A stretch of DNA of 64,000 nucleotides from Aeromonas enteropelogenes. Its GTDB lineage: Bacteria; Pseudomonadota; Gammaproteobacteria; Enterobacterales; Aeromonadaceae. This document shows positions 1-64,000 of the stretch, in pieces; within the stretch, counting starts at the first letter, position 1; every line of letters begins with the position of its first letter. The stretch covers positions 152,130-216,129 of the forward strand of contig NZ_CDCG01000026.1 of the NCBI RefSeq assembly GCF_000819845.1, in the 5' to 3' direction. A model generated the notes under the pieces. The model worked only from the letters and a program-made list of their open reading frames with translations, was not told where the DNA came from and searched no databases. Position numbers and translations under genes: made by a program.

Positions 1-547
1 GCCAGGTTTTTGCATCCGCCATGCCGTGATGGGCGATCATGGAGGAGACCAGGGCCACATTGTACTCATGCTTGCCGCTGCGAGTACAAATTTTCCCTTT
101 GAATTCAGGTTTTGCCAGATCTTCGTAGCTGATGGTGTCCAGCTTGCCGAGGCGCTCCTTGCTGGAATAGATGGCGCGCACGCGAGTGGTGAGGGCGAAC
201 CAGCGGTTCTCCGGATCACGATAGATGGAGGGGATGTTCTCCTGCAGGATCTTGCTGTCTACCGGCTGCACCAGGCCCTTGTCCACCAGATCGGTCAGCC
301 GGCTGATGTCGACGGTCAGCATCAGATCCGCCGGGGAGAGCTTGCCTTCCCGCTCCAGACGCTCGTTCAGACCCTCTTTGGCGAATACCACATTGACCTT
401 GATGCCCGACTCTTTCTCGAATTGCTGGATGATGGGCTTGATCAGCTCATCCTGGCGGTTGGAGTAGACATTCACTTCCCCTGCTGCAAAAGCCGATTGA
501 GCCGCCAACGCAGAAAAAGCCAGTGCCAACATCTTCATTTTCATCAT
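1..547 (-). CDS. Fe(3+)-type ABC transporter substrate-binding protein, N-terminal part (cut by window edge)
   Basis: Periplasmic binding protein of the FbpA/FutA/AfuA type, which delivers ferric iron to an inner-membrane ABC importer. The first ~182 codons are visible and the rest lies beyond position 1. The start at 547 (ATG ATG AAA ATG) has an AAGGA ribosome site just upstream. A signal peptide of about 21 residues ends Ala-Phe-Ala before Ala-Gly-Glu. The mature protein opens with VNVYSNRQ, as in iron-binding family members, followed by the lobe I pattern with VVFAKEGLNERL and an ENRWFALTTRVRAIYSS stretch. Family assignment is firm; iron specificity is inferred. The neighbouring exporter gene is on the same strand but 270 bp upstream, so it is probably not co-transcribed. 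Confidence 0.85.
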   Translation of the reverse strand, partial: MMKMKMLALAFSALAAQSAFAAGEVNVYSNRQDELIKPIIQQFEKESGIKVNVVFAKEGLNERLEREGKLSPADLMLTVDISRLTDLVDKGLVQPVDSKILQENIPSIYRDPENRWFALTTRVRAIYSSKERLGKLDTISYEDLAKPEFKGKICTRSGKHEYNVALVSSMIAHHGMADAKTW

Positions 548-690
548 CCATTCCTTGAGGTAGTTAGAGTGAGAACTATTGCCGTTTGCATTCTGCATAT
601 TACCCACCCTGGAATCAAGGCCGACCAGATGTGTGGAGTCACATATTTAAATCAGGATGAATAATGCGGGCGAAGCACTCTGCGCCGAAC

Positions 691-713
691 AAGCCTCCGT
701 CCACAGGAGGCTT
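691..713 (-). terminator. Possible terminator hairpin after the cation exporter gene
   Basis: Perfect 8-bp stem (AAGCCTCC / GGAGGCTT) with a 7-nt loop, about 100 bp past the stop codon of the exporter. There is no clear U-tract on the minus strand, so termination strength is doubtful. Confidence 0.35.
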
Positions 714-817
714 TCCAGCAACAAATCAGGAGAGAGGAAGAGGCGGCACACTCGCGCCCCCAGTGCCGCAACCTGGTGGTCGCGGTTGGGATGCGGGAGT
801 CGATGACCCCTTGAGGC

Positions 818-1756
818 TCAATGGCCGTTGACCTCTATGGTCACATGCACCAGCTCTTCGTGGATGGCGAGCCGCTCACGGATCTGTCCAGCTGGCAGAG
901 GTGCCGCCATCAGCAGGGAGAGTACACAGGCATACTGCGCCTGCCCCACCCGCCACACGTGGAGATCGCGGATCTCGGTATCGGGCAGCTCTGCGATCAC
1001 TTCGCGGATCTCCGCCACCACGGGGTCGTCCATCTCGGCGTCCAGCAGCACCCGCCCGGTCTGGCGCAGCAGCCCGACCGCCCAAACCCCCACCAGACCG
1101 GCCCCCACTATGCCCATCACGGGATCCAGCCAGTCGGCTCCCCACAACATGCCCCCCACCAGGGCCAGAACGGCCAGCACCGAGGTGGCGGCGTCCGCCA
1201 GCACGTGGATATAGGCGGCGCGCAGGTTCAAGTCACCATGACCATGATGATCGTGGTCATGATGAGCGTGACCGTGGTGATCATGGCTGTGATGGTGATG
1301 GCCGTGGTCGTCCTTGAGCAGCCAGGCGCAGGCCAGGTTGACCAGCAGGCCCAGCAGGGCGATGGCGATCGCCTGCTGGTAGTGGATCTCGCTCGGGTGA
1401 AGTAGCCGCTCCCCCGACTCCACCAACATCAGCAGGGCCACCCCCACCAGCATCAGGGCGCTGGTGAAGCCCCCCAGCACCTCAATTTTCCAGGTGCCGA
1501 AGCAGAAGCGGTGATCCCGCGCGAAGTGACGCGCCGCCCGATAGGCCAGCACCGACAGCCCCAGTGCCAGGGCATGGGAGCTCATGTGCCAGCCGTCGGC
1601 CAGCAGGGCCATGGAGTTGAACCACCAGCCGCCCCCGATTTCGGCCACCATCATGATGACGGTGAGCAGCACGGCCCAACGGGTCTTGCGTTCGGCGAGC
1701 GGATTCCCCTCGTGAATGACGGGTTGATGGCAGTGGGACGAGGCGAGGGATGACAT
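818..1756 (-). CDS. dmeF: Cation diffusion facilitator, DmeF-type Co/Ni exporter
   Basis: Inner-membrane CDF antiporter of 312 aa, expected to export Co2+ or Ni2+ in exchange for protons. About six membrane segments are visible. The metal-site motif LLADGWHMSSH (Asp-54, His-57) is in TM2 and HVLAD (His-184, Asp-188) in TM5. A very His-rich cytoplasmic loop (about residues 151-173, alternating His and Asp) lies between TM4 and TM5, and a C-terminal regulatory domain follows. I use the ATG at 1756, which has AGGAGA 8 nt upstream; an in-frame extension to 1840 would run through the operator. It is divergent from an RcnR/DmeR-like repressor, which supports Co/Ni over zinc. The symbol is by analogy with DmeRF systems; a ZitB-like zinc role is the main alternative. 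Confidence 0.82.
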   Translation of the reverse strand: MSSLASSHCHQPVIHEGNPLAERKTRWAVLLTVIMMVAEIGGGWWFNSMALLADGWHMSSHALALGLSVLAYRAARHFARDHRFCFGTWKIEVLGGFTSALMLVGVALLMLVESGERLLHPSEIHYQQAIAIALLGLLVNLACAWLLKDDHGHHHHSHDHHGHAHHDHDHHGHGDLNLRAAYIHVLADAATSVLAVLALVGGMLWGADWLDPVMGIVGAGLVGVWAVGLLRQTGRVLLDAEMDDPVVAEIREVIAELPDTEIRDLHVWRVGQAQYACVLSLLMAAPLPAGQIRERLAIHEELVHVTIEVNGH

Positions 1757-1786
1757 GGATTTCTCCTGATGCGGGACATACCATAT

Positions 1787-1804
1787 ACTATACCCTAGTA
1801 TAGT
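1787..1804. promoter_or_regulatory. Operator palindrome for the RcnR/DmeR-like repressor
   Basis: Perfect inverted repeat ACTATAC-CCTA-GTATAGT centred between the divergent exporter and repressor genes, 22 bp before the repressor start and 30 bp before the exporter start. AT-rich arms with a TACT...AGTA pattern around a short C-run fit operators of the RcnR/FrmR/DmeR class. It probably controls both genes. Confidence 0.75.
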
Positions 1805-1826
1805 TTTATCGATCGAGAGGATCCTG

Positions 1827-2102
1827 ATGTCACACACCATTCACGGCAAGAAGAAGCTGCTGACGCGGGTTCGCCGCATCAAGGGCCAGGCCAGTGCACT
1901 GGAGCATGCCCTGGAGCAGGAGAGCGACTGCGCCGCCATCCTGCAGCAGATCGCGGCCATTCGCGGCGCCGTCAACGGCCTGATGCTGGAAGTGCTGGAG
2001 GGCCATATGCGCGAGCATCTTGGCGCCGCAGAAGCCACTCCGGCCGAGCGCATGGAAGATCTCGACCAGGTGGTCAGCGTCCTGCGATCCTACCTGAAAT
2101 AA
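1827..2102 (+). CDS. dmeR: Metal-responsive repressor, CsoR/RcnR family (DmeR-like)
   Basis: All-helical DNA-binding repressor of 91 aa. The four residues used by RcnR to bind Co/Ni are all present: His-3, Cys-35, His-60 and His-64. The core around Cys-35 to Gly-51 (ILQQIAAIRGAVNG) is nearly identical to E. coli RcnR. The LTRVRRIKGQ stretch is closer to FrmR, but FrmR lacks His-3 and His-64, so metal rather than formaldehyde sensing is favoured. An AGAGGA ribosome site lies 7 nt before the ATG. Expected behaviour is that apo-protein binds the palindrome at 1787-1804 and metal binding releases it, giving dmeF expression. rcnR would be an equally fair symbol. Confidence 0.85.
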   Translation: MSHTIHGKKKLLTRVRRIKGQASALEHALEQESDCAAILQQIAAIRGAVNGLMLEVLEGHMREHLGAAEATPAERMEDLDQVVSVLRSYLK

Positions 2103-2244
2103 TCGGGAAGCCCCCGGCCCGCAAATGATCGCCTGAAGCCGCCATCCCCACGTGCGCCGGGCTTGAGCCCTCGCCCGCTTTACGCCATGATGACCGCCGA
2201 TCATTGATCGCCATCATCTGGATTTTATTTCGCAAGGACCCCCC

Positions 2245-3441
2245 ATGTTTGAACACGTCGACGCCTACGCTGGCGACCCCATCCTGACCCTGGTCGAGAC
2301 CTTTCACAAAGACACCCGTGAGCAGAAGGTGAACCTGGGGATCGGTCTCTATTACGACGAGCAGGGGCGCATCCCGCTGCTGCCGTCGGTGCAACAGGCC
2401 GAGGCCCAGCGCGCCGCCGCACCGGCGCCGCGTCCCTACCAGCCGATGGAGGGTGCCGCCAACTACCGCACCGCGGTGCAACACCTGCTGTTTGGTGCCG
2501 ACCATGAGGCGGTCAAGGCGGGGCGGATCGCCACCATTCAGACCATTGGTGGCTCTGGCGCCCTCAAGATCGGCGCCGATCTGCTCAAGCGCTACTTCCC
2601 GACCTCCGAGGTGTGGGTGAGCGATCCCACCTGGGACAACCACAAGGCAATGTTCGAGGGGGCCGGCATCAAGGTGCATGACTACCCCTACTATGATGCG
2701 GCCACCGGCGGCGTCCGTTTCGACGCCATGATCGACTGTCTGAACCAGCTGCCGCCGCAAAGCATCGTGCTGCTGCACCCCTGCTGCCACAACCCGACCG
2801 GGGTGGATCTCTCCCGCGCCCAGTGGGACCAGGTAATCACCCTTGTGGTCGAGAAGAAGCTGATCCCCTTTATGGATATCGCCTATCAGGGCTTCGGCGA
2901 CGGCCTGGAGGAGGATGCCTACGCCATTCGCGCCATGGTCGCCGCCGGTGTCAGCTTCTTCGTCAGCAACTCGTTTTCCAAGAACCTTTCCTTCTACGGC
3001 GAGCGCTGCGGCGGCCTGTCGGTCATCTGCCAGAACGCCGAAGAGGCAAGCCGGGTGCTGGGCCAGATGAAGGCCACCGTGCGCCGCAACTACTCCAGCC
3101 CGCCCACCCACGGCGGCCAGATCACCGCGGCCGTGATGAGTCAGCCCGAGCTGCACGCCATGTGGGTGGATGAGGTGACCGAAATGCGCATCCGCATCAA
3201 GGGAATGCGCCAGAAGCTCTACGAAGTGCTGAGCGCCAAGGTGCCGGGCCGCGATTTTGGCTACTTCATCAACCAACGTGGCATGTTCAGCTACACCGGC
3301 TTCACGCCGGAGCAGGTCGACCGTCTGCGCGAGGAGTTCGCCGTCTACCTGGTGCGCTCCGGTCGCATGTGCGTGGCCGGCCTCAACAGCCGCAACGTCG
3401 ACTACGTGGCCGATGCCATGGCCGCCGTGCTCCAGGGCTAA
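2245..3441 (+). CDS. tyrB: Aromatic amino acid aminotransferase
   Basis: PLP-dependent class I aminotransferase (398 aa, the usual length) that transfers amino groups between 2-oxoglutarate and tyrosine, phenylalanine, aspartate or leucine. It starts [16 protein letters not shown] and aligns along its whole length with E. coli TyrB. The Schiff-base lysine is Lys-246 in [14 protein letters not shown]. The substrate-carboxylate arginine is in [10 protein letters not shown] near the C terminus. The choice of TyrB over AspC rests on the N-terminal match and the QRGMFSYTG context. Single gene followed by a strong terminator. Confidence 0.92.
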
Positions 3442-3448
3442 TCCCGTC

Positions 3449-3472
3449 AGCCCCGCTTTGGCGGGGCTTTTT
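3449..3472 (+). terminator. Rho-independent terminator of tyrB
   Basis: 8-bp GC-rich stem AGCCCCGC / GCGGGGCT with a TTTG loop and a run of T, 8 bp after the tyrB stop. Confidence 0.9.
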
Positions 3473-3650
3473 CTTGTCCCCTGCCCGCTTTATGCAACTT
3501 CAGAAGTCATCAGATACCTGATTGCACTCTCCCGCCCAAGCATGAGTTCGCCATCCGGTCACCCCGAATTGGCTTCCCAACCTTGGCGCTCGTCAGTACC
3601 GTAGGCAGCTTGTCGATTCTTGTCGCTTTCATCCTCTTTCAGGAGCCTTT

Positions 3651-4583
3651 ATGGATCTGATTGCCCTGTCCCGATTGGGAGGACGCCATCTGGTCACCCT
3701 GCACCTGCTGCTCGACTGCCAGAGCGTCACCCGCTGCGCCGAGCGACTCTGCACCACCCCTTCCACCGTCAGCAAAACCCTCAACCAGTTGCGGGAATTG
3801 CTCGGTGACCAGCTGCTCTACCGCCAGGGCAACCAGTTGCTGCTCACCCCCTTCGCCGAACGGCTGGCGCCTACCCTGCACCGGCTGCTGAGCGAGCTGA
3901 GCGGCCTGACCCAGCAAAACGCCTTCGACCCTCTGCAGTGGCAGGGTACCCTGCGCCTGGGAATGCGGGAGAGCATGATGACCTGGCCGGTCGGCCCCAT
4001 TCTGGGCCAGCTGATGCAGGAGGTGCCCGGGCTGGTTCCCGAGATCTGGAACAAGGATGAACAGGGGCTGGAGGCGCTGGTCGCGGGCAAGCTCGATTTC
4101 GTGATCCTGCCCCATGATCAGAGCCAGCCCCCGCCCCGCCAATCCGGGCTGGTATGGGAAACCCTGCGGGAAGAGAAGCTCGTCTGCCTGCTGCGCCGAA
4201 ATCACCCGGCCCTGGCGCGACACTGGGATCTCGACGCCTACCTGAGCTGGCGCCATATCGCCATTCGCGACAACGAACTGGCCAATCCCTTCTTCGAGCA
4301 GAGCCTGGCCCAGCAGCAGGTAAGGCGCCAAATTGGCGCCACCATGCCGGATTTTTCCAGCGCGGCAGCCCTGCTGCCCAGGACGGATCTGATCCTCACC
4401 GCCGTCGGCGGCTGGGCCGCCCACATGGCAAAGCAGGCGGATCTGGCGCTGCGTCCCGCCCCGTTCGATTACGGCAAGGTGAGCCACAGCCTGGTGTGGT
4501 ATGGCCCGACCGGAGAGAGTTCGGCACGCAACTGGTTCCGGCAACGGATCCTGGCGCTGGGGCGGGATCTCTCACCGCCCTGA
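3651..4583 (+). CDS. LysR-family transcriptional regulator
   Basis: 310 aa. The N-terminal winged HTH (about residues 15-70) reads VTRCAERLCTTPSTVSKTLNQLRELLGDQLL, typical of LysR regulators, and is followed by a periplasmic-binding-protein-like effector domain. The HTH and the TLRLGMRESMM opening of the effector domain recall the NodD/LeuO branch. The ATG has an AGGAG site 6 nt upstream. It stands alone: tyrB upstream ends in a terminator and the next gene is convergent. No target or effector can be read from the sequence. Confidence 0.85.
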   Translation: MDLIALSRLGGRHLVTLHLLLDCQSVTRCAERLCTTPSTVSKTLNQLRELLGDQLLYRQGNQLLLTPFAERLAPTLHRLLSELSGLTQQNAFDPLQWQGTLRLGMRESMMTWPVGPILGQLMQEVPGLVPEIWNKDEQGLEALVAGKLDFVILPHDQSQPPPRQSGLVWETLREEKLVCLLRRNHPALARHWDLDAYLSWRHIAIRDNELANPFFEQSLAQQQVRRQIGATMPDFSSAAALLPRTDLILTAVGGWAAHMAKQADLALRPAPFDYGKVSHSLVWYGPTGESSARNWFRQRILALGRDLSPP

Positions 4584-4629
4584 GCGGGCGGCAAGTCATA
4601 TTCAGGCTGGGCGAAACATGACCCCGATA

Positions 4630-4953
4630 TCAGGGGCGTTTGGTATAGATGGGGCCGGGGAAGGGAGAGACGTTGTTGCCAAGCTCGGTGATGCGGGCAG
4701 CCCCCTGTTTTTGCACCTCATCGATGCGCAGCACCTGGTGCATGGGGATCAGGGTGTGGCGCACATCGGCAAATTCGCTCTTGAGCTTCTCGTGGCTGGG
4801 GTCGACGATGAGAGCCGAGTGGGTGTCCCAGACAAAATCTGCAATGTCGATAAAACCGAACAGCTGCCCCTGATTGACCTCGCGCACATACACCTCATAG
4901 CGCTCGCTGTGGCAAATGAACTGAACCCGATATAACGCCTTGCTTTCACTCAT
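4630..4953 (-). CDS. DUF1820 family protein
   Basis: 107 aa, soluble. The opening Leu-Tyr-Arg-Val-Gln-Phe, the GQLFGFIDIADFVWDT segment and the HTLIPMHQVLRIDEV segment match the small conserved DUF1820 family of gammaproteobacteria. Function is unknown. Convergent with the LysR gene and monocistronic as far as can be seen. Confidence 0.75.
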   Translation of the reverse strand: MSESKALYRVQFICHSERYEVYVREVNQGQLFGFIDIADFVWDTHSALIVDPSHEKLKSEFADVRHTLIPMHQVLRIDEVQKQGAARITELGNNVSPFPGPIYTKRP

Positions 4954-5065
4954 GATTATCTGTCATTGAGGGAGAATGGCCGATATTCTAGCCGCCGTCC
5001 GGCTCCCCGACCAATAGACAGAAATCACAGTTGCAGCCTTTATCCTGCCCTGCAGATCCGGATAA

Positions 5066-5971
5066 CTACTCACTCATCAGGGCTGGCAACGAGACTGGCC
5101 CCAAACCGATCCCGGTTAGCCGATTGGCCAGCAAGACCAGTTCGCTGCGGGATGCCTGCAGCCAGTTTCGTGCCTCGCCGCGCACCCCGTGGTGACGAAA
5201 ACCGTTGAGGCGGATGGGCACAGATCCCAATCGCCGCAAGAAGGCGATCAGGTCAGGCGCCAGCTCCCCCTGCCCATCGAGAAAATCGCTGCGCCCCGGC
5301 ACATGGAGCAGGCGCAGCTCGGCCAGCTTGCCCTCCTCCGCCAGCAGTTGCAGCGAGGCCAGCACCCGCTCGCGGCCATAGCCGGTCAAGGAGAGATGTA
5401 CCGACTCTCGCCACCCCTTCAGATCGATCATGGCGCCATCGAGCACGGGCAACAGTCGCCGCCAGCCGGTTTCCGCCAGAGATCCATTGCTGTCGAGCAG
5501 GCAGGTCAGGTGCGCCAGATCCTGCGCCTGCTTGATGGCGGTGAACAGGGCGATCACGAAGGGGAGCTGGGTCGTCGCCTCGCCGCCGGAGACGGTAATG
5601 CCGGTGAGCAATGGGCCGTAGCGGCGCAGCAGGACCAGCACCTCGATCACCGTCATGATGCTGGTCTTGGGGCTGGCGCTGCGGGGACAGATTTCCAGAC
5701 AGAAATCGCAATCGGTACAAAGCGCCGCCTGCCAGCTCACCCTGCCCTCATCCAGGGTCAGGGCCCCGCTTGGGCAACCTGGCACGCAGTCACCACAGTG
5801 ATCGCACAGCCCTATGGTGTGGGGGTTGTGGCAACTTGGGCAGTTGAAATTGCACCCCTGCAGAAACAGCACCAGGCGGTTGCCCGGCCCATCGACACAG
5901 GAGAAGGGCAACACCCGGCTGACCCGGGCGCTGCACTGCCTGGCGCAATCTTTCATGTCGCCGCCATTCAC
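5066..5971 (-). CDS. yjjW: YjjW-type glycyl-radical enzyme activating protein (radical SAM)
   Basis: 301 aa. The radical-SAM cluster motif CxxxCxxC is Cys-40, Cys-44, Cys-47. Two ferredoxin-like 4Fe-4S motifs follow: Cys-56/59/62/66 and Cys-85/88/91/95. This is the domain order of activases that abstract a hydrogen from the glycine of a glycyl-radical enzyme. The SAM-binding TVSGGEA segment lies near residue 126. The likely start is GTG at 5971, overlapping the TGA of yjjI (GTGA); an ATG at 5956 is the alternative. It is translationally coupled to yjjI, its presumed substrate. Activity needs anaerobic conditions by family knowledge. Confidence 0.88.
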   Translation of the reverse strand: MNGGDMKDCARQCSARVSRVLPFSCVDGPGNRLVLFLQGCNFNCPSCHNPHTIGLCDHCGDCVPGCPSGALTLDEGRVSWQAALCTDCDFCLEICPRSASPKTSIMTVIEVLVLLRRYGPLLTGITVSGGEATTQLPFVIALFTAIKQAQDLAHLTCLLDSNGSLAETGWRRLLPVLDGAMIDLKGWRESVHLSLTGYGRERVLASLQLLAEEGKLAELRLLHVPGRSDFLDGQGELAPDLIAFLRRLGSVPIRLNGFRHHGVRGEARNWLQASRSELVLLANRLTGIGLGPVSLPALMSE

Positions 5972-7494
5972 AATTCGCTGACGAGCGCCTCATGGGCGAT
6001 GACCCGCGGCGCCCGCTGGCGAATGGCGGTCACCTCGCTCGCCTCGGCACCAAGGCAGGTGGTCTGCAGACGCGAGCCCTCTTCGGCAAAACGGGCCACA
6101 TCGCTTTTGCGGATCATGTAGCCGGTCACCCGCACCAGATCGCTGTCCGCCACGTTGGCGGTGAACTCCCGCATACCGATGGCGAGTGCCCCCTTGCACA
6201 GCTGCAGCAACGCCTGCGGATTCTGGCGAATGGTGGGCTCCAGGGTGAGGATCTCGCTGATCCCCGAGTGATAAAAGCCGTGATGGGGCGCCAGGGCCAG
6301 CACATGGCTGGCGGGATCCGGCTCCTGACCATAGGGAATGCGTACCCCCGGGGTCACGCCCACATCCACGCTGAGACCGCCTTGGGAGTGAAGCAGCGCA
6401 TGGCCCCGCCAGGCGTGGGGCTGAGGCGTCTCCTGCACGTAACGGGCAAGCTGGGCAGAGATGCGATAGCCAAGCTGGTTCGCCTCCTCCTCACGGCCGT
6501 AGCGATCCGGCAGATTCTCCTTGTCCATCAGGATATTGACCGCCTCCGCCATGCCATAGATGCCAAACATGGGGACGAAGCGCTCCTCTTCCAGCAGCTC
6601 CTCCTTGAGCAGGAAGCTGTCGAAGAAGCCGGACTCACTGTGCAGAAACGCTGCGCGCGCCGTGATCAACTGGGAGGCAAGGCGACAGTAGTGGGGCAGC
6701 AGGCAACCGAGAAAATCGTCGATCCCCTGCGCCTGTTCGGCCACCCGCTTGAGAGAAAGCCGTACCAGGGTGTTGGCGCCACCGGCCAGCGGCAGGGCGT
6801 TGTAACAACTGACGATGCCAAAGCCGCGCTCGTCGAAGGTCGCGCTGTGGATCGGGTAGTTGGCGATATGGGGTTTGCTGCAACTGGCGATATTCTTCAC
6901 CCCTTGCAACAGCAGCGCATCCGGCGTCACGGCAGGATCGTGGAACAGGGTCAGATTCGGCGCCACCTGCTTGAGCTCGCCGTCGATGCGCAGGATCAGG
7001 CGGCAGAGACGGTTGTCATCAGGGCCGATATTGACGTGCATGAAGGCATCCGGCAGTACCCGATCCAGATAGATCCAGAATGCTTTCAGCTTGCGATAGA
7101 GCGCATCGTCATCCAGCCCGCCGACGAAAGGCAGCAACAGGTGATCGAGCCGCCCCAGCCAGACCGGCATGCCGGTGACGGAGGGAACATGGTGATAAAG
7201 GATGCGCAGGGCATCGAGTGCCTCGTCAAAGTCCTGTGGCGGGGCCAGCTCCAGCCAGGCGGAGCCCTGACGGAGGAAACGTTCATAGTCGGGCAGCACA
7301 TAGCGCGGCTTGTAGGGAGCATGCCCTTCGAACATGTCGCAGATAAACCCCTGCGCCATCGCCTCGCTTACCGCCTCGGGCAGGTCGGGATAGGGCAGGG
7401 CATTTTCGGCGGCCAGCGCCATGGCGTGGCTCTTCTGGGCTGGTGACAGCAGGGGATCACGGACGATACGCTGGCAGGCTTGGGTGAAAGACAT
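5968..7494 (-). CDS. yjjI: Glycyl-radical enzyme YjjI (DUF3029)
   Basis: 508 aa, similar throughout to E. coli YjjI (CDMFEGHAPYKPRYVLPDY, VPNLTL-type and PHIANYPIH segments). The C-terminal glycyl-radical loop is RVTGYMIRKSD with Gly-458, about 50 residues from the end. The candidate thiyl-radical cysteine is in GIVSCYNALPLAGG. The substrate is not established for the family. The ATG at 7494 has AGGAGCG upstream. First gene of a two-gene operon with its activase; a striking palindrome lies 70-100 bp upstream (7564-7596). Confidence 0.88.
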   Translation of the reverse strand: MSFTQACQRIVRDPLLSPAQKSHAMALAAENALPYPDLPEAVSEAMAQGFICDMFEGHAPYKPRYVLPDYERFLRQGSAWLELAPPQDFDEALDALRILYHHVPSVTGMPVWLGRLDHLLLPFVGGLDDDALYRKLKAFWIYLDRVLPDAFMHVNIGPDDNRLCRLILRIDGELKQVAPNLTLFHDPAVTPDALLLQGVKNIASCSKPHIANYPIHSATFDERGFGIVSCYNALPLAGGANTLVRLSLKRVAEQAQGIDDFLGCLLPHYCRLASQLITARAAFLHSESGFFDSFLLKEELLEEERFVPMFGIYGMAEAVNILMDKENLPDRYGREEEANQLGYRISAQLARYVQETPQPHAWRGHALLHSQGGLSVDVGVTPGVRIPYGQEPDPASHVLALAPHHGFYHSGISEILTLEPTIRQNPQALLQLCKGALAIGMREFTANVADSDLVRVTGYMIRKSDVARFAEEGSRLQTTCLGAEASEVTAIRQRAPRVIAHEALVSEL

Positions 7495-7563
7495 GGGGCG
7501 CTCCTATGCAGATGACACCATATCCTTACCCTTTGAAGGCTTTTTTTGAAGTGACATTGGCAA

Positions 7564-7596
7564 CATGGCGGATGTCACTAAATGACATCCGCCATG
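7564..7596. promoter_or_regulatory. Perfect 14-bp-arm palindrome upstream of yjjI
   Basis: CATGGCGGATGTCA, 5-nt spacer CTAAA, then the exact reverse complement. It sits between the end of azlD and the start of yjjI. On the minus strand the sequence after the hairpin is not a U-tract, so a simple terminator is unlikely. A third TGACAT half-site occurs at 7551-7556, suggesting a TGTCA-N5-TGACA operator with an extra half-site. The binding protein is unknown. Confidence 0.5.
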
Positions 7597-7618
7597 CGAG
7601 ATCACGCCCCTTTCGCCA

Positions 7619-7951
7619 TCAGGACAACAGCACTGCCACGCCCCCCAGCCAGCGCAGCAGGAAGAAGCCCCCCATGCCGACCACGACCACCACCAGGGTC
7701 GGCAGCCGCAGCAGGGTCAGAACCGTCACCAGCAGGGTGGCGGCCAGATAGTCGGGATCCCAGGTCACCCCCTGCCCCGGCTCGTAGCTGAAGACGATGG
7801 GCAACCAGATGGCAGTCAGCACCGACTGGGCCGAGAAGCTGAGGAAGGCCCCCATCTCGGCACCGGGCTGGTAACGGGTCAGGCGCGAGAAGAAGGCGAA
7901 GCGGTTGAAGAAGGTGATCAGGGCCAGCAGGCCTATCATCAGCCAGGTCAT
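7619..7951 (-). CDS. AzlD family branched-chain amino acid export subunit
   Basis: 110 aa, almost entirely hydrophobic with three to four membrane segments, including a C-terminal run LVVVVVGMGGFFLLRWLGG. Small AzlD proteins pair with AzlC to export branched-chain amino acids or analogues in characterised members. It directly follows the azlC-like gene with a 2-nt gap, so the two are co-transcribed and probably form one complex. The substrate is not deducible. Confidence 0.82.
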   Translation of the reverse strand: MTWLMIGLLALITFFNRFAFFSRLTRYQPGAEMGAFLSFSAQSVLTAIWLPIVFSYEPGQGVTWDPDYLAATLLVTVLTLLRLPTLVVVVVGMGGFFLLRWLGGVAVLLS

Positions 7952-7953
7952 GC

Positions 7954-8676
7954 TTATCTCCTCATCCGGTGCAGCACGTAGCCCACCACCATGCCGGAGA
8001 GAGCCGAGACGATAATGTACACCTCCGCCAACAGTGGCTTGGTGAGCAGCGCCATGGATCCGCTCACCAGGGTCGCCGCCACCATGGGCAGGTTCTTCAT
8101 GGCGGGGATGGTCATGGCGATAAAGGTGGCCGCGATGGCGAAATCCAGTCCCATCTGCTCCAGCCCGTCGATGTACTGGCCGGCGGCGATGCCGAGCAGG
8201 GTCGCCAGATTCCAGAACAGATAGAAGACGAAGCCCGCGATCAGGGCATAGGCGGGGTCGAAGCGCCCGTTGTGCTCCCTATCCTTGAGCGCCACCGCAA
8301 ACATCTCGTCGGTCAGAAAGAAGGCGAGACTCGCGCGCCAGCGCAGGGAGAGCGGCAGCACGTCGCGGCGAAAGGTAAAGCCGTACAGCAGATGCTGGGA
8401 GGTGATGACAACCGTCGACCCCATGATGGGCAGCAGCGGCGTGCCCGCCCCGAACAAAGTGGTGGCCGAAAGCTGGGCTGCGCCGGCATAGACCAGCAGC
8501 GACATGCATTGGGCCTGCAGCGGGCTCAACCCCACCTGCAGCGCCAGGGCGCCGCACAATATCCCCCAGGGGATGACCGAGATGGAGAGGGGCAAAATAT
8601 CGAGTGTCGCCTGCCACCAGCGCACTTGGGACAGGCGAGAAGCACCGCCAGACAGCGCTGCAGGATTGACGTCCAT
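7954..8676 (-). CDS. AzlC family permease subunit
   Basis: Inner-membrane protein of about 240 aa with several membrane segments and the AzlC signatures PWGILCGALALQVGLSPLQAQ and LVYAGAAQLSA near the N terminus. The ATG at 8676 is used, with a weak GGA 12 nt upstream; a TTG at 8691 would add five residues. Upstream gene of the AzlCD pair. A neighbouring long AT-rich region probably holds its promoter. Confidence 0.83.
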   Translation of the reverse strand: MDVNPAALSGGASRLSQVRWWQATLDILPLSISVIPWGILCGALALQVGLSPLQAQCMSLLVYAGAAQLSATTLFGAGTPLLPIMGSTVVITSQHLLYGFTFRRDVLPLSLRWRASLAFFLTDEMFAVALKDREHNGRFDPAYALIAGFVFYLFWNLATLLGIAAGQYIDGLEQMGLDFAIAATFIAMTIPAMKNLPMVAATLVSGSMALLTKPLLAEVYIIVSALSGMVVGYVLHRMRR

Positions 8677-8691
8677 ATCTGTTTTCCACAA

Positions 8692-9208
8692 CCGAACAAA
8701 ACCAGCAAGCTACCATAGCCGCGCAGAAACGCTAACTTCTGTCGCAAGTGATGACTCTGTCAGTGCCAGCACGTCGTGCTTGCCCGGCGCCCCCCTGCCC
8801 ATAACCGGTATGATTTCTGTCATGGAGGATGCAAAAAATATTTTCCACGCCCTTCAAGACGCACCGCAGAAATAGATACTGATAACTCAGCTAACAACCA
8901 TAAATGAGCAAAGCTTTATTCTGAAAAATATAAATAACACCACTTATTAAACTTTCTAATTAATCATCAGGCTCTATATTCAAATAATGACTAGCGTATA
9001 TAAAAGGGGGATATTTGATATTCATCAAAATGTGAGACACACCAAAGCAGCCATGTAATGCATTGATACACAATGTCATTTAATTGCCTTGTTTTTATAA
9101 ATAGTTAGCTGGTTAAGCTTGGGGACAGCTAGTGAATTTAAAAATGCCCCGCTGAAAATAACACCCTATGAGATAAATCCGACTTCACTTTCACCGTGAG
9201 AGCCCGCT
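8692..9208. other. 517-bp AT-rich intergenic region
   Basis: Divergent promoter region between azlC (minus) and the AI-2E permease gene (plus), markedly more AT-rich than its surroundings. It contains the FNR box at 9015-9028. A short run of codons at 8809-8875 could encode about 21 residues but has no ribosome site, so I do not call it. Confidence 0.6.
9015..9028 (+). promoter_or_regulatory. FNR binding site
   Basis: TTGAT-ATTC-ATCAA is an exact match to the palindromic FNR consensus TTGAT-N4-ATCAA. A plausible -10 (TGTAAT, 9054-9059) places the site about 42-45 bp upstream of a start near 9064-9066, the classic position for activation by FNR under anaerobiosis. The regulated transcript would be the five-gene transport row from 9209. 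Confidence 0.8.
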
Positions 9209-10339
9209 ATGCAATACGATACCAACCCGGAACTGGAACGCCGCTTGTTTAACAAGTTGCTGGATGTACTTATCAAGGCGGGACTGATCCTGGCCCTGGT
9301 TATCATCTGCTACGGGATCTTCTCTCCCTTCCTGACCCTGATGCTGTGGGCCCTGATCCTGGCCGTGACCCTCTATCCCGCTCACCAGCGCCTGGCGGCA
9401 CGACTGGGCAATCGCCAGGGCCGGGCGGCGACCCTGCTGGTACTGGGAGGCATAGCCCTGATCGTGGTGCCCACGGCGATATTGACCAGCTCGCTGGCCG
9501 ACACCATCACAAGCCTCATCCACGACATGAGGAACAACACCCTGCAACTTCCCCTGCCCAAGGAGTCGGTGGCGGGCTGGCCTGTCATAGGTGACAAGCT
9601 CTATGCCGCCTGGCACATGGCGGCGACCGATCTGCCCGCCTTTATCCAGAGCATGCAGCCCAAGATTGGCAACATCGCCAAGACGGCGCTCGGCATGGTG
9701 GCCAGCATGGGGACCGGCATACTGCAGTTCATCCTCTCCTTCGCCATCGCCGGCATCATCATGGCTTACGGCATGCCGGGCCATCAGAGCGCCAAGGCCA
9801 TCTCCACCCGCGTCATGGGCGATGCCCGGGGTGACGAATTCGCCACCCTCTGTACCGCGACCATCCGCGCCGTAGCCATGGGGGTGATCGGGGTCGCCTT
9901 TATCCAGGCCATCCTGCTGGGTCTCTCGGTCGCCATCGCCGGCATCCCGGCACCCGGCCTCATCGCCCTGGTTGCCCTGATCCTCGGTATCGCCCAGATC
10001 CCGGCCGCGGTGATCTTCATCCCCGCCGTCATTTACATCTGGAGTAGCGGCGACTACGCCACCGTGCCGGCCATCATCTACACCGTGATGCTGGTAGCCT
10101 CCGGCCTGGCTGACAACGTGCTCAAGCCCATCCTGCTGGGACGCGGTGTCGACGCCCCCATGCCGATCATTTTGCTGGGCGCCTTGGGCGGCATGGTATC
10201 GAGCGGCATCCTCGGCATGTTTGTCGGTGCCACTCTGCTCGCCATCGGCTATCAGGTCTTCATGTCCTGGGTGGCCGGGCACCATCTCGCCCCCCAGGGC
10301 AGCGACAACCAAGCCGCAGAGCCGCAAGATGCCCCCTAA
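9209..10339 (+). CDS. AI-2E family transporter (PerM/YdiK-like permease)
   Basis: 376 aa. Two membrane segments near residues 20-60, a third near 80-95, a soluble loop, then a cluster of membrane segments from about residue 160, with the family region PAPGLIALVALILGIAQIP and the C-terminal LLGALGGMVSSGILGMFVGA. This fits the UPF0118/AI-2E exporter family, whose substrates are diverse and mostly unknown. First gene of an apparent operon headed by an FNR box. Its 3' end overlaps the next start by 11 bp. Confidence 0.85.
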   Translation: MQYDTNPELERRLFNKLLDVLIKAGLILALVIICYGIFSPFLTLMLWALILAVTLYPAHQRLAARLGNRQGRAATLLVLGGIALIVVPTAILTSSLADTITSLIHDMRNNTLQLPLPKESVAGWPVIGDKLYAAWHMAATDLPAFIQSMQPKIGNIAKTALGMVASMGTGILQFILSFAIAGIIMAYGMPGHQSAKAISTRVMGDARGDEFATLCTATIRAVAMGVIGVAFIQAILLGLSVAIAGIPAPGLIALVALILGIAQIPAAVIFIPAVIYIWSSGDYATVPAIIYTVMLVASGLADNVLKPILLGRGVDAPMPIILLGALGGMVSSGILGMFVGATLLAIGYQVFMSWVAGHHLAPQGSDNQAAEPQDAP

Positions 10340-11858
10340 GCCAAGTCGTCACCTTCATCACAGGGCGCCCCTCGGGGTCGCCCTGTTCGGCAGCCTGCTG
10401 CTGAGCGCCTGTACCACCCTGGGGCCGGACTATGTCAAACCCGGGGGAGGCGCCGCCGACACCTGGCAGGGGGGCTCCCTCGGCCAGGTCAAAGGAAACT
10501 CGTTTGTCGACACCAACGACCAGTGGTGGACCCAGTTCCAGGATCCCGTGCTCGACGCCCTGGTGCAGGAAGCGCTCAGCAAGAACCACAGCGTACGCGC
10601 CACCGGCCTGCGCATCCTGGAGGCCAGGGCCCAGCTCGGCATCGCAGATGCCAGCCGCTATCCCCAGTTGCAGCAGGTCAGCGGCAGCGCCATGCCGGTC
10701 GGCCAGGTGCGGGATGGTCCCAACACCGATTTCGTGAGCTACAACCTTGGGGCCAACCTCGGCTGGGAGATCGATTTCTGGGGCAAATTCCAGCGCAGCA
10801 TTGAAGCGGCCGATGCCAGCTACTTTGCGACCCTGGCCCAGTACGACGATATCCAGGTCCTGATGGCCGCCCAGGTCGCCACTCTCTACGTCAACATCCG
10901 CACCCTGGAGGCGCGGCTGCAGATCTCCCGGGAGAACGCCCGCCTGCAACAGCGCAGTCTGGAGATCACCCAGAAGCAGTTTCGCAGCGGCAACAGTGAC
11001 GAGCTGGACGTGCAGCAGGCCAAGACCCAGTACCTGAGCACCCTCTCCGGGATCCCGGCGCTGGAGGCCAGTCTGCGGCAGAGCCAGAATGCCCTGAGCA
11101 CCTTGCTGGCTCGCGCCCCCGGCCCCCTGCCCGAGATGAGCGACAACACTGGCAAAATCCCGCACGCCAGCCTGCAGCTGGCCAGCGAGCTGCCGGCAGA
11201 TCTGATCCGCCGTCGCCCCGATGTGCGCAGTGCCGAGCGACTGATGGCGGCCCAGTCGGCCCTGATCGGCGTCAGCGAAGCCGAGCTCTACCCCTCCCTG
11301 ACCTTGCTGGGATCCCTCGGCCTCTCGGCCACCTCACTCTCCGGCAGCAGTACCACCCTGGATTGGGGAATAGGACCAAGCTTCAAATGGAATGTGTTTG
11401 ACCATGGCCTGCTCAGCAATGCCGTGCTGGTGCAGGATGCGCGCTTCCAGCAGCTCAAGGAGAGCTACCAGAACACCCTGCTGACTGCGGCCCGCGAGAT
11501 CGACGACGCCGCCATCGGCTTTGCCAAAAACGAAGAGCAGATAGGGCTGCTGGAGCAGACGGAGCAGGCCGCCCGCCGCTCCCTCGAGATAGCCAATATC
11601 CGCTACCGTGAGGGCATGGCCGACTTCCAGCGGGTGCTCGATTCCCAGCGTGCCCTGTTCAGTCAGCAGGAGCGACTGGTCAGCAGCCGCGGCAACGTGA
11701 TGCTCAGCCTGATCTCCCTCTACAAGGCGATGGGAGGCGGTTGGCAGCAGGGACGCACTCGTCCCCTGCTCGACGAGCAGAGCCGCCAGGAGATGCAATC
11801 GCGCAGCGACTGGGGCCCCATGCTGACCGATCCCCTGCCCGCCGCCCGTGCCCCCTAA
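10329..11858 (+). CDS. Outer-membrane efflux lipoprotein, NodT/OprM family
   Basis: 509 aa. A short basic N terminus and hydrophobic stretch lead to the lipobox LLSAC with Cys-28 as acylation site. Two copies of the outer-membrane efflux protein repeat follow, with the pattern SELPADLIRRRPDVRSAE and long amphipathic helices. It should form the trimeric TolC-like exit duct. I use the ATG at 10329, which overlaps the stop of the upstream gene (coupled translation) and gives a proper lipoprotein signal. It works with the HlyD adaptor encoded next. Confidence 0.9.
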   Translation: MPPKPSRHLHHRAPLGVALFGSLLLSACTTLGPDYVKPGGGAADTWQGGSLGQVKGNSFVDTNDQWWTQFQDPVLDALVQEALSKNHSVRATGLRILEARAQLGIADASRYPQLQQVSGSAMPVGQVRDGPNTDFVSYNLGANLGWEIDFWGKFQRSIEAADASYFATLAQYDDIQVLMAAQVATLYVNIRTLEARLQISRENARLQQRSLEITQKQFRSGNSDELDVQQAKTQYLSTLSGIPALEASLRQSQNALSTLLARAPGPLPEMSDNTGKIPHASLQLASELPADLIRRRPDVRSAERLMAAQSALIGVSEAELYPSLTLLGSLGLSATSLSGSSTTLDWGIGPSFKWNVFDHGLLSNAVLVQDARFQQLKESYQNTLLTAAREIDDAAIGFAKNEEQIGLLEQTEQAARRSLEIANIRYREGMADFQRVLDSQRALFSQQERLVSSRGNVMLSLISLYKAMGGGWQQGRTRPLLDEQSRQEMQSRSDWGPMLTDPLPAARAP

Positions 11859-11876
11859 TGTGATGACGAGAAGACC

Positions 11877-13004
11877 ATGAGCCAAGATCCCCAGCCTTCC
11901 CAACCCACTCCGTCTGCTCCCCCTGCCCCTGCGGGCAAGGGGAGCCGCGTCGCGACCCAGCTGCTGCTCGCCCTCATCGGCCTTAGCCTGCTCTGGTATT
12001 TTGCCGCCGATCGCCTGACTCCCTACAGCTCACAGGCCAGGGTGCAGGCCTTCGTGGTCCCCATCGCCGCCCAGGTCTCCGGCCAGGTGCAGCAGGTGCT
12101 GGTGAAGAACAATGACGACGTGGCCCAGGGCCAGCCCCTGTTCGAGATCGATCCGAGCCAGTACCAGATAGCGCTGCAACGGGCCAGATCCGATTACGAC
12201 TCGGTGCTGCGTTCGGTCAACGCCGCCTCGGCCGGTGTCACCGCCGCCGAGGCCTCGCTCCAGGCCGCCAAGGCCAACCGCCTCAAGGCCGAACAGGATG
12301 CCAATCGCCAGGAGCGGCTCTATGCCGAGGATCCGGGCGCCATCTCGGTGCGCCGCCTCGAAGTGGCCCGCGCCACAAGGGTACAGGCCCAGAGCCAGGT
12401 CAAGGCGGCCGAGGCCAGCCTGATCCAGGCCAAAGAGGCCGCCGGCAACAGCGGTGACAAGAACTCCCAGCTGATGAGTGCCCGTTCCGCCATCGAAAAG
12501 GCCGAGCTGGATCTCGCCCACACCAGGGTGCTCGCCCCCTCCCGCGGGCTGGTGACGGATCTGCGTACCGACGTCGGCCAGTTTGTCTCGGCAGGGGCTC
12601 CCGCCATGACGCTGATCGCCATCCACGACGTCTGGATCAGCGCCGACATGACGGAGAACAACCTGGGCAATCTGAAACCGGGCGACGAGGTCGCCATCGT
12701 GCTGGATGTGATGCCGGGTCAGGTGTTCAAAGGGCGGATCCGCAGCCTGGGCAACGGGGTCAGTGCCGGCAACCAGACGGCAGCGGGCAGCCTGCCCACA
12801 GTGCAGAACAACCGCGACTGGCTGCGCCAGGCCCAGCGCTTCCCGGTGGCCATCGAGTTCGACAAGGAAGAGCTGTCACGGTTGCAGGGGATCCGGGTCG
12901 GCGGCCAGGCCGAAGTACTGGTCTACAGTGGCGACAACTGGCTGATGAACGGCCTGGGAGCCCTCTTCATCAGGCTGATGAGCCTGCTCTCCTATCTCTA
13001 TTGA
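11877..13004 (+). CDS. HlyD/EmrA-type membrane fusion protein
   Basis: 375 aa. One N-terminal membrane anchor (about residues 28-45) is followed by a biotinyl-lipoyl-like half (VVPIAAQVSGQVQQVLVKNNDDVAQGQPLFEID). A long Ala/Gln-rich coiled-coil hairpin (about 95-200) and the second half with THTR-like LAHTRVLAPSRG come next. This periplasmic adaptor would join an inner-membrane partner to the NodT duct. The gap to the upstream gene is 18 bp. The partner is probably the DUF2955 protein, as in AaeA/AaeB-like pairs. Confidence 0.88.
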   Translation: MSQDPQPSQPTPSAPPAPAGKGSRVATQLLLALIGLSLLWYFAADRLTPYSSQARVQAFVVPIAAQVSGQVQQVLVKNNDDVAQGQPLFEIDPSQYQIALQRARSDYDSVLRSVNAASAGVTAAEASLQAAKANRLKAEQDANRQERLYAEDPGAISVRRLEVARATRVQAQSQVKAAEASLIQAKEAAGNSGDKNSQLMSARSAIEKAELDLAHTRVLAPSRGLVTDLRTDVGQFVSAGAPAMTLIAIHDVWISADMTENNLGNLKPGDEVAIVLDVMPGQVFKGRIRSLGNGVSAGNQTAAGSLPTVQNNRDWLRQAQRFPVAIEFDKEELSRLQGIRVGGQAEVLVYSGDNWLMNGLGALFIRLMSLLSYLY

Positions 13005-13038
13005 GCGTGCCCGTCATGAACCAGCGAGGAAGAGGCTG

Positions 13039-14070
13039 ATGCACAGGGCCGACAAGGCAATCCTCAGGCTGACCCTGGGCATGGGGCTGTGCATCCTCAT
13101 CACCTATGGCCTGGCGCTGCCCCTGCCACACCTCAGCAGCCTGGTGGTGATCATGCTGCTGTGCAAGCCGGGCCCGCCACTCTCCACCATGAAGGGGTTG
13201 ATGATAGGGGGCGCACTCATGGTGCTGATGGGCACTGGCGTGCTGATGGTGCCCCTGCTCCAGCACTATGGCACCAGCGCCATGCTGCTGATCGCCCTGC
13301 TGCTGTTCGGCCTCTTCTATCTGGGGCTGAAAAACGGCAACCCGCTGCTGTTGCTGCTCGTGGCCACCCTCACCCTGATCCCGGTGGCAGGCACGGCAAG
13401 CCAGGCCCTCGCCTTCGTGGTGATCCAGGCGCTGGCGATCGGCATCATACTGGGCGCCTTCATCAGCTCGGTCTCCCACAACCTGTTTCCGGATGAGGGG
13501 GCCCCCCTCCCCAAACCCGAACACCTCAGTCCGGACAATGCTGGCTGGGTGGCGCTACGCGCCGTCATCATAGTGCTGCCCGTGCTGGTGATGGCGCTGC
13601 AGGATCCGGCCCACTATCTGGCCGCCATTATGAAGACGGTGGCGCTGAGCCAGCAGGCCTGCACCACCCAGGCGCGCAACGCCGGCAAGGAGCTGGTGGG
13701 CTCGACCCTGATGGGCGCCCTGATCGCGGCTCTCGCCTGGTTCGGCCTGGCCCTGCTGCCCAGCCTCTGGATGTTGATGCTATGGGTCATGCTGATCTGC
13801 CTCTGGCTCGGCCGTCGGTTGTTCCGGATAGTGCCGAGCCGTCTGCCCGCCTCCTTCTGGAGCAACGCCCTGATGACGGTGATCATCCTGCTGGGGCCGG
13901 CGATCCAAGACAGCGCCAACGGCAAGGATGTGATGCAGGCCTCCCTGTTCCGGCTCGCCCTGTTCATCCTGGTCTCCTGTTACGCCTGGGGCGCCATCTG
14001 GGTGCTGGAGCGCTGGCGGGCGGGGCGCAGAAACGGGATCTCTATGATCCCCGGGGAGCCTCACCCATGA
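13039..14070 (+). CDS. DUF2955 membrane protein (FUSC/AaeB-like)
   Basis: 343 aa with two blocks of closely spaced membrane segments (about residues 8-150 and 185-325) separated by a short hydrophilic stretch. This duplicated layout resembles the FUSC/AaeB aromatic-acid exporters and the DUF2955 family usually found beside HlyD adaptors. A GAAGAGG ribosome site precedes the ATG. Inferred to be the inner-membrane component of the tripartite exporter; substrate unknown. Confidence 0.78.
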   Translation: MHRADKAILRLTLGMGLCILITYGLALPLPHLSSLVVIMLLCKPGPPLSTMKGLMIGGALMVLMGTGVLMVPLLQHYGTSAMLLIALLLFGLFYLGLKNGNPLLLLLVATLTLIPVAGTASQALAFVVIQALAIGIILGAFISSVSHNLFPDEGAPLPKPEHLSPDNAGWVALRAVIIVLPVLVMALQDPAHYLAAIMKTVALSQQACTTQARNAGKELVGSTLMGALIAALAWFGLALLPSLWMLMLWVMLICLWLGRRLFRIVPSRLPASFWSNALMTVIILLGPAIQDSANGKDVMQASLFRLALFILVSCYAWGAIWVLERWRAGRRNGISMIPGEPHP

Positions 14071-14146
14071 CGATGATGTCACTACTGGCGGGCCCGATAC
14101 CCGGGACCGCCATCCCGTTTGATCCAACCAACCATGAGGGCCACCC

Positions 14147-14593
14147 ATGATGCTGATGAACCTGCTGGTGGGATTGCCTACCATGCTGATCTGCCTTGTC
14201 CTGCAAGCCAGCCTGACCTTTCGGGCGGTGCGTTTTTATATCAACCAGGTCCACAACAACCCCACCCCGGGCTGGCTGGGCCGTGGCGTCGGCCCCCTGC
14301 TGGTGGTGATGGTCCTGCTGATGCTGGGGAATTTCATCCAGATCATGATCTGGGGCCTGCTGTTTCTCGGCCTTGGCCAGTTCGATCAGATCTATGAGGC
14401 CGTCTACCACTCCGGGGTCAACTTCACCTCACTCGGCTATGGCGACATAGTGATGCAGCAGCAGTGGAAGATGCTGGGACCGCTGGAGGCGGCCAATGGC
14501 GTGCTGATGTTCGGCATGACGGGGGCGGCCCTGATGGCCGTGCTGCAAGCGCTGATCAAGACCCAGCTCAACAACGGCAACCGGTTGAAGTAA
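14147..14593 (+). CDS. Small two-helix K+-channel-like protein
   Basis: 148 aa. One N-terminal hydrophobic helix and a pore module of two membrane segments (about residues 50-75 and 113-135) flank a re-entrant loop with the potassium filter TSLGYGD (residues 94-100). This is the Ion_trans_2 architecture without any RCK domain. It is the last gene in the transport row, 76 bp after the DUF2955 gene. Its place in an efflux operon is unusual; it could balance charge, but that is inference. Confidence 0.8.
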   Translation: MMLMNLLVGLPTMLICLVLQASLTFRAVRFYINQVHNNPTPGWLGRGVGPLLVVMVLLMLGNFIQIMIWGLLFLGLGQFDQIYEAVYHSGVNFTSLGYGDIVMQQQWKMLGPLEAANGVLMFGMTGAALMAVLQALIKTQLNNGNRLK

Positions 14594-14618
14594 GGCTGTT
14601 TTTCAATAAAAAATGGCA

Positions 14619-14654
14619 ATAAAAAACGGCAGACCCAGGGTCTGCCGTTTTTGT
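14619..14654. terminator. Bidirectional terminator
   Basis: 12-bp inverted repeat AACGGCAGACCC / GGGTCTGCCGTT with A-run before and T-run after, between convergent genes (channel gene and L,D-transpeptidase gene). Confidence 0.9.
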
Positions 14655-14677
14655 ATTTTTATCTGTCTCTACCCGAA

Positions 14678-15154
14678 TCAGGGCTCGATGACGATGGGCG
14701 TACCGGGTTCGATGGCATCCCAGATCTCATCCAGATCGTGGTTCAGCATGGCGATGCAGCCGTTGGTCCAGTTGGAGGGCTGTACTCTAACGTTGCCCAC
14801 GTTGTTGCGCTGACCGTGGATCATGATCATGCCACCAGGATTGACCCCCAGCTCATTGGCACGCTGGATGTCCTGCAGGTTCGGGTAGTTGATATGAATG
14901 GCCTTGTAGAAGCCGGAGTTGGTCTTCTTGTAGTCCAGGGTGTAGCGCCCTTCCGGTGTGCGCTGATCCCCTTCCCGCTGCTTGTGTCCCATGGGAGCCG
15001 GCCCCAGGGCAATCCAGTATCGTTTCACCTCCTTGCCATCCTTCATCAGGGTCAGGCTATAGGTGGATTTCTTCACCACCACCATGTCGGCAGACAGGGT
15101 GGCAAAACTCAATGCGGGCCAAAGCCCCAACAGACACAGCAATACGGCTCTCAT
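14678..15154 (-). CDS. Periplasmic L,D-transpeptidase (YkuD domain)
   Basis: 158 aa. Signal peptide at residues 1-18 (start at 15154, GAGGG ribosome site). The YkuD domain follows, with MIMIHG (His-113) and the catalytic cysteine in TNGCIAM (Cys-133). Most family members have SxGCxR; here the residue after GCI is Ala, as in the YafK/DpaA (LdtF) branch with its GCxAM motif. That branch cleaves the Lpp-peptidoglycan link rather than forming crosslinks, so an amidase-like role is possible. An in-frame ATG pair at 15202-15205 would give a longer but unlikely start. Confidence 0.84.
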   Translation of the reverse strand: MRAVLLCLLGLWPALSFATLSADMVVVKKSTYSLTLMKDGKEVKRYWIALGPAPMGHKQREGDQRTPEGRYTLDYKKTNSGFYKAIHINYPNLQDIQRANELGVNPGGMIMIHGQRNNVGNVRVQPSNWTNGCIAMLNHDLDEIWDAIEPGTPIVIEP

Positions 15155-15434
15155 TCCATCCCTCGGCAAGCCTCTGGTGCGGGCTTTTGCGTTTGATCTC
15201 ATCATCTGAATCTCGCCAGCCAACTGGCAAGCGAGCGCCATGATATTGGATCGCCATCAATACTCAATATGTCAGATAAACATATCTTGCGTCCCCGCTG
15301 TGCCTTTCCTTGAGTCGCCTGTTTGTTTTTTATTAATTAATAATTAAAACAACAAGATACGAGTGCAATTCCAGCTAGCCCCCACACCGATGATCGGCGA
15401 AGATAAGGATTCGACTCTTCGACAGGACCCCGCC

Positions 15435-18400
15435 ATGCGCTCTTCGTGCCGTTTCATCCCCCTGCTGCTCTCTCCCCTGCTGTTCTGGCTGCCCGCCAGC
15501 TTCGCCGCCGAGGCACTCTGGCTACGCGAGCCTGCCCTTTCCCCTGATGGCAAGCAACTCGCCTTCACCTGGCAGGGGCGCATCTTCGTCGGCAGCGCCG
15601 ACGGAGGGCCTGCCACTGCGCTGACCGGCGGCGACTACCTGAGCCAGCGACCGATCTGGTCGCCGGATGGCAAGCTGATCGCCTTTGCCGCCAACCTCTA
15701 CGGCAACGAAGACGTCTTCGTGGTGCCCGCCAGCGGCGGGGAGATGGTGCGCCTCACCCGCGACTCGCGCGCCGATCTGCCCCAAGCCTTCAGCCCGGAT
15801 GGCAAGCGCCTGCTGCTGAGCAGCCAGCGCCCCTGGGATTCGAAGGCCGACCACTTCGTCGCCGAAGGGATGCAGGGCAGCGCCCTCTACTGGACGCAGG
15901 TGACTGGCGGCAAGCTGCAGGCCGATCTGCCGCTGCCGGCCACCCTGGCCCGCCCCAACGGGGAGCGACTGGCCTACCAAATGCCGACCATGGATCAGCC
16001 CTTTCGCAAGCACCAGCAATCCTTCGCCGTCTCCCGCCTCTGGCTGTTTGACGGCAAGCAGCACCGGCAACTGACCGAAGACAGGATCGCCGCCAGCGAT
16101 CCGGTCTGGCGCGACGACGGGAACGCCCTTTTCTATCTCAGCGAGCGCAGCGGGGACTTCAACGTCTGGCAACGGGATCTCACCAGCGGCAAGGAGCAGC
16201 AGCTCACCCACTACCAGGGCCATCCGGTGCGGGGGCTCAGTGCCTCCCGCGGTGGCGATCTGGTCTGGTCCTGGCTGGGGGAGATCTATCGACTCGACGC
16301 CGGTAGCACCCAGCCGCGCAAGCTGACCATCGCGCCTCAGGTGGCGACGGAGCCGGATGAACAGAGCCAGTCCCTGACCCATGCCGACGAGGCGCTGGTC
16401 AGCGAGGAGGGCAAGGAGCTGATCCTGGTGAGCGAGGGCAATCTGTTTGCCGTCGATCCGGAGCGGGAGCGGGTACGCCGGCTGACCCGGGATCCCGGCG
16501 AGCAGTCGAGCCCCCTCTACGCCGAGAAGGAGCGCTCGCTTATCTATCTCTCGGAGCAGCAGGGGCCCGCCGCCCTCTATCGCCTGCGCAAGGCGGACCC
16601 GGAGCGCCTCTTCAGCGATCCGGGCAGCCTGCAAGAGAGCCTGCTGCTGGCCATTCCCGGCAAGGGGATCAGTCGGCCCGTACTCTCCCCCGATGGCAAG
16701 CAGCTCGCCTTCGTGGTGGACGGCCAGGCCATCCACCTGCTGGATCTGGCGAGCAACAAGCAGCGCGAACTGGTGCCCGCCAGCTTCAACCCCGCCCGCC
16801 ACGAGGTGGATCTCGCCTTCGCCCCCGACTCCCGCCATCTGGCGCTCACCCTGCGCCCGGACTCGGCCCAGCAGGAGATCGCCGTCATCGACACCGGCGA
16901 TGCCAAGGCCAAGCCGGTCAATGTGAGCCTGAGCGGCTATCAGGAGAGTGCCCCCGCCTGGAGCGAGGATGGCGGCATCCTCTACTGGCAATCGACCAAG
17001 TACGGCGCCCTGGGGGCCGATGGCGAGCCCCTTGGCAACAACCTGCTCGGCATCTACAGCAGTCGCGCCGCCAAGGCCGACTTCCTGGCCGAACAGGCAC
17101 CGCCCAAGGAGGGCTATGGCTTCGAGACCGATCGCCTGGCCCATCGGGAGGCGCTGCAACTGCTGCCCGCCGGCACCCTGCTCGCCAGCCGTCTCGTCAA
17201 TGATCAGCTGACCTATCTGGTGGAAGAGCCCGGCACCGGCGAACAGAGCGAGATCAAGGGCTACACCCTGGATCTGCGCAAGGGAGAGACTCGCCAGCTG
17301 TTTGCCGAGCAGCCCGGTCCCGCCCTGGCCAGCCTCAACAAGGAGGCCACCCTCGCCACCCTGGTGCGGGAGGGAGAGGTAACCCAGGTAGCCCTCGAAT
17401 CTGGCGAAGCCATCAGCGCCCCCTTTGCCCTGCCATCGGACAGCGGCTGGCATGCCCGCATGAATGCCGCCTTCGACCAGATCACCCGGCTCACCCGGGA
17501 GGAGTTCTATCGCGACGACATGAACGGGGTGGACTGGGACGGCTATGTCGCCAGCTACCGCGCCCTGCTGCCCGGCATCAACAATGGCCGCGACTTCGGC
17601 AATCTGCTGGCCGAGCTGGCCGGCGAGCTGAACGTCTCCCACACCTGGGGCTATGGCCCGGCCCCCTTCCCGCGTCTGGCGGATGACACCGCCAGCCTGG
17701 GGGGCTACTGGCAGGAGAGCAAACAGGGGGTGATGCTGACCAGCCTGCTGGCCGGCGGCCCGCTGGATCAGGAGAGCGATATCCGGGCCGGCGCGCGCCT
17801 GCTCGCCATCAACGACACCCCCATCCCGGATCTGGCCGCCCTCGATCAGGCGCTCAACCATCAGGCCGGAACCCGGCTTGCCCTCACCTTCCAGCAGGCG
17901 GGCCAGAAGGAGCCTGACGAGGTGGAGGTGACCGCCATCGATCTGCAGCAGGAGTATGCCCTGCAACTCGATGCCTGGGTCGCCAAGCGGCGCGATCGGG
18001 TGGCGACCCTGAGCAAGGGGCGCGTCGGCTACGTCTATCTGCCGGAGATGAGCAACGCCGTCTACGAGGAGCTGGTGGCACAGGCGCTCGGGCGGCTGCG
18101 CGGCAGCGAGGCCCTGATCGTCGACGTGCGTTTCAACAAGGGGGGCTATCTCGCCAATACCCTGGTGGAGTTTCTCACCGGCAATGGCCGCGCCAAGGGG
18201 ATGGCGGTCAACTGGCCGCGCCTTGGCAAGGGGGCAACGGATGCCGCCACCCGCCAGTGGACCAAACCCTCGGTGGTGCTGGCCAATGCCGGCAGCTACT
18301 CGGAAGGTTCCGCCTTTCCCGAGTATTACCGCGCCCTCAAGATTGGCCCCATCATAGGTGAGCCGGTTCCCGGCACCGGCACCACCGTCTATGCCCATGA

Positions 18401-18602
18401 GTCCCGCCTGATCCCGGGGCTCGGTTACGGCATCCCGAGCCTGGGGCTGCGCAAACCCGACGGCAGTTTCTACGAAAATCAGGAGCTGCTCCCGGATCGC
18501 CAGGTTCCCCTCACCCCGGCCGACATGCTGGCGGGGCGCGACCCCCAGCTGGAGGCCGCGGTACAGGCCGCCCTCGAGCAGTTGTCAGCGAAAGCGAAAT
18601 AG
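15435..18602 (+). CDS. Periplasmic tricorn-type protease (beta-propeller, PDZ, S41 peptidase)
   Basis: 1055 aa with a signal peptide ending Ala-Ser-Phe-Ala-Ala near residue 25. Repeated WD40/PD40-like blades (LSPDGKQLAF, FSPDGKRLLLSS, LSPDGKQLAFVVDG) fill about residues 30-550. A tricorn core and PDZ domain (about 740-840) and an S41 tail-protease domain follow. The nucleophile is probably Ser-956 in the Ser-Tyr-Ser-Glu-Gly segment after VLANAG. The domain order matches archaeal tricorn and its secreted bacterial homologues that degrade peptides. Its last 18 bp overlap the convergent reductase gene. Confidence 0.9.
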   Translation: MRSSCRFIPLLLSPLLFWLPASFAAEALWLREPALSPDGKQLAFTWQGRIFVGSADGGPATALTGGDYLSQRPIWSPDGKLIAFAANLYGNEDVFVVPASGGEMVRLTRDSRADLPQAFSPDGKRLLLSSQRPWDSKADHFVAEGMQGSALYWTQVTGGKLQADLPLPATLARPNGERLAYQMPTMDQPFRKHQQSFAVSRLWLFDGKQHRQLTEDRIAASDPVWRDDGNALFYLSERSGDFNVWQRDLTSGKEQQLTHYQGHPVRGLSASRGGDLVWSWLGEIYRLDAGSTQPRKLTIAPQVATEPDEQSQSLTHADEALVSEEGKELILVSEGNLFAVDPERERVRRLTRDPGEQSSPLYAEKERSLIYLSEQQGPAALYRLRKADPERLFSDPGSLQESLLLAIPGKGISRPVLSPDGKQLAFVVDGQAIHLLDLASNKQRELVPASFNPARHEVDLAFAPDSRHLALTLRPDSAQQEIAVIDTGDAKAKPVNVSLSGYQESAPAWSEDGGILYWQSTKYGALGADGEPLGNNLLGIYSSRAAKADFLAEQAPPKEGYGFETDRLAHREALQLLPAGTLLASRLVNDQLTYLVEEPGTGEQSEIKGYTLDLRKGETRQLFAEQPGPALASLNKEATLATLVREGEVTQVALESGEAISAPFALPSDSGWHARMNAAFDQITRLTREEFYRDDMNGVDWDGYVASYRALLPGINNGRDFGNLLAELAGELNVSHTWGYGPAPFPRLADDTASLGGYWQESKQGVMLTSLLAGGPLDQESDIRAGARLLAINDTPIPDLAALDQALNHQAGTRLALTFQQAGQKEPDEVEVTAIDLQQEYALQLDAWVAKRRDRVATLSKGRVGYVYLPEMSNAVYEELVAQALGRLRGSEALIVDVRFNKGGYLANTLVEFLTGNGRAKGMAVNWPRLGKGATDAATRQWTKPSVVLANAGSYSEGSAFPEYYRALKIGPIIGEPVPGTGTTVYAHESRLIPGLGYGIPSLGLRKPDGSFYENQELLPDRQVPLTPADMLAGRDPQLEAAVQAALEQLSAKAK

Positions 18603-19868
18603 CTCGCGGTGCAGACGCCCGTCCGGCAGCAGCCGGGTCAGGGCGTCTGCCATCCCCTCTGGGCCGCAGAACCAGACCTGGCCGGGCGCCCCTTCGGCGA
18701 CCCGCGCCAGATCCAGCCGTCCCGCCTCCTTGTCCAGATGCAGCTGATAACGCACCCCGGTGCGCTGGCACAGCTCGGCGATCCGCGCCCGATAGACGGC
18801 TCCTACCTTGTCGGGTGCACACTGGATCAGGGTGATCCCCTCGCCGCGCTCACCGCGGGCCGCCATCGCCTCCAGCCAGGCGACGAAGGGGGTGATGCCG
18901 ATCCCGGCTCCCAACCAGAGTGACCGGCCGCGGCCAAGGGGGGCGACGAAGGCGCCGTAAGGGCCGGTCACCCGTACCGGATCCCCGACCCGGGTCGCCG
19001 CCACCAGCTCGCGGGTATGATCCCCGAGCGCCCGCACCGCGATCACCAGTTCGCGCCGATCCGGCGAGACCCGCACCAAGGTGAAGGGGTGCGGCCCCTC
19101 TTTGACATCGAATTCGAAGAAGGCGAACTGGCCGGGGCGATAGTGGGCGAGTGGTGTCTCAAGGGCCATGGTCAGCTCACAGGTCTGATCCGCCAGCTCC
19201 CGCACGGCAACCAAGCGGCCGGCATGTCGATCGCTGGCCCCCACCCGTCCCAGCAGGGAGTAAAACGCACCGAGGGCCGCCACCCCGCCGGGCAGCCAGA
19301 TGGCGATGCCGAGCGGGCTCAGCCAGCCAATGTTGGGCAGCAGACAGAGCCCGTGGATCCAGCCCGCCAGATAGATGAGGGGCGCCAGCCGATGGATCAG
19401 GCGAAAACGCCCGTAACTCACCAGCGCCAGCAGGCTCACCACCACCAGGGCGATCAGCAGATAAAAACCCCACTCTCCCAGGTCATTGCCCAGCGCATGG
19501 AGGGAGGCCCCCCCACCGTTGCCACCACCCGCGCCACGGCGGGCGGGGCGCGTCAACCAGCCGGCCGAGACCGCCCACTTGGGGGCCTCCACCAGCAACC
19601 AGTGGCCGGTCAGGGTCAGGGCCGCCGCAATGGCGCTGTGACGATGCAGTCGCAGCATCCGATCCAGCCCGCCACACCAGGCTTCCAGCTGCGGCAGGCG
19701 CAGCGCCAGCACCAGCGAGATCGCCATGTATCCCATCCCCAGCAGGCCGGTCAGCAGCAACATCTCATGGCGCCAGGGCCAGAAATTGCCGGCATCCCCC
19801 CCATAGCCAAGCCACCAGATGGCCACCGCCAGCAGTGGCCATCCCCACAGCATCTGTTTGCCCGTCAT
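18585..19868 (-). CDS. Ferric-reductase-like transmembrane flavocytochrome
   Basis: 427 aa. The N-terminal half has about six membrane helices with paired histidines (RLHRHSAI and TGHWLL in one part, FRLIHRLAPLIYLAGWIHG in another) that would hold two b haems. The C-terminal half is a ferredoxin-reductase module: FAD-binding YRPGQFAFFEFD, HPFTLVRVSPD, then the NAD(P) region VRVTGPYGAF and LGAGIGITPF, ending CGPEGM. It should move electrons from NAD(P)H across the membrane; the acceptor is unknown. The start at 19868 has AAGGAG 8 nt upstream. Confidence 0.85.
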   Translation of the reverse strand: MTGKQMLWGWPLLAVAIWWLGYGGDAGNFWPWRHEMLLLTGLLGMGYMAISLVLALRLPQLEAWCGGLDRMLRLHRHSAIAAALTLTGHWLLVEAPKWAVSAGWLTRPARRGAGGGNGGGASLHALGNDLGEWGFYLLIALVVVSLLALVSYGRFRLIHRLAPLIYLAGWIHGLCLLPNIGWLSPLGIAIWLPGGVAALGAFYSLLGRVGASDRHAGRLVAVRELADQTCELTMALETPLAHYRPGQFAFFEFDVKEGPHPFTLVRVSPDRRELVIAVRALGDHTRELVAATRVGDPVRVTGPYGAFVAPLGRGRSLWLGAGIGITPFVAWLEAMAARGERGEGITLIQCAPDKVGAVYRARIAELCQRTGVRYQLHLDKEAGRLDLARVAEGAPGQVWFCGPEGMADALTRLLPDGRLHRELFRFR

Positions 19869-19999
19869 CACATGCTCCTTGGTTTGCATACCACAGGGCC
19901 TCGTCTCCCTGTCCATGGTTTCATTACAGACCCATCAGGTCACAAGACTTTGCCAGCAGGGGGAAAGTTTGTGGCAATGTGTGACAAGCACAGACAACG

Positions 20000-20100
20000 A
20001 AGGGGCCCGCAGGCCCCTTCCCCCAGAGATCGAACTGCCCACGGGGCGGTTCGGTCTCCCGGTGTCAATCACCATGCCCGGGCCGGCAAGCCCGGGCATG
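20000..20100. repeat. Cluster of three hairpins
   Basis: Three adjacent inverted repeats lie between two minus-strand genes: AAGGGGCC/GGCCCCTT (20000-20019), a 14-bp stem with two G-U pairs on the plus-strand RNA (20026-20058), and CATGCCCGGGC/GCCCGGGCATG (20073-20100). None is followed by a U-tract on the minus strand. The set may act as a Rho-independent-like or 3'-end stabilising structure for the metalloprotease mRNA, or be an unnamed intergenic element. Confidence 0.5.
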
Positions 20101-20105
20101 CCTTG

Positions 20106-21449
20106 TCAGGCTGGCAACACCTCGGCCGGCTGGCGCAGCAGCGCCAACTGGTATCTGTGCTCGGCCAGCTCCACCTCGCGGCGGGCTTCCTCCACCTTGC
20201 CATCGGCACTCTTCACCGCCGCAATCAGCTGGTTGTAACGATCCCAACTGCCGTTGTACTCCTTCACCTCGTCGTTATAGCGCTGGCTGATCCCGTTGTA
20301 CTGGCGGATCAGCTCGTTGCTCTCGCTGCGCAGCTGGTTGATCTGCGCCAGCAGGTCGTTCTGGATGACGCGGATCTTCTGGTACTCGGCGAGGCTGTAA
20401 CGGCCGTTGTAGCTGTTGTACTGCTGCACCAGCCGGTTGCTCTCCTTGATCGCCTTGTTGCTGCGCTGGTTGAGATCCGCCTGCTCGCGCTGGTAACGCT
20501 CGAAGTTGGCCAGCAGCGTCTCCTGCCGCTCCTTCAGGGCAGTCTGGGCCGCCAGCTGCTCACTATAGTGAGTTCGTGCCGTCTCCAGCTCCTGACGACG
20601 CTGCTCGAGGGTGCGCTCCAGCTCGCCCAGATCCGGCACCTCCTCCGTCACCATGGTGGGATAGAAGGCGGCGATCTGCGGCGTAGTGACCTTCAGGGCT
20701 CGCACCGCGTCGGCGCCGTTGGCCGCATCGAGGTGATCCACGCCGCAGGGTTGGCCCTTGCAGACTAGGTCGGGGCTGGAGAACTTGTACTCGTTGCTGA
20801 AGACCCCGAAGCTGGAGGGATAGGCCATCACGGTGGCGAACGATCCCTTCACTCCGTGGCCCAGCGCATAGTGATAGGTGCCGCCCGTGCCATCCTGCAG
20901 ACGGGAGTGGTTGAGCCCCATGTTGTGGCCCAGCTCGTGAGCCAGCACCACATCACCGCAACCGGTGGCGGTGACATGGCTGAACATCTTGCCCGCTTCC
21001 TTGGAGAGATCCCCGTCGGCGTAGACCTTGCGACCGTCGGCATAGGTCGCCGAACCGCCGACCCAGGCCAGACCGCAACTACCGTGATTACCGGTATCGG
21101 GACGCAGCAGCGCCACCATGTCGGCGCCATAGCGGGTGCGCAGGGTCGGCACCTCCTTGAACGCCTTGTGGGTCTGTTTGGTCACGGCATTGAGCGCCGC
21201 GTTGTCGGTGCCACCGTCCGGATAGTCCACTTCGGCGCTGTGCACGGCTCGCACCGTCAGATCCAGGCCGCTGGCGGCGTAGATCTGGTTGGTGACGTTC
21301 ACCATGTGCTGGATCCGGGTCTGGGCATCCCCCTGATAGCGGGCGGCCAGCCCGGGGGTGTGCAGCACCATCAGATCAATGGTATTGGCCACTGCCGGTG
21401 TAGCACCCAACAAGCCTGCGACCACGATTCCCAATGTGGTTCTTTGCAT
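20106..21449 (-). CDS. Secreted zinc metalloprotease, reprolysin-like (CpaA-like)
   Basis: 447 aa. Signal peptide about residues 1-21, then a metzincin catalytic domain with HELGHNMGLNHS (His-171, Glu-172, His-175, His-181) and a Met-turn TVMAYPS (Met-208). The C-terminal part (about 273-440) is a long Gln/Glu/Arg-rich coiled coil that is unusual for a protease. The mature domain starts right after the signal peptide, with no propeptide. The upstream gene encodes a membrane-anchored protein resembling the missing prodomain, so secretion probably depends on it. An AAGGAAA ribosome site precedes the ATG. Confidence 0.82.
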   Translation of the reverse strand: MQRTTLGIVVAGLLGATPAVANTIDLMVLHTPGLAARYQGDAQTRIQHMVNVTNQIYAASGLDLTVRAVHSAEVDYPDGGTDNAALNAVTKQTHKAFKEVPTLRTRYGADMVALLRPDTGNHGSCGLAWVGGSATYADGRKVYADGDLSKEAGKMFSHVTATGCGDVVLAHELGHNMGLNHSRLQDGTGGTYHYALGHGVKGSFATVMAYPSSFGVFSNEYKFSSPDLVCKGQPCGVDHLDAANGADAVRALKVTTPQIAAFYPTMVTEEVPDLGELERTLEQRRQELETARTHYSEQLAAQTALKERQETLLANFERYQREQADLNQRSNKAIKESNRLVQQYNSYNGRYSLAEYQKIRVIQNDLLAQINQLRSESNELIRQYNGISQRYNDEVKEYNGSWDRYNQLIAAVKSADGKVEEARREVELAEHRYQLALLRQPAEVLPA

Positions 21450-21470
21450 GTGATTTTCCTTTTTCTGTTG

Positions 21471-22145
21471 TTATTGATGTGTCGGGATCAGGCCGTCATT
21501 GTCACCATGACCCCGATCCAGTGGCGGGTTCTTGTAAACCCACCCTTTGCCCCCCAGGGTCTCGACGGAATAACTGCCTTGCGGCGTGCCGATAAACCCG
21601 AAGGTGGCCTGCTTGCCGACGGTGAAATTGACCGGATAGCTGCCACCGTCGATCTGCACTTCACCCTGCCAGTTGCGCTCACCGCCCCGTTGCAACTGCA
21701 CCTTGGTCACCCTGGCCTTCAGAGTGCTGCCATCGGGCAGCGGCAGGGTCACGCTGTCACCGATCTGGGCCCGTCCCAGCTCGTCACCCTGCAAGGCGAT
21801 GGGCTGAAGCTGCTCAACCCCCTCACCCGGCTCCGCCAACGGGAAGTCAGCATCCACCTCGGCGGCCTGCCAGGGCTCATCCAGTTCATAACCCCCCTGC
21901 GCGCCGAGCCGACCGGGCTTCTCTGCCACCGGCATGGGTTTAAGCTCCGGTACCGGCAAGGCAGCCGAAGCCACGGGTTCGGCCAATACCAGAGGCTCCA
22001 TGGTGGCTTCTGCCTCCACACCGATGGCAACAGTGTCGTTTGTCTCTTTGGATTGCGGTCCCCTGACCCACCAGGCCAGCCCAGCCAACAGAGCACACAC
22101 AACCAGCACGCCAACCCATCTCTTTCGGTTCATACTGATATCCAT
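21471..22145 (-). CDS. Membrane-anchored partner of the metalloprotease (CpaB-like chaperone candidate)
   Basis: 224 aa. A short cytoplasmic start, one membrane helix (about residues 10-27), a Pro/Glu-rich linker and a C-terminal beta-rich domain (about 125-210). That domain includes VGKQATFGFIGTPQGSYSVET and GWVYKN and resembles the N-terminal propeptide domain of secreted reprolysin-type proteases. It lies 21 bp upstream of the protease gene on the same strand. The known precedent is Acinetobacter CpaB, a membrane chaperone needed for type II secretion of CpaA. Homology to CpaB is inferred, not proven. The ATG at 22145 is used; a TTG at 22169 is also open. Confidence 0.65.
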   Translation of the reverse strand: MDISMNRKRWVGVLVVCALLAGLAWWVRGPQSKETNDTVAIGVEAEATMEPLVLAEPVASAALPVPELKPMPVAEKPGRLGAQGGYELDEPWQAAEVDADFPLAEPGEGVEQLQPIALQGDELGRAQIGDSVTLPLPDGSTLKARVTKVQLQRGGERNWQGEVQIDGGSYPVNFTVGKQATFGFIGTPQGSYSVETLGGKGWVYKNPPLDRGHGDNDGLIPTHQ

Positions 22146-22595
22146 GTCAAAAACAACCTTATAAAACAACGACTTAAAAAATTAGAGCCGGAATACTAAA
22201 CATGAACCACAAGGGATGGCAATAGTCTTTTGAAACCCTATCAAGATGGGTAGTTGCCACCGTTCCGAACGAGATGGCAAAGAAAATAGCCCCAAGAGGA
22301 GCTTTTTAAAGGAAGGAGATCCCCTCTCGGCACTGACCTGGACAGGCATGTGAAATGGGTTGCAATCGGGGCCAACACCCACCATCAGCGCCTCGCCCGC
22401 GACAATCTGCGTCGGTAGATCCGGCAAAGACGCCATCAGTCCCTGATGACCCTCTGGTTTATCAACGTGAATGCGCCGGAAGGCAGACTGGCATTTTCTC
22501 TGGCCACATCCACGGGAGATCCCGGCACCGGCAACGTTTATGAATGGCCCTGTGTGGCCACCAGAAACGGCGGAGGGGCCCATGGCCCCTCTCGC
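22146..22595. other. 450-bp intergenic region upstream of the protease operon
   Basis: No convincing gene. One open frame of 133 codons on the minus strand has no family resemblance or ribosome site. The region probably holds the promoter of the chaperone/protease operon and the end of the pga transcript. Confidence 0.5.
22573..22591 (-). terminator. Hairpin after pgaD
   Basis: 8-bp stem GAGGGGCC/GGCCCCTC with a 3-nt loop, 5 nt after the pgaD stop on the minus strand. The U-tract is poor. Confidence 0.45.
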
Positions 22596-22910
22596 TTACT
22601 TGTCCTGCTGTGCCGCCCGCTTTCGCATCAGGCGGTACAACAACTTGTTGTATTTGGCCCAGGAGTGGATCAGCAGGAAGATGCCGAACAGCAGCGCCAG
22701 AAACAGCTGCCCCACCTCCACCATATCGAGCGAGCCGATGAAGTTTCCCTCCGCCCCCGTTTCCAGGTAGCTGAACCAGGGTTGCAGCACCAGAAACAGC
22801 CAGCCACTCCAGGTCACCAGCAGGATCAACATATCCCGCACGCGGTAACGCCAGCTACGCCGGGTGCCATTGCGGATGATCATCTCCTGCGCCAGCTTAT
22901 GCTTTGTCAC
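22596..22910 (-). CDS. pgaD: PgaD-like subunit of the PNAG synthase
   Basis: About 104 aa with two membrane helices (about residues 26-48 and 65-88) and a basic C terminus. Small, divergent PgaD proteins bind PgaC and, in E. coli, form the c-di-GMP-responsive synthase complex. I use GTG at 22910, with GGAG 9 nt upstream, overlapping the pgaC end by 14 bp. Position as the last gene of pgaABCD is the main evidence, since PgaD sequences are poorly conserved. Confidence 0.75.
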   Translation of the reverse strand: MTKHKLAQEMIIRNGTRRSWRYRVRDMLILLVTWSGWLFLVLQPWFSYLETGAEGNFIGSLDMVEVGQLFLALLFGIFLLIHSWAKYNKLLYRLMRKRAAQQDK

Positions 22911-24147
22911 GGAACGACTCTCCTCTGTCGGGGCTTTCCCAGACCGCCAACTGACCACGACGGCGCAAAATGGCCTTGGGCACGGCGACGATCACTGTCA
23001 CCAGATTGAGCAGCCAGTAGATCAGGGGATACCAGACACACCAGATGAAGCTGCGGGCCATGCTCTTGTCGTAGTGGCTGTCGATAAAGATGCTGACGGA
23101 GAACTGCAGCAGGCAGATGCCGGTCATCATCACACCTGTCCACTGGAACAGGTGCCCCCTTGCCAACCCCTCCAGCTCGGGGTTGAGCAGCCAGCTCACC
23201 GCCAGCATCAGCATGCTGTAACACCAGGCGACGCTGGAGAGATACTCCAGCAACAGCAGCCAGAAACGGCGATTGCGCCAACGCAGCGCCTGCAAGCCAT
23301 AGCGCAGAAATACCTCGGCCCCGCCCTGGGCCCAGCGCAACCGCTGCTTGTAGAGACCTCGCACCGTTTCGGGCATCAGCACCCAGCACAGCGCCTGGGG
23401 CTGGTAGTGGATGAGCCAGCCCGCGAGCTGCAGCTTCCAGCTGATGTCGATATCCTCGGTCACCATGTCGGTGCTCCAGCCGCCCACCGCCTCCACCGCC
23501 GACTTGCGAAACGCCACCACCACGCCGGAGACGGTGAAGACGGTGCCATAGATGCGCTGGGCCCGCTTGATGAGGCCTATGATGGAGCTGAACTCCCCGG
23601 TCTGGATCTTGCCGATGATGGTGGAGCGGGTACGCACCCTGGGGTTGCCGGTGACGGCGCCGACCTTGGGACTGTCGAGAAAATGCTTCACCATCCAGCG
23701 AGCGGCTTCATGGTCGAGCACCGCATCGCCATCGATGCCGATCAGTATTTCCCCTTTGGCCAGCGCCAATCCGTTGTTGAGGGCCATGGCCTTGCCCTGG
23801 TTGGGCTGATGCAGCACTGTGAGGCGCTCATCTTGCCTGGCCAGCCGATCCAGCCGTTCGCCGGTGTCATCCTTGCTGCCGTCATTGATGGCCAGCACCT
23901 CGAAGTCGGGATAACGCTGGCGCAGCAGGTGACCTATGGTCTCCTCCACATTGGCCCCTTCGTTGTAGCAGGGCACCATCAGGGTCACCTTGGGATAGCG
24001 GGGCAACTCGAGCCCCTTTCTGGCCAGGGCGATATCCCGCCGCTCCCACTGGAAGTAGTAGTAGAGGCCGCCACAGATCCACACCAGCGCCATTACGCTC
24101 GGATAGGCCAGGGTGAACATGGCGATGCCCGTCAGCAGATCACTCAC
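22897..24147 (-). CDS. pgaC: Poly-beta-1,6-N-acetylglucosamine synthase
   Basis: 416 aa GT2 glycosyltransferase of the inner membrane that polymerises UDP-GlcNAc and extrudes the chain. Catalytic motifs are IDGDA (Asp-139, Asp-141), VTEDIDIS (Glu-231, Asp-232) and QRLRW (268-272). Membrane segments are at the N terminus and at about 290-390. The start is GTG at 24147, overlapping the TGA of pgaB (GTGA). E. coli PgaC has the same layout. Activity is expected to need PgaD and c-di-GMP. Confidence 0.93.
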   Translation of the reverse strand: MSDLLTGIAMFTLAYPSVMALVWICGGLYYYFQWERRDIALARKGLELPRYPKVTLMVPCYNEGANVEETIGHLLRQRYPDFEVLAINDGSKDDTGERLDRLARQDERLTVLHQPNQGKAMALNNGLALAKGEILIGIDGDAVLDHEAARWMVKHFLDSPKVGAVTGNPRVRTRSTIIGKIQTGEFSSIIGLIKRAQRIYGTVFTVSGVVVAFRKSAVEAVGGWSTDMVTEDIDISWKLQLAGWLIHYQPQALCWVLMPETVRGLYKQRLRWAQGGAEVFLRYGLQALRWRNRRFWLLLLEYLSSVAWCYSMLMLAVSWLLNPELEGLARGHLFQWTGVMMTGICLLQFSVSIFIDSHYDKSMARSFIWCVWYPLIYWLLNLVTVIVAVPKAILRRRGQLAVWESPDRGESFRDKA

Positions 24148-26102
24148 CGCGTCACCTCCGTGGTCGCTGCCCCCTGGCGGATTGAGCCGCCTTGTACGCC
24201 CCTCTGCAATTCAGGTTGTGGCTGTGTCTGTACCGAGAAGACGGGCCTCAGCACGGCGGGATCCGGTTGATTGTTGTGAAAATCATCCGGGTAGTAACCG
24301 AAGTTGTTCACCCCCTTGCTCCGGATGATCTGCATCCAGCGCGCCAGTTCGGCGTCGGGTATGGGTTGCTCGGTGCGCCAGTTGCGGCTCTGCAGCTCGA
24401 ACACCAGGCGATCGGCCGGCACCCGGGCTAGCGAATCCTCCGCCAGTCTGGCCAGCCACTCGTCGGGATTTTTCGCCTGCTCCATGTAGGGCATGGCCAT
24501 CACGGCGGTGTAGTCGTAAGCCTTGGCAAACGCGGCCATGCTCTGGGCAAACCACTGCTGGGACTCGGGCTCGGTCACCAGGGTCGCGTAGATGTTGCGG
24601 GCAGTCTTGAGGCCATCCGCGCCCCCCTGACGGTAACGGGCGGCGGCATCACGCAGCTCCATGGTGAAATCGATCAGCAGGTCGGTCTTGCGCTCTCCCT
24701 GTGCCTGCAGTGCCTCTGGGGTACGCTCCAGAGGGAAGGGGCCTTCGTAGTCGCTGAGGAAGGCGTCATCGTGGAACAGCAGGCCGTCGAACTTGGTGTA
24801 GAAGCCGAGATCCTCGTAGATATCCAGCAGGATCCGGCGGCTGGCCGGATCCCAGGGTGAGAGGCGCAGATACTGCCCCTTGGCCGGCGCACCGGTGCGG
24901 CTGTCGGTCACATAGGCATGGTTCGGCCCCATGTCGTAGGCCATCACCGGCATCCAGGCATACACCTTGACCCCGGCCCGGGTCTTGAGCTGCCAGGCCA
25001 CCCGGTTGAACAGATCCGCCTTGACCGGCATATGGCGATTGGGGAAGTAGAGCGCCTCCGCCACCCCATCACCGTTGTCATCGGCATAGGCCTGCAGATA
25101 GACGGTAGTGATGCCGTAGCCCTTGATCCTGTCCAGCAGCATGTCGATGTTTTTGTTCATCTGGCGGGGATCCGGGTCATAGACATAATCGAGATCCACG
25201 TGTACCAACCGCTCCACCTGCCGCTCCCAGGTATTGCCTCCCATGATCTCGTCCAGGGTCTCGAGACTGGTGTCCTCATCCAGCAGATAGCGACGCACTG
25301 TGCTGCCCGTGTCGTTCACCTTGTTGAGTCCTTCGGCCAGGGTGAAGGTGTAGGGCATGCCCGCCTCCCGGGCCAGATCCAGCGCCGTCTCGTTGAAGGC
25401 GCCATAGGGCCAGACCATGATGCGCGGCGCCTGCCCCGTCTGCTGCTTCAACTGGCGAGCCGATGCGTCGAAGTCGGCCTTCACCCGCGCCCGGTAAGCG
25501 GCCATGGACTCGTAACCCGCCTGGCTCCAGCCCGCCGTGGTCACCGCCGGTTGCACGTTGCCTTGCGGGTTGGCCAGCAGCCCGTAATGGGAAGCGAAGG
25601 TGTGGGAGGCGATCTCCACCAGCCCGGAGGCCTGCATCTCGCGGATCTGCGGCCAGTTGACGAAATAGCTGCGGGGCAGTTTGTCGTTGCCATAAGAAAC
25701 CATCTGGTCATCCGCCACTTCCAGCCAGCTGCCCACCAGCGCAAAAACGGCCGGATAGTTGTAAAGCTTGAGCAGGGGGTAAACCAGCCGGTAGAAACTC
25801 TCGTAACCATCGTCGAAGCTGAGCAGGATCGCCTTGTCCGGCAGCGGCGCCTTGCCCGCCCTGGCATCCAGCACCTGCTGGAAGCTGACCGGATGGTAGC
25901 CCTGCTGCTTGATCCAGTTGAAGTGGCGGATCAGGGTGTCGCGCCGGATCGTCTGGGGATAGAGCTTGAGGTTGGGGGTCAGCTTGAGATCGACGATGTC
26001 GTGATAGCAGAGCACCACGTAATCATCCGGTTTGCGGGCCGCCTGGGTGAGACCGGGCAGCAGGGTCAACAACAGAAAAAAAGGAGCAAGCCAGCGTCTC
26101 AT
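24144..26102 (-). CDS. pgaB: PNAG N-deacetylase
   Basis: 652 aa. The N-terminal polysaccharide deacetylase domain shows YHDIVD and SFDDGYES. The C-terminal glycoside-hydrolase-like domain (from about residue 310) includes HVDLDYVYDPDP and LLFHDDAFLSDYE. PgaB removes some acetyl groups during export. The chosen start is ATG at 26102 in a TGATG overlap with the pgaA stop, with GGAG 9 nt upstream. The signal peptide MRRWLAPFFLLLTLLPGLTQ lacks a lipobox cysteine, so this PgaB is predicted soluble, unlike the E. coli lipoprotein. Confidence 0.93.
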   Translation of the reverse strand: MRRWLAPFFLLLTLLPGLTQAARKPDDYVVLCYHDIVDLKLTPNLKLYPQTIRRDTLIRHFNWIKQQGYHPVSFQQVLDARAGKAPLPDKAILLSFDDGYESFYRLVYPLLKLYNYPAVFALVGSWLEVADDQMVSYGNDKLPRSYFVNWPQIREMQASGLVEIASHTFASHYGLLANPQGNVQPAVTTAGWSQAGYESMAAYRARVKADFDASARQLKQQTGQAPRIMVWPYGAFNETALDLAREAGMPYTFTLAEGLNKVNDTGSTVRRYLLDEDTSLETLDEIMGGNTWERQVERLVHVDLDYVYDPDPRQMNKNIDMLLDRIKGYGITTVYLQAYADDNGDGVAEALYFPNRHMPVKADLFNRVAWQLKTRAGVKVYAWMPVMAYDMGPNHAYVTDSRTGAPAKGQYLRLSPWDPASRRILLDIYEDLGFYTKFDGLLFHDDAFLSDYEGPFPLERTPEALQAQGERKTDLLIDFTMELRDAAARYRQGGADGLKTARNIYATLVTEPESQQWFAQSMAAFAKAYDYTAVMAMPYMEQAKNPDEWLARLAEDSLARVPADRLVFELQSRNWRTEQPIPDAELARWMQIIRSKGVNNFGYYPDDFHNNQPDPAVLRPVFSVQTQPQPELQRGVQGGSIRQGAATTEVTR

Positions 26103-28486
26103 CACATGAAACTCCATTGCAGATTGGCGAAGACAAAATTTCCATACTCGCGGTTGCCGTCGTAGACGGCCTGACGACGGCCCAGACCATAGCCAAGGCT
26201 CAATGCAGGTGAGAGCATCCAGTCATGGCGATAGCTGAGCTGCCAGCCCTGATCGCCGCCATAGCGCTCCTGCCAGTAGTGATTGCCGCTCATGGTGAGG
26301 CTTTGCAGCAGAGAGCGACGGCCATCCAGCGGCAAGCGGTAGCGCGCCGCCAGTTCCAGCTCCAGATTGCGATCACTCAAGGGGTTGAAGTAGTCCGCGT
26401 CCACCTCCTCGTTGCGGGAGGTGGCGGCCCGCAGGGTGCCGTCAAACCACCAGCGATCCCGGCGCCAGAGATCCTGGCGCAGCCAGCCGGAGGCAGTGAG
26501 CCGCCGGTTGCCATCATCGATGTCCATGCGTTCGAGACGCAGGCCGCCCTCACGGGTTTCGTCTTGGCGCCAGCCAAGATCCAGCAGGTATTGATCGGCG
26601 TAATGGCCCCGCGCCAGGGCCCGCAGCGGGGTGTCGGCGCTGTTGAAATTGACGGCGGCCCCCAGTTGCCACTGATCGTCCAGCCGCCAGTCGAGACGGC
26701 TCCACAGGTAGCCCTTGTGGTTAAGCTCACTGCCCGTGCCCCCTTCCAGGGTCAGCAGCAGCGGATAGAAGGAGAGTTCGGCCCCGACTCCGGTGTAGGC
26801 GGCTCTCTCCCCTTGCCCCTCATAGTCACCAAAGCTGCCCTGACGACGAACAAACAGACGATCACCACCATCACTACGGCCACTATAGAGACGGCTGTCA
26901 TAACGCCAGTCGCGACTGGCCTGCACCGAGCCTCCCTCGTTGCGGCCATGGGTCAGCTCGGTCGTGAGCATGGGTGCCTGCTCCAGAGCCAGCCGTTGTT
27001 GCAGCTCCTGACGATCCCGGGTCAGGTTGCCAAGGGCTCGCACCGCTTGTGGCGTCTGCTGCCACTCCCCCCGATCGAGCCGGGCATGGAGGCGACCCGG
27101 CTCGGCCTGCACCGTGCGTCCGGTTGGCAACCAGCGCATAGCCTCCCTGTAGGCCTGTTCGGCCCCGTCAGGATGACCGCGCCAGCGCCGGATATCCCCC
27201 AGTTGCAACCAGAGCCAGGGATTGGCCGGTGCGGTTTTCAGCCAGGATTCCAGCTGTGCCTCCGCCTCCCCGGCCTGACCACGCCAGGCCTGCAGCAGGG
27301 TTCTCAGTTGCAGTAGCTTCTCGTAGTCATCGTTGGCCATCCGCTGGTTGCCGGTAAAATCCCAGCGAGTCGCCGGTTCCTGCCAACCCGCCAGCAACGC
27401 CTGGGCGGCCTCGTAACGTTCCGCATCCGAATAGGCGTAGAAACGCTTCTCCAGCAATGTCTTGTCTCTGGCCCGTTCGGGAGTGGCCAGCCGGTCATAG
27501 AGCGCAGATGCCTCCGTCGCCCGCCCCAGCCCGGCCAGGGCATCGGCCCGCGCTTCGAGCAGATAATCCGGCAATGGCCCTTCTGCCTGCAAAGTGGCGG
27601 ACGCCTTTTCTGCTTGGGCAAACTCGCCGAGGGCGACCAGGGTCACCACCCGATCCCGCCGGGTGCTGAGGTAGAGCACATGATCGCGGGGAGCGCGCGC
27701 CAGGATCTTGTCCTGCAGCGCCAGGACCTGGGTCAGAGAGGTACGAACCTGGGCGGGATCCTCGATCTTGGATGACATCCGCAGCAGATTGACAGCCTGA
27801 TAGTAATCGAGCCAGAGCCTGTCCACCGGCTTGAACAGCGAGGGATAACGGGCCATCAATTCGCCGGCCGCAGGCCCGGCACCCAGCCCGACCGCCACCC
27901 GATAGAGCGCCAGCACCTGCTCGGCATTATCCGGCTCGAGTTCAAGCCACTGCTGATGCACCAGCAGTTCGCCCATGGCATCTTCCGCCTGGCGGGCGGC
28001 GTAGAGACGGGCATCAAGGATGGCGCGATCACGGCCGAAACGCTGTTCGTACTCGCTGGCCACCTGACGGGCCAACCTCTGGTTGCCCTGATCGCTGGCG
28101 GTGAGAAACAGCCCGAGCCAACCGTTGGGATTGGCGGGAGCGCGCCCCTGCAGGACGCGGTAGTAGCTGATTGCCTCCGGATAACGCTTCTCGTCCCGGG
28201 CGGCGCGGGCCACCTCTTCCAGCGTCTTGTTCGAGATGGGACTGAACTCGCAAGGTGTGCAGGCAGCCAGCGCCCCCTTGCGATCGCCATGCCAAAGCCG
28301 CACCGCGATCAAATCGTCGAGCACCTTGCCATCACCTGTCTGTCGATAAAGGGCATCCAGCCCCACTATGGCAGTCTCAAGCTCCCCCGCCCTGGCCTTG
28401 ATGACCCAGGCTTCGCGGGCGTTGTCCACCCCACCGGCCCATGCCAACGACGGCAGCAGCACCAGTAACCAAAAGATGCGATTCAT
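26102..28486 (-). CDS. pgaA: PNAG outer-membrane export porin
   Basis: About 794 aa. Signal peptide at the start (MNRIFWLLVLLPSLAWAGG), then a periplasmic TPR superhelix (to about residue 500) and a C-terminal 16-strand beta-barrel ending in NLQWSFM with a terminal aromatic. This matches PgaA, which guides deacetylated PNAG out of the cell. The ATG at 28486 gives the cleanest signal peptide but lacks a good ribosome site; in-frame ATGs at 28495 and 28504 are possible. First gene of pgaABCD, about 230 nt behind the inferred transcription start. Confidence 0.92.
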   Translation of the reverse strand: MNRIFWLLVLLPSLAWAGGVDNAREAWVIKARAGELETAIVGLDALYRQTGDGKVLDDLIAVRLWHGDRKGALAACTPCEFSPISNKTLEEVARAARDEKRYPEAISYYRVLQGRAPANPNGWLGLFLTASDQGNQRLARQVASEYEQRFGRDRAILDARLYAARQAEDAMGELLVHQQWLELEPDNAEQVLALYRVAVGLGAGPAAGELMARYPSLFKPVDRLWLDYYQAVNLLRMSSKIEDPAQVRTSLTQVLALQDKILARAPRDHVLYLSTRRDRVVTLVALGEFAQAEKASATLQAEGPLPDYLLEARADALAGLGRATEASALYDRLATPERARDKTLLEKRFYAYSDAERYEAAQALLAGWQEPATRWDFTGNQRMANDDYEKLLQLRTLLQAWRGQAGEAEAQLESWLKTAPANPWLWLQLGDIRRWRGHPDGAEQAYREAMRWLPTGRTVQAEPGRLHARLDRGEWQQTPQAVRALGNLTRDRQELQQRLALEQAPMLTTELTHGRNEGGSVQASRDWRYDSRLYSGRSDGGDRLFVRRQGSFGDYEGQGERAAYTGVGAELSFYPLLLTLEGGTGSELNHKGYLWSRLDWRLDDQWQLGAAVNFNSADTPLRALARGHYADQYLLDLGWRQDETREGGLRLERMDIDDGNRRLTASGWLRQDLWRRDRWWFDGTLRAATSRNEEVDADYFNPLSDRNLELELAARYRLPLDGRRSLLQSLTMSGNHYWQERYGGDQGWQLSYRHDWMLSPALSLGYGLGRRQAVYDGNREYGNFVFANLQWSFM

Positions 28487-28647
28487 TCGCAACATACCAC
28501 CCATAACAAACGCGGGTCGTATCGTCCTTGAACTCCCACACGGATATACACACGCGTCCGCTCTTGCCGGATGGGCAAGATGGCTTCCTGACCTGTGTGC
28601 TGATTTGAGGGTGAAAGGTGGGCAGCAAGACCGGCACCTTTCCTATG

Positions 28648-28715
28648 TGCGGCCCAGCCATCTCCGGGAGGAGACCTGTAACTTTCCGAACCCGATTCAC
28701 ATCGGGAGTGGCGAG
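28648..28715 (-). ncRNA. Conserved 68-nt leader element, copy A (upstream of pgaA)
   Basis: Ungapped identity of 64/68 with copy B at 33213-33280. On the minus strand it can form hairpin CCCGAT-GTGA-ATCGGG (GNRA loop), a single-stranded TTCGGAAAG region and hairpin TCTCC-TCCC-GGAGA. An outer GCCA/TGGC pairing would close a three-way junction. It starts at the predicted transcription start and leaves about 160 nt to pgaA. A further hairpin GAAAGGTG/CACCTTTC (28611-28645 region) follows. It does not fit GEMM-I, whose conserved GACGCAAAGCC is absent. Candidate riboswitch or protein-binding leader. Confidence 0.6.
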
Positions 28716-28721
28716 GACGAC

Positions 28722-28750
28722 AATTTTGATTCTGTAGAGAATTTAGTCAA
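28722..28750 (-). promoter_or_regulatory. Inferred promoter of pgaABCD
   Basis: On the minus strand TTGACT (28750-28745), a 17-bp spacer and AAAATT (28727-28722). The same hexamers with the same spacing precede copy B at the same distance from the leader element. The -10 is weak, hinting at activator dependence. Confidence 0.5.
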
Positions 28751-29288
28751 TCCGGGGGTGTAACGAATTTATGCTCATCGACGAGTCGTGGAGACATGCA
28801 AAACCACAAAATTCAGGAGGGAAAATAGAATTGGAGGAGGCAATTGATGTGCCAATTATAAGGGTTTTGCGGCTAATTCCCCTTTTATCATCACACTCAC
28901 CTGATTGACCGTTTTCCTCAGGAACCAAGATCGGGCCCAAACCAGCAATACGACACAAGTTGTCGTAATCGATGACCAGCATAATAACTGTCACATGCTT
29001 GGTTGAGTGACGCTCCTTTTTCGCCAGAAAAAATTAACTGACGAATAGCAAAAGAAAGTGTTCGTATCTTGTGGTCGCCAAGCCACGCAGATCATCAGAA
29101 CCTCTGAACGACAGAGACCGCTTCAACTTGCCGGCCTCTTGTCTCTCAAAACGGCTGTATCTTCAACGCGAGTCGAACAGACCCGGCAACGTGACAACAT
29201 CCATGACACTCAAACGGGACTCAATGGCCCCGTTCGTATTCTACTTTGCTCTTTTACTGGCTCTTTAATGCCTTTTTCGAACAGGACA
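28751..29288. other. 538-bp intergenic region between the two polysaccharide operons
   Basis: No recognisable gene. One minus-strand frame (28743-28994) would encode 83 residues starting MTVIMLVIDYDN, but it runs into the pga promoter and matches no family I know. A 7-bp inverted repeat TACGACA/TGTCGTA lies at 28949-28967 and could be an operator. I see no clear terminator for the operon ending at 29289. Confidence 0.5.
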
Positions 29289-30338
29289 TCAATCGAACAA
29301 GACAGTGACTGGCAACCCCTCAACTTGCAGATTGGCAGGGAGTTTCTCATCCAACGCCAGGGCCACCTTGAGGGTCGCCTTCTCTCCTTCAAACGGCGCA
29401 GCCAGCTGGGCTGGCAATTTGTCCGCCAGCTCCACCGGTCTGGCAATCCGTGCAGACAAACGCTCGCCACTCGGCAACTTGACGGTGGCTTTGTGTCCAG
29501 TTTCCATCGAGGTCAAGTACTTGGGTTGCACATAGGCGATGACCAGGGGATCCATATGTTTGGATATCAGCGCCAAAGGCGCGCCCGAGAAGACCCAGTC
29601 CCCTTCCTGCACCAGCACGTCAGACACCTTGCCGGTGGCCGGAGACAGGGGCTGTTGCTGTCGCATAATGGCTTCCATCTCGGTCAGCTCCTGCTCCAGC
29701 TGGTGGCGGGCGCTGGCCAGCGGTCCCGTCAGGTGATCCTCTTTGATCTGCAACTCTTGCTGCGTTTTTTCAGCCCTGGCCTTCTGCAGGTCGATGCGAG
29801 ATTGAGTCCAGCTCAGCAAAGCGCTGGCATATTCAGCGCTGGAAACCAGCTTTTCCTTCCTGTACCCAGCATACTCCTGATAGATCCCCTCCTGTTCACG
29901 AGTGCCCCGCTCGGCGATGCTGATCTGCTCGTCCAGATTGTTCAATATCGCCTGTTCGTCATTCCCCTTGTCCAGCTCAAGCGCTTTCAGACGAGCCTTG
30001 CGACCTTCAATGTTGGCCTTGAGCGACGGTGATTCGAAACGCATCAATGCATCACCTTGCGAGATGGATTGGCCGGGGGACATATAAATGCTGCGAATGA
30101 AACCATCACCATTGGCCACCACCAGCTGGGGTTCCGTCGTGATGATCGCTGGCGCCTGAGTCAGCCACCACTCTCGTCCAAGGTAGCCGAGCAAGATGAT
30201 GACCGGGCTGAATGCCAGCAGCAAGATCAGATACCAGCGAGCCTTGAACGCGATGCGCTTGGCAGGGGCATACAACACCCGGATCCCGTCATCCGAGGTA
30301 GCATCCTGCTTCTTGGGGGGATTGAATGTGACTTTCAT
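29289..30338 (-). CDS. HlyD-type periplasmic adaptor of the second exopolysaccharide operon
   Basis: 349 aa. One membrane helix (about residues 34-55) is followed by a biotinyl-lipoyl-like region (VVANGDGFIRSIYMSPGQSISQGDALMRFES), a coiled-coil hairpin (about 105-235) and the return half PATGKVSDVLVQEGDWVFSGAPL. It overlaps the glycosyltransferase stop by 1 bp (TGATG). In this setting it resembles Alg44/HlyD-like partners of membrane polysaccharide synthases rather than a drug efflux adaptor; that role is inferred from context. Confidence 0.78.
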   Translation of the reverse strand: MKVTFNPPKKQDATSDDGIRVLYAPAKRIAFKARWYLILLLAFSPVIILLGYLGREWWLTQAPAIITTEPQLVVANGDGFIRSIYMSPGQSISQGDALMRFESPSLKANIEGRKARLKALELDKGNDEQAILNNLDEQISIAERGTREQEGIYQEYAGYRKEKLVSSAEYASALLSWTQSRIDLQKARAEKTQQELQIKEDHLTGPLASARHQLEQELTEMEAIMRQQQPLSPATGKVSDVLVQEGDWVFSGAPLALISKHMDPLVIAYVQPKYLTSMETGHKATVKLPSGERLSARIARPVELADKLPAQLAAPFEGEKATLKVALALDEKLPANLQVEGLPVTVLFD

Positions 30339-31678
30339 CAGAATTTATTTCCTCGTTTTAATACCCACCAGGGCGCCATGCTGCTCTCTTCATGACCACG
30401 CCGGAATATTTCATTGAGTAGAGCCACGGCGCACCACAAGCGCATCAGCAAGGTATATACCGGGTACAGCAACAACCATGGCAGCATGTACAGATCTGCT
30501 TTGGGCCGCTCCGAGATGGCGAGCAGAAACACCAAAAAATTGACCAGAGTAAGAAACAGATAGACCAGATAGAGACATAACATCAGGGCTGTCACGAACG
30601 GGCCCGGATAACTGAGCACCAGCCACCAGCTGTATCCCATCACCAGCAGCGGCAGCACCACGTTTTGCGCCACGCCGTAAATCAAGGTAAACAGAAAGGT
30701 CTTCCAACCCAGGATGCGTGGAGTCAGCGACAACTTGTGCTTGCGCAGGTAGAGAAACAGCAGATCCCCATCCCAGCGCAGACGCTGGTTGGCCAAGGTC
30801 ATCAGATCCGCAGGGGCATCCGTGTGGCCTATGGCCCTGGGAGCAAACCCTATCTTCAGATTGGGGTGACGCTTGAGGTAATGTTTGATCCTCACCGTCA
30901 GATCCAGATCTTCCGCAGTGTGGGTATCCCAGCCGCCGATCTGGCGCAAAAAATCGCGGCGAAATGCCCCGAACGCACCGGAAATGTTATTGATCAGGTT
31001 CCATTCGCTCAGGCCCGTCTTCCCCCCCTGCATGGAGATCATGTACTCGATCCCCTGCATGCGAGTGATCAGGCCATCGCGCAAGTTGCGCACTCTCAGC
31101 GCCCCGCCGACGGCCGGCACGTTCGGATCATCGAAACAGGCCACAATCTCGTCGATCATGTTGTTGTCGAAGGAGGTGTCCCCGTCGGCATTCATGACTA
31201 TTTCACCGGTTGCCGCCGACAACCCGGCATTGAGGGTCGATACCCGCCCACCACGCTGCCACTTGGGCAGCAGCACCAGGGTTCGCGTCTCGCATCCCTG
31301 GAACTCGGCGACGCAGTTCAAGGCTGCCTGATAGGTATGGGCGTTGGCCTTGGCACCATCGATCACCGCAATGATCTCCAGATGACCACGATAAAGCTGC
31401 TCCTTGAGGGTCAGGATGGTCGAGCGGATCGCCTCCCCCTCCCCGTAGCAGGTGATGATGCAGGAGACTTTGGGACAACGGCGTGATAGCGGCAGATCCG
31501 ACGCCTTGGGTACCTGACGGGAAAACCATTTTAGGATCCCGGTCAGGGTCAGCGCCATCAGTGGTACTTCCATCAACAGCAACATGGGTAGCAGCAACAG
31601 GATCATCCTGGGTGAAAACTGCAGACTGCCCAGGATCTCGGTCAGGATGTAACGGACCGTACTCATCCACTCAGGCAT
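30338..31678 (-). CDS. Membrane GT2 glycosyltransferase, second exopolysaccharide synthase
   Basis: 446 aa. N-terminal membrane helices (about 12-50), a GT-A domain with MNADGDTSFD (Asp-165, Asp-167), TAEDLDL (Glu-256, Asp-257) and QRLRW (298-302), then four C-terminal helices. The full catalytic set is present, so it should be a processive synthase of the PgaC/BcsA/hyaluronan-synthase class. It differs clearly from the neighbouring PgaC. The ATG at 31678 overlaps the upstream stop by 8 bp and has GGAG 8 nt before it. The sugar is unknown. Confidence 0.83.
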   Translation of the reverse strand: MPEWMSTVRYILTEILGSLQFSPRMILLLLPMLLLMEVPLMALTLTGILKWFSRQVPKASDLPLSRRCPKVSCIITCYGEGEAIRSTILTLKEQLYRGHLEIIAVIDGAKANAHTYQAALNCVAEFQGCETRTLVLLPKWQRGGRVSTLNAGLSAATGEIVMNADGDTSFDNNMIDEIVACFDDPNVPAVGGALRVRNLRDGLITRMQGIEYMISMQGGKTGLSEWNLINNISGAFGAFRRDFLRQIGGWDTHTAEDLDLTVRIKHYLKRHPNLKIGFAPRAIGHTDAPADLMTLANQRLRWDGDLLFLYLRKHKLSLTPRILGWKTFLFTLIYGVAQNVVLPLLVMGYSWWLVLSYPGPFVTALMLCLYLVYLFLTLVNFLVFLLAISERPKADLYMLPWLLLYPVYTLLMRLWCAVALLNEIFRRGHEESSMAPWWVLKRGNKF

Positions 31679-33014
31679 CCTGGAGGCTCCCATCCAGCCA
31701 GCGACTCAACCATAGACTGATATCTTCACCCAGCGTGGTAGGCAACGGCTCTACCTTCACATTCAGCGTCAGGGCATCCAGACCCTCGACATTGTTGAGC
31801 GCCAGGATCCGCCCCTGCAGGATCTGCCAATCCTCCACATTGGTGTGTGGCAACAGCAGTAACAACTGATCGTCGGCATACTGGCAAACCACATCGGTAT
31901 CCCGAAACAGCGCCTGCAGACGAGCCAGCAAGGCCCCCAGTCGCTGCTGGGTTTTCAACAGTCCCAACTCGGCTCGCAGTTCGGCAAGATGTTCAACCCG
32001 GATTGCCAGCAGGGTATGGCTGCCACCATGACGTTGCAGTAGACGATTGCTCCATTGCAGCAGCCAGGGAAAGTGATCCATGGCCATAGGCGCCCCCCAG
32101 GTCAGGGGAAGATGCAACTGTTGGGTACCCTCGCGGGCAATATGGCGAGCCAGCTTGCCAATGCGGTACTCATAGATGGGAGATACCACCAGATCATCTG
32201 GCTTGTGGGCCTGACCACACTCGTGGCATCGAGCCTGTACTGCCGCCTCCATGAAACGGGCATGGCAGGAGAGGCAGCGGTACTTCTCCAGCGGCCTGTC
32301 GTAGTCTACCCCGATATGACGCAGGGTCGTCACGCACTTGGGGCAACGCAGCACACCCTGTTGCATGAAGGCATCCTGATCATCCACATGACCGCAGGTG
32401 AAGCAGTGCACCGCAGGCTTGGCCTGGATGGCGATATGGGAGCATTCCGGACACACGTCGACAAAATTGAGGTGGGCCGAGTTGCAGCTGTTGCACAGGC
32501 GCACCCGATCGACCAGTTGTTCGCTCTGCAGCAATCGTTCGGAGACCAATTGCGGCAAGGATGTCCCGGCATCGGCACCCAGCAAACAATCCAGCAACGG
32601 ATAGCTGTACCCCTGGCGACAGCCCGCCTGCCAGCGGGGCAATAGACGGAAATGGGCACGGGGCCAGCTGTACCAGGCCAGCTTTTCCATGTCATCGGGG
32701 TGTTCGCGCGGAGTCAGCAGTGCCAGCCGCTCCAGCATGTCAGGAACTCGCTCATCCAGCTGGGACGCCAAACCATCTGCCAGCATGGGCGAAAGCGGAC
32801 TCTTCTCTACGCAAAACACCGGATAAAGATAACGGGAAGGATCACGACGGATTGCCAGCAAGATCCGATCCTGCTCTTCACTTGGCAAGTTGAGCAGCAA
32901 TACCGGCTGTAATGCTGTCTGCCACTGGGACAAATCATCGAGAGACTGGGTGTTTCGCTCTACCGGCGCCCCCAACAGGGATATCTGGCAGAGTTGTTCA
33001 CTTGTGCTCGTCAT
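31671..33014 (-). CDS. Zinc-ribbon (TackOD1-like) protein with degenerate GGDEF domain
   Basis: 447 aa, cytoplasmic. The central region has six CxxC pairs (Cys-174/177, 188/191, 204/207, 224/227, 247/250, 263/266), enough for three zinc sites, and resembles the TackOD1 output domain. The C-terminal part (about 315-440) looks like a GGDEF fold, but the signature is replaced by ADDQL before LLLLP, so cyclase activity is unlikely. The N-terminal ~150 residues are unassigned. First gene of a three-gene operon with a membrane glycosyltransferase, so it probably regulates polymer synthesis. The start at 33014 has AGAGG upstream. Confidence 0.7.
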   Translation of the reverse strand: MTSTSEQLCQISLLGAPVERNTQSLDDLSQWQTALQPVLLLNLPSEEQDRILLAIRRDPSRYLYPVFCVEKSPLSPMLADGLASQLDERVPDMLERLALLTPREHPDDMEKLAWYSWPRAHFRLLPRWQAGCRQGYSYPLLDCLLGADAGTSLPQLVSERLLQSEQLVDRVRLCNSCNSAHLNFVDVCPECSHIAIQAKPAVHCFTCGHVDDQDAFMQQGVLRCPKCVTTLRHIGVDYDRPLEKYRCLSCHARFMEAAVQARCHECGQAHKPDDLVVSPIYEYRIGKLARHIAREGTQQLHLPLTWGAPMAMDHFPWLLQWSNRLLQRHGGSHTLLAIRVEHLAELRAELGLLKTQQRLGALLARLQALFRDTDVVCQYADDQLLLLLPHTNVEDWQILQGRILALNNVEGLDALTLNVKVEPLPTTLGEDISLWLSRWLDGSLQDA

Positions 33015-33212
33015 GGGGAGATTACCTCTTTCCACAGGCAAAAACAGAGACGGCCCAGTGGGCCAATGTTCAGTACCAACCGGAATGGGAAAAGCGACAT
33101 ACGCATTTCTCATCATTGTCGATACCAACGACGCGGTCGACGAAAGCGACCCATGTTATGGATATGGTAGGAGCAGGAGGATAATCAACAATGACCAGTG
33201 CCATATTCCATA
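33015..33212 (-). other. Remainder of the leader between copy B and the zinc-ribbon gene
   Basis: About 200 nt of untranslated leader. Just after copy B it can fold GTGCC...GGCAC with a nested ATAT stem and a GGA loop. Several GGA triplets occur here and in the pgaA leader, the type of site bound by CsrA/RsmA. Confidence 0.4.
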
Positions 33213-33280
33213 TGCGGCACAGCCATCTCCGGGAGGAGATCTGTAGCTTTCCGAACCCGATTCACATCGGGGGTGGCGAG
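33213..33280 (-). ncRNA. Conserved 68-nt leader element, copy B (upstream of the second exopolysaccharide operon)
   Basis: Matches copy A at 64 of 68 positions without gaps. The hairpin with GTGA loop, the TTCGGAAAG linker and the TCTCC/GGAGA hairpin are unchanged. The four differences fall outside the two hairpin stems. It starts at the predicted transcription start, as in copy A, and is about 200 nt from the first gene. The sequence beyond the element differs completely between the two leaders, so the match is not a simple recent duplication of the whole upstream region. Confidence 0.6.
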
Positions 33281-33286
33281 AGCGAT

Positions 33287-33315
33287 AATTTTGCCAAAGT
33301 ATAATAATTAGTCAA
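33287..33315 (-). promoter_or_regulatory. Inferred promoter of the second exopolysaccharide operon
   Basis: On the minus strand TTGACT (33315-33310), a 17-bp spacer and AAAATT (33292-33287), identical hexamers and spacing to the pga promoter while the spacer itself differs. Confidence 0.5.
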
Positions 33316-33424
33316 TGACACAATTAGCAATATAAATAGTATGCATGGCGCATCTTTATCAGCATAAGGCTTTACCCATAACTAACCCGGCAGCATTTTA
33401 TCAAATGAGATTTATTCGAATATA

Positions 33425-33449
33425 AAATAACCCCGCCAAGCTGGCGAGG
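33425..33449 (-). terminator. Terminator of the M3-type peptidase gene
   Basis: Stem CCTCGCCA/TGGCGGGG with one internal mismatch, followed on the minus strand by TTATTTTAT. Confidence 0.75.
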
Positions 33450-33474
33450 TCATTGACACGGATCACCGTGGTTA

Positions 33475-35328
33475 TCAACGCCTCAGTGCTGTACTGTCGC
33501 GACCGGACAAGGTGCGGATCCAAGCCTCGAAATCGGCCAGCATGCGTGCCTCTGATTCGCTGTTGTCGGCGATGAGCTCGGCGCCGTGTACCACCCGGAT
33601 GTGAGCGTCTAGCGGCATTCCTTCCCCCGCCGGCGGACGTTGCTGTGCCGCATCCATACACTCCTGCGCCTGCTGCCACGCCTCGGCCACGCTCCGGTTG
33701 CACGCCTCGGCCAGCGGCGCGGCGCTAAAGCCCTCGCCGGTGAGGCTGCGCAGCGTCTCATCATGGCTCTTGCCGTTGCCCGGCCCCCAGTAGTGGGCAG
33801 CAAGATCCGGTCCGATGCGCGGATTGTCGGTGAGATAGCCGTCGCGCTTGAGGAAGTAGGCGCGGGTCTGCTCCACCGCCATCAGCGCCAGCAGGTAGCC
33901 GTGATAGGCGCAGGCTGATTCCTGGTTCAGGAGGTGCGGAATGGCCAAGAGCGGGCGCGGGCTCTCTACTCCCAGGATCTGGCGCTCCCAGCGACGGGCC
34001 AGCGCCAGCACGGCGGCCGGGGTGCGATCGCCATCGGCCATGGCGTAGAGATCCCGCTCGAAGTAGGCCACCAGCGCGATCTGGCGCTCGTTGAAGGCGC
34101 GAAACGGCTGGCGCGCGGCGATCATCGCCTCGATGAGCGCGTCGGGGATCGCCTCCCCCGCCGCATTTCTGGCGTAGCGTTTGAGCCAGTCCGCGTCATC
34201 CAGCAGGCTGTCACAGAACATGGACTGGGTCTCGGCATAGGCCATGGAGGTGGGCGGAAACTCTTGGGAGAAGCAGGGAGCGTTGCCGGTGACGTTGGCA
34301 AAGTGCGCCGCGTGGCCGCCTTCGTGGAACAGGGTGTTGAGCCCGCTCCAGCCGCTGCCCACCTGGGCCGGGTTGCCCAGGCTGGTGAAGTTGACCACCG
34401 CCGGTACCCACTCCCCCTCCTGCCAGAAGCTCGGCACCGGGCCGTGGCAGAAGCCATTCTCGTATTTCCCCTCCCGGGTCAGTAAATCCAGAGTGAGAGT
34501 CGCGCCGCGATACTGGATGCCGAGGCGGCGGAAGCTCTCGACCCAATCCTTCAGCGCCCGAGAGAAGGGTACATAGGGGTCGAGCTGGCGGGTCACGTCG
34601 CCGCTCACGCTATAGCGCAGGTTGTGGGGCAGCAGGGCCTCTTCCCCCTTGGCCGCCTTCAGCTCGGCCAGGCTCTGGTGCAGCCGCTGTTCGGTGCGGG
34701 CGATAAAGTCGTCGAGGATGGCGAAGAGCTGCTCCGGGCTCATCTGCTCATTCTTGTGCACCTTGTAGTCGAAGTAGTCGCGATAGCCCATGGCGCGGGC
34801 AAAACGGTTGCGCAGCGCGACTATCTCCAGATAGCCATTGTCGACCACCCACTGCTCAAGGGTGTGAAACATGGCGAGCGCGCTCTGGCGTACCGCTGCA
34901 TCGGCGCTGGCGGCCAGCGCCGTGCTGGCGGCGGGCAGGCTGCCTGCCACCTGGCGGCCCTGCTCGTCCAGCAAGGTCAGCTTCAACCCCTTGCGGCGGG
35001 CAAACAGCGCTGCCTCGGCAGCCACCAGCTCATCCATCAGGACGGCGGCAGCAGGATCTTCGATGACGTTGCACTCGAAGAAGGCGAGCCAGCCCTTGAG
35101 CCCCCGCTTGAGATCTTCTTCTTGTGCCAGTGCGAGCATCTCGCGCAGCTCGGGCAACCGTGCCGGATTGGCACAAAAGCCCTTGTAAGCCTGCTCGGCG
35201 GCGGTGAAGCCGGCCTGATCGTCGCTGGTGCCCATGTAGGTGGACCAGAAGAGATCCTCCTTGCGCCTGTGTACCTGCAGGTAGTCGGCGTTGAGCTGGT
35301 TGAAGTAATTCCTGGCAATGGAACTCAT
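33475..35328 (-). CDS. M3/M2-like zinc metallopeptidase
   Basis: 617 aa, cytoplasmic (no signal peptide). The active-site motif HEGGHAAHF gives His-335, Glu-336 and His-339, with a glutamate further on in SMAYAETQSMF as likely third ligand. Helical throughout, as in oligoendopeptidase F and thimet-like peptidases that cut short peptides. The region before HEGGH (GSGWSGLNTLF) fits the family. An AGAGGGA ribosome site lies before the ATG. Monocistronic, with its own terminator. Confidence 0.85.
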   Translation of the reverse strand: MSSIARNYFNQLNADYLQVHRRKEDLFWSTYMGTSDDQAGFTAAEQAYKGFCANPARLPELREMLALAQEEDLKRGLKGWLAFFECNVIEDPAAAVLMDELVAAEAALFARRKGLKLTLLDEQGRQVAGSLPAASTALAASADAAVRQSALAMFHTLEQWVVDNGYLEIVALRNRFARAMGYRDYFDYKVHKNEQMSPEQLFAILDDFIARTEQRLHQSLAELKAAKGEEALLPHNLRYSVSGDVTRQLDPYVPFSRALKDWVESFRRLGIQYRGATLTLDLLTREGKYENGFCHGPVPSFWQEGEWVPAVVNFTSLGNPAQVGSGWSGLNTLFHEGGHAAHFANVTGNAPCFSQEFPPTSMAYAETQSMFCDSLLDDADWLKRYARNAAGEAIPDALIEAMIAARQPFRAFNERQIALVAYFERDLYAMADGDRTPAAVLALARRWERQILGVESPRPLLAIPHLLNQESACAYHGYLLALMAVEQTRAYFLKRDGYLTDNPRIGPDLAAHYWGPGNGKSHDETLRSLTGEGFSAAPLAEACNRSVAEAWQQAQECMDAAQQRPPAGEGMPLDAHIRVVHGAELIADNSESEARMLADFEAWIRTLSGRDSTALRR

Positions 35329-35608
35329 AAATTCCCTCTTGTAATGGGGTCACCCGCACGGGGCCCACTCCTTATTGGTGAAATGCCATCTCATTCATTT
35401 GTGTTGGCAAATAATGCGCCGGGATGCGCATAAACAAGCTACCAAAAAGTGGGGAGAGCTATCTGCTGACTATACTGTTGTTGAAATACTCAATTAGCTC
35501 TCGCTAGCGGCAAGCTTTTGAAAGTTAATTAAATGTTAACTGCAAAATAATCTGGAGCACGGGAGTGGCTGGACACAGCCAGACCCATAAGGAAATCAGG
35601 GAGATACC

Positions 35609-37297
35609 ATGTTCAAGCTCGGTGATATCGCCGTGAGCCGCAAATTGATGCTGCTGCTCACCTTGGCGCTGGCCGGTTTTATCGCACTGCTGCTGATCTC
35701 GGCCAGTGCCCTGCATCGCAACCTGATGAGTGAACGGGAGGCGCGGCTGCAGGCGGTGCTGGATCTCGCCATGAGCCGGATCCAGGCCCTCGCCACCAGC
35801 CTGCCTGCCGACCAGGCACAAGCCGAGGCCAGGGCCATGCTCAACAGCATGCGTTTCGATGGCGACAACTACCTGTTCGTGATCGATGAGACCCGCCACA
35901 TCATCGTCCACCCTGCCAAGCCGGAACTGGTCGGCCAGCAGATGGGGGAACAGCGCGCAGCACATACGGAGGACCACTGGCAGCGCATGGTGGATCTCGG
36001 CAAGGGGGGGCATCAGGGTCGGCTGGAATATCTCTGGGCATCCCCTTCCGGCGAGTCCGCCCGCAAGATGTCGCTGGTTGCCGGCTACCAGCCCTGGGGC
36101 TGGATCCTGGGCTCCGGCATCCTGTTGCAAGACATAGAAGCGACCATCTGGTCCCAGTATGAGTTGATGGGGGGCGCGACCCTGCTGGCTACCCTGCTGA
36201 TGGGCCTGCTGGGATTTGCCATCAGCCGCTCCATCGTCAATCCCCTCACCCGGATCAATCACGCCATGCAGCGGGTCGCCAAGGGGGATCTGGTGGTCAG
36301 CATCCCGGTTGAGGGCAAGGATGAGCTGGGGATGGTAGCACACTGTACCAACCAGGGTCTGGATGCCATCCGCCACGCCCTGCTCGAGGCGAGCCTGGGG
36401 GCCCGCAACGTGGCGGATGCCGCCCTGCGCATCGCGGCCTCCGCCGAGCAGACCAACCAGGCAGTGACCAGCCAGCGGGATCAACTGGCCCAGCTTGCCA
36501 CTGCCATGAACGAAATGAGCGCCACCATCTCGGATGTGGCGGGTCACGCCGAAAATACCGCCCGCGATACCCAGGATGCCACCAGCGAAGCCGGCCTAGG
36601 CAATCAGGACGTACACGCCAGCGTGCACGGCATCCAGGCGCTGGCGACCGAGGTGGAGCAGGCCACCCTGCAGGTCAATCAGCTCAAGGAGGGGGTGATG
36701 CAGATAGGCGAGGTGACCGCCGTCATCAGCGCCATCTCGGAGCAGACCAATCTGCTGGCCCTCAACGCCGCCATCGAGGCTGCCCGGGCCGGCGAACAGG
36801 GGCGCGGGTTTGCCGTGGTCGCCGACGAGGTGCGCCAGCTGGCGAGCCGTACCCGCCAGTCCACCGAAGAGATCCAGGGCACCATTGCCCAGTTGCAACA
36901 GCGGGCGGTGAGTGCGGCCGACGCCATGGACACCAGCCGCAAGCTGGCAGAGAGCAGCGTCAACCAGTCCGAGAAGGCAGGCCAGGATCTCTCCCTCATC
37001 GTCAACCACATCCAGCACGTGAGCGACATGGCAACCCAGATCGCCACCGCCGCCGAACAGCAGAGCATGGTGGCCGAAGACATGAACCGCAATGTCAGCG
37101 GTATCAACGACTCGGCGCTGGAGATGTCGCAGTCTGCCTCCCAGCTGGCTCAGGAGAGCGAGCTGCTGGCCGGCCTCTCCCGCAACCTGGACGAACGACT
37201 CGCCGTGTTCAAACTCGGCCACGCCAGCGAACAGAGCCCGTTGCCCATGCAGATGCCGTCACCGCGCCAGAACGGATCCCCCCGGGTTCGCCACTGA
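35609..37297 (+). CDS. Methyl-accepting chemotaxis protein with single Cache sensor
   Basis: 562 aa. First membrane helix about residues 13-33; periplasmic sCache_2 domain (about 35-180) with [12 protein letters not shown] and the [13 protein letters not shown] end. The second helix (about 188-208) is followed by HAMP ([18 protein letters not shown]) and a long signalling coiled coil. The hairpin tip has [35 protein letters not shown]-type sequence. There is no C-terminal CheR/CheB pentapeptide. The ligand is probably a small carboxylate, as for other sCache receptors, but this is not shown. Confidence 0.92.
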
Positions 37298-37320
37298 TCC
37301 GTCTTGCACTGTCGCATCCC

Positions 37321-37356
37321 ATCCCCTGACCACGAAGGTGGCAGGGGATTTTTTTA
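37321..37356 (+). terminator. Terminator of the chemoreceptor gene
   Basis: 8-bp stem ATCCCCTG/CAGGGGAT with an inner CAC/GTG pairing, followed by seven T. Confidence 0.9.
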
Positions 37357-37531
37357 TTGATAAAAAATGCCAAATTTTCGCATCTTATCGACATGATTGG
37401 CGAGCTTAAGAAGACTAGGCTGATTATTTATACATTTAAAAACATATAGTTGAGTGAAAAACCAACGCTAGAAAGGTCAAGCTGTAAAGATTTACACTTA
37501 ATAATTTAATCAAAATTAGTCATGATAATTT

Positions 37532-37548
37532 TGTCGCCAAACGCGACA
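37532..37548 (+). promoter_or_regulatory. Small inverted repeat before the riboswitch
   Basis: TGTCGC-CAAAC-GCGACA, just downstream of a GATAAT (37524-37529) that may be the -10 of the gbpA promoter. Another short palindrome, TGTAAA-GA-TTTACA (37483-37496), lies upstream. These may be operators or the 5' hairpin of the leader. Confidence 0.35.
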
Positions 37549-37570
37549 CCATGACCCTTTCTGTAGTCAT

Positions 37571-37645
37571 TTGGCAAACTGGCTGAAAAGTCAGGACGCA
37601 AAACTTCCGGTCTAAAGACGTTCGTCCAGGATAGCGGGGTTGCCA
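37571..37645 (+). ncRNA. c-di-GMP-I (GEMM) riboswitch upstream of gbpA
   Basis: The leader has the GEMM-I core in order: TTGGCAA (P1 5' side), CTGGCT-GAAA-AGTCAG hairpin with GNRA loop, GGACGCAAAACTTCCGGTCT, the P3 hairpin, then GGATAGCGGGGTTGCCA closing P1. Vibrio cholerae gbpA is known to carry the same class (Vc1). The gbpA start codon lies about 65 nt downstream, so c-di-GMP would control GbpA adhesin/LPMO expression. Confidence 0.9.
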
Positions 37646-37711
37646 CACTCAGGTGTGCCCGGGGATTCCCCTGCCAACGTGACTGCCCACATCTATCGAC
37701 CAGAGGAATGT

Positions 37712-39136
37712 ATGGCAGCAAGCATCAGATTAAATCACCTCGCCACCGCCCTGGCGCTGCTCGCCAGCGGCAGCGTGCAGGCCCACGGCTACATCAGCCA
37801 GCCGGAATCGCGCAACGCCCTGTGCAAGACCGGCGGCAACAGCCAGTGCGGCGCCGTGCAGTGGGAACCCCAGAGCCTGGAGGCCTCCTCCGGCTTCCCG
37901 GACGGCGGCCCGGCAGATGGGCAGATTGCTGCCGCCGGCCATCCCCAGTTCGGTGAGCTCAACGCCCAGACCAGCGATCGCTGGACCCGCCGCGACGTGC
38001 AGGCCGGCCCCTTTTCCATCAGCTGGACCTTCACCGCCAATCATGTGACCCGCAACTGGCGTTACTACCTGACCAAACAGGATTGGAACCCGAACCAGCC
38101 TCTGACTCGCGACGCCTTCGAGCTCACCCCCTTCTGCGTCATCGACGGCAACATGGTGCAACCGCCCAAGCAGGTCACCCACCAGTGCATCCTGCCGGAG
38201 CGCACCGGTTACCAGATCATTCTCGGGGTGTGGGAAGTGGGTGATACCGCCAACAGCTTCTACAACCTGATCGATGCCAACTTCAAGGGCGGTACCCAGC
38301 CACCGCTGGCGTGGACCCAGGGCGGCACCATCTACCCCTCCATCGATCTGGCGGCCGGCGACAAGGCCAGAACCCGGGTATTCGATGCCAACGGCGAGCG
38401 CACCGATCTGCAGACCGAGCTGACCATCGCCAGCGCGGAGCAAGGCCAGAAGAACAATTGGGCCCACGCCCTGGCCGGCAAGATCAACGCAGAACAGAGC
38501 CTGATCCGTGCCGGCCAGCAGGGGACGGATGGCCAGTTCAACCCCGTCTACGGCCAGAACCCCGTCTACCTCAAGGCGGGCAGCGCTCTGGAGCGGGTCG
38601 AGATCCAGCTCGAGCAGTTGCAGCCGCCGGTTGGCAACGACATCAGCGTCAGCGGTCTGGCGAGCGAATACCAGCTCGACAACGGCAAGGCAACCCTCGA
38701 CTTCACCGTCACCACCCAGGGCGATCTGACCGTCACCAATACCCTGTATGACCATGGTGGCATCGCCAAAGGCCAGTCCAGCGCCGACATCAAGGACAGC
38801 AGCCAGGGCTTCACCATGCCGCTCACCGGGCTCAGCGCCGGTCACCACCAGCTGGTGATCAAGGGCACCCCGAAAAATGGCGGTACCCCGCTCCAGCAGA
38901 CTCTGGATCTGATGTTCAAGGATCCCGCTGCCGGCGGCGCTCATGACTTCGCCTTTCCGGAGGGGCTCAAGTCCTACACCGACGGCACCAGGGTGCTGCA
39001 ACCCAAGAACGGCAAGGTCTACCAGTGCAAACCCTTCCCCTACAGTGGCTGGTGCAGCCAGTGGTCTGCCAACGCGACCCAGTATGAGCCGGGCACCGGC
39101 TCCCACTGGCAGGATGCCTGGATTGAGTTGAACTAA
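37712..39136 (+). CDS. gbpA: GlcNAc-binding protein A, chitin-active LPMO
   Basis: 474 aa. Signal peptide residues 1-24; the mature protein begins His-Gly-Tyr-Ile, and the N-terminal His-25 with His-111 (TANHVTRNW) forms the copper histidine brace of AA10 monooxygenases. Two GbpA middle domains and a C-terminal chitin-binding module (CKPFPYSGWCSQW ... HWQDAWIELN) follow. Secreted by type II secretion in relatives and used for attachment to chitin and mucin. The start at 37712 has AGAGGAA; an in-frame ATG at 37640 lies inside the riboswitch and is rejected. Confidence 0.95.
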   Translation: MAASIRLNHLATALALLASGSVQAHGYISQPESRNALCKTGGNSQCGAVQWEPQSLEASSGFPDGGPADGQIAAAGHPQFGELNAQTSDRWTRRDVQAGPFSISWTFTANHVTRNWRYYLTKQDWNPNQPLTRDAFELTPFCVIDGNMVQPPKQVTHQCILPERTGYQIILGVWEVGDTANSFYNLIDANFKGGTQPPLAWTQGGTIYPSIDLAAGDKARTRVFDANGERTDLQTELTIASAEQGQKNNWAHALAGKINAEQSLIRAGQQGTDGQFNPVYGQNPVYLKAGSALERVEIQLEQLQPPVGNDISVSGLASEYQLDNGKATLDFTVTTQGDLTVTNTLYDHGGIAKGQSSADIKDSSQGFTMPLTGLSAGHHQLVIKGTPKNGGTPLQQTLDLMFKDPAAGGAHDFAFPEGLKSYTDGTRVLQPKNGKVYQCKPFPYSGWCSQWSANATQYEPGTGSHWQDAWIELN

Positions 39137-39154
39137 TCGTTTCATCGCGACATG

Positions 39155-39183
39155 AAAACGGGGAGCCAGTGGCTCCCCGTTTG
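39155..39183. terminator. Bidirectional terminator between gbpA and the cysB-like gene
   Basis: 12-bp inverted repeat AACGGGGAGCCA/TGGCTCCCCGTT with A-run on the left and T-rich right side, between convergent genes. Confidence 0.85.
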
Positions 39184-39197
39184 GTCTGGTGAGAGGC

Positions 39198-40145
39198 TCA
39201 GATCTGGTAATCGATCTGGGGCTCGCCGCCCATGGCACGAGCCTGGATGTCGGCCAGCGCCAGCTCGGGGTTGCAGAGCTGGATGAATTGCCAGGCGAAA
39301 TTGTGCTGGAACTGCCCCTGCTTGAGGCCAATCCAGGCGGTGTGCGGCGCAAACAGATGGCTGCCGTCGAGTTGCACCAAGGTGTGATCGCGCCGGGCAT
39401 CGAACGCCATGTCCGCCAGTATGCCGACCCCCATCTCCAGCTCGACATAGGTCTTGATGACATCCGAATCCTGGGCGGTCAGCAGGATCTGCGGCGTGAT
39501 CCCCGCCTCGGCGAACGCTTCGTCCACTCGCACCCGCCCGGTCAGCCCCGCCTGATAGGTGATGATGGGCCAGTCGGCCAGCGCCTCCAGGGTCAGTTCG
39601 GACTCTTGCGAGAGCGGGTGGCGCTCCGGCACCACTATGTTGTGATGCCAGCGATAGTAGGGAAAGGCCACCACCCCTTCGCTCCTGTCGAGCTGCTCGC
39701 TGCTGATGCCGATGTCCACCTCGCCGGTCTGCACCAGCCGCACTATCTCTTCCGGCCCTCCCTGACGCAGCTCCAGCTGTACCAGCGGAAACTGTTCGCG
39801 AAACGCCTTCACCACCCGGGGCAGGGCGTAACGGGCCTGGGTATGGGTGGTCGCCACCAGCAGGCGTCCGGAATCGCGGTTGGCAAAGGTACTGGCCAGT
39901 TTGCGGATGTTCTCGGCATCCCCGAGGATGCGCTCGGCGATCACCAGCAGCTCCTTGCCCGGCTCCGTCATGCCGAGCAGCCGCTTGCCATAGCGGATAA
40001 AGAGTTCCACCCCCAGCTCCTCTTCCAGCTCGCGAATATGGCGGCTGACTCCGGACTGGGAGGTGAACAGGGCGTTGGCCACTTCGGTCAGGTTGTAATC
40101 CCGCCGGGCAGCCTCCCGGATAATACGTAACTGCTGAAAGTTCAC
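39198..40145 (-). CDS. cysB: CysB-family LysR regulator of sulfur assimilation
   Basis: 315 aa. HTH at residues 18-45 (LTEVANALFTSQSGVSRHIRELEEELG) and an effector domain opening TTHTQARYALP, where Thr and Gln residues bind sulfate or acetylserine in CysB and Cbl. It lies at the 3' end of the sulfate ABC transporter genes on the same strand, which supports a role in their control. The N-terminal sequence is closer to the CysB/Cbl/SsuR type of betaproteobacteria than to E. coli CysB, so the genome may carry another CysB. The symbol is tentative. Confidence 0.8.
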   Translation of the reverse strand: MNFQQLRIIREAARRDYNLTEVANALFTSQSGVSRHIRELEEELGVELFIRYGKRLLGMTEPGKELLVIAERILGDAENIRKLASTFANRDSGRLLVATTHTQARYALPRVVKAFREQFPLVQLELRQGGPEEIVRLVQTGEVDIGISSEQLDRSEGVVAFPYYRWHHNIVVPERHPLSQESELTLEALADWPIITYQAGLTGRVRVDEAFAEAGITPQILLTAQDSDVIKTYVELEMGVGILADMAFDARRDHTLVQLDGSHLFAPHTAWIGLKQGQFQHNFAWQFIQLCNPELALADIQARAMGGEPQIDYQI

Positions 40146-40241
40146 TCATCGCCTCCTGCGTCGAGTCGCGGCGGTGTCCACCGCCATGCGTTGTGGGTGA
40201 TGCGGGCAGGCCGATGACTCGCATCCAGCCTGGATAGCCCA

Positions 40242-41300
40242 TCAAATCTGGTAATCGGGGTAGAACTGCGCCTGTCTGGCTACCAGCCGTACCTCCTGGC
40301 CCGGCGTGAAATGGCTGGCCGCCTCCTTGCCAAGTTCTACCTCGTAGTGGACGCCCCCCTCGCCACGTAGCTCCACCCGGATGCGCGGCCCCATGGGCAG
40401 CAGGCGGGTGATGGTGGCGCTGATACCGCCGCTGGCCTCTACCGGCAGAATCTCCAGCTCGTGGGGACGCACATAGGCGATGGCGGCACTGCCCGGGGCC
40501 AGATGGGCGGTCGAGGGGCCGCCGAGCAACTGCTCACCGATGCCGAACCCCTGTTCGGCCACCCGGCCGCGAAACTGGTTCACGCTGCCGAGGAAACTGT
40601 GCACGAAGGCGCTGGCGGGATGGTCATAGACCTCGGCCGGGGTACCGATCTGCTCGACCCGGCCGGCGTTCATCAGCACCACCCGATCCGCCACCTCCAG
40701 CGCCTCTTCCTGATCGTGGGTGACGAACAGGCTGGTGACGTGCAACTCGTCGTGCAACTCCCGCAACCAGCGGCGCAGCTCCTTGCGCACCTGGGCATCG
40801 AGGGCGCCGAAAGGCTCATCCAGCAACAGCACCCTGGGCTGCACCGCCAGGGCACGGGCCAGGGCGACCCGCTGACGCTGGCCGCCGGAGAGCTGGGTCG
40901 GGTAGCGCTCGGCCACGTGGCCAAGCTGAACCAGATCCAGCAGCTCCCTGACCCGGGCACGGATGGCCACCTCGCCCGGGCGTTCGTTGCGCGGCCTGAC
41001 CCGCAGGCCGAATGCCACGTTCTCGAACACCGTCATGTGGCGGAACAGGGCGTAGTGCTGGAACACGAAGCCGACGTTGCGCTCGCGCACGTGCAGCGCC
41101 GAGGCATCCTCGCCGCGGATAATGATCCGGCCAGCGTCGGCCTGCTCCAGCCCGGCGATGATCCTCAGCAAGGTGGTTTTGCCGCAGCCGGAGGGGCCCA
41201 GCAGGGCCACCAGCTCACCGTCGTGAAAATCGAGGTGGATGTCGGTCAGTGCCGCATACTGGTTGAAATGCTTGTTGAGTCCTTGCACCTGAATGCTCAT
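40242..41300 (-). CDS. cysA: Sulfate/thiosulfate ABC transporter ATPase
   Basis: 352 aa. Walker [10 protein letters not shown] (about residues 38-46), Q-loop FVFQHYALF, signature LSGGQRQRV, Walker [13 protein letters not shown] and switch His in VTHDQEEA, followed by a TOBE-like regulatory domain ending in [10 protein letters not shown]. Drives sulfate import with CysT and CysW. I use ATG at 41300 with an AAGGAGG site; an upstream open frame to 41801 overlaps cysW out of frame and is not real. Confidence 0.93.
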
Positions 41301-41322
41301 GGCTGCCTCCTTGAAACTGTGA

Positions 41323-42213
41323 TCAGTGAGAGTGGGTGGGTTGGCCACGCAGCCGGGCCAGCAGGGTTTCCCCCAGCAGGGTGAAGATCCCGAACAGCGC
41401 CAGCAGGCTTGCCACCGCGAAGGCGGCGCCGGTCTGGTACTCGTTGTAGAGGATCTCGATATGCAGCGGCAGGGTATTGGTCTGGCCGCGAATATGGCCG
41501 GAGACCACGGAGACGGCGCCAAACTCCCCCACCGCCCGGGCAGTACAGAGCAGCACGCCGTACATAAGGCTCCAGCGAATCCCGGGCAGGGTAACCCGCC
41601 AGAACATCTGCAATCCGCTCGCTCCCAGCATGATGGCGGCCTCCTCCTCTTCCGGGCCGCGCGCCTCCATCTGGGGCAGCAGTTCGCGCACCACGAAGGG
41701 CACAGTGATGAAGGTGGTGGCCAGAATGATGCCCGGGGTGGCAAAGATGACCTTGATGTCGTGCTCACTGAGCCAGTCGCCAAACCAGCCGTGGCTGCCA
41801 AACAGCAGCACCAGCATCAGGCCCGCGATCACCGGCGAGACCGAAAACGGCAGATCGATGAGGGTGACGAGCAGCTGCCGGCCCGGGAAACGGAAACGGG
41901 CGATGGCCCAGGCGGCCGCGAGGCCGAACAACAGGTTGAGGGGCACGGCGAACAGGGTCACCAGAGCGGTCAGCCCAAGGGCGCTCAGGGCATCCGGCTC
42001 GCTGATGGCCTGCCAGAAAAATGCCAGGCCAGGACTCAGCGCCTGAATAAAGACGGTCGCCAGCGGCAGCAGCAACAGGGCAACAAACCAGCCCAGCCCC
42101 AGGGTGATGAGCAGCCACTTGACCCACTGCGGCTCGCGGATCACCGGCGGCGCCTTGCGCTGGTCCTCTGCCACCACGGGGGCGACATCCATGGCGATGG
42201 TCGATGCATTCAT
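41323..42213 (-). CDS. cysW: Sulfate ABC transporter permease CysW
   Basis: 296 aa with six membrane helices and the EAA-type loop [27 protein letters not shown] that contacts Cys[20 protein letters not shown] near the C terminus is typical of CysW. It overlaps the cysT stop in ATGA and ends 22 bp before cysA. Confidence 0.93.
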
Positions 42214-43049
42214 ATCCGGCTCCCCCCGATGCGGGCCCAGCTCCAGGCCTGCAACTTGTTGATAAGCAGCAATAAAACAAAAGAGATCAGCAGCATGACC
42301 ACGGCGATGGCAGAGGCACCGGCATAGTCGTACTCCTCCAGGTGGCTCATGATCATCAGGGGCGCAATTTCAGAGACCATGGGCAGGTTGCCGGCGATAA
42401 AAATGACCGAACCGTACTCCCCCACGCCACGGGCAAACGCCAGGGCAAAGCCGGTGAGCAGGGCCGGCACCAGGGTCGGCCACAGCACACGCAGGAAGGT
42501 CTGCCAGCGATCGGCCCCCAGGCTGGCGGCCGCCTCTTCCTGTTCTGCTTCGGCCTCCCGCAGCACGGGTTGCAGGGTGCGCACCACGAACGGCAGACCG
42601 ATAAAGGTGAGGGCGATGACCACTCCAATCGGGTTGTAGGCAAGCTCGATACCGAGTGGAGCAACCCACTGACCGATCCAGCCATTGGGGGCGAAGATGG
42701 CGCACAGGGCGATGCCGGAGACGGCGGTGGGCATGGCGAATGGCAGGTCGATCAGCGCATCCACCAGACGGCGGCCGGGGAAGGTGTAACGCACCAGCAC
42801 CCAGGCCAGGATCAGGCCGAACAGGCTGTTGAGCAGCGCCGCGACAAACGCCGCCCCGAAACTCAGACGAAAGGAGGCCAGCACCCGGGGCGACCCTATC
42901 ACCTGCCAGAACTCGGCAGCAGTCAGGTTATTCAGCGCAAACAGCACCAGTGCCGAGAGGGGCAGCAGTACCAGCAACCCCAGATAGAGCAGACTGAAGC
43001 CGAGGGTCTGGCCAAAGCCAGGCAGAACAGAATAAGAACCAAATCGCAT
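42210..43049 (-). CDS. cysT: Sulfate ABC transporter permease CysT
   Basis: 279 aa with six membrane helices, the [15 protein letters not shown] segment and the EAA loop [35 protein letters not shown] and the [13 protein letters not shown] end fit CysT/CysU. First gene of the cysTWA run. The substrate-binding gene sbp is upstream on the same strand but separated by a hydrolase gene and a terminator (43190-43220). Confidence 0.93.
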
Positions 43050-43189
43050 AACAAATCCATGTGTTATAAATTAATTTCGACATAGTGATTCTGCTGGCTC
43101 TCATTCCCCGTCACAAACACCAATAACACCTTTGCTAATCACTTTTTTGTCTAACGGCGTGAAAACAGGGCGTTGCGGGCAACCCAGAT

Positions 43190-43220
43190 AAAAAAGGTCT
43201 TTCATATCAACAAAAGACCT
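43190..43220 (-). terminator. Intrinsic terminator between the hydrolase gene and cysTWA
   Basis: 8-bp stem AGGTCTTT/AAAGACCT with a 10-nt loop; on the minus strand it is followed by TTTTTTAT. It would stop transcripts coming from sbp and the hydrolase gene, so cysTWA needs readthrough or its own promoter in 43050-43189. Confidence 0.8.
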
Positions 43221-43310
43221 GAAAAACGGAGCCTTGTGCAATTGAGCCAGTGAACAAAATCAGACAGTTATCATCTCGATCTCCATCCCTCCCCCGCGGT
43301 CATCCAACCA

Positions 43311-43886
43311 TCAGCGAAACCCCAGAGCCGGGCACCCTTTCCACGCCACCGGAGCCGGTTCGATCACCATCTCGGCCCGACGGTGAAGGTTGCCGAGCAG
43401 ATGCAGTCCCTGATGCCACTCCCCGTGACCGGACTGGGCATTGATATGACCCGCCTCACCGGCATCAAACAGCGGCACCTGCCACTGCTGGCTCCAGTGT
43501 TCGGCCCGCTCGAAACTCATCCAGGGATCGTTGCGGCTGGCCACCATCTGGGCCGACACCAGCAGGGGGCCGGCCAGTCGCTCGTCTGCAATGCCGAAAC
43601 GGGCCGGATCCGCCGGCGCCACCAGCAGGATGGAGGCAATCTTGTGGGGTTGCAGCCGGGCGGCGGCAATAGCGGTCAGGGCGCCGAAGGAGTGGGCCAC
43701 CAGGTGCACCCGGCCGCGACGGCTTTTGAGCTTGCTCGCCAGCTTGGCGCTCCAGACCGTCAGGTTCGGCTTGTCCCACGGCAACCCCCTCATGCGCTGC
43801 CAGTGGGGAAAGTGCAGGTGCCAGCGGCTCTGCCAGTGATCCGGCCCGCTATCGTGCAAACCGGGAACCAGGAGGATCTTGTCCAT
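43311..43886 (-). CDS. RBBP9/YdeN-type alpha/beta hydrolase
   Basis: 191 aa, soluble. It opens ILLVPGLHDSGPDHWQSRW, the typical start of the RBBP9-like hydrolases. The nucleophile elbow is LVAHSFGA, the acid is in APADPARFG or the RNDPWMSFERA region, and the late histidine is in EAGHINAQSGHGEW. The start at 43886 has TAGGAG 7 nt upstream. It is 55 bp downstream of sbp on the same strand and probably co-transcribed with it. The link with sulfate uptake is unexplained; the substrate is unknown. Confidence 0.83.
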   Translation of the reverse strand: MDKILLVPGLHDSGPDHWQSRWHLHFPHWQRMRGLPWDKPNLTVWSAKLASKLKSRRGRVHLVAHSFGALTAIAAARLQPHKIASILLVAPADPARFGIADERLAGPLLVSAQMVASRNDPWMSFERAEHWSQQWQVPLFDAGEAGHINAQSGHGEWHQGLHLLGNLHRRAEMVIEPAPVAWKGCPALGFR

Positions 43887-43941
43887 CTTGTTACTCCTAT
43901 CCGTTGGCGCGCTGGCCAGTGAGTGATGGGGGGCGTGCCGC

Positions 43942-44940
43942 TCAGCGGCCCGGCTGGTAAATCTGGTCGAACAGGCCACCCTGGGCGAAGTGCTTCTGCT
44001 GGGCCTTGTTCCAATCCCCTTCCAGCTCCTTGACGGTAAACAGGGTCAATTTCGGGAACTGGGCGGCCGTCTCCTTGAGGATCGCCGGATTGCTGGGGCG
44101 ATAGTGATACTTGGCGATGATCCGTTGCCCTTCGTCTGAGTAGAGGTACTTCAGGTAGCCCTTGGCCACCGCCTCTGTGCCGTGCTTCCTGGCCACCTTG
44201 TCCACCACCGCCACCGGTGGCTCGGCCAGGATGGAGACCGACGGCACCACCAGCTCGAACTTGTCGCGGTTGCCGGCCTGGCCCAGCACCAGCAGGGCTT
44301 CGTTCTCCCACGCCAGCAACACGTCGCCAAGGCCCCGCTCGATAAAGCTGGTGGTTGCGCCACGGGCGCCGGAGTCCAGCACCTTCACATTTTTGAAGAG
44401 ATTGCCGACGAACTGCCTGGCCCCCTCTTCACTGCCGCTCTGCTTCAGGGCATAGCCCCAGGCGGCCAGATAGTTCCAGCGCGCCCCGCCGGAAGTTTTG
44501 GGATTGGGGGTGACGATGGCTACATCCTTGCGCACCAGATCCCCCCAATCCTTGATCTGCTTGGGATTGCCTTTGCGCACCAGGAAGACGATGGTGGAGG
44601 TGTAGGGGGCGGCGTTGTTGGCCAGGCGGCTCTGCCAGTCGGCGGCGATCAGCCCCGTCTTGGCGATGGCATCAACGTCATAGGCCAGTGCCAGCGAGAC
44701 GACGTCCGCTTCCAGTCCGTCCACCACGGCGCGGGCCTGCTTGCCGGAACCACCGTGGGACTGACTCACCACCACGTCGTCACCGGTTTTCGCCTTCCAC
44801 TCTTTGGCGAAGGCGGCGTTGTACTCCTGAAACAGCTCGCGGGTCGGATCGTAGGAGACGTTGAGCAGGCGGATCTCGGCGGCCCCCGCCTGGAAGGCCA
44901 GCAGAGAGAAGATTGTCAGGGCGGTCGTTCGCAGTGTCAT
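43942..44940 (-). CDS. sbp: Sulfate-binding periplasmic protein
   Basis: 332 aa with a signal peptide ending Ala-Gly-Ala-Ala near residue 20. The mature part begins [19 protein letters not shown] and includes [14 protein letters not shown], the sulfate-contact regions [18 protein letters not shown] and [15 protein letters not shown], and [13 protein letters not shown]. It is closer to Sbp than to CysP of E. coli. A GGAG ribosome site precedes the ATG. It delivers sulfate to CysTWA. Confidence 0.93.
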
Positions 44941-45148
44941 GGTGATGCTCCTTATCGTTGGGTTAAGGACAGCATGCCGCGAAGCAGTTATGCCAAGAAG
45001 AAAGAAATAACGCTTTGCTTATCTCTTTTACTCATATAAATCCCCCAAAGGGCGTCATTCGTGCACTCTGTGAGCCAGACCCCTCTGCCCGTCAGCCGGC
45101 TGTGCCATCATGGGAGCAAGGCAGACACAGGGCGAAAAGGAGGTCGTT

Positions 45149-46411
45149 ATGTGGATCAATGCAGAACCGGTCAATGGCGCCCTGGTGTCGCTGGCCATCG
45201 GTCTTATCATCGGGCTGGAGCGCGGCTGGCAGGTGCGCCAGCTGGGGGACAACCAGCGCATCGCCGGGATGCGGACCTACGGCCTCATCGGCCTGCTCGG
45301 CGGGGTCTGTGCCCTGCTGCTGCCGACCCTTGGCCCCTGGCTGCCGCTGCTTGGCCTGCTGGCGGTGGTGATTGGCTGCGGCCTCTCGGTCTGGCTGGCC
45401 CAGCGCTGGCAGGGGGAGTTCGGCCTCACCAGCTCGGCAGCCATGCTGCTCACCTATCTGCTGGGCCTGATGTCGGTGCTGCTGAGCCCGAGCGAGGCGG
45501 TCGCCTGCGCCGTACTGGCGGCCCTGCTGATGGGGCTCAAGGGCAAGATCCAACAGGGCATGCTGTTTTTGAGCGAAACCGAATTTCACGCCACCCTGCG
45601 CTTTTTGCTCATCACCCTGGTACTGCTGCCGGTGCTGCCCAACGAGGAGATAGGGCCGCTCGATGCCTTCAACCCCTTCAAGATCTGGCTGATGGTGGTG
45701 ATCATCGCGGGCATCTCGTTTTGCGGCCACTTCGCGGTGCGCCTGCTCGGTACCCGCGCCGGGCTGGTGCTCACCAGCATGCTGGCAGGGCTCGCCTCCT
45801 CCACCGCCCTCACCCTGCAGTTTGCCCGCCTCAACAAGGAGCAGGGCGGGCTGGAGCGGCTGCTGGCTACCGGCATACTGCTGGCGGGGGCCACCATGTG
45901 GCTGCGGTTGCTGGTGCTGGTGCTGCTGATCCACAACGAGCTGGCGATGCGCCTCGCCGCCCCCCTGCTGCTGCTGGCGGTCACCGTCTACGGCTTCGCG
46001 TTCTGGTTCTGGCGCCAGCGCGAGGAGCTGACCGACGGCCCGGTGCAGCCCCAGACCAGCAACCCGCTGGATCTCGCCACCGCCATCAAGTTCGGCCTGC
46101 TGCTGGCGCTCATCGGCTTCATGGCTACTTTCCTGCAGAGCAAGGTGGGCAACTCCGGGGTCTATCTGCTGGCACTGGTCTCGGGGATCACCGACGTGGA
46201 CGCCATCACCCTCTCCCTCTCCCAGCTCTCCCACAAGGAGCTGGCGCTGGAGGTGGCAGCCCGCGGCATCCTGCTCGCCGGGCTGGTCAACTCACTGGTG
46301 AAGGGGCTGCTGGCACTCGGCATCGGCGGGCGCAGGCTGGGGCTGCGGGTGCTGCTCCCCTACTTCATCTCGGCCCTGCTGATCCTGCCGCTCATCTGGC
46401 CCGGCACCTGA
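45149..46411 (+). CDS. MgtC/SapB-like membrane protein with DUF4010
   Basis: 420 aa, about twelve membrane segments. The N-terminal MgtC-like region has IGLIIGLERGWQVR and GMRTYGLIGLLGG. The C-terminal DUF4010 half ends with ITDVDAITLSLSQL and a final helix. MgtC-type proteins are linked to Mg2+ and phosphate stress, but the DUF4010 fusions have no assigned function. The start at 45149 has AAGGAGG 7 nt upstream. Divergent from sbp. Confidence 0.84.
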   Translation: MWINAEPVNGALVSLAIGLIIGLERGWQVRQLGDNQRIAGMRTYGLIGLLGGVCALLLPTLGPWLPLLGLLAVVIGCGLSVWLAQRWQGEFGLTSSAAMLLTYLLGLMSVLLSPSEAVACAVLAALLMGLKGKIQQGMLFLSETEFHATLRFLLITLVLLPVLPNEEIGPLDAFNPFKIWLMVVIIAGISFCGHFAVRLLGTRAGLVLTSMLAGLASSTALTLQFARLNKEQGGLERLLATGILLAGATMWLRLLVLVLLIHNELAMRLAAPLLLLAVTVYGFAFWFWRQREELTDGPVQPQTSNPLDLATAIKFGLLLALIGFMATFLQSKVGNSGVYLLALVSGITDVDAITLSLSQLSHKELALEVAARGILLAGLVNSLVKGLLALGIGGRRLGLRVLLPYFISALLILPLIWPGT

Positions 46412-46488
46412 TCTTGCAGCAAGTGACAGCCTGACGCCCCAGCGCCGGTCACGTATACTGGCCTCTCTTGCATATTGTGGAGGTAAAC

Positions 46489-47079
46489 ATGGCAAGCGAC
46501 TGGGACAAGGTTCTGGCGGGGGGCGCCCTCGATAGCCAGAGCCAGGAGATAGCGAACGACCGGATCCGTGGTCAGGCGCTGCTGGCCGAGCTCAACGCCT
46601 CTTCGGCCGGCGACGAGGCCCTGCGACAGCGATTGTGCCGCGAGCTGTTCGGTCACTGCCCCGACTCCTGCTGGATCAGCACTCCCTTCACCTGTGAATT
46701 CGGCCGCAATATCCACATCGGCGAAAAGACCTTCTTCAATTTCAACGTCACCATACTCGACGTGGGTGAAGTGCATATCGGCAGCCATGTGCTGCTGGCC
46801 CCCAACGTGCAGATCTACACCGCCACCCACACTATGAACTACCTGGAGCGGCGCAACTGGACCGCCTACAACAAGCCGGTACACATTGGCGATGACTGCT
46901 GGATCGGTGGCGGTGCCATCATCTGCCCCGGCGTCACCATAGGCCCCCGCTCCATCATAGGGGCCGGCGCCGTGGTGACCCGCGACATCCCGGCCGACTC
47001 GGTGGCCGTGGGCAACCCGGCCCGGGTGATCCGCACCCTCGAGCAGGACGAAGAGCGCTGCCGGGAGCTGGCCCAATGA
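46489..47079 (+). CDS. Sugar O-acetyltransferase, LacA/Maa family
   Basis: 196 aa. An N-terminal helical Mac domain (about residues 5-55) is followed by a left-handed beta-helix of hexapeptide repeats (IHIGEKTFFNFNVTILD, VHIGSHVLLAPNVQIYTATH). The catalytic histidine is in YTATHTM, and the C-terminal IIGAGAVVTRDIPADSVAVGNPAR is diagnostic for maltose/galactoside acetyltransferases. GGAGGT precedes the ATG. The next gene overlaps in ATGA. Confidence 0.9.
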   Translation: MASDWDKVLAGGALDSQSQEIANDRIRGQALLAELNASSAGDEALRQRLCRELFGHCPDSCWISTPFTCEFGRNIHIGEKTFFNFNVTILDVGEVHIGSHVLLAPNVQIYTATHTMNYLERRNWTAYNKPVHIGDDCWIGGGAIICPGVTIGPRSIIGAGAVVTRDIPADSVAVGNPARVIRTLEQDEERCRELAQ

Positions 47080-47411
47080 TGGCGCTGGCCCTGCTGCCAC
47101 TCGGCTCGGCCCTGTGGCTCGGTCTCGACGGCCAACAGTGGTGGCCGCTGGCGGTGCTGCTGGTAATGAGTATGCTGACCGTGGCCGCCTACGCCTGGGA
47201 CAAGCGCCAGGCGGTGCGCGGCGAGTGGCGCATTCCCGAATCCCGCCTCCATCTGCTGGAGCTGTGCGGTGGCTGGCCCGGTGCCCTGGTGGCCCGCCAG
47301 TGGCTGCGTCACAAGACCCAAAAGCGCAGCTACCGGCTGGTGTTCTGGTTTATCGTGCTGCTGCACATCACCCTGTGGGGGCTCTGGATCGGCAGACCGC
47401 TCTGGCAATAA
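47076..47411 (+). CDS. DUF1294 membrane protein
   Basis: 111 aa with two or three membrane helices. The central AYAWDKRQAVRGEWRIPESRLHLLELCGGWPGALVARQWLRHKTQKRSY is the DUF1294 signature. Function unknown. It overlaps the acetyltransferase stop by 4 bp (ATGA), so the two are translationally coupled. Confidence 0.85.
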   Translation: MMALALLPLGSALWLGLDGQQWWPLAVLLVMSMLTVAAYAWDKRQAVRGEWRIPESRLHLLELCGGWPGALVARQWLRHKTQKRSYRLVFWFIVLLHITLWGLWIGRPLWQ

Positions 47412-47533
47412 CGCATCTATTGCAACCGCCATCACAAAGGGAGTCTGCGCCCCGTTGCGACGGACTGGTGACTGTGAGAAAACGGGGTGATCCCATTCAG
47501 TGATCGCCGTTAATGACGACAAGGAGTCGTGAC

Positions 47534-47746
47534 ATGACCATGTGGACAGGCATAGTCCTGATCGTGTTTATCAGCGTGCTGTTTGGCTATCTCGGCAAGC
47601 GGGCCCGCTACCAGATGGGGGATGCCCGCATCACGGATCGCCTCGGCAAGCAGGATCAGGTCATCAGGGAGCTGCAAGAGCGGGTGGCCAACCTGGAGGC
47701 TATCGTCATCGAAGAGGAGAAGCGCCGCCCGTTCAAGGAGCTGTGA
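47534..47746 (+). CDS. Small PspB-like membrane protein
   Basis: 70 aa. One N-terminal membrane helix (about residues 4-20), a short basic stretch, then a coiled coil QVIRELQERVANLEAIVIEEE. The layout and the LQERVANLEAIV end recall PspB of the phage-shock response, but no psp genes are nearby. AAGGAG lies 8 nt before the ATG. A strong terminator follows directly, so it is a monocistronic gene or the tail of the acetyltransferase transcript. Confidence 0.6.
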   Translation: MTMWTGIVLIVFISVLFGYLGKRARYQMGDARITDRLGKQDQVIRELQERVANLEAIVIEEEKRRPFKEL

Positions 47747-47773
47747 AACACTCTCCCCATCCGTCTCCCAAAC

Positions 47774-47808
47774 ACAGAGGGCTGCACCATGCAGCCCTCT
47801 GTCGTTTT
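47774..47808 (+). terminator. Terminator after the PspB-like gene
   Basis: Perfect 13-bp stem ACAGAGGGCTGCA/TGCAGCCCTCTGT with a 3-nt loop and CGTTTT after it. Faces the convergent yrfG gene. Confidence 0.9.
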
Positions 47809-47828
47809 AAGCCAGCGGTTTAGTCCGC

Positions 47829-48497
47829 TCAGACTGCCAGCGGCAACAGCTCGGCGTAATCCCGGATCGCCGGGAAAGCGGTGATCTGCTGTTCGGGTTG
47901 GCAGCTGTCCGGATTCTGGATGGCGAGCTGAAAACCGATACCGTAGTCGGCGGCGGCGCGCAGGATCCGCTCGCTGTCATCGACAAACAGGGTGCGGGCC
48001 GGGTCAAACGCCAGCCGCTGCGCCAGCGCCTGCCAGCAGTGCTGACTCTCCTTCGACCAGCCCAGCTCATGGGTGCTCACCAGCTGATCCAGATGTTCCC
48101 CCAATCCGAGCCGCGCATCCTTGACCGACAGGCTGGCCGGATGGGCGTTGGTAAACAGCACCAGCTTTTTGCCCGCCGCCCGCAGCGCGGCCAGAAAGGG
48201 GATGGCATGGGGCCGCCACTGGATCTTCTCCAGGGTCTCCTGCTTGAGGGCGCGAATATCCAGCCCCAGAGTCTGGCTCCAGTAATCGACACAGTACCAA
48301 TTGAGAGTGCCGTTGACGGCGTGGTAGTGCGCGTCTATCCGCGCCCTGGCCTCGGCCAGCGGCAAGCCGTGCTGCTCGGCGTAGCGCTCGGGGACCAGCT
48401 GCTGCCACAAATGGTTGTCGAAATGCAGATCGATCAGGGTGCCATCCATATCGAGCAGAACGGTATCTATCTGGTGCCAGGGCAATCGGGTCGGCAT
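47829..48497 (-). CDS. yrfG: HAD-family GMP/IMP nucleotidase
   Basis: 222 aa. Motif I VLLDMDGTLIDL, motif II LFTNAHP, motif III lysine in GWSKESQ, motif IV LFVDDSERIL. The LNWYCVDYWSQTLGLDI segment is nearly the same as in E. coli YrfG, which dephosphorylates GMP and IMP. The start at 48497 has AGGAGA. Divergent from nudE, as in other gammaproteobacteria where the two are neighbours. Confidence 0.9.
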   Translation of the reverse strand: MPTRLPWHQIDTVLLDMDGTLIDLHFDNHLWQQLVPERYAEQHGLPLAEARARIDAHYHAVNGTLNWYCVDYWSQTLGLDIRALKQETLEKIQWRPHAIPFLAALRAAGKKLVLFTNAHPASLSVKDARLGLGEHLDQLVSTHELGWSKESQHCWQALAQRLAFDPARTLFVDDSERILRAAADYGIGFQLAIQNPDSCQPEQQITAFPAIRDYAELLPLAV

Positions 48498-48643
48498 GGG
48501 GTCTCCTGAAGCAAGCGTCATGAAAAAAACCGGGGGGCAGTATAACGATTTTTCCATCCCCTTTCGCGCCCTTGTCCCGTGGTGTTCGGGGTGGGAGTCG
48601 TTTACTCTTGAAGCACGATTTTTTAACGAGCAACCCGCGGTCG

Positions 48644-49252
48644 ATGAGCAACCACCACAAGAACAAACCCGAACACATCCGTGTCGAGATCCTGGACCAC
48701 GACAAACCCAAGCCGGAGATCCTCAAGGCCGAGCTGGTGGCCGAGAGTCGCCTGTTCAAGGTGGAGTCCCTGCACCTGAAATTCACCAATGGCGAAGAAC
48801 GGATCTACGAGCGGATGCGCGGCGGCAACCGGGGTGCCGTCATGGTGGTGCCCCTGTTCGATGCCCACACCCTGCTGCTGGTGCGCGAATACGCGGCGGG
48901 CACCCACTCTTACGAGCTCGGCTTTCCCAAGGGGCTGATCGACCCAGGCGAAGACGCCCTGGAGGCGGGCAACCGCGAATTGATGGAGGAGGCTGGCTTT
49001 GGTGCCCGCACCCTGATCCCCCTCAAACAGGTGTCGCTGGCACCGGGCTACTTCTCCAGCCGGATGGAGATACTGCTGGCCCGGGATCTCTTCCCCGAGC
49101 AAAGGATCGGTGACGAGCCAGAACCCCTCGAGGTGATCCCCTGGCCGCTGAACCGGATCGACGATTTGCTGGCGCGCCCCGACTTTACCGAGTCGCGCAG
49201 CATCTGCGCCCTGCTGCTGGCCCGCAAGTGGCTGGCGGAGCAGGAAAACTAG
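48644..49252 (+). CDS. nudE: ADP compounds hydrolase NudE
   Basis: 202 aa. Nudix box GLIDPGEDALEAGNRELMEEAG gives the full GX5EX7REUXEEXG pattern. The N-terminal part (RLFKVESLHLKFTNGEERIYERM) and GYFSSRMEILLARDLFPE match NudE, which hydrolyses ADP-ribose, NADH and Ap3A. The ribosome site before the ATG is weak. 41 bp upstream of cysQ on the same strand. Confidence 0.9.
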   Translation: MSNHHKNKPEHIRVEILDHDKPKPEILKAELVAESRLFKVESLHLKFTNGEERIYERMRGGNRGAVMVVPLFDAHTLLLVREYAAGTHSYELGFPKGLIDPGEDALEAGNRELMEEAGFGARTLIPLKQVSLAPGYFSSRMEILLARDLFPEQRIGDEPEPLEVIPWPLNRIDDLLARPDFTESRSICALLLARKWLAEQEN

Positions 49253-49293
49253 CCCGCTCGCGGGCATCGGCAATAAAGACAGAGGATAACGAA

Positions 49294-50115
49294 ATGCAGG
49301 AGTTGTTGGCCTGGGTGCCAGGGGTCAAGGAGATCGCCCGCGAAGCGGGGCGGATCCTTCACGAAATCTATCACGGCGGTCAGTTCGAGCGTCAGCTGAA
49401 GGAGGATGCGACCCCGGTCACCAGTGCCGACCTTGCTGCCGATGCCTACCTCAAACAGGCGCTGTCGGCGCTCACTCCCCACGTGCCTGTGCTGACCGAG
49501 GAGGCCGCCGACATCCCCTTCAGCCTGAGATCCAACTGGCGGCAATACTGGCTGGTGGATCCCCTCGACGGCACCGGCGAGTTCATCGCCGGTAGCGGCG
49601 ACTTCGCCACCCTGATCGCCCTGGTACGGGATAATGTGCCCGTGCTCGGCGTCATCTATGCCCCCGAGTCCGACGTACTCTACTGGGCGGTACGCGGCCA
49701 TGGCGCCTTCAAGGAGGTGGATGGCGAAGTACATCCCATCAGCGCCATGCACCACGAGCACAATCAGCCCGACTCGCTGGTGGTGGCCATCAGCCGTCGC
49801 CAGAAACTGGAAAACCTGACCCGTCGCCTCAACCCGGCCATCAACTACGAGTTGATCCCGCTCGGCTCCAGCTCCCTCAAATCCTGCCTGGTGGCGGAGG
49901 GGGCGGCCGATTGCTACGTGCGGCTCGGTCCCACCGGCGAGTGGGATACTGCTGCTGCCCAGTGCATCGTCGAGGCGGCCGGTGGCCGCATCCTCAGCCT
50001 GACGCTGCAACCGCTCAGTTACAACGAGACGGAGTCGCTGGAGAACCCTGACTTCATCGTGATGGGGGATCCGGATCTCGCCTGGAACAAGATCCTGGTT
50101 CAGCAGCCTGGTTGA
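49294..50115 (+). CDS. cysQ: 3'(2'),5'-bisphosphate nucleotidase CysQ
   Basis: 273 aa of the inositol monophosphatase superfamily. Metal-site motifs are TEEAAD, DPLDGTGEF and WDTAAAQCIVEAAGG. It removes the 3' phosphate from PAP formed during sulfate assimilation. AGAGGA lies before the ATG at 49294. It probably shares a transcript with nudE. Confidence 0.92.
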   Translation: MQELLAWVPGVKEIAREAGRILHEIYHGGQFERQLKEDATPVTSADLAADAYLKQALSALTPHVPVLTEEAADIPFSLRSNWRQYWLVDPLDGTGEFIAGSGDFATLIALVRDNVPVLGVIYAPESDVLYWAVRGHGAFKEVDGEVHPISAMHHEHNQPDSLVVAISRRQKLENLTRRLNPAINYELIPLGSSSLKSCLVAEGAADCYVRLGPTGEWDTAAAQCIVEAAGGRILSLTLQPLSYNETESLENPDFIVMGDPDLAWNKILVQQPG

Positions 50116-50517
50116 TATGTCATCGGACAGCGCAAAGAGGCGGCTACCAGGCTGCCTCTTTGCTTGGTGTGATCCGCTGGCTATATCGACAATGGGTAGG
50201 GATATCCTCTGGCAAATGGTGAGAATGATAGTGAATCATCACAACCGAATCCGGAGTATCGGCATGATTTTCATGTAATTCTGAAAACACTCAGTTAGCC
50301 GAGACAAAAAATTAATTATGAATGAAAATTAGGATTTATATCCTGATATTTTTTATATTTCCAGTTTTACTTAATTTCGCAAACCCGATTCTATTCCCAA
50401 TTTCACTGGCTTTCGCCCATTATGGTAGTGATATGTTTCACCCCGGATTTTTGAGAATTAAATCCCGATAAACCACAATAAGCTCAGATTAAAACACTAA
50501 CAAAAAGTGAATTATCA
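50116..50517. other. 402-bp intergenic region upstream of the serine-type permease
   Basis: Holds the cysQ terminator, then about 300 bp of AT-rich sequence that must include the permease promoter. An AGGAT-TTAT-ATCCT inverted repeat occurs at 50331-50344. No gene seen. Confidence 0.5.
50132..50163 (+). terminator. Terminator hairpin of cysQ
   Basis: 10-bp perfect stem GCAAAGAGGC/GCCTCTTTGC extended by three inner pairs. Only a short T-rich tail. Confidence 0.65.
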
Positions 50518-51789
50518 ATGAGTTTATCTACAGAGGCATCCCGGGAGCTCTCCGGTTCCCAATCCACCCTTGCCACCGCCAGCAGCTGGCGCCGTCACGA
50601 TACCCACTGGGTCATCAGCCTGTTTGGTACCGCCGTCGGTGCCGGCATCCTGTTTCTGCCCATCAACCTGGGTCTGGGCGGGATCTGGCCCCTCATCATA
50701 GTCGCCGTGCTGGCTGGCCCCATGACCTTCTTGGCCCACCGCGGGCTGGCGCGCTTCGTGCTGTCCTCTTCCCGCCCCCACGCCGATTTCACCGATGTGG
50801 CCGAGGAGCACTTCGGCAAGATGGCCGGCCGCCTCATCTCGACGCTCTACTTCCTCTCCATCTTCCCGATCCTGCTCATCTACGGCGTGGGACTGACCAA
50901 CACGGTGGAGAGCTTTATGGTCAACCAGCTCGGCATGGCCTCCCCGGATCGGGTGATGCTCTCCGGCATGCTGGTGTTCGCCATGATCGCCGTGATGCTG
51001 GCGGGAGAGAAGGCGATGCTGCGAGCCTTCGCCTTCATGGTCTACCCGCTGGCGGCCATACTGGCGGCCCTCTCCTGCTATCTGATCCCCCAGTGGCAGT
51101 GGCCACAGATGAGCGCATTTGAGGGCGGCAGCTTCCTCAACACCGTCTGGCTGGCGCTGCCGGTGACCGTATTCGCCTTCAGTCATGCCGCCGCCATCTC
51201 GGGCTTTGCCAACGTGCAGCGCCGGGAATATGGCGAGCAGGCCGAGGCCAAGAGCGGCCAGATCCTGCGCAACACCACCATCATGCTGGTGGGCTTCGTA
51301 CTCTTCTTCGTCTTCTCCTGCGTGCTGAGCCTCACTCCGGCCCAGCTGGCGCAGGCCAAGGCCCAGAATGTCTCCGTGCTCTCCTATCTCGCCAACATCA
51401 CCGACAACCCGGTGATCGTGACCCTGGGGCCGCTCATCGCCTTCATCGCCATCAGCTCCTCCTTCCTCGGCCACTTCCTGGGAGCGCGAGAGAGCCTCAA
51501 GACCCTGATCGCCAAGCCCACCGGCCTGTCGCTGGCCAGGGCCGACAAGCTGGGCATCGCCCTGATGTTCTTCTCCATCTGGGGTGCGGCCGTGGTCAAC
51601 CCGGGTATCCTCGGCCTGATGGAGACCCTCTCCGGCCCCGTCATCGCCATGATCCTCTTCATCATGCCGGTAGTGGCCATCTACAAGGTGAAGTCGCTGG
51701 CGCGCTTCCGTCACCCTTGGACCAACGGCTTCATCCTGCTGACCGGCTCCCTAGCGGTTTCTGCACTGCTCTTCAGCCTGCTGAAGTAA
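50518..51789 (+). CDS. HAAAP-family serine permease (SdaC-like)
   Basis: 423 aa, about eleven membrane helices. FGTAVGAGILFLPINLGLGGIWPLI, PMTFLAHRGLARFVLSS, SCVLSLTPAQLAQAKAQNVSVLSYLAN and SSFLGHFLGARE follow E. coli SdaC/TdcC closely, slightly nearer to SdaC. It should import L-serine (or threonine) with H+. Only a weak ribosome site is visible. Bounded by terminators on both sides. Confidence 0.86.
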   Translation: MSLSTEASRELSGSQSTLATASSWRRHDTHWVISLFGTAVGAGILFLPINLGLGGIWPLIIVAVLAGPMTFLAHRGLARFVLSSSRPHADFTDVAEEHFGKMAGRLISTLYFLSIFPILLIYGVGLTNTVESFMVNQLGMASPDRVMLSGMLVFAMIAVMLAGEKAMLRAFAFMVYPLAAILAALSCYLIPQWQWPQMSAFEGGSFLNTVWLALPVTVFAFSHAAAISGFANVQRREYGEQAEAKSGQILRNTTIMLVGFVLFFVFSCVLSLTPAQLAQAKAQNVSVLSYLANITDNPVIVTLGPLIAFIAISSSFLGHFLGARESLKTLIAKPTGLSLARADKLGIALMFFSIWGAAVVNPGILGLMETLSGPVIAMILFIMPVVAIYKVKSLARFRHPWTNGFILLTGSLAVSALLFSLLK

Positions 51790-51803
51790 CAAGATGCAAA
51801 GAG

Positions 51804-51834
51804 AAAGAGGCGACCCTGTGGTCGCCTCTTTTGT
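51804..51834. terminator. Terminator between the permease and csaA-like genes
   Basis: 12-bp perfect stem AAAGAGGCGACC/GGTCGCCTCTTT with CTGT loop, A-rich left and T-rich right flanks; convergent genes. Confidence 0.88.
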
Positions 51835-51851
51835 CTCTGTGTCGCACCGGT

Positions 51852-52190
51852 TTACCCCAGCCTGGCACCGTTCTCCACCGCCTGCTCCGGGATGGCCATC
51901 ACCACGGCGCCATCCGCCCGGTAGAAACCGGTCAGCAGAAATTCGGACTGGAAGGGGCCAATCTGTTTGGTCGGGAAGTTCACCACGGCGATGATCTGAC
52001 GGCCAACCAGCTCCTCTGGCTGGTAGAGATCCGTTATCTGGGCACTGCTCTTGCGCACGCCGAGCTCGGGACCAAAATCCGCCCACACCTTGTAGGCGGG
52101 CTTGCGCGCCTCGGGAAAGGGTTCGACCCGCACCAGGGTGCCCACCCGCAACTCCACCATCTCGAAATCCTGCCAGCTTATGGTCTGCAT
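51852..52190 (-). CDS. csaA: CsaA-like tRNA-binding protein
   Basis: 112 aa, a single tRNA-binding OB fold. DFEMVELRVGTLVRVEPFPEARKPAYKVWADFG and SSAQITDLY with VNFPTKQIGPFQSEFLLTGF match Bacillus CsaA along its length, better than E. coli YgjH. CsaA binds tRNA and has chaperone activity in vitro. The start at 52190 has AGGAG. Confidence 0.88.
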   Translation of the reverse strand: MQTISWQDFEMVELRVGTLVRVEPFPEARKPAYKVWADFGPELGVRKSSAQITDLYQPEELVGRQIIAVVNFPTKQIGPFQSEFLLTGFYRADGAVVMAIPEQAVENGARLG

Positions 52191-52399
52191 TCCGGCTCCT
52201 CGTCCCGCCAATGTCTCATGAGACTCATGCATGCCCCGAAATACCAGCCCTTGTCTTCGGCAAACGGCCGCTTCGTGACGGCTGTCGGTCACCGGGCAAC
52301 GCAAGAGAAGAGAGCGCCGGTCAGGCGACAACAAGAGTGGCGGAGAGAACCAATGTGCGCGGGTAGCGGCGAAGGCGGCAATGGGGGATGGCAGATAGC

Positions 52400-52426
52400 A
52401 ATGACGCGGCCATCAGCCGCGTCATT
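52400..52426 (-). terminator. Hairpin after metJ
   Basis: 11-bp perfect stem AATGACGCGGC/GCCGCGTCATT, 5-nt loop, 9 bp after the metJ stop. No U-tract on the minus strand. Confidence 0.45.
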
Positions 52427-52434
52427 GAAAGGGG

Positions 52435-52758
52435 TTATTCCTTGTCGAAATCTTCGATTTCCTTGCCCAGCGCCTCCATGATCGCACGCGCTTCGGCAGG
52501 CACGCTGTCCGGATGATCCTTGCGAAGATCGTCGTCGCAGGGCAGCGGCTGACCGGTGAAGGCATGCAGGAAAGCTTCACAGAGCAGCTCGCTGTTGGTC
52601 GCATGACGCAGGTTGTTCACCTGACGGCGGGTGCGTTCATCGGTCAGTACTTTCAGCACCTTGAGCGGGATCGAGACGGTAATCTTCTTGACCTGTTCGC
52701 TCTTCTTACCGTGTTCCGCGTAGGGGCTGACGTAGTCGCCGTTCCACTCTGTTCCCAT
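52435..52758 (-). CDS. metJ: Methionine regulon repressor MetJ
   Basis: 107 aa ribbon-helix-helix repressor using S-adenosylmethionine as corepressor. Residues about 13-70 ([61 protein letters not shown]) are almost identical to E. coli MetJ; the beta-strand KKITVSIP contacts DNA. The C terminus is more acidic than in E. coli. Divergent from metB with met boxes between. Confidence 0.95.
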
Positions 52759-52831
52759 GACTCACCTGTTCTCATTTGGCCGTGAGCGCGGATTTTAACC
52801 CTTAAGGAAATCAATGGCAATCCAACGGCAA

Positions 52832-52855
52832 AGCCATTTAGACGTCTAGAGCTAT
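52832..52855. promoter_or_regulatory. Met boxes (MetJ operator)
   Basis: Three tandem 8-bp units with the central one a perfect AGACGTCT (52840-52847) and flanking units matching 5 of 8. MetJ binds such tandem arrays cooperatively. They abut the metB -35 hexamer. Confidence 0.85.
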
Positions 52856-52883
52856 TGACGGCTTTTTCTTGCTCGCGTAGTGT
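52855..52883 (+). promoter_or_regulatory. Inferred metB promoter
   Basis: TTGACG (52855-52860), 17-bp spacer, TAGTGT (52878-52883), about 80 bp before metB. The overlap with the met boxes explains repression. Confidence 0.55.
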
Positions 52884-52963
52884 GAATCACCATAGGCCAG
52901 CAATGGCGGGATAACGCGTGACAGCAAGATGCCTGCGTTCGAAGAGACATCAAGGAGAGTGAT

Positions 52964-54127
52964 ATGACCCACAAGGCCACCCTGGCGGTACGCACCGGGA
53001 TTGAGACAGACCAGCAGCACGGTGCCGTGGTGCCACCCATCTACCTCTCCAGCAACTACACCTTTGCCGACTTCGGCGAGCCTCGTCAATACGATTATGC
53101 CCGCTCCGGCAACCCAACCCGCACCAATCTGGCGGATGCGCTGGCGGCGCTGGAAGGGGGCGCCGGCGCCGTGGTCACCGGCACTGGCATGGGTGCCGTC
53201 CACCTGGTCACCACAGCCCTGCTCAAGGCAGGAGATCTGCTGATCGCCCCCTACGACTGTTACGGCGGTACCTGGCGCCTGTTCGAGTACCTGGCGGCCA
53301 AGGGTCACTACAAGGTGCTGTTCGTCGACCAAGGGGACGAGACGGCGCTGACCGAGGCGCTTTCGCAAAAACCGGCGCTGGTATGGATAGAGACCCCCTC
53401 CAATCCGCTGTTGCGGGTGGTGGACATCGCCGCCATTGCCAGGACTTCCCACGAAGCGGGCGCCAAGGTAGTGGTGGACAACACCTTCCTCTCTCCCCTG
53501 CTGCAACAGCCGCTGGCGCTGGGGGCAGATCTGGTGGTCCACTCCACCACCAAATACATCAACGGCCACTCGGACGTGGTGGGCGGCGTGGCAATTGCCA
53601 AGGAACAGGCCGTTGCCGAGTCGCTGGTGTGGTGGGCCAACTGTCTGGGTCTCACCTCCGGGGCGTTCGATTCCTACCTCACCCTGCGCGGCTTGCGCAC
53701 CTTGGCTCCTCGCCTGCGCACCCACCAGGAGAACACGGATCGCATCCTCGCCTTCCTGCAGCAGCAACCCCTGGTCAAACGCATCTATCACCCCAGCCTG
53801 CCGAGCCATCCGGGCCACGAGATTGCGCGCCGTCAACAGTCGGGCTTTGGCGCCATGCTAAGTTTTGAACTCGATTGCAACGAAGCGGGCATTCGCGCCT
53901 TCCTCGCTGCCCTCACCCTCTTCTCGGTGGCGGAGTCACTCGGCGGGGTGGAGAGTCTGGTGGCCCATCCGGCCAGCATGACCCACAGGGCCATGACCCC
54001 GGCGGCGCAGCAAGCGGCAGGCATCAGCGCCCAACTGCTGCGCCTGTCGGTCGGTATTGAACACGGTGAAGACCTGGTGGCCGATCTGGCCCAGGCATTT
54101 GCACAGGCAGAACAGGCGGCGAAGTAA
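52964..54127 (+). CDS. metB: Cystathionine gamma-synthase
   Basis: 387 aa PLP enzyme joining O-succinylhomoserine and cysteine. YDYARSGNPTR, the PLP lysine in VHSTTKYINGHSDVVGG, and LGGVESLVAHPASMTH are diagnostic for the Cys/Met metabolism family, and pairing with metL supports MetB over MetC. Its TAA overlaps an ATG of the next gene (TAATG). Confidence 0.94.
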   Translation: MTHKATLAVRTGIETDQQHGAVVPPIYLSSNYTFADFGEPRQYDYARSGNPTRTNLADALAALEGGAGAVVTGTGMGAVHLVTTALLKAGDLLIAPYDCYGGTWRLFEYLAAKGHYKVLFVDQGDETALTEALSQKPALVWIETPSNPLLRVVDIAAIARTSHEAGAKVVVDNTFLSPLLQQPLALGADLVVHSTTKYINGHSDVVGGVAIAKEQAVAESLVWWANCLGLTSGAFDSYLTLRGLRTLAPRLRTHQENTDRILAFLQQQPLVKRIYHPSLPSHPGHEIARRQQSGFGAMLSFELDCNEAGIRAFLAALTLFSVAESLGGVESLVAHPASMTHRAMTPAAQQAAGISAQLLRLSVGIEHGEDLVADLAQAFAQAEQAAK

Positions 54128-54159
54128 TGGAACAGCAACAACAGCAAGGAGAGATCGCG

Positions 54160-56598
54160 GTGGCAACAGAAGCAGGATTGAAGCGGCGCCATGTGCACAA
54201 GTTTGGTGGCAGCAGCCTGGCAGATCCGGTCTGTTACCGCCGGGTCGCCAGCATTCTCGAACAACAAGCCGAGCAACAAGGGGGCGGGAGAGAGCTCGTC
54301 GTAGTCTCCGCCGCCGGCAAGACCACCAACCGGCTGATCCAGCTGGTGGAGCTGGCCGAGGCTGGCGACGAAGCCGCCGGTGAAGCCATCTCCGCCCTGC
54401 AAGCCTACCAGCAGAGCCTGATAGATGGCCTGCTGGAGGGGGAACTACAGCTCGAGCTGAGCAAACAGTTGGCCGACGATATGCAGCTGATCGCCAAAAC
54501 TCTGGAAGGGCAGTTTGACCGCTTCGAGCGCAACGGCCTGCTCGCCTTTGGCGAGGTGTGGTCGGCGCGCCTGCTGGCGGCCCTGCTCACCAGCCGCGGC
54601 GACAAGGCCATCTGGCTCGATGCCCGCAGCTTCCTGCGTGCCGAGGATGGCGCCCTGGTCAAGGTGGATGCTTTGCTCTCCAGCGAACTGCTCAAGGCGC
54701 GGCTGGCCGAGCACGCTGGCCGCATCGTGGTGACCGGCTTTATCGCCGCCGACCTGGAGGGGCGTTCCCTGCTGCTCGGGCGCAACGGCTCCGACTACAG
54801 CGCGAGCCTGCTGGCCCAGCTGGCAGATGGTGAATCCACCACCATCTGGAGCGACGTGGCCGGGGTCTACAGCGCCGATCCGCGCCGGGTGAAGGAGGCG
54901 CGCCTGCTGGAGCGCCTGAGCCTGGCCGAGGCCAACGAGCTGGCCCGCCTCGGTTCCTCGGTGCTCCATTCGCGCACCCTGCAACCGGTGGCCGACAGCC
55001 GCCAGCGCCTCACCCTGCGCTGCAGCTACAACCCGGACGAGGGCTGTACCCATATCCTGCGCCGCGCCCCGCGCTCCGGCGGCGCCCGCATCGTCTCCTC
55101 GGTGGATCAGATCGCCCTCATCGAGCTCAAGGTGTTACCGCAGACCGACTTTGACCAGACAGTGGCAACCATCGAAGCCTACCTGGCCCGTCATCGCCTC
55201 AATCCGCTCACCCTGCAGCGCCAGCCGGATCGCCGGATCCTGCGTCTCGCCTACACCCTGGAGGTGGCGCAAGGGGCCTTCGAGCTGCTGCGCGACTTCC
55301 AGCTGCAGGGCAGCTTCACCGGCCTTATCCAAAAGGAGGGATTCAGCCTGGTGGCCCTGGTGGGCGCCGGTGTCACCGACAACGCCGAACAGTGTCACCG
55401 CTTCTACCAGCTGCTGGCGGATCAACCGCTGGAATTCGTGCAGGTGGCCAGGGACGGTCTGAGCCTGGTGGCTGTGCTGCGCCAGGTGGTGCTGGAGCCG
55501 CTGCTCATCGCCCTGCACAGCGCCCTGTTCAGCCGCCCGACCCGGGTCGGACTGGTGGTGTTCGGCAAGGGCAATATCGGCGGCCACTGGCTTGGCCTCT
55601 ACGCCCGCGAGAAGGCGCACCTCGAACACGAGCTCAACCTGGCGCTGACCCTCTATGGAGTATTCGATTCCAGGGGAGGCCTGCTGGATGAGGAGGGGCT
55701 GGATCCGCTCAAGGTACAGGACAAGTTCGACCCCAAACCACTGATCTGGCCCGAGCTGCTCGGCCAGCTGGAGCAGCACGGCTTCGATGCGCTGATTGCG
55801 CTGGATATGACCGCCAGCGAGACGGTGAGCCGCTACTACCCCGATTTCGCCCAGCTCGGCATCCACATCATCGCCGCCAACAAGTTTGCCGGCGCGGCCG
55901 AGAGCGAGTTCTACCAGCGCATCAAGCAGACCTGCCGCGACCATCAGGTGCAGTGGCGCTACAACGCCACCGTGGGGGCCGGCCTGCCGATCCAGTCCAG
56001 CATCCAGATGCTGCGCCAGAGCGGCGATCGCATCCAGGGGGTTTCCGGTATCTTCTCCGGCACCCTCTCCTGGCTGTTCCAGCAGTATGATGGCAGCCGC
56101 CCCTTCTCCGAGCTGGTGGACGAGGCATGGCAGCACGGTCTGACCGAGCCGGATCCCCGCGAGGATCTCTCCGGTCAGGATGTGCGTAGAAAGCTTTTAA
56201 TCCTGGCGCGGGAGGCAGGTTTCGAGCTCGACTCAGCCGACATCGAGCTGGAGAACCTGGTGCCCGTCGCCCTGCGCAAGGTCGGCACGGATCAGTTCAT
56301 GGACAGGCTGAAAGAGCTGGACAGCCCGATCCAGAGCGCCTTCGAGGGTGCCAGGCGCCTTGGCAAAGTGCTGCGTTACGTGGCCCGCTTCGAGCATGAC
56401 GGCAAGGCACGAGTTGGCCTCGAGAGCCTCGAACCCCACCATCCGTTTGCCAACCTGTTGCCCTGCGACAACGTGTTCGCCATCGAAAGCGACAGTTACC
56501 GCACCAACCCGCTGGTGATCCAGGGGCCGGGGGCGGGGCGCGAGGTGACAGCCGCCGCCATCCAGTACGATCTGTGGCAGATCTGCGCGGCGCTCTGA
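54160..56598 (+). CDS. metL: Bifunctional aspartokinase / homoserine dehydrogenase II
   Basis: About 812 aa. Aspartokinase domain (first ~290 residues) with HKFGGSSLAD and GRNGSDYSASLLAQL; a central regulatory region; homoserine dehydrogenase domain from about residue 455 with VVFGKGNIGGHWL and NKFAGAAESEFY. Catalyses the first and third steps to homoserine for methionine. I prefer GTG at 54160: AAGGAGAG lies 6 nt upstream and it gives an N terminus near the length of E. coli MetL. An ATG at 54127 overlapping the metB stop has no ribosome site and would add 11 Gln-rich residues. Confidence 0.92.
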   Translation: MATEAGLKRRHVHKFGGSSLADPVCYRRVASILEQQAEQQGGGRELVVVSAAGKTTNRLIQLVELAEAGDEAAGEAISALQAYQQSLIDGLLEGELQLELSKQLADDMQLIAKTLEGQFDRFERNGLLAFGEVWSARLLAALLTSRGDKAIWLDARSFLRAEDGALVKVDALLSSELLKARLAEHAGRIVVTGFIAADLEGRSLLLGRNGSDYSASLLAQLADGESTTIWSDVAGVYSADPRRVKEARLLERLSLAEANELARLGSSVLHSRTLQPVADSRQRLTLRCSYNPDEGCTHILRRAPRSGGARIVSSVDQIALIELKVLPQTDFDQTVATIEAYLARHRLNPLTLQRQPDRRILRLAYTLEVAQGAFELLRDFQLQGSFTGLIQKEGFSLVALVGAGVTDNAEQCHRFYQLLADQPLEFVQVARDGLSLVAVLRQVVLEPLLIALHSALFSRPTRVGLVVFGKGNIGGHWLGLYAREKAHLEHELNLALTLYGVFDSRGGLLDEEGLDPLKVQDKFDPKPLIWPELLGQLEQHGFDALIALDMTASETVSRYYPDFAQLGIHIIAANKFAGAAESEFYQRIKQTCRDHQVQWRYNATVGAGLPIQSSIQMLRQSGDRIQGVSGIFSGTLSWLFQQYDGSRPFSELVDEAWQHGLTEPDPREDLSGQDVRRKLLILAREAGFELDSADIELENLVPVALRKVGTDQFMDRLKELDSPIQSAFEGARRLGKVLRYVARFEHDGKARVGLESLEPHHPFANLLPCDNVFAIESDSYRTNPLVIQGPGAGREVTAAAIQYDLWQICAAL

Positions 56599-56630
56599 AC
56601 CGATAGATGCAAGCCAGCCATGGCGCAATA

Positions 56631-56661
56631 AAAAAGCCCGAGTCGATGACTCGGGCTTTTT
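56631..56661. terminator. Bidirectional terminator between metL and pit
   Basis: 14-bp inverted repeat AAAAAGCCCGAGTC/GACTCGGGCTTTTT with 3-nt loop. Confidence 0.93.
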
Positions 56662-56677
56662 GCTGGCAGTCTGCTCC

Positions 56678-57943
56678 TTAAGAGAAGAAGGCCTGCAGCA
56701 CGTAGAAGATGGCGATGGCCAGGATGGCGCCTGCCGGCAGGGTGATGACCCAGGAGACCACGATGTTGCGCAGTACGCCCAGGTTCAGCGCCGCGATACC
56801 GCGCGCCAGACCCACACCCATGACGGCACCCACCAGAGTCTGGGTAGTGGAGATGGGCAGACCGGTACCGGAGGCGATCACCACGGTCGCGGCGGTCGCC
56901 AGCTGGGCGGCAAAACCACGGCTCGGGGTCAGGTGAGTGATGCCGGTACCGACAGTCGCCATCACCTTCTCGCCCATGGTCGCCAGACCGATCACGATAC
57001 CGATGCCGCCGAGCGGCAGGATCCACCAGGCGATGGAAGCCTGGCTGGCGATCTCGCCACCGGAAGCCACGATGGAAGCCACCGCAGACAAGGGACCGAT
57101 GGCGTTGGCCACGTCGTTGGAGCCGTGGGCAAAGGCCATGGCACAGGCGGTGATCACCATCAGGATGCCGAATACCTTCTCCACGTTGGCGAAGTGCATC
57201 TTGCTGTCATCCTGCGGGTTGTATTTCTGGCCACGAATGTAGACCCAGCCCGCGATCGCTACCGCAATGGAGATGACCACTGAGAGCAGGACACCTTCCC
57301 CATTGGTCAGGTGCAGACCGACGTGGGTCAAGCCCTTCTTGATGGTCACCAGGCAGATCACCAGGGAGGTCAGGAACATGTAAAACGGCACATAGCGCTT
57401 GGCGTTGTTCAGGGGATCATCGGTGTTGAAGATAAGCTTCTGCACGCTGATGAACATGAAGTAGGCGATGACGCCGGAAAGGGCCGGAGTCACGACCCAG
57501 GAGCCGACGATGCCACCAAACTTGCTCCACTGTACCGCCTCCGGGCCAATGCTCACCACGGCGAAGCCGACGATGGCACCGATGATGGAGTGGGTGGTGG
57601 AGACGGGCCAGCCGAAGTAGGAGGCCAGGATCAGCCAGGCGCCCGCCGCCAGCAGGGAGGCGATCATGCCAAGCACCAGCAGATCCGGGCTATCGGCAAA
57701 GGCATTGCTGTCGATGATGCCGTTGCGGATGGTGGCGGTCACTTCACCACCGGCCAGATAGGCACCGGCAAATTCGAAGATCATGGCGATGATGATCGCC
57801 TGACGAATGGTCAGGGATTTGGTACCAACCGATGTCCCCATGGCATTGGCCACGTCGTTCGCACCAATGCCCCAGGCCATCAAGAAGCCGAACAAGGCCG
57901 CCACGAGCACCAGAGTGGTGCCGTAATTCGCGATAATGTCCAT
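56678..57943 (-). CDS. Inorganic phosphate transporter, PiT family
   Basis: 421 aa with about ten membrane helices. The two inverted signature repeats are GIGANDVANAMGTSVGTK (about residues 26-42) and HGSNDVANAIGPLSAV, with SYFGWPVSTTHSIIGAIVG and ASGTGLPISTTQTLVGAVMG. Low-affinity, metal-phosphate symport is typical. 25 bp downstream of the PhoU-like gene, an operon arrangement common to Pit systems. Confidence 0.9.
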   Translation of the reverse strand: MDIIANYGTTLVLVAALFGFLMAWGIGANDVANAMGTSVGTKSLTIRQAIIIAMIFEFAGAYLAGGEVTATIRNGIIDSNAFADSPDLLVLGMIASLLAAGAWLILASYFGWPVSTTHSIIGAIVGFAVVSIGPEAVQWSKFGGIVGSWVVTPALSGVIAYFMFISVQKLIFNTDDPLNNAKRYVPFYMFLTSLVICLVTIKKGLTHVGLHLTNGEGVLLSVVISIAVAIAGWVYIRGQKYNPQDDSKMHFANVEKVFGILMVITACAMAFAHGSNDVANAIGPLSAVASIVASGGEIASQASIAWWILPLGGIGIVIGLATMGEKVMATVGTGITHLTPSRGFAAQLATAATVVIASGTGLPISTTQTLVGAVMGVGLARGIAALNLGVLRNIVVSWVITLPAGAILAIAIFYVLQAFFS

Positions 57944-57968
57944 TAGTTGTGTTTACTCAGTCAGTGGA

Positions 57969-58649
57969 TTACGAACGAGCCAGCATCAATTCCAGACGGG
58001 CGCCTACACGCTCGGCCTGATCTGCCAGGTCACCTACCCATTCGAGGATCTTGTAAAGGAACATCACATCGATCGGATTGTAGTTCTGCTCAACCGCTTG
58101 CAGCTGTTGGCGCAGACCGATCTGCATGGTGTCTGTATCGTCCTCGATCAGATCCAGCTGATGGATCATCTCGGCAACCATTTCAACTTCCCGTCCCTTG
58201 AAGCCGGTCTCGAGCAGCTCGTCGAGCTCCCCGATCGCTTTCTCGGCCTGAGCGGTCGCATCAATACAACGTTTGAGATAGGCCATGAAATCCGTCCGCA
58301 TTTCGGCCGGGAATTCCATGCGACGACCAAGCATGCGGCCGGAGATGTCCTTGGCACGGTTGGCAATCTTGTCTTGCTGAGTCAACAGTTCCAGCAGGTC
58401 GGTACGTGCAACCGGCAGGAACAGGCCGCGCGGCAGTTTCAGACGGATTTCACGCTTGAGGATATCCGCCTCTTTTTCCAGCTGGGAGATCTGCTGCCGG
58501 ATCTTCTCGGCATCTTCCCAACGGTCTTCGGCTACGGCGTCAAAGAAGGGAATGAGCTGCTCGCAGCACACGTGAACCTTGACGATATGCTTCTGCAGCG
58601 GCTTGATGGGGGACTTGGCAAAAAGCCCCAAAATAGTATTTACTGGCAT
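57969..58649 (-). CDS. PhoU-like DUF47/TIGR00153 protein, Pit accessory
   Basis: 226 aa, all-helical. FAKSPIKPLQKHI opening, a middle KLPRGLFLPVARTDLLELLTQQDKIANRAKDISG and a C-terminal FLYKILEWVGDLADQAERVGARLELML match the TIGR00153 family regularly encoded with Pit transporters. Proposed to regulate them. ATG at 58649 is used; the open frame extends two codons further to TTG. Confidence 0.88.
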   Translation of the reverse strand: MPVNTILGLFAKSPIKPLQKHIVKVHVCCEQLIPFFDAVAEDRWEDAEKIRQQISQLEKEADILKREIRLKLPRGLFLPVARTDLLELLTQQDKIANRAKDISGRMLGRRMEFPAEMRTDFMAYLKRCIDATAQAEKAIGELDELLETGFKGREVEMVAEMIHQLDLIEDDTDTMQIGLRQQLQAVEQNYNPIDVMFLYKILEWVGDLADQAERVGARLELMLARS

Positions 58650-58812
58650 GGCCAAACCTGTGTCGGTGAAAAAACACTCGATACGATTTTATGAGGCGCG
58701 CATGTTAACCGAACTGCGCCCTCAATAAAACCGCGAATTAATCTAGTTGTCTCGCGGGCATTATATCCTCGCGACCCGATTCCTGCCCCCCAAAGTTGCC
58801 TCCCAGCCTGGA

Positions 58813-59784
58813 ATGACTATGCAAACTGAGATCGAGATAAAGTTTTTCGTCGCCAATGACGTCGCGCCCGCCTTATCCAACCTTATGAATTCATTGGATA
58901 TTAAAGAGGCATCGCAGCAGCGCCTTGGCAACGTCTATTTCGATACCCCAGATCTGGCCCTGCGCCGCCTCGAGATGGGATTGCGGATCCGCCGCTGCGA
59001 TGAATTTGCCGAACAAACCATCAAGTGCCGCGGCCAGGTCGTGGGTGGACTGCACGCCAGACCCGAATACAACACGCCCATCGACGGCGATCTGCCCACC
59101 CTCAACGCCTTTCCCGACGACATCTGGCCCACCCTGGCCGAGCGTGACCGTATCCAGCAGCAGCTGATTGCCCAATTCCGTACCGATTTCCTGCGCCGCC
59201 ACTGGCTGATCGCCTTCGACGGGGCCGAGATCGAGCTGGCCTGGGATCAGGGGGAAATCGTCGGCAACCTGGGTAGCAGCCGGATCGACGAGCTGGAACT
59301 GGAATTGAAATCCGGCGACACGGCAGCGCTGTTTGCACTGGCCGGGCGTCTTGCCCGACTCGGCGGCGTGCGCCTCGGCGCCCAGTCCAAGGCACAGCGT
59401 GGCTATCAGCTGGCGGGGCTTGGCAAGCCGCTGGCACGGCAAGCTCTGACAGACGACAAAGCCATGAGTGACTCTGCCGCCATCGGCGAAGGGCTGCGCC
59501 ACTGGCAACATCACGAGCAGCTCTGGCTGGAAAGCCGGGGAAATAACGAGGTGCAGCAGCAAGCCTTCACCGCCTTGTGTGAAGGCGTGGCCCTCATTGA
59601 GCGCCGCGCCACCGGCGTGACGGCACCATGGCAACCCCAACTCATAAGCCTTCAGGCGCACCTTGCCAGAGAGGAGCGGCAGAACGACCACTGGCCCGCC
59701 GAATTGTCAGCCCTCTTCCTTCATCCGGATTATGTGGCGCTGCAACTGGCCATTGCGGCCTGGTTACATCAAACAGCCCGCTGA
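58813..59784 (+). CDS. ygiF: CYTH-domain inorganic triphosphatase (YgiF-like, no full CHAD domain)
   Basis: 323 aa. The N-terminal CYTH tunnel domain has EIEIKF (Glu-6, Glu-8, Lys-10), the paired LRIRR, CRGQVVGGLHARPEYN and ELELELKSGD motifs. E. coli YgiF (433 aa) has a complete C-terminal CHAD domain; here only about 100 shorter helical residues follow, ending AAWLHQTAR. Expected to hydrolyse tripolyphosphate. The ribosome site is poor, and ATG at 58819 is equally possible. Divergent from the Pit operon. Confidence 0.84.
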   Translation: MTMQTEIEIKFFVANDVAPALSNLMNSLDIKEASQQRLGNVYFDTPDLALRRLEMGLRIRRCDEFAEQTIKCRGQVVGGLHARPEYNTPIDGDLPTLNAFPDDIWPTLAERDRIQQQLIAQFRTDFLRRHWLIAFDGAEIELAWDQGEIVGNLGSSRIDELELELKSGDTAALFALAGRLARLGGVRLGAQSKAQRGYQLAGLGKPLARQALTDDKAMSDSAAIGEGLRHWQHHEQLWLESRGNNEVQQQAFTALCEGVALIERRATGVTAPWQPQLISLQAHLAREERQNDHWPAELSALFLHPDYVALQLAIAAWLHQTAR

Positions 59785-59804
59785 CTCTCTCTTGAGGCCC
59801 TGTA

Positions 59805-59840
59805 AACAAAACGGGTGAGCCAAGGCTCACCCGTTTTGTT
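59805..59840. terminator. Bidirectional terminator between ygiF-like and dapA
   Basis: 17-bp inverted repeat AACAAAACGGGTGAGCC/GGCTCACCCGTTTTGTT with a 2-nt centre. Confidence 0.93.
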
Positions 59841-59858
59841 CTGACTGTTTGCGATAAC

Positions 59859-60731
59859 TTACAGCAGGTTCAGCTGCTGCATGGCACTGCGAATGCGCTC
59901 ACGAGTGGCCTCAGAGAGCGGCATCACCGGCAAGCGGCACTCTTCGCTGCAAAAACCGAGCAGGGAGGCGGCGTACTTGGCACCGGCTGGGCTAGGCTCG
60001 GCGAACATGGCCTGATGAAGCGGGATCAGCCTGTCCTGCAGCTCGCGCGCTTCCTGCCACTTGCCGGCCAGCGCCAGATTCTGCACCTCGGCCACCAGCT
60101 TGGGCGCCACGTTGGCAGTTACCGAGATACAGCCCTGACCGCCACCTATGTTGTAGGCCACCGCGGTAGCATCTTCACCGGAGAGCCAGGCAAAAGGCTT
60201 TTTGATCAGCTGACGCTCGACCCATGGGCGGGCCAGATCGCCGGTCGCATCCTTAACCCCGGCGATGCGCGGCAGTTCGGCCAGGCGAGCCAGAGTCGCC
60301 GGTTGCACATCGACGATGGCGCGGGGCGGGATGTTATAGACGATGATGGGCTTGGCGGTGGCATCATGCACTGCCTTGAAGTGATGGTAGAGTCCCTCCT
60401 GATTGGGACGGTTGTAATAACCGGCCACATGCAGGGTCGCATCGGCCCCAACCCGCTCGGCATGGAGGGTGTACTCGATCGCTTCGACCGGATTGTTGGA
60501 ACCGGCCCCGGCGATCACCGGAATGCGCCCCGCCACCTGCTTGACCACCAGCTCCACCACCCGGCAGTGCTCGTCGTGAGTCAGGGTCGGGCTCTCGCCT
60601 GTGGTCCCGACCGGCACTATGCCATGGGTACCCTGCTCGACATGCCACTCCACCAGACGCAGTAGCGCCTCTTCATCCAGCTTGCCCTGTCGAAACGGGG
60701 TAATCAGAGCAACGATTGAACCTTGAAACAT
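59859..60731 (-). CDS. dapA: 4-hydroxy-tetrahydrodipicolinate synthase
   Basis: 290 aa TIM barrel that condenses pyruvate and aspartate semialdehyde, the first committed step to lysine and diaminopimelate. Schiff-base Lys-160 in AGVKDATGD, Tyr-132 in VYNIPPRA, GTTGESPTL and the GxxGxxS-type ISVTANVAP region are present. AAGGAG precedes the ATG at 60731. Confidence 0.93.
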   Translation of the reverse strand: MFQGSIVALITPFRQGKLDEEALLRLVEWHVEQGTHGIVPVGTTGESPTLTHDEHCRVVELVVKQVAGRIPVIAGAGSNNPVEAIEYTLHAERVGADATLHVAGYYNRPNQEGLYHHFKAVHDATAKPIIVYNIPPRAIVDVQPATLARLAELPRIAGVKDATGDLARPWVERQLIKKPFAWLSGEDATAVAYNIGGGQGCISVTANVAPKLVAEVQNLALAGKWQEARELQDRLIPLHQAMFAEPSPAGAKYAASLLGFCSEECRLPVMPLSEATRERIRSAMQQLNLL

Positions 60732-60767
60732 GGGATCTCCTTCTCCTAAATGGCACGCATATGGCAA

Positions 60768-60803
60768 TAAAAAACCCCGGTACGATGTGCGCAACCGGGG
60801 TTT
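60768..60803 (-). terminator. Minus-strand terminator upstream of dapA
   Basis: 10-bp stem AAACCCCGGT/ACCGGGGTTT with a 12-nt loop; on the minus strand it is followed by a T-run (TTTTTTATT). It ends a transcript that starts upstream of dapA, which implies a short minus-strand transcription unit between 60804 and about 60930. Confidence 0.85.
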
Positions 60804-60825
60804 GAATGTTCTCAGGGATGAGAGG

Positions 60826-60897
60826 TTACGCGCGAACGTCGGCAGGCCCGGATTTCAGGCTTTTTTTATGCTTTCGTTTCAACTCGTTGAACCGCAT
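60826..60897 (-). CDS. Candidate 23-residue basic micro-ORF
   Basis: Encodes a Lys/Arg-rich peptide (MRFNELKRKHKKSLK then eight more residues). A TTGACA (60960-60955), 17-bp spacer and AAATAT (60937-60932) lie upstream on the minus strand; AGAGA sits 7 nt before the ATG, and an intrinsic terminator follows 22 nt after the stop. An upstream in-frame ATG at 60933 would give 35 residues but overlaps the -10. It matches no family I know. The unit might instead be a small RNA. Confidence 0.4.
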   Translation of the reverse strand: MRFNELKRKHKKSLKSGPADVRA

Positions 60898-60976
60898 TTC
60901 ATCATCTCTGGTCAAAAAATGGTGTCTGGGCATATTTCGGGAACACGGCAAAAATGTCAAGGCGAAACCGGCTATG

Positions 60977-60982
60977 TATAAT
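60977..60982 (+). promoter_or_regulatory. Probable -10 element of rsmC
   Basis: Perfect TATAAT preceded by TG, 30 bp before the rsmC start. Back-to-back with the micro-ORF promoter. Confidence 0.6.
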
Positions 60983-61011
60983 GGCCGCCCAAAATTGCGT
61001 GGAGAGAACCG

Positions 61012-62061
61012 ATGAGCAGCCCTGCTGGAGCCATCAGCCATAAAAATAGTGCCGTCAGCCAGATGCTGGAACGAAACCAAGCCCTCTTTGTCGGCAAGCG
61101 GCTGCTGGTATGCGGCGCCCTGGAGGATGACTATCCCCGCCAGCTGGCCACTCTGGCCGACTCCCTGACCGTCTTCACCACGGATTATTGCTACTACCGC
61201 AGCCAACAAAGCGCGCTCAAGGATGCCATCCTGTTCGACCACCAGCTGGGAGGCGCTCCCCGCTTCGATGCCCTGCTGCTGCTGATGCCCAAGGCCAAGG
61301 CCGAGGCCCAGTATCTGCTGGCCATGATGACACCGCTATTGGAAGCCGGTGCCGACCTGTTTCTCGCCGGCGAGAACCGCGGCGGCATCAATGGGGCCGA
61401 CAAACTGCTGGCTCCCTATAGCGAGAAGCCGCTCAAGCGCGATTCGGCCCGTCGCTGTTCCCTCTATCACGGAGAGCTCAGCAAGCCGCTTGCCCCGTTC
61501 GAGCTGGATGCCTGGTTCAGCCGCTATGAGTGCAAGGCGGGTGACACCGAATTGACTGTGATGGCACTGCCTGGAGTATTCAGTGCGGACGGACTGGATC
61601 TGGGCAGCCAGATGCTGCTGGCGGCCCTGCCCCCCATAGGCGGCGAGCTGCTCGATTTTGGCTGTGGTGCGGGAGTGATAGGTTCGGTGCTGGCCAAGCG
61701 CAACCCGGAACTCTCAGTCACCATGGTAGACATCAATGCCCTGGCACTGGAGTCGAGCCGCCGCACCCTGGCCATCAACGGCCTGCAGGGCAAGGTGCAT
61801 GCCTCCGATGTCTACTCCGACATCAGCGGCAAGTTTGATCGGATCGTCTCAAACCCCCCGTTTCATGCCGGGCTCAAGACCTTCTACGGTGCCACCGAGA
61901 CGTTTCTCGCCAAGGCGCCGGAATATCTGCGCCCCCATGGCAGCCTGACCATAGTGGCCAACGCCTTCCTGCGATACCAGCCTATACTGGATTCGCACTT
62001 CAAGCAGACCGAAACAGTGCGTAGCGATGCCAAATTCAAGGTCTATCTGAGCAAAGTGTAA
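61012..62061 (+). CDS. rsmC: 16S rRNA (guanine-1207-N2) methyltransferase
   Basis: 349 aa. An inactive N-terminal methyltransferase-like domain and a catalytic C-terminal domain with the SAM motif [21 protein letters not shown] and the NPPFHAG motif of N2-guanine methyltransferases. Length and two-domain layout match E. coli RsmC. Single gene with its own promoter and terminator. Confidence 0.92.
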
Positions 62062-62133
62062 ATAAGTGTAAGTCTTGTCCCGAAAGCGCTAGAGAGCGTC
62101 ACACGGGATCTGATAAGGTACTTGAATGGAAAC

Positions 62134-62162
62134 AAAAAACACCCCTTAAGGGGTGTTTTTTT
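62134..62162 (+). terminator. Terminator of rsmC
   Basis: Fully palindromic 28 bp, AAAAAACACCCCTT/AAGGGGTGTTTTTT, with a further T at 62162. Confidence 0.92.
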
Positions 62163-62212
62163 GAAACGAATTGAAAACCTTTTCATCTTGTTTATTCAGG
62201 GAGAGACATACG

Positions 62213-63430
62213 ATGGCCGGCATTTTGACCATGATCCTGGCTGGGGGCGAAGGAACCCGCCTGCAGCCCCTCACCACCACCCGCAGCAAGCCCGCTGTCC
62301 CGTTTGGCGGGAGTTACCGGCTGATCGACTTTGTCCTCAACAACTTCGTCAACGCCGATTTCCTGCGGATCTACGTCCTGACCCAGTTCAAGTCCCAATC
62401 CCTCTACCTGCACATGAAGAAAGGCTGGAACATCGTCGGTATCACCGACCGTTTCATCGACCCCATTCCAGCCCAGATGCGCATGGGCAAACGCTGGTAC
62501 GACGGTACCGCTGATGCCATCTACCAGAACCTGGGGTTTATCGAGCGCGCCGAACCGGACCACGTCTGCATCTTCGGATCCGATCACATCTACAAGATGG
62601 ATGTGAGCCAGATGGTGGCTTTCCACAAGCAGAAAGCCGCCGCCATGACGGTCGCCGCCCTGCGTATGCCCATTGAGGAGGCCAGCGCCTTCGGGGTGAT
62701 CGAGGTGGATACCGAGGGGCGCATGATAGGTTTTCAGGAAAAGCCCAAGCATCCCAAACCCATTCCCGGCGATCCCACCCAGGCGCTGGTCTCCATGGGC
62801 AACTATATCTTCGAGACCGAGACCCTCTGCCGCGAGCTCAAACGGGATGCCACCGAGGAGAACTCCAGCCATGATTTTGGCAAGGACGTGATCCCCAGCC
62901 TTTACCCGCGTGCCCCCGTCTATGTCTACGACTACAGCACCAATCTCATCCCGGGCGAGAAGCCGGATGTCTACTGGCGTGACGTGGGGACCCTGGACTC
63001 CTACTGGCAGGCGCACATGGATCTGGTGGCTGACAATCCCCCCTTCTCCCTCTATAACCGCAAGTGGCCGCTGCATACCCACTATCCGGCCCTGCCGCCC
63101 GCCACCTTCATCGACAGCGAAGAGTGCAAGGTCAAGATCGCCAACTCACTGATCTCCGCTGGCTGCTTCATTCAGGGCAGCCAGATCCAGCGCTCCATCC
63201 TGGGATTTCGTTGCAACATAGGCCCCTGCAGCCATATCAGTGAATCCGTCCTGCTGGGGGATGTGAAGATAGGGGAAGGTTGCTCCATCCGGCGCGCCAT
63301 CATCGACAAAAACGTTGAAATTGCACCCGGCACCGTTATCGGTGAAAATCTCGACCACGACAGAGAGCGATTCACCGTATCCGAAGGCGGTATCGTCGTG
63401 GTACCTAAGGGAGCAAGAGTTGGCTATTAA
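62213..63430 (+). CDS. glgC: Glucose-1-phosphate adenylyltransferase
   Basis: 405 aa. Nucleotidyltransferase N terminus MILAGGEGTRLQPLTTTRSKPAVPFGG, FGSDHIYKMD, FQEKP (sugar-phosphate lysine) and WRDVGTLDSYW, then a C-terminal beta-helix. Makes ADP-glucose for glycogen. AGGGAG lies 9 nt before the ATG. The start of glgA overlaps its 3' end by 11 bp. Confidence 0.94.
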   Translation: MAGILTMILAGGEGTRLQPLTTTRSKPAVPFGGSYRLIDFVLNNFVNADFLRIYVLTQFKSQSLYLHMKKGWNIVGITDRFIDPIPAQMRMGKRWYDGTADAIYQNLGFIERAEPDHVCIFGSDHIYKMDVSQMVAFHKQKAAAMTVAALRMPIEEASAFGVIEVDTEGRMIGFQEKPKHPKPIPGDPTQALVSMGNYIFETETLCRELKRDATEENSSHDFGKDVIPSLYPRAPVYVYDYSTNLIPGEKPDVYWRDVGTLDSYWQAHMDLVADNPPFSLYNRKWPLHTHYPALPPATFIDSEECKVKIANSLISAGCFIQGSQIQRSILGFRCNIGPCSHISESVLLGDVKIGEGCSIRRAIIDKNVEIAPGTVIGENLDHDRERFTVSEGGIVVVPKGARVGY

Positions 63431-64000
63431 CCCACTGAAAATCCTGTTTGTTGCCTCGGAAGTTGAGGGGCTGGTCAAGACCGGGGGCCTGGCCGATGTC
63501 GCCAGAGCCCTGCCTATGTACCTGGCCCAGAAGGGACATGATGTCCGGATCATGCTGCCCTTCTACAAGACCATAAAACGGCGGGATGAGGCCAGACTGC
63601 TGGCCTCCCGCTGGCTGCCAACCCATCCGGGTCTGCCGGATATCGGCTATCGTATCTATCAGATGGATCTGGACGGTGTCTGTGTCTATCTGCTCGACTG
63701 CCCGCAGTACTTCGATCGCCCCCAGCTCTACGCCGAAAACAATCAGGCCTATGGCGACAATGGCGAACGCTTTGCATTCTTGTCTGCGGCCGCCCTGCAT
63801 GCCTGTGAGCAAATCGGTTTTGCCCCCGATATCGCCCACTGTAACGACTGGCACACAGGTCTGCTACCGCTGCTGCTGAAGACCCGGCATGCCCACAACC
63901 CCTTCTTCCAGCATACCCGCAGCGTGATCAGCATTCACAATGCGGCGTTTCAGGGAGGCTTTGGCCGCGAGCAGTTCTGGGCTATTCCCGAGATTGCCGA
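63420..64000 (+). CDS. glgA: Glycogen synthase, N-terminal part (cut by window edge)
   Basis: The first ~193 codons of a GT5 glycogen synthase. After the start comes ILFVASEVEGLVKTGGLADVARALP, with the ADP-glucose-binding KTGGL motif (Lys-20), then LPFYKTI and HCNDWHTGLLPLLLK. The start appears to be TTG at 63420, with GGGAG 8 nt upstream and an 11-bp overlap with glgC; the first ATG in frame would delete the KTGGL motif. Coupled to glgC. Confidence 0.92.
   Translation, partial: MAINPLKILFVASEVEGLVKTGGLADVARALPMYLAQKGHDVRIMLPFYKTIKRRDEARLLASRWLPTHPGLPDIGYRIYQMDLDGVCVYLLDCPQYFDRPQLYAENNQAYGDNGERFAFLSAAALHACEQIGFAPDIAHCNDWHTGLLPLLLKTRHAHNPFFQHTRSVISIHNAAFQGGFGREQFWAIPEIA

Follow-up and report, generated by a model that had tools for sequence, protein, structure and literature searches.

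Putative divergent class-I c-di-GMP riboswitch aptamers head two polysaccharide operons in Aeromonas enteropelogenes

Two near-identical leader elements in a 64,000-nucleotide stretch of A. enteropelogenes DNA (the window) are homologues of the c-di-GMP-I (GEMM-I) riboswitch clan, although by score neither is a strict Rfam member. We judge, with a probability of roughly 0.78, that both copies are divergent aptamers of the class-I c-di-GMP riboswitch, of type II by their GYRA loop, whose ligand and switching function are predictions. Homology, fold, contact bases, genomic linkage and homology boundaries were all computed from the sequences.

The repeat pair and the operons behind it

Both copies lie in intergenic leaders and read on the minus strand, each where an operon is predicted to begin, among the following features.

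28644..28721, minus strand: copy A, c-di-GMP-I-like aptamer in the pgaA leader (Rfam RF03167, covariation, invariant contacts)
33209..33286, minus strand: copy B, c-di-GMP-I-like aptamer in the second-operon leader (RF03167 and RF01051 matches)
28723..28750, minus strand: promoter-like TTGACT-16-CAAAAT, 5' of copy A (pattern search)
33288..33315, minus strand: promoter-like TTGACT-16-CAAAAT, 5' of copy B (pattern search)
26102..28495, minus strand: pgaA, likely start ATG 28495 (PgaA over NCBIfam cut-off; conserved start)
26117-24144, minus strand: pgaB, next after pgaA (PgaB domains, Pfam)
24147-22897, minus strand: pgaC, next after pgaB (PgaC over NCBIfam cut-off)
31671..33014, minus strand: ORF1 of the second operon, TackOD1 plus GGDEF-like domain (Pfam)
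30338..31693, minus strand: family-2 glycosyltransferase of the second operon, distantly PgaC-like (Pfam, NCBIfam)
29289..30338, minus strand: HlyD-like membrane-fusion protein of the second operon (Pfam)

The first-pass annotation had described an ungapped repeat with 64 of 68 identical positions (28648-28715 against 33213-33280), and this was confirmed: the mismatches fall at 28654, 28675, 28681 and 28707, and the top 68-mer match in 100 shuffles of the leader regions was 36. As it had also stated, both hairpins are present and unchanged between the copies and the remainder of the leaders differs, with identities of 23/35 in the sense-upstream flank over the promoter and 19/68 in the downstream flank. 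The element starts near the predicted transcription start, again in agreement with that annotation, a promoter-like site lying just 5' of each copy. Eight such sites were found in the 64-kb stretch against 3.5 expected from shuffling, and TTGACT was counted by eye in 18/20 rows of an alignment of 20 Aeromonas copies (A2), being absent from L063 and L064. Promoter-like sites also fall within the element on the plus strand (33261-33289 and 28696-28724). A plus-strand sense orientation was rejected, as both operons are on the minus strand and their promoter-like sites are correctly placed. Single-sequence folding energies were uninformative because the plus strand folds equally well or better (z-scores: plus strand, -0.79 and -2.26; minus strand, -0.33 and -1.80 in 68-mers, -0.38 and -1.01 in 86-mers), and they give the riboswitch reading no support.

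The ORF that follows pgaC (22958-22596) had no Pfam match, and pgaD was not confirmed. In the second operon, ORF1 probably starts at ATG 33014 and not at 33128, the former being a conserved ATG with AGAGG upstream, and its GGDEF-like domain is degenerate in appearance. The second-operon glycosyltransferase scored 128.3 bits against TIGR03937, under the cut-off of 422.3.

Family identity, fold and predicted ligand contacts

RF03167 was the top-scoring Rfam model for both copies, matching copy A over model positions 1-80 of 80 (32.1 bits, E 8.6e-6) and copy B over its full length (34.4 bits, E 2.4e-5). Its matches, 28644-28721 and 33209-33286, extend a little beyond the 68-nt repeat. Both copies fall short of the curated gathering cut-offs, which are 59 bits for RF03167 and 35 bits for RF01051: against the latter, copy B reached 34.0 bits, and copy A was unlisted at E <= 1 and at E <= 10. 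Three Aeromonas homologues exceed the RF01051 cut-off (40.0, 38.0 and 37.1 bits); that search listed, at E <= 1, only 5 of the 22 copies of this subtype known in the genus. RF03167 matched 16 of 17 Aeromonas loci at 30.0 to 43.2 bits, the unmatched one being L062. A subtype model built from the 20 Aeromonas copies also recovered elements from other families within the order; the three of these that were scanned with Rfam scored 49.1, 56.8 and 60.5 bits against RF03167, the last exceeding its cut-off. The Rfam cut-offs appear to overlook a conserved subclass.

These results revise the first-pass annotation, which had known of no named RNA class with this core, had found the GEMM-I signature lacking and had proposed a new cis-regulatory RNA. 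Matches to the c-di-GMP-I clan cover the whole model, bases corresponding to G20, A47 and C92 are kept, and three Aeromonas homologues score above the RF01051 threshold. The structured RNA acting in cis stands, its stems covarying; the new class does not. The Rfam scan that it had suggested matched the clan end to end, with both copies under the cut-offs. Those sub-threshold scores are what would favour an entirely new class; set against them, the significant E-values of the end-to-end matches, the three higher-scoring homologues and the conserved ligand triad make it highly improbable, and we rejected it on the clan matches and the homologues above the RF01051 cut-off.

The fold was assessed in A2, which excludes L062 (a degenerate copy in genome G015) and L059 (a 35-nt fragment from another genus), counts the identical L054 and L055 once and leaves out the second G031 copy. 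GEMM-I stems P1b, P2 and P3 are paired in 99.4% of cells, with 6/19 pairs changed on both sides, and their covariation score was reached by 0/500 shuffles. The covariation check that had been proposed thus came out positively, with changes present in P2 and P3 among the Aeromonas homologues. RNAalifold recovered the GEMM-I P2/P3 fold unaided from 11 pga leaders; in 7 second-operon leaders, the candidate antiaptamer described below takes the place of lower P3. The GCCA/TGGC closing helix and three-way junction suggested at first were rejected because two of the four pairs are disrupted, one in 6 and the other in 3 of the 19 distinct homologues; the covarying fold is GEMM-I P2/P3. A near-identical direct repeat adjoining promoter-like sites might also be a protein-binding DNA repeat or a mobile element, not an RNA. 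This we consider scarcely credible in view of the compensatory stem changes, of a core pattern that occurs only twice in its own genome (at up to 3 mismatches) and of the genus model matches, 22/23 of which head polysaccharide genes, the remaining one being a canonical riboswitch.

The Rfam-aligned columns for G20, A47 and C92 are invariant in 20/20 rows, under a partly assumed correspondence between the model and Vc2 numbering.

28712 (G; Vc2 G20), 28685 (A; A47) and 28649 (C; C92), minus strand: predicted ligand contacts of copy A (Rfam alignment)
33277 (G; G20), 33250 (A; A47) and 33214 (C; C92), minus strand: predicted ligand contacts of copy B (Rfam alignment)

Sensors of cGAMP are recognised by a changed base at position 20, and no such change occurs in the 20 rows. 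The interhelical pair, presumably C44-G83 in Vc2 numbering, has C in 19/20 and G in 20/20 rows, and a GYRA tetraloop is present in 20/20 (GUGA in 15, GCGA in 5). This tetraloop defines c-di-GMP-I type II (PMC11218506), and the interhelical pair is described as universally conserved (PMC4744006). The likely ligand is c-di-GMP, which had been suggested as a possibility at the outset.

No P1 helix is detectable. In the canonical register, 1.75/5 pairs form in the 20 Aeromonas rows, against 3.5/5 across a set of 20 far homologues that includes at least 7 near copies (L075, a far match within a reading frame, was excluded). Two substitutes were rejected, P1 in an alternative register and pairing of AGG with the 5' CCU; neither is conserved, by pair counts and inspection of the alignment. 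Loss of P1 is reported to abolish binding by Vc2, which counts against the riboswitch reading; Cd1 binds c-di-GMP although NMR detects no P1 (PMC9262584). A natural P1-less aptamer would test the need for a helix that is reported as essential in one and undetected in the other.

The missing P1, the J1/2 and P1b segments unlike canonical copies and the low Rfam scores would fit a relative of the c-di-GMP-I fold whose ligand was lost or altered (another cyclic dinucleotide, or none) and which persists as a leader or protein site. We regard this as improbable, because all 20 rows retain the three contact bases, the stems covary and the position-20 mark of cGAMP sensors was not seen. The genes point the same way: NfrB, encoded in a third cassette, is named as c-di-GMP-activated, ORF1 carries a GGDEF-like domain and PNAG synthesis is c-di-GMP-dependent (PMC8461298).

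Alternative leader pairings and the probable direction of switching

Downstream of each aptamer, segments that could compete with its fold were identified.

28628..28655, minus strand: candidate antiaptamer of copy A, 28655-28647 with 28637-28628 (9/9 pairs, one bulge)
33193..33224, minus strand: candidate antiaptamer of copy B, 33224-33215 with 33203-33193 (9/10 pairs standard)
28613..28642, minus strand: downstream hairpin of copy A, 28642-28635 with 28620-28613 (overlaps the antiaptamer)

The aptamer segment involved comprises the P3 3' strand, C92 and the next two bases in copy A, and the P3 3' strand ending one base before C92 in copy B. A pairing as good as that of copy A arose in 0/500 shuffles; it is found at the same place in 7/11 pga leaders and is absent from 4/11. 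In the second-operon leaders (alignment A5, 7 rows, excluding L062), the antiaptamer is paired in 98.6% of cells, with weak covariation (1 pair changed on both sides; 147/500 shuffles as good). The downstream hairpin is paired in 98.9% of cells across 11 pga leaders, with 2/8 pairs changed on both sides, and its counterpart in the second-operon leaders is weaker, with between 5 and 8 of the 8 pairs retained in each row. Cd1 works through a terminator; no intrinsic terminator was seen between copy A and pgaA.

We propose that the transcript would begin a few bases ahead of the ligand-binding G20 and that c-di-GMP, bound at G20/A47/C92, would keep P3 closed, allowing a second hairpin to form just downstream in the pga leaders. 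Without ligand, the P3 3' strand (together with C92 in the pga leaders) could pair with the downstream antiaptamer segment, which would preclude both the closed P3 and the pga downstream hairpin. High c-di-GMP would then probably raise expression of the polysaccharide operons, with Rho, translation and transcript stability as candidate steps.

An ON direction is thus the probable one, on the basis of physiology and analogy: c-di-GMP acts on PgaCD and raises PNAG synthesis (PMC8461298), and the Vibrio gbpA riboswitch Vc1 is an ON switch (PMC4744006). That the riboswitch instead turns expression down when c-di-GMP is high (an OFF switch) is unlikely on these grounds but deserves some weight, given that no platform output can be read from the sequence, that homologous GEMM-I aptamers serve as ON or OFF switches and that Vc2 is termed a translational OFF switch (PMC9262584). 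Vc2 carries a conflicting label, gene-on switch, in PMC12564702.

A shared head for several cassettes, and its closest relatives

Across the genus, the element lies upstream of pgaA in 11/11 genomes with that gene, upstream of the second operon (ORF1) in 7/8 genomes that have it (G013 has the operon and no element) and upstream of a wecB gene in three, upholding the originally proposed link to PNAG and a second polymer. In G031, the one genome where it was scanned, a third cassette encodes NfrB (1198 bits; cut-off 1170). Homology has its boundary at the aptamer in L045/L046, L045/L044 and L049/L050, two such pairs of loci carrying different operons. One promoter-aptamer head precedes several polysaccharide cassette types within one locus. 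We infer that recombination between heads may have left near-identical copies beside differing flanks, which would offer a plain reason for near-identical leaders next to unrelated sequence.

Our fuller interpretation is tentative, and we hold it at somewhat less than even odds: a natural P1-less class-I c-di-GMP subclass would switch by opening P3 and not P1, and would form a recombining, conserved promoter-aptamer head common to an array of polysaccharide cassettes, behind which whole c-di-GMP-dependent operons (PNAG, NfrB-type and TackOD1-GGDEF) may have been lost or exchanged. If right, c-di-GMP would control these polymers at two levels, the leader RNA and the synthase, the latter as described for PgaCD (PMC8461298) and indicated for NfrB by its NCBIfam name. 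PNAG operons would also join the targets of an already known class of riboswitch; no report of a class-I c-di-GMP riboswitch there appeared in the partial texts that our literature search returned.

Among known systems, the element resembles type II RF01051 riboswitches in P2, P3, the GYRA tetraloop, G20/A47/C92, C44 and its facing G, as well as in its leader position and its biofilm genes; it differs in its undetectable P1, in a first P1b pair that is C-G and not G-C, and in a J1/2 that is not A-rich. From RF03167 (c-di-GMP-I-GGC), the window copies differ in having A at the A47 position where the model has G, one of the bases that the family name presumably denotes. The window also holds a separate, canonical GEMM-I copy before gbpA. 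Vc1 of Vibrio cholerae gbpA is likewise an aptamer at the transcription start of a long leader, with no evident terminator or anti-SD, and acts as an ON switch, the probable direction here too, but controls an adhesin (PMC4744006). Cd1 of C. difficile shares the lack of a detected P1 and belongs to another bacterial phylum, where it accompanies other genes (PMC9262584).

Repeated leaders and their family assignment

A near-identical 68-nt repeat had been proposed in the first-pass annotation, and it held up: the two leader stretches, both on the minus strand and 4,565 bases apart, align ungapped with 64 of 68 positions identical, whereas 100 shuffles of the leader regions gave no more than 36. 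A promoter-like TTGACT-16-CAAAAT site lies 5′ of each stretch and an operon 3′ of each.

Features of the two leaders and operons (window coordinates)
28644..28721, minus: copy A, aptamer in the pgaA leader
start 28495, minus: pgaA (NCBIfam PgaA, 866 bits; cut-off 367)
minus: pgaB (Pfam domains)
minus: pgaC (NCBIfam PgaC, 647 bits; cut-off 422)
33209..33286, minus: copy B, aptamer in the second-operon leader
start 33014 (31671-33014), minus: ORF1 of the second operon, a TackOD1 domain fused to a GGDEF-like domain (Pfam)
after ORF1, minus: family-2 glycosyltransferase, then HlyD-like protein

No match to pgaD was found in the pga operon of the window. The GGDEF-like domain of ORF1 is probably non-catalytic, because its signature appears from the protein sequence to read YADDQ, which we take to be degenerate relative to the GGDEF consensus. 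It is possible that the second operon, headed by this ORF1, makes a new c-di-GMP-controlled polymer. In the excerpts returned by a literature search, the name TackOD1 matched only work on archaeal two-component systems.

The element is best read as a divergent, type-II-looking c-di-GMP-I riboswitch, with c-di-GMP very probably the sensed ligand. At Rfam's curated cut-offs, the sole c-di-GMP-I match in the whole window is the canonical copy before gbpA (37563-37647, plus strand; 73.5 bits), and three more copies pass elsewhere in the same genome. At an E-value threshold, both leader copies match the full model (1–80 of 80) of RF03167, which belongs to the c-di-GMP-I clan (copy A, 32.1 bits, E = 8.6e-6; copy B, 34.4 bits, E = 2.4e-5). 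With RF01051 (cut-off 35), copy B scores 34.0 bits and copy A is absent from the matches. The subtype model matches 17 genus genomes, which hold 22 subtype copies; RF01051 recovers 5 of these at E ≤ 1, and three Aeromonas homologues exceed its cut-off, two of the wecB type (40.0 and 37.1 bits) and one of the second-operon type (38.0 bits). The earlier view that the element belongs to no named RNA class is thus overturned; the family had been overlooked because J1/2 and P1b differ from those of canonical copies.

Fold, ligand contacts and alternative pairings

In an alignment of 20 Aeromonas copies (19 distinct), 99.4% of cells pair in the GEMM-I fold, and sliding the structure by one column lowers pairing to at most 47.9%. 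The structure is that of the family, to which the inner P3 pairs 47-58 and 48-57 (columns) were added after the rows had been inspected, and from which P1 and the outermost P3 pair were omitted. Six of 19 pairs change on both sides, a count equalled by 7 of 500 shuffles; the covariation score was reached by none of 500, a comparison in which related rows can beat shuffles even without structure. Unaided, RNAalifold recovers the same fold in 11 pga leaders. The GCCA/TGGC helix previously suggested to close a three-way junction pairs in 88.2% of cells and was rejected, as two of its four pairs break, in 6 and 3 of the 19 rows.

In Vc2, the ligand is contacted by G20, A47 and C92 (PMC4744006, excerpt); the equivalent positions are invariant in all 20 rows, and C44 is kept in 19. 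The loop reads GUGA or GCGA in every row, and a GYRA loop marks type II c-di-GMP-I riboswitches (PMC11218506, excerpt). The single row without C44 is a locus in genome G027 where ORF1 appears in several tblastn pieces; the second operon and its riboswitch may be decaying together there.

Helix P1 is near chance in the Aeromonas copies, with a mean of 1.75 of 5 pairs in the canonical register and a best complementary run no longer than in shuffled sequence (217 of 300 shuffles as good). Little RNA is available for making it, because the predicted start is just a few bases 5′ of G20. In far homologues the figure is 3.5 of 5 pairs, with a run matched by 12 of 300 shuffles, at least 7 of those 20 being near copies of each other. 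The absence of P1 is notable but precedented: Vc2 is reported to need P1 for binding, but NMR detected no P1 in Cd1, which nonetheless binds c-di-GMP (PMC9262584, excerpt).

The leaders also offer candidate competing pairings in the usual aptamer/antiaptamer layout. In aligned second-operon leaders (n = 7), RNAalifold favours pairing between a segment 12 columns downstream and the 3′ strand of P3 as far as the base preceding C92 (98.6% of cells paired; one pair changed on both sides; 147 of 500 shuffles as good). The same kind of alternative arises from different sequence in 7 of 11 pga leaders, where 62 of 63 cells pair and two pairs differ in both bases from one of two row groups to the other; the pairing was equalled by 0 to 27 of 500 shuffles. 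The segment is missing from the other four, and for their best substitutes the corresponding counts were 35 to 396 in 500. A hairpin downstream in the pga leaders (98.9% of cells paired) shares bases with the antiaptamer.

A terminator scan, which gave six matches compared with 4.3 from shuffles, found none in the interval from copy A to the start of pgaA; terminator-like matches lie over the first pgaA codons (28491-28477) and in the second leader (33065-33051). The latter is a GC hairpin on the minus strand, about 40 bases 5′ of ORF1, and by eye its stem seems to recur with altered sequence in several homologous leaders. By analogy, we infer an ON switch, because Vc1, the gbpA riboswitch of Vibrio cholerae, acts as an ON switch without a recognizable terminator (PMC4744006, excerpt) and PNAG synthesis is activated by c-di-GMP (PMC8461298, PMC12564702, excerpts).

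Distribution and proposed exchange of heads between cassettes

A DNA search found matches in 17 of 75 genomes of the family, 16 of which belong to the same genus, and a pattern scan of named genomes gave 14 stretches, all in Aeromonas, records close to the window's own perhaps being excluded. A covariance model built from the 20 copies found 23 matches in 17 of 37 genus genomes. Classified from tblastn, position and the reading frame that follows, 11 lie before pgaA, 8 before ORF1 and 3 before a wecB-like gene, and one is a canonical riboswitch (in G017; 63.0 bits with RF01051). One ORF1-linked copy, in G015, is degenerate: P2 is broken, the TTGACT site is lacking and the ORF1 that follows seems intact. 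Across the order, strict filters left matches in 33 of 394 genomes, scoring 26.5 to 63.7 bits outside the family compared with 79.2 to 99.6 for intact genus copies; three of those outside the family, tested with RF03167, gave 49.1, 56.8 and 60.5 bits. By eye, six or seven far matches, in other families of the order (L076, L079–L082, L092 and, less clearly, L093), are followed by large repeat proteins reminiscent of RTX adhesins; at these loci, three to four of the five possible P1 pairs are present, in the canonical register or beside it.

Linkage to the cassettes is close. The element directly precedes pgaA in all 11 genus genomes (of 37) with that gene, and accompanies ORF1 in 7 of the 8 genomes, again of 37, that have it (broken in G027, present twice in G015). 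In the eighth, G013, the model found no element at the ORF1 operon, which by our reading lies downstream of a trpA-like gene: the same cargo under other control. The third cassette was scanned for protein families in G031.

Third cassette in G031
wecB: 385 bits; cut-off 210
NfrB, named c-di-GMP-activated glycosyltransferase by NCBIfam: 1198 bits; cut-off 1170
NfrA-like protein: Pfam NfrA_C domain; NCBIfam phage-receptor family not reached (565 bits; cut-off 1223)

A wecB-like gene stands behind the same leader element in G016 and G007, with similar following frames in G016. In E. coli, an NfrB-related polysaccharide is under c-di-GMP control (PMC8669469, PMC8669472, excerpts).

Where a genome has two cassettes, they stand in tandem and each has a head of its own, that is, promoter plus aptamer.

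Tandem orders
window: M3 peptidase, ORF1 operon, pga
G016: wecB cassette, pga
G031: wecB cassette, ORF1 operon

Homology between loci changes at the aptamer. The second-operon locus L045 is homologous without a break to pga loci L046 and L044 over the M3 peptidase gene, promoter and aptamer, ending within about 10 bases of C92; over the aptamer its leader shares 96–97% identity with two pga leaders, and none of the other leaders listed exceeds 88%. With L043, which has the same cargo, it shares the peptidase gene and everything from the aptamer onward, and not the stretch between. Likewise, L049 (pga) and L050 (second operon) have everything in common as far as the end of the aptamer, and L049 and L044, both pga, are homologous throughout. 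The simplest account of the likeness of the copies would be recombination between heads, by deletion or exchange.

Our search of the literature, in the excerpts it returned, found no report of this subclass, which may be listed in the original GEMM or variant-class papers; one excerpt mentions that in Aeromonas hydrophila such riboswitches stand ahead of putative fimbrial and chitinase genes (PMC6366702, c-di-GMP riboswitches). Although the riboswitch class was known already, the subclass is new, as are its lack of P1, its PNAG, wecB–NfrB and TackOD1 cassettes, and its putative role as a junction.
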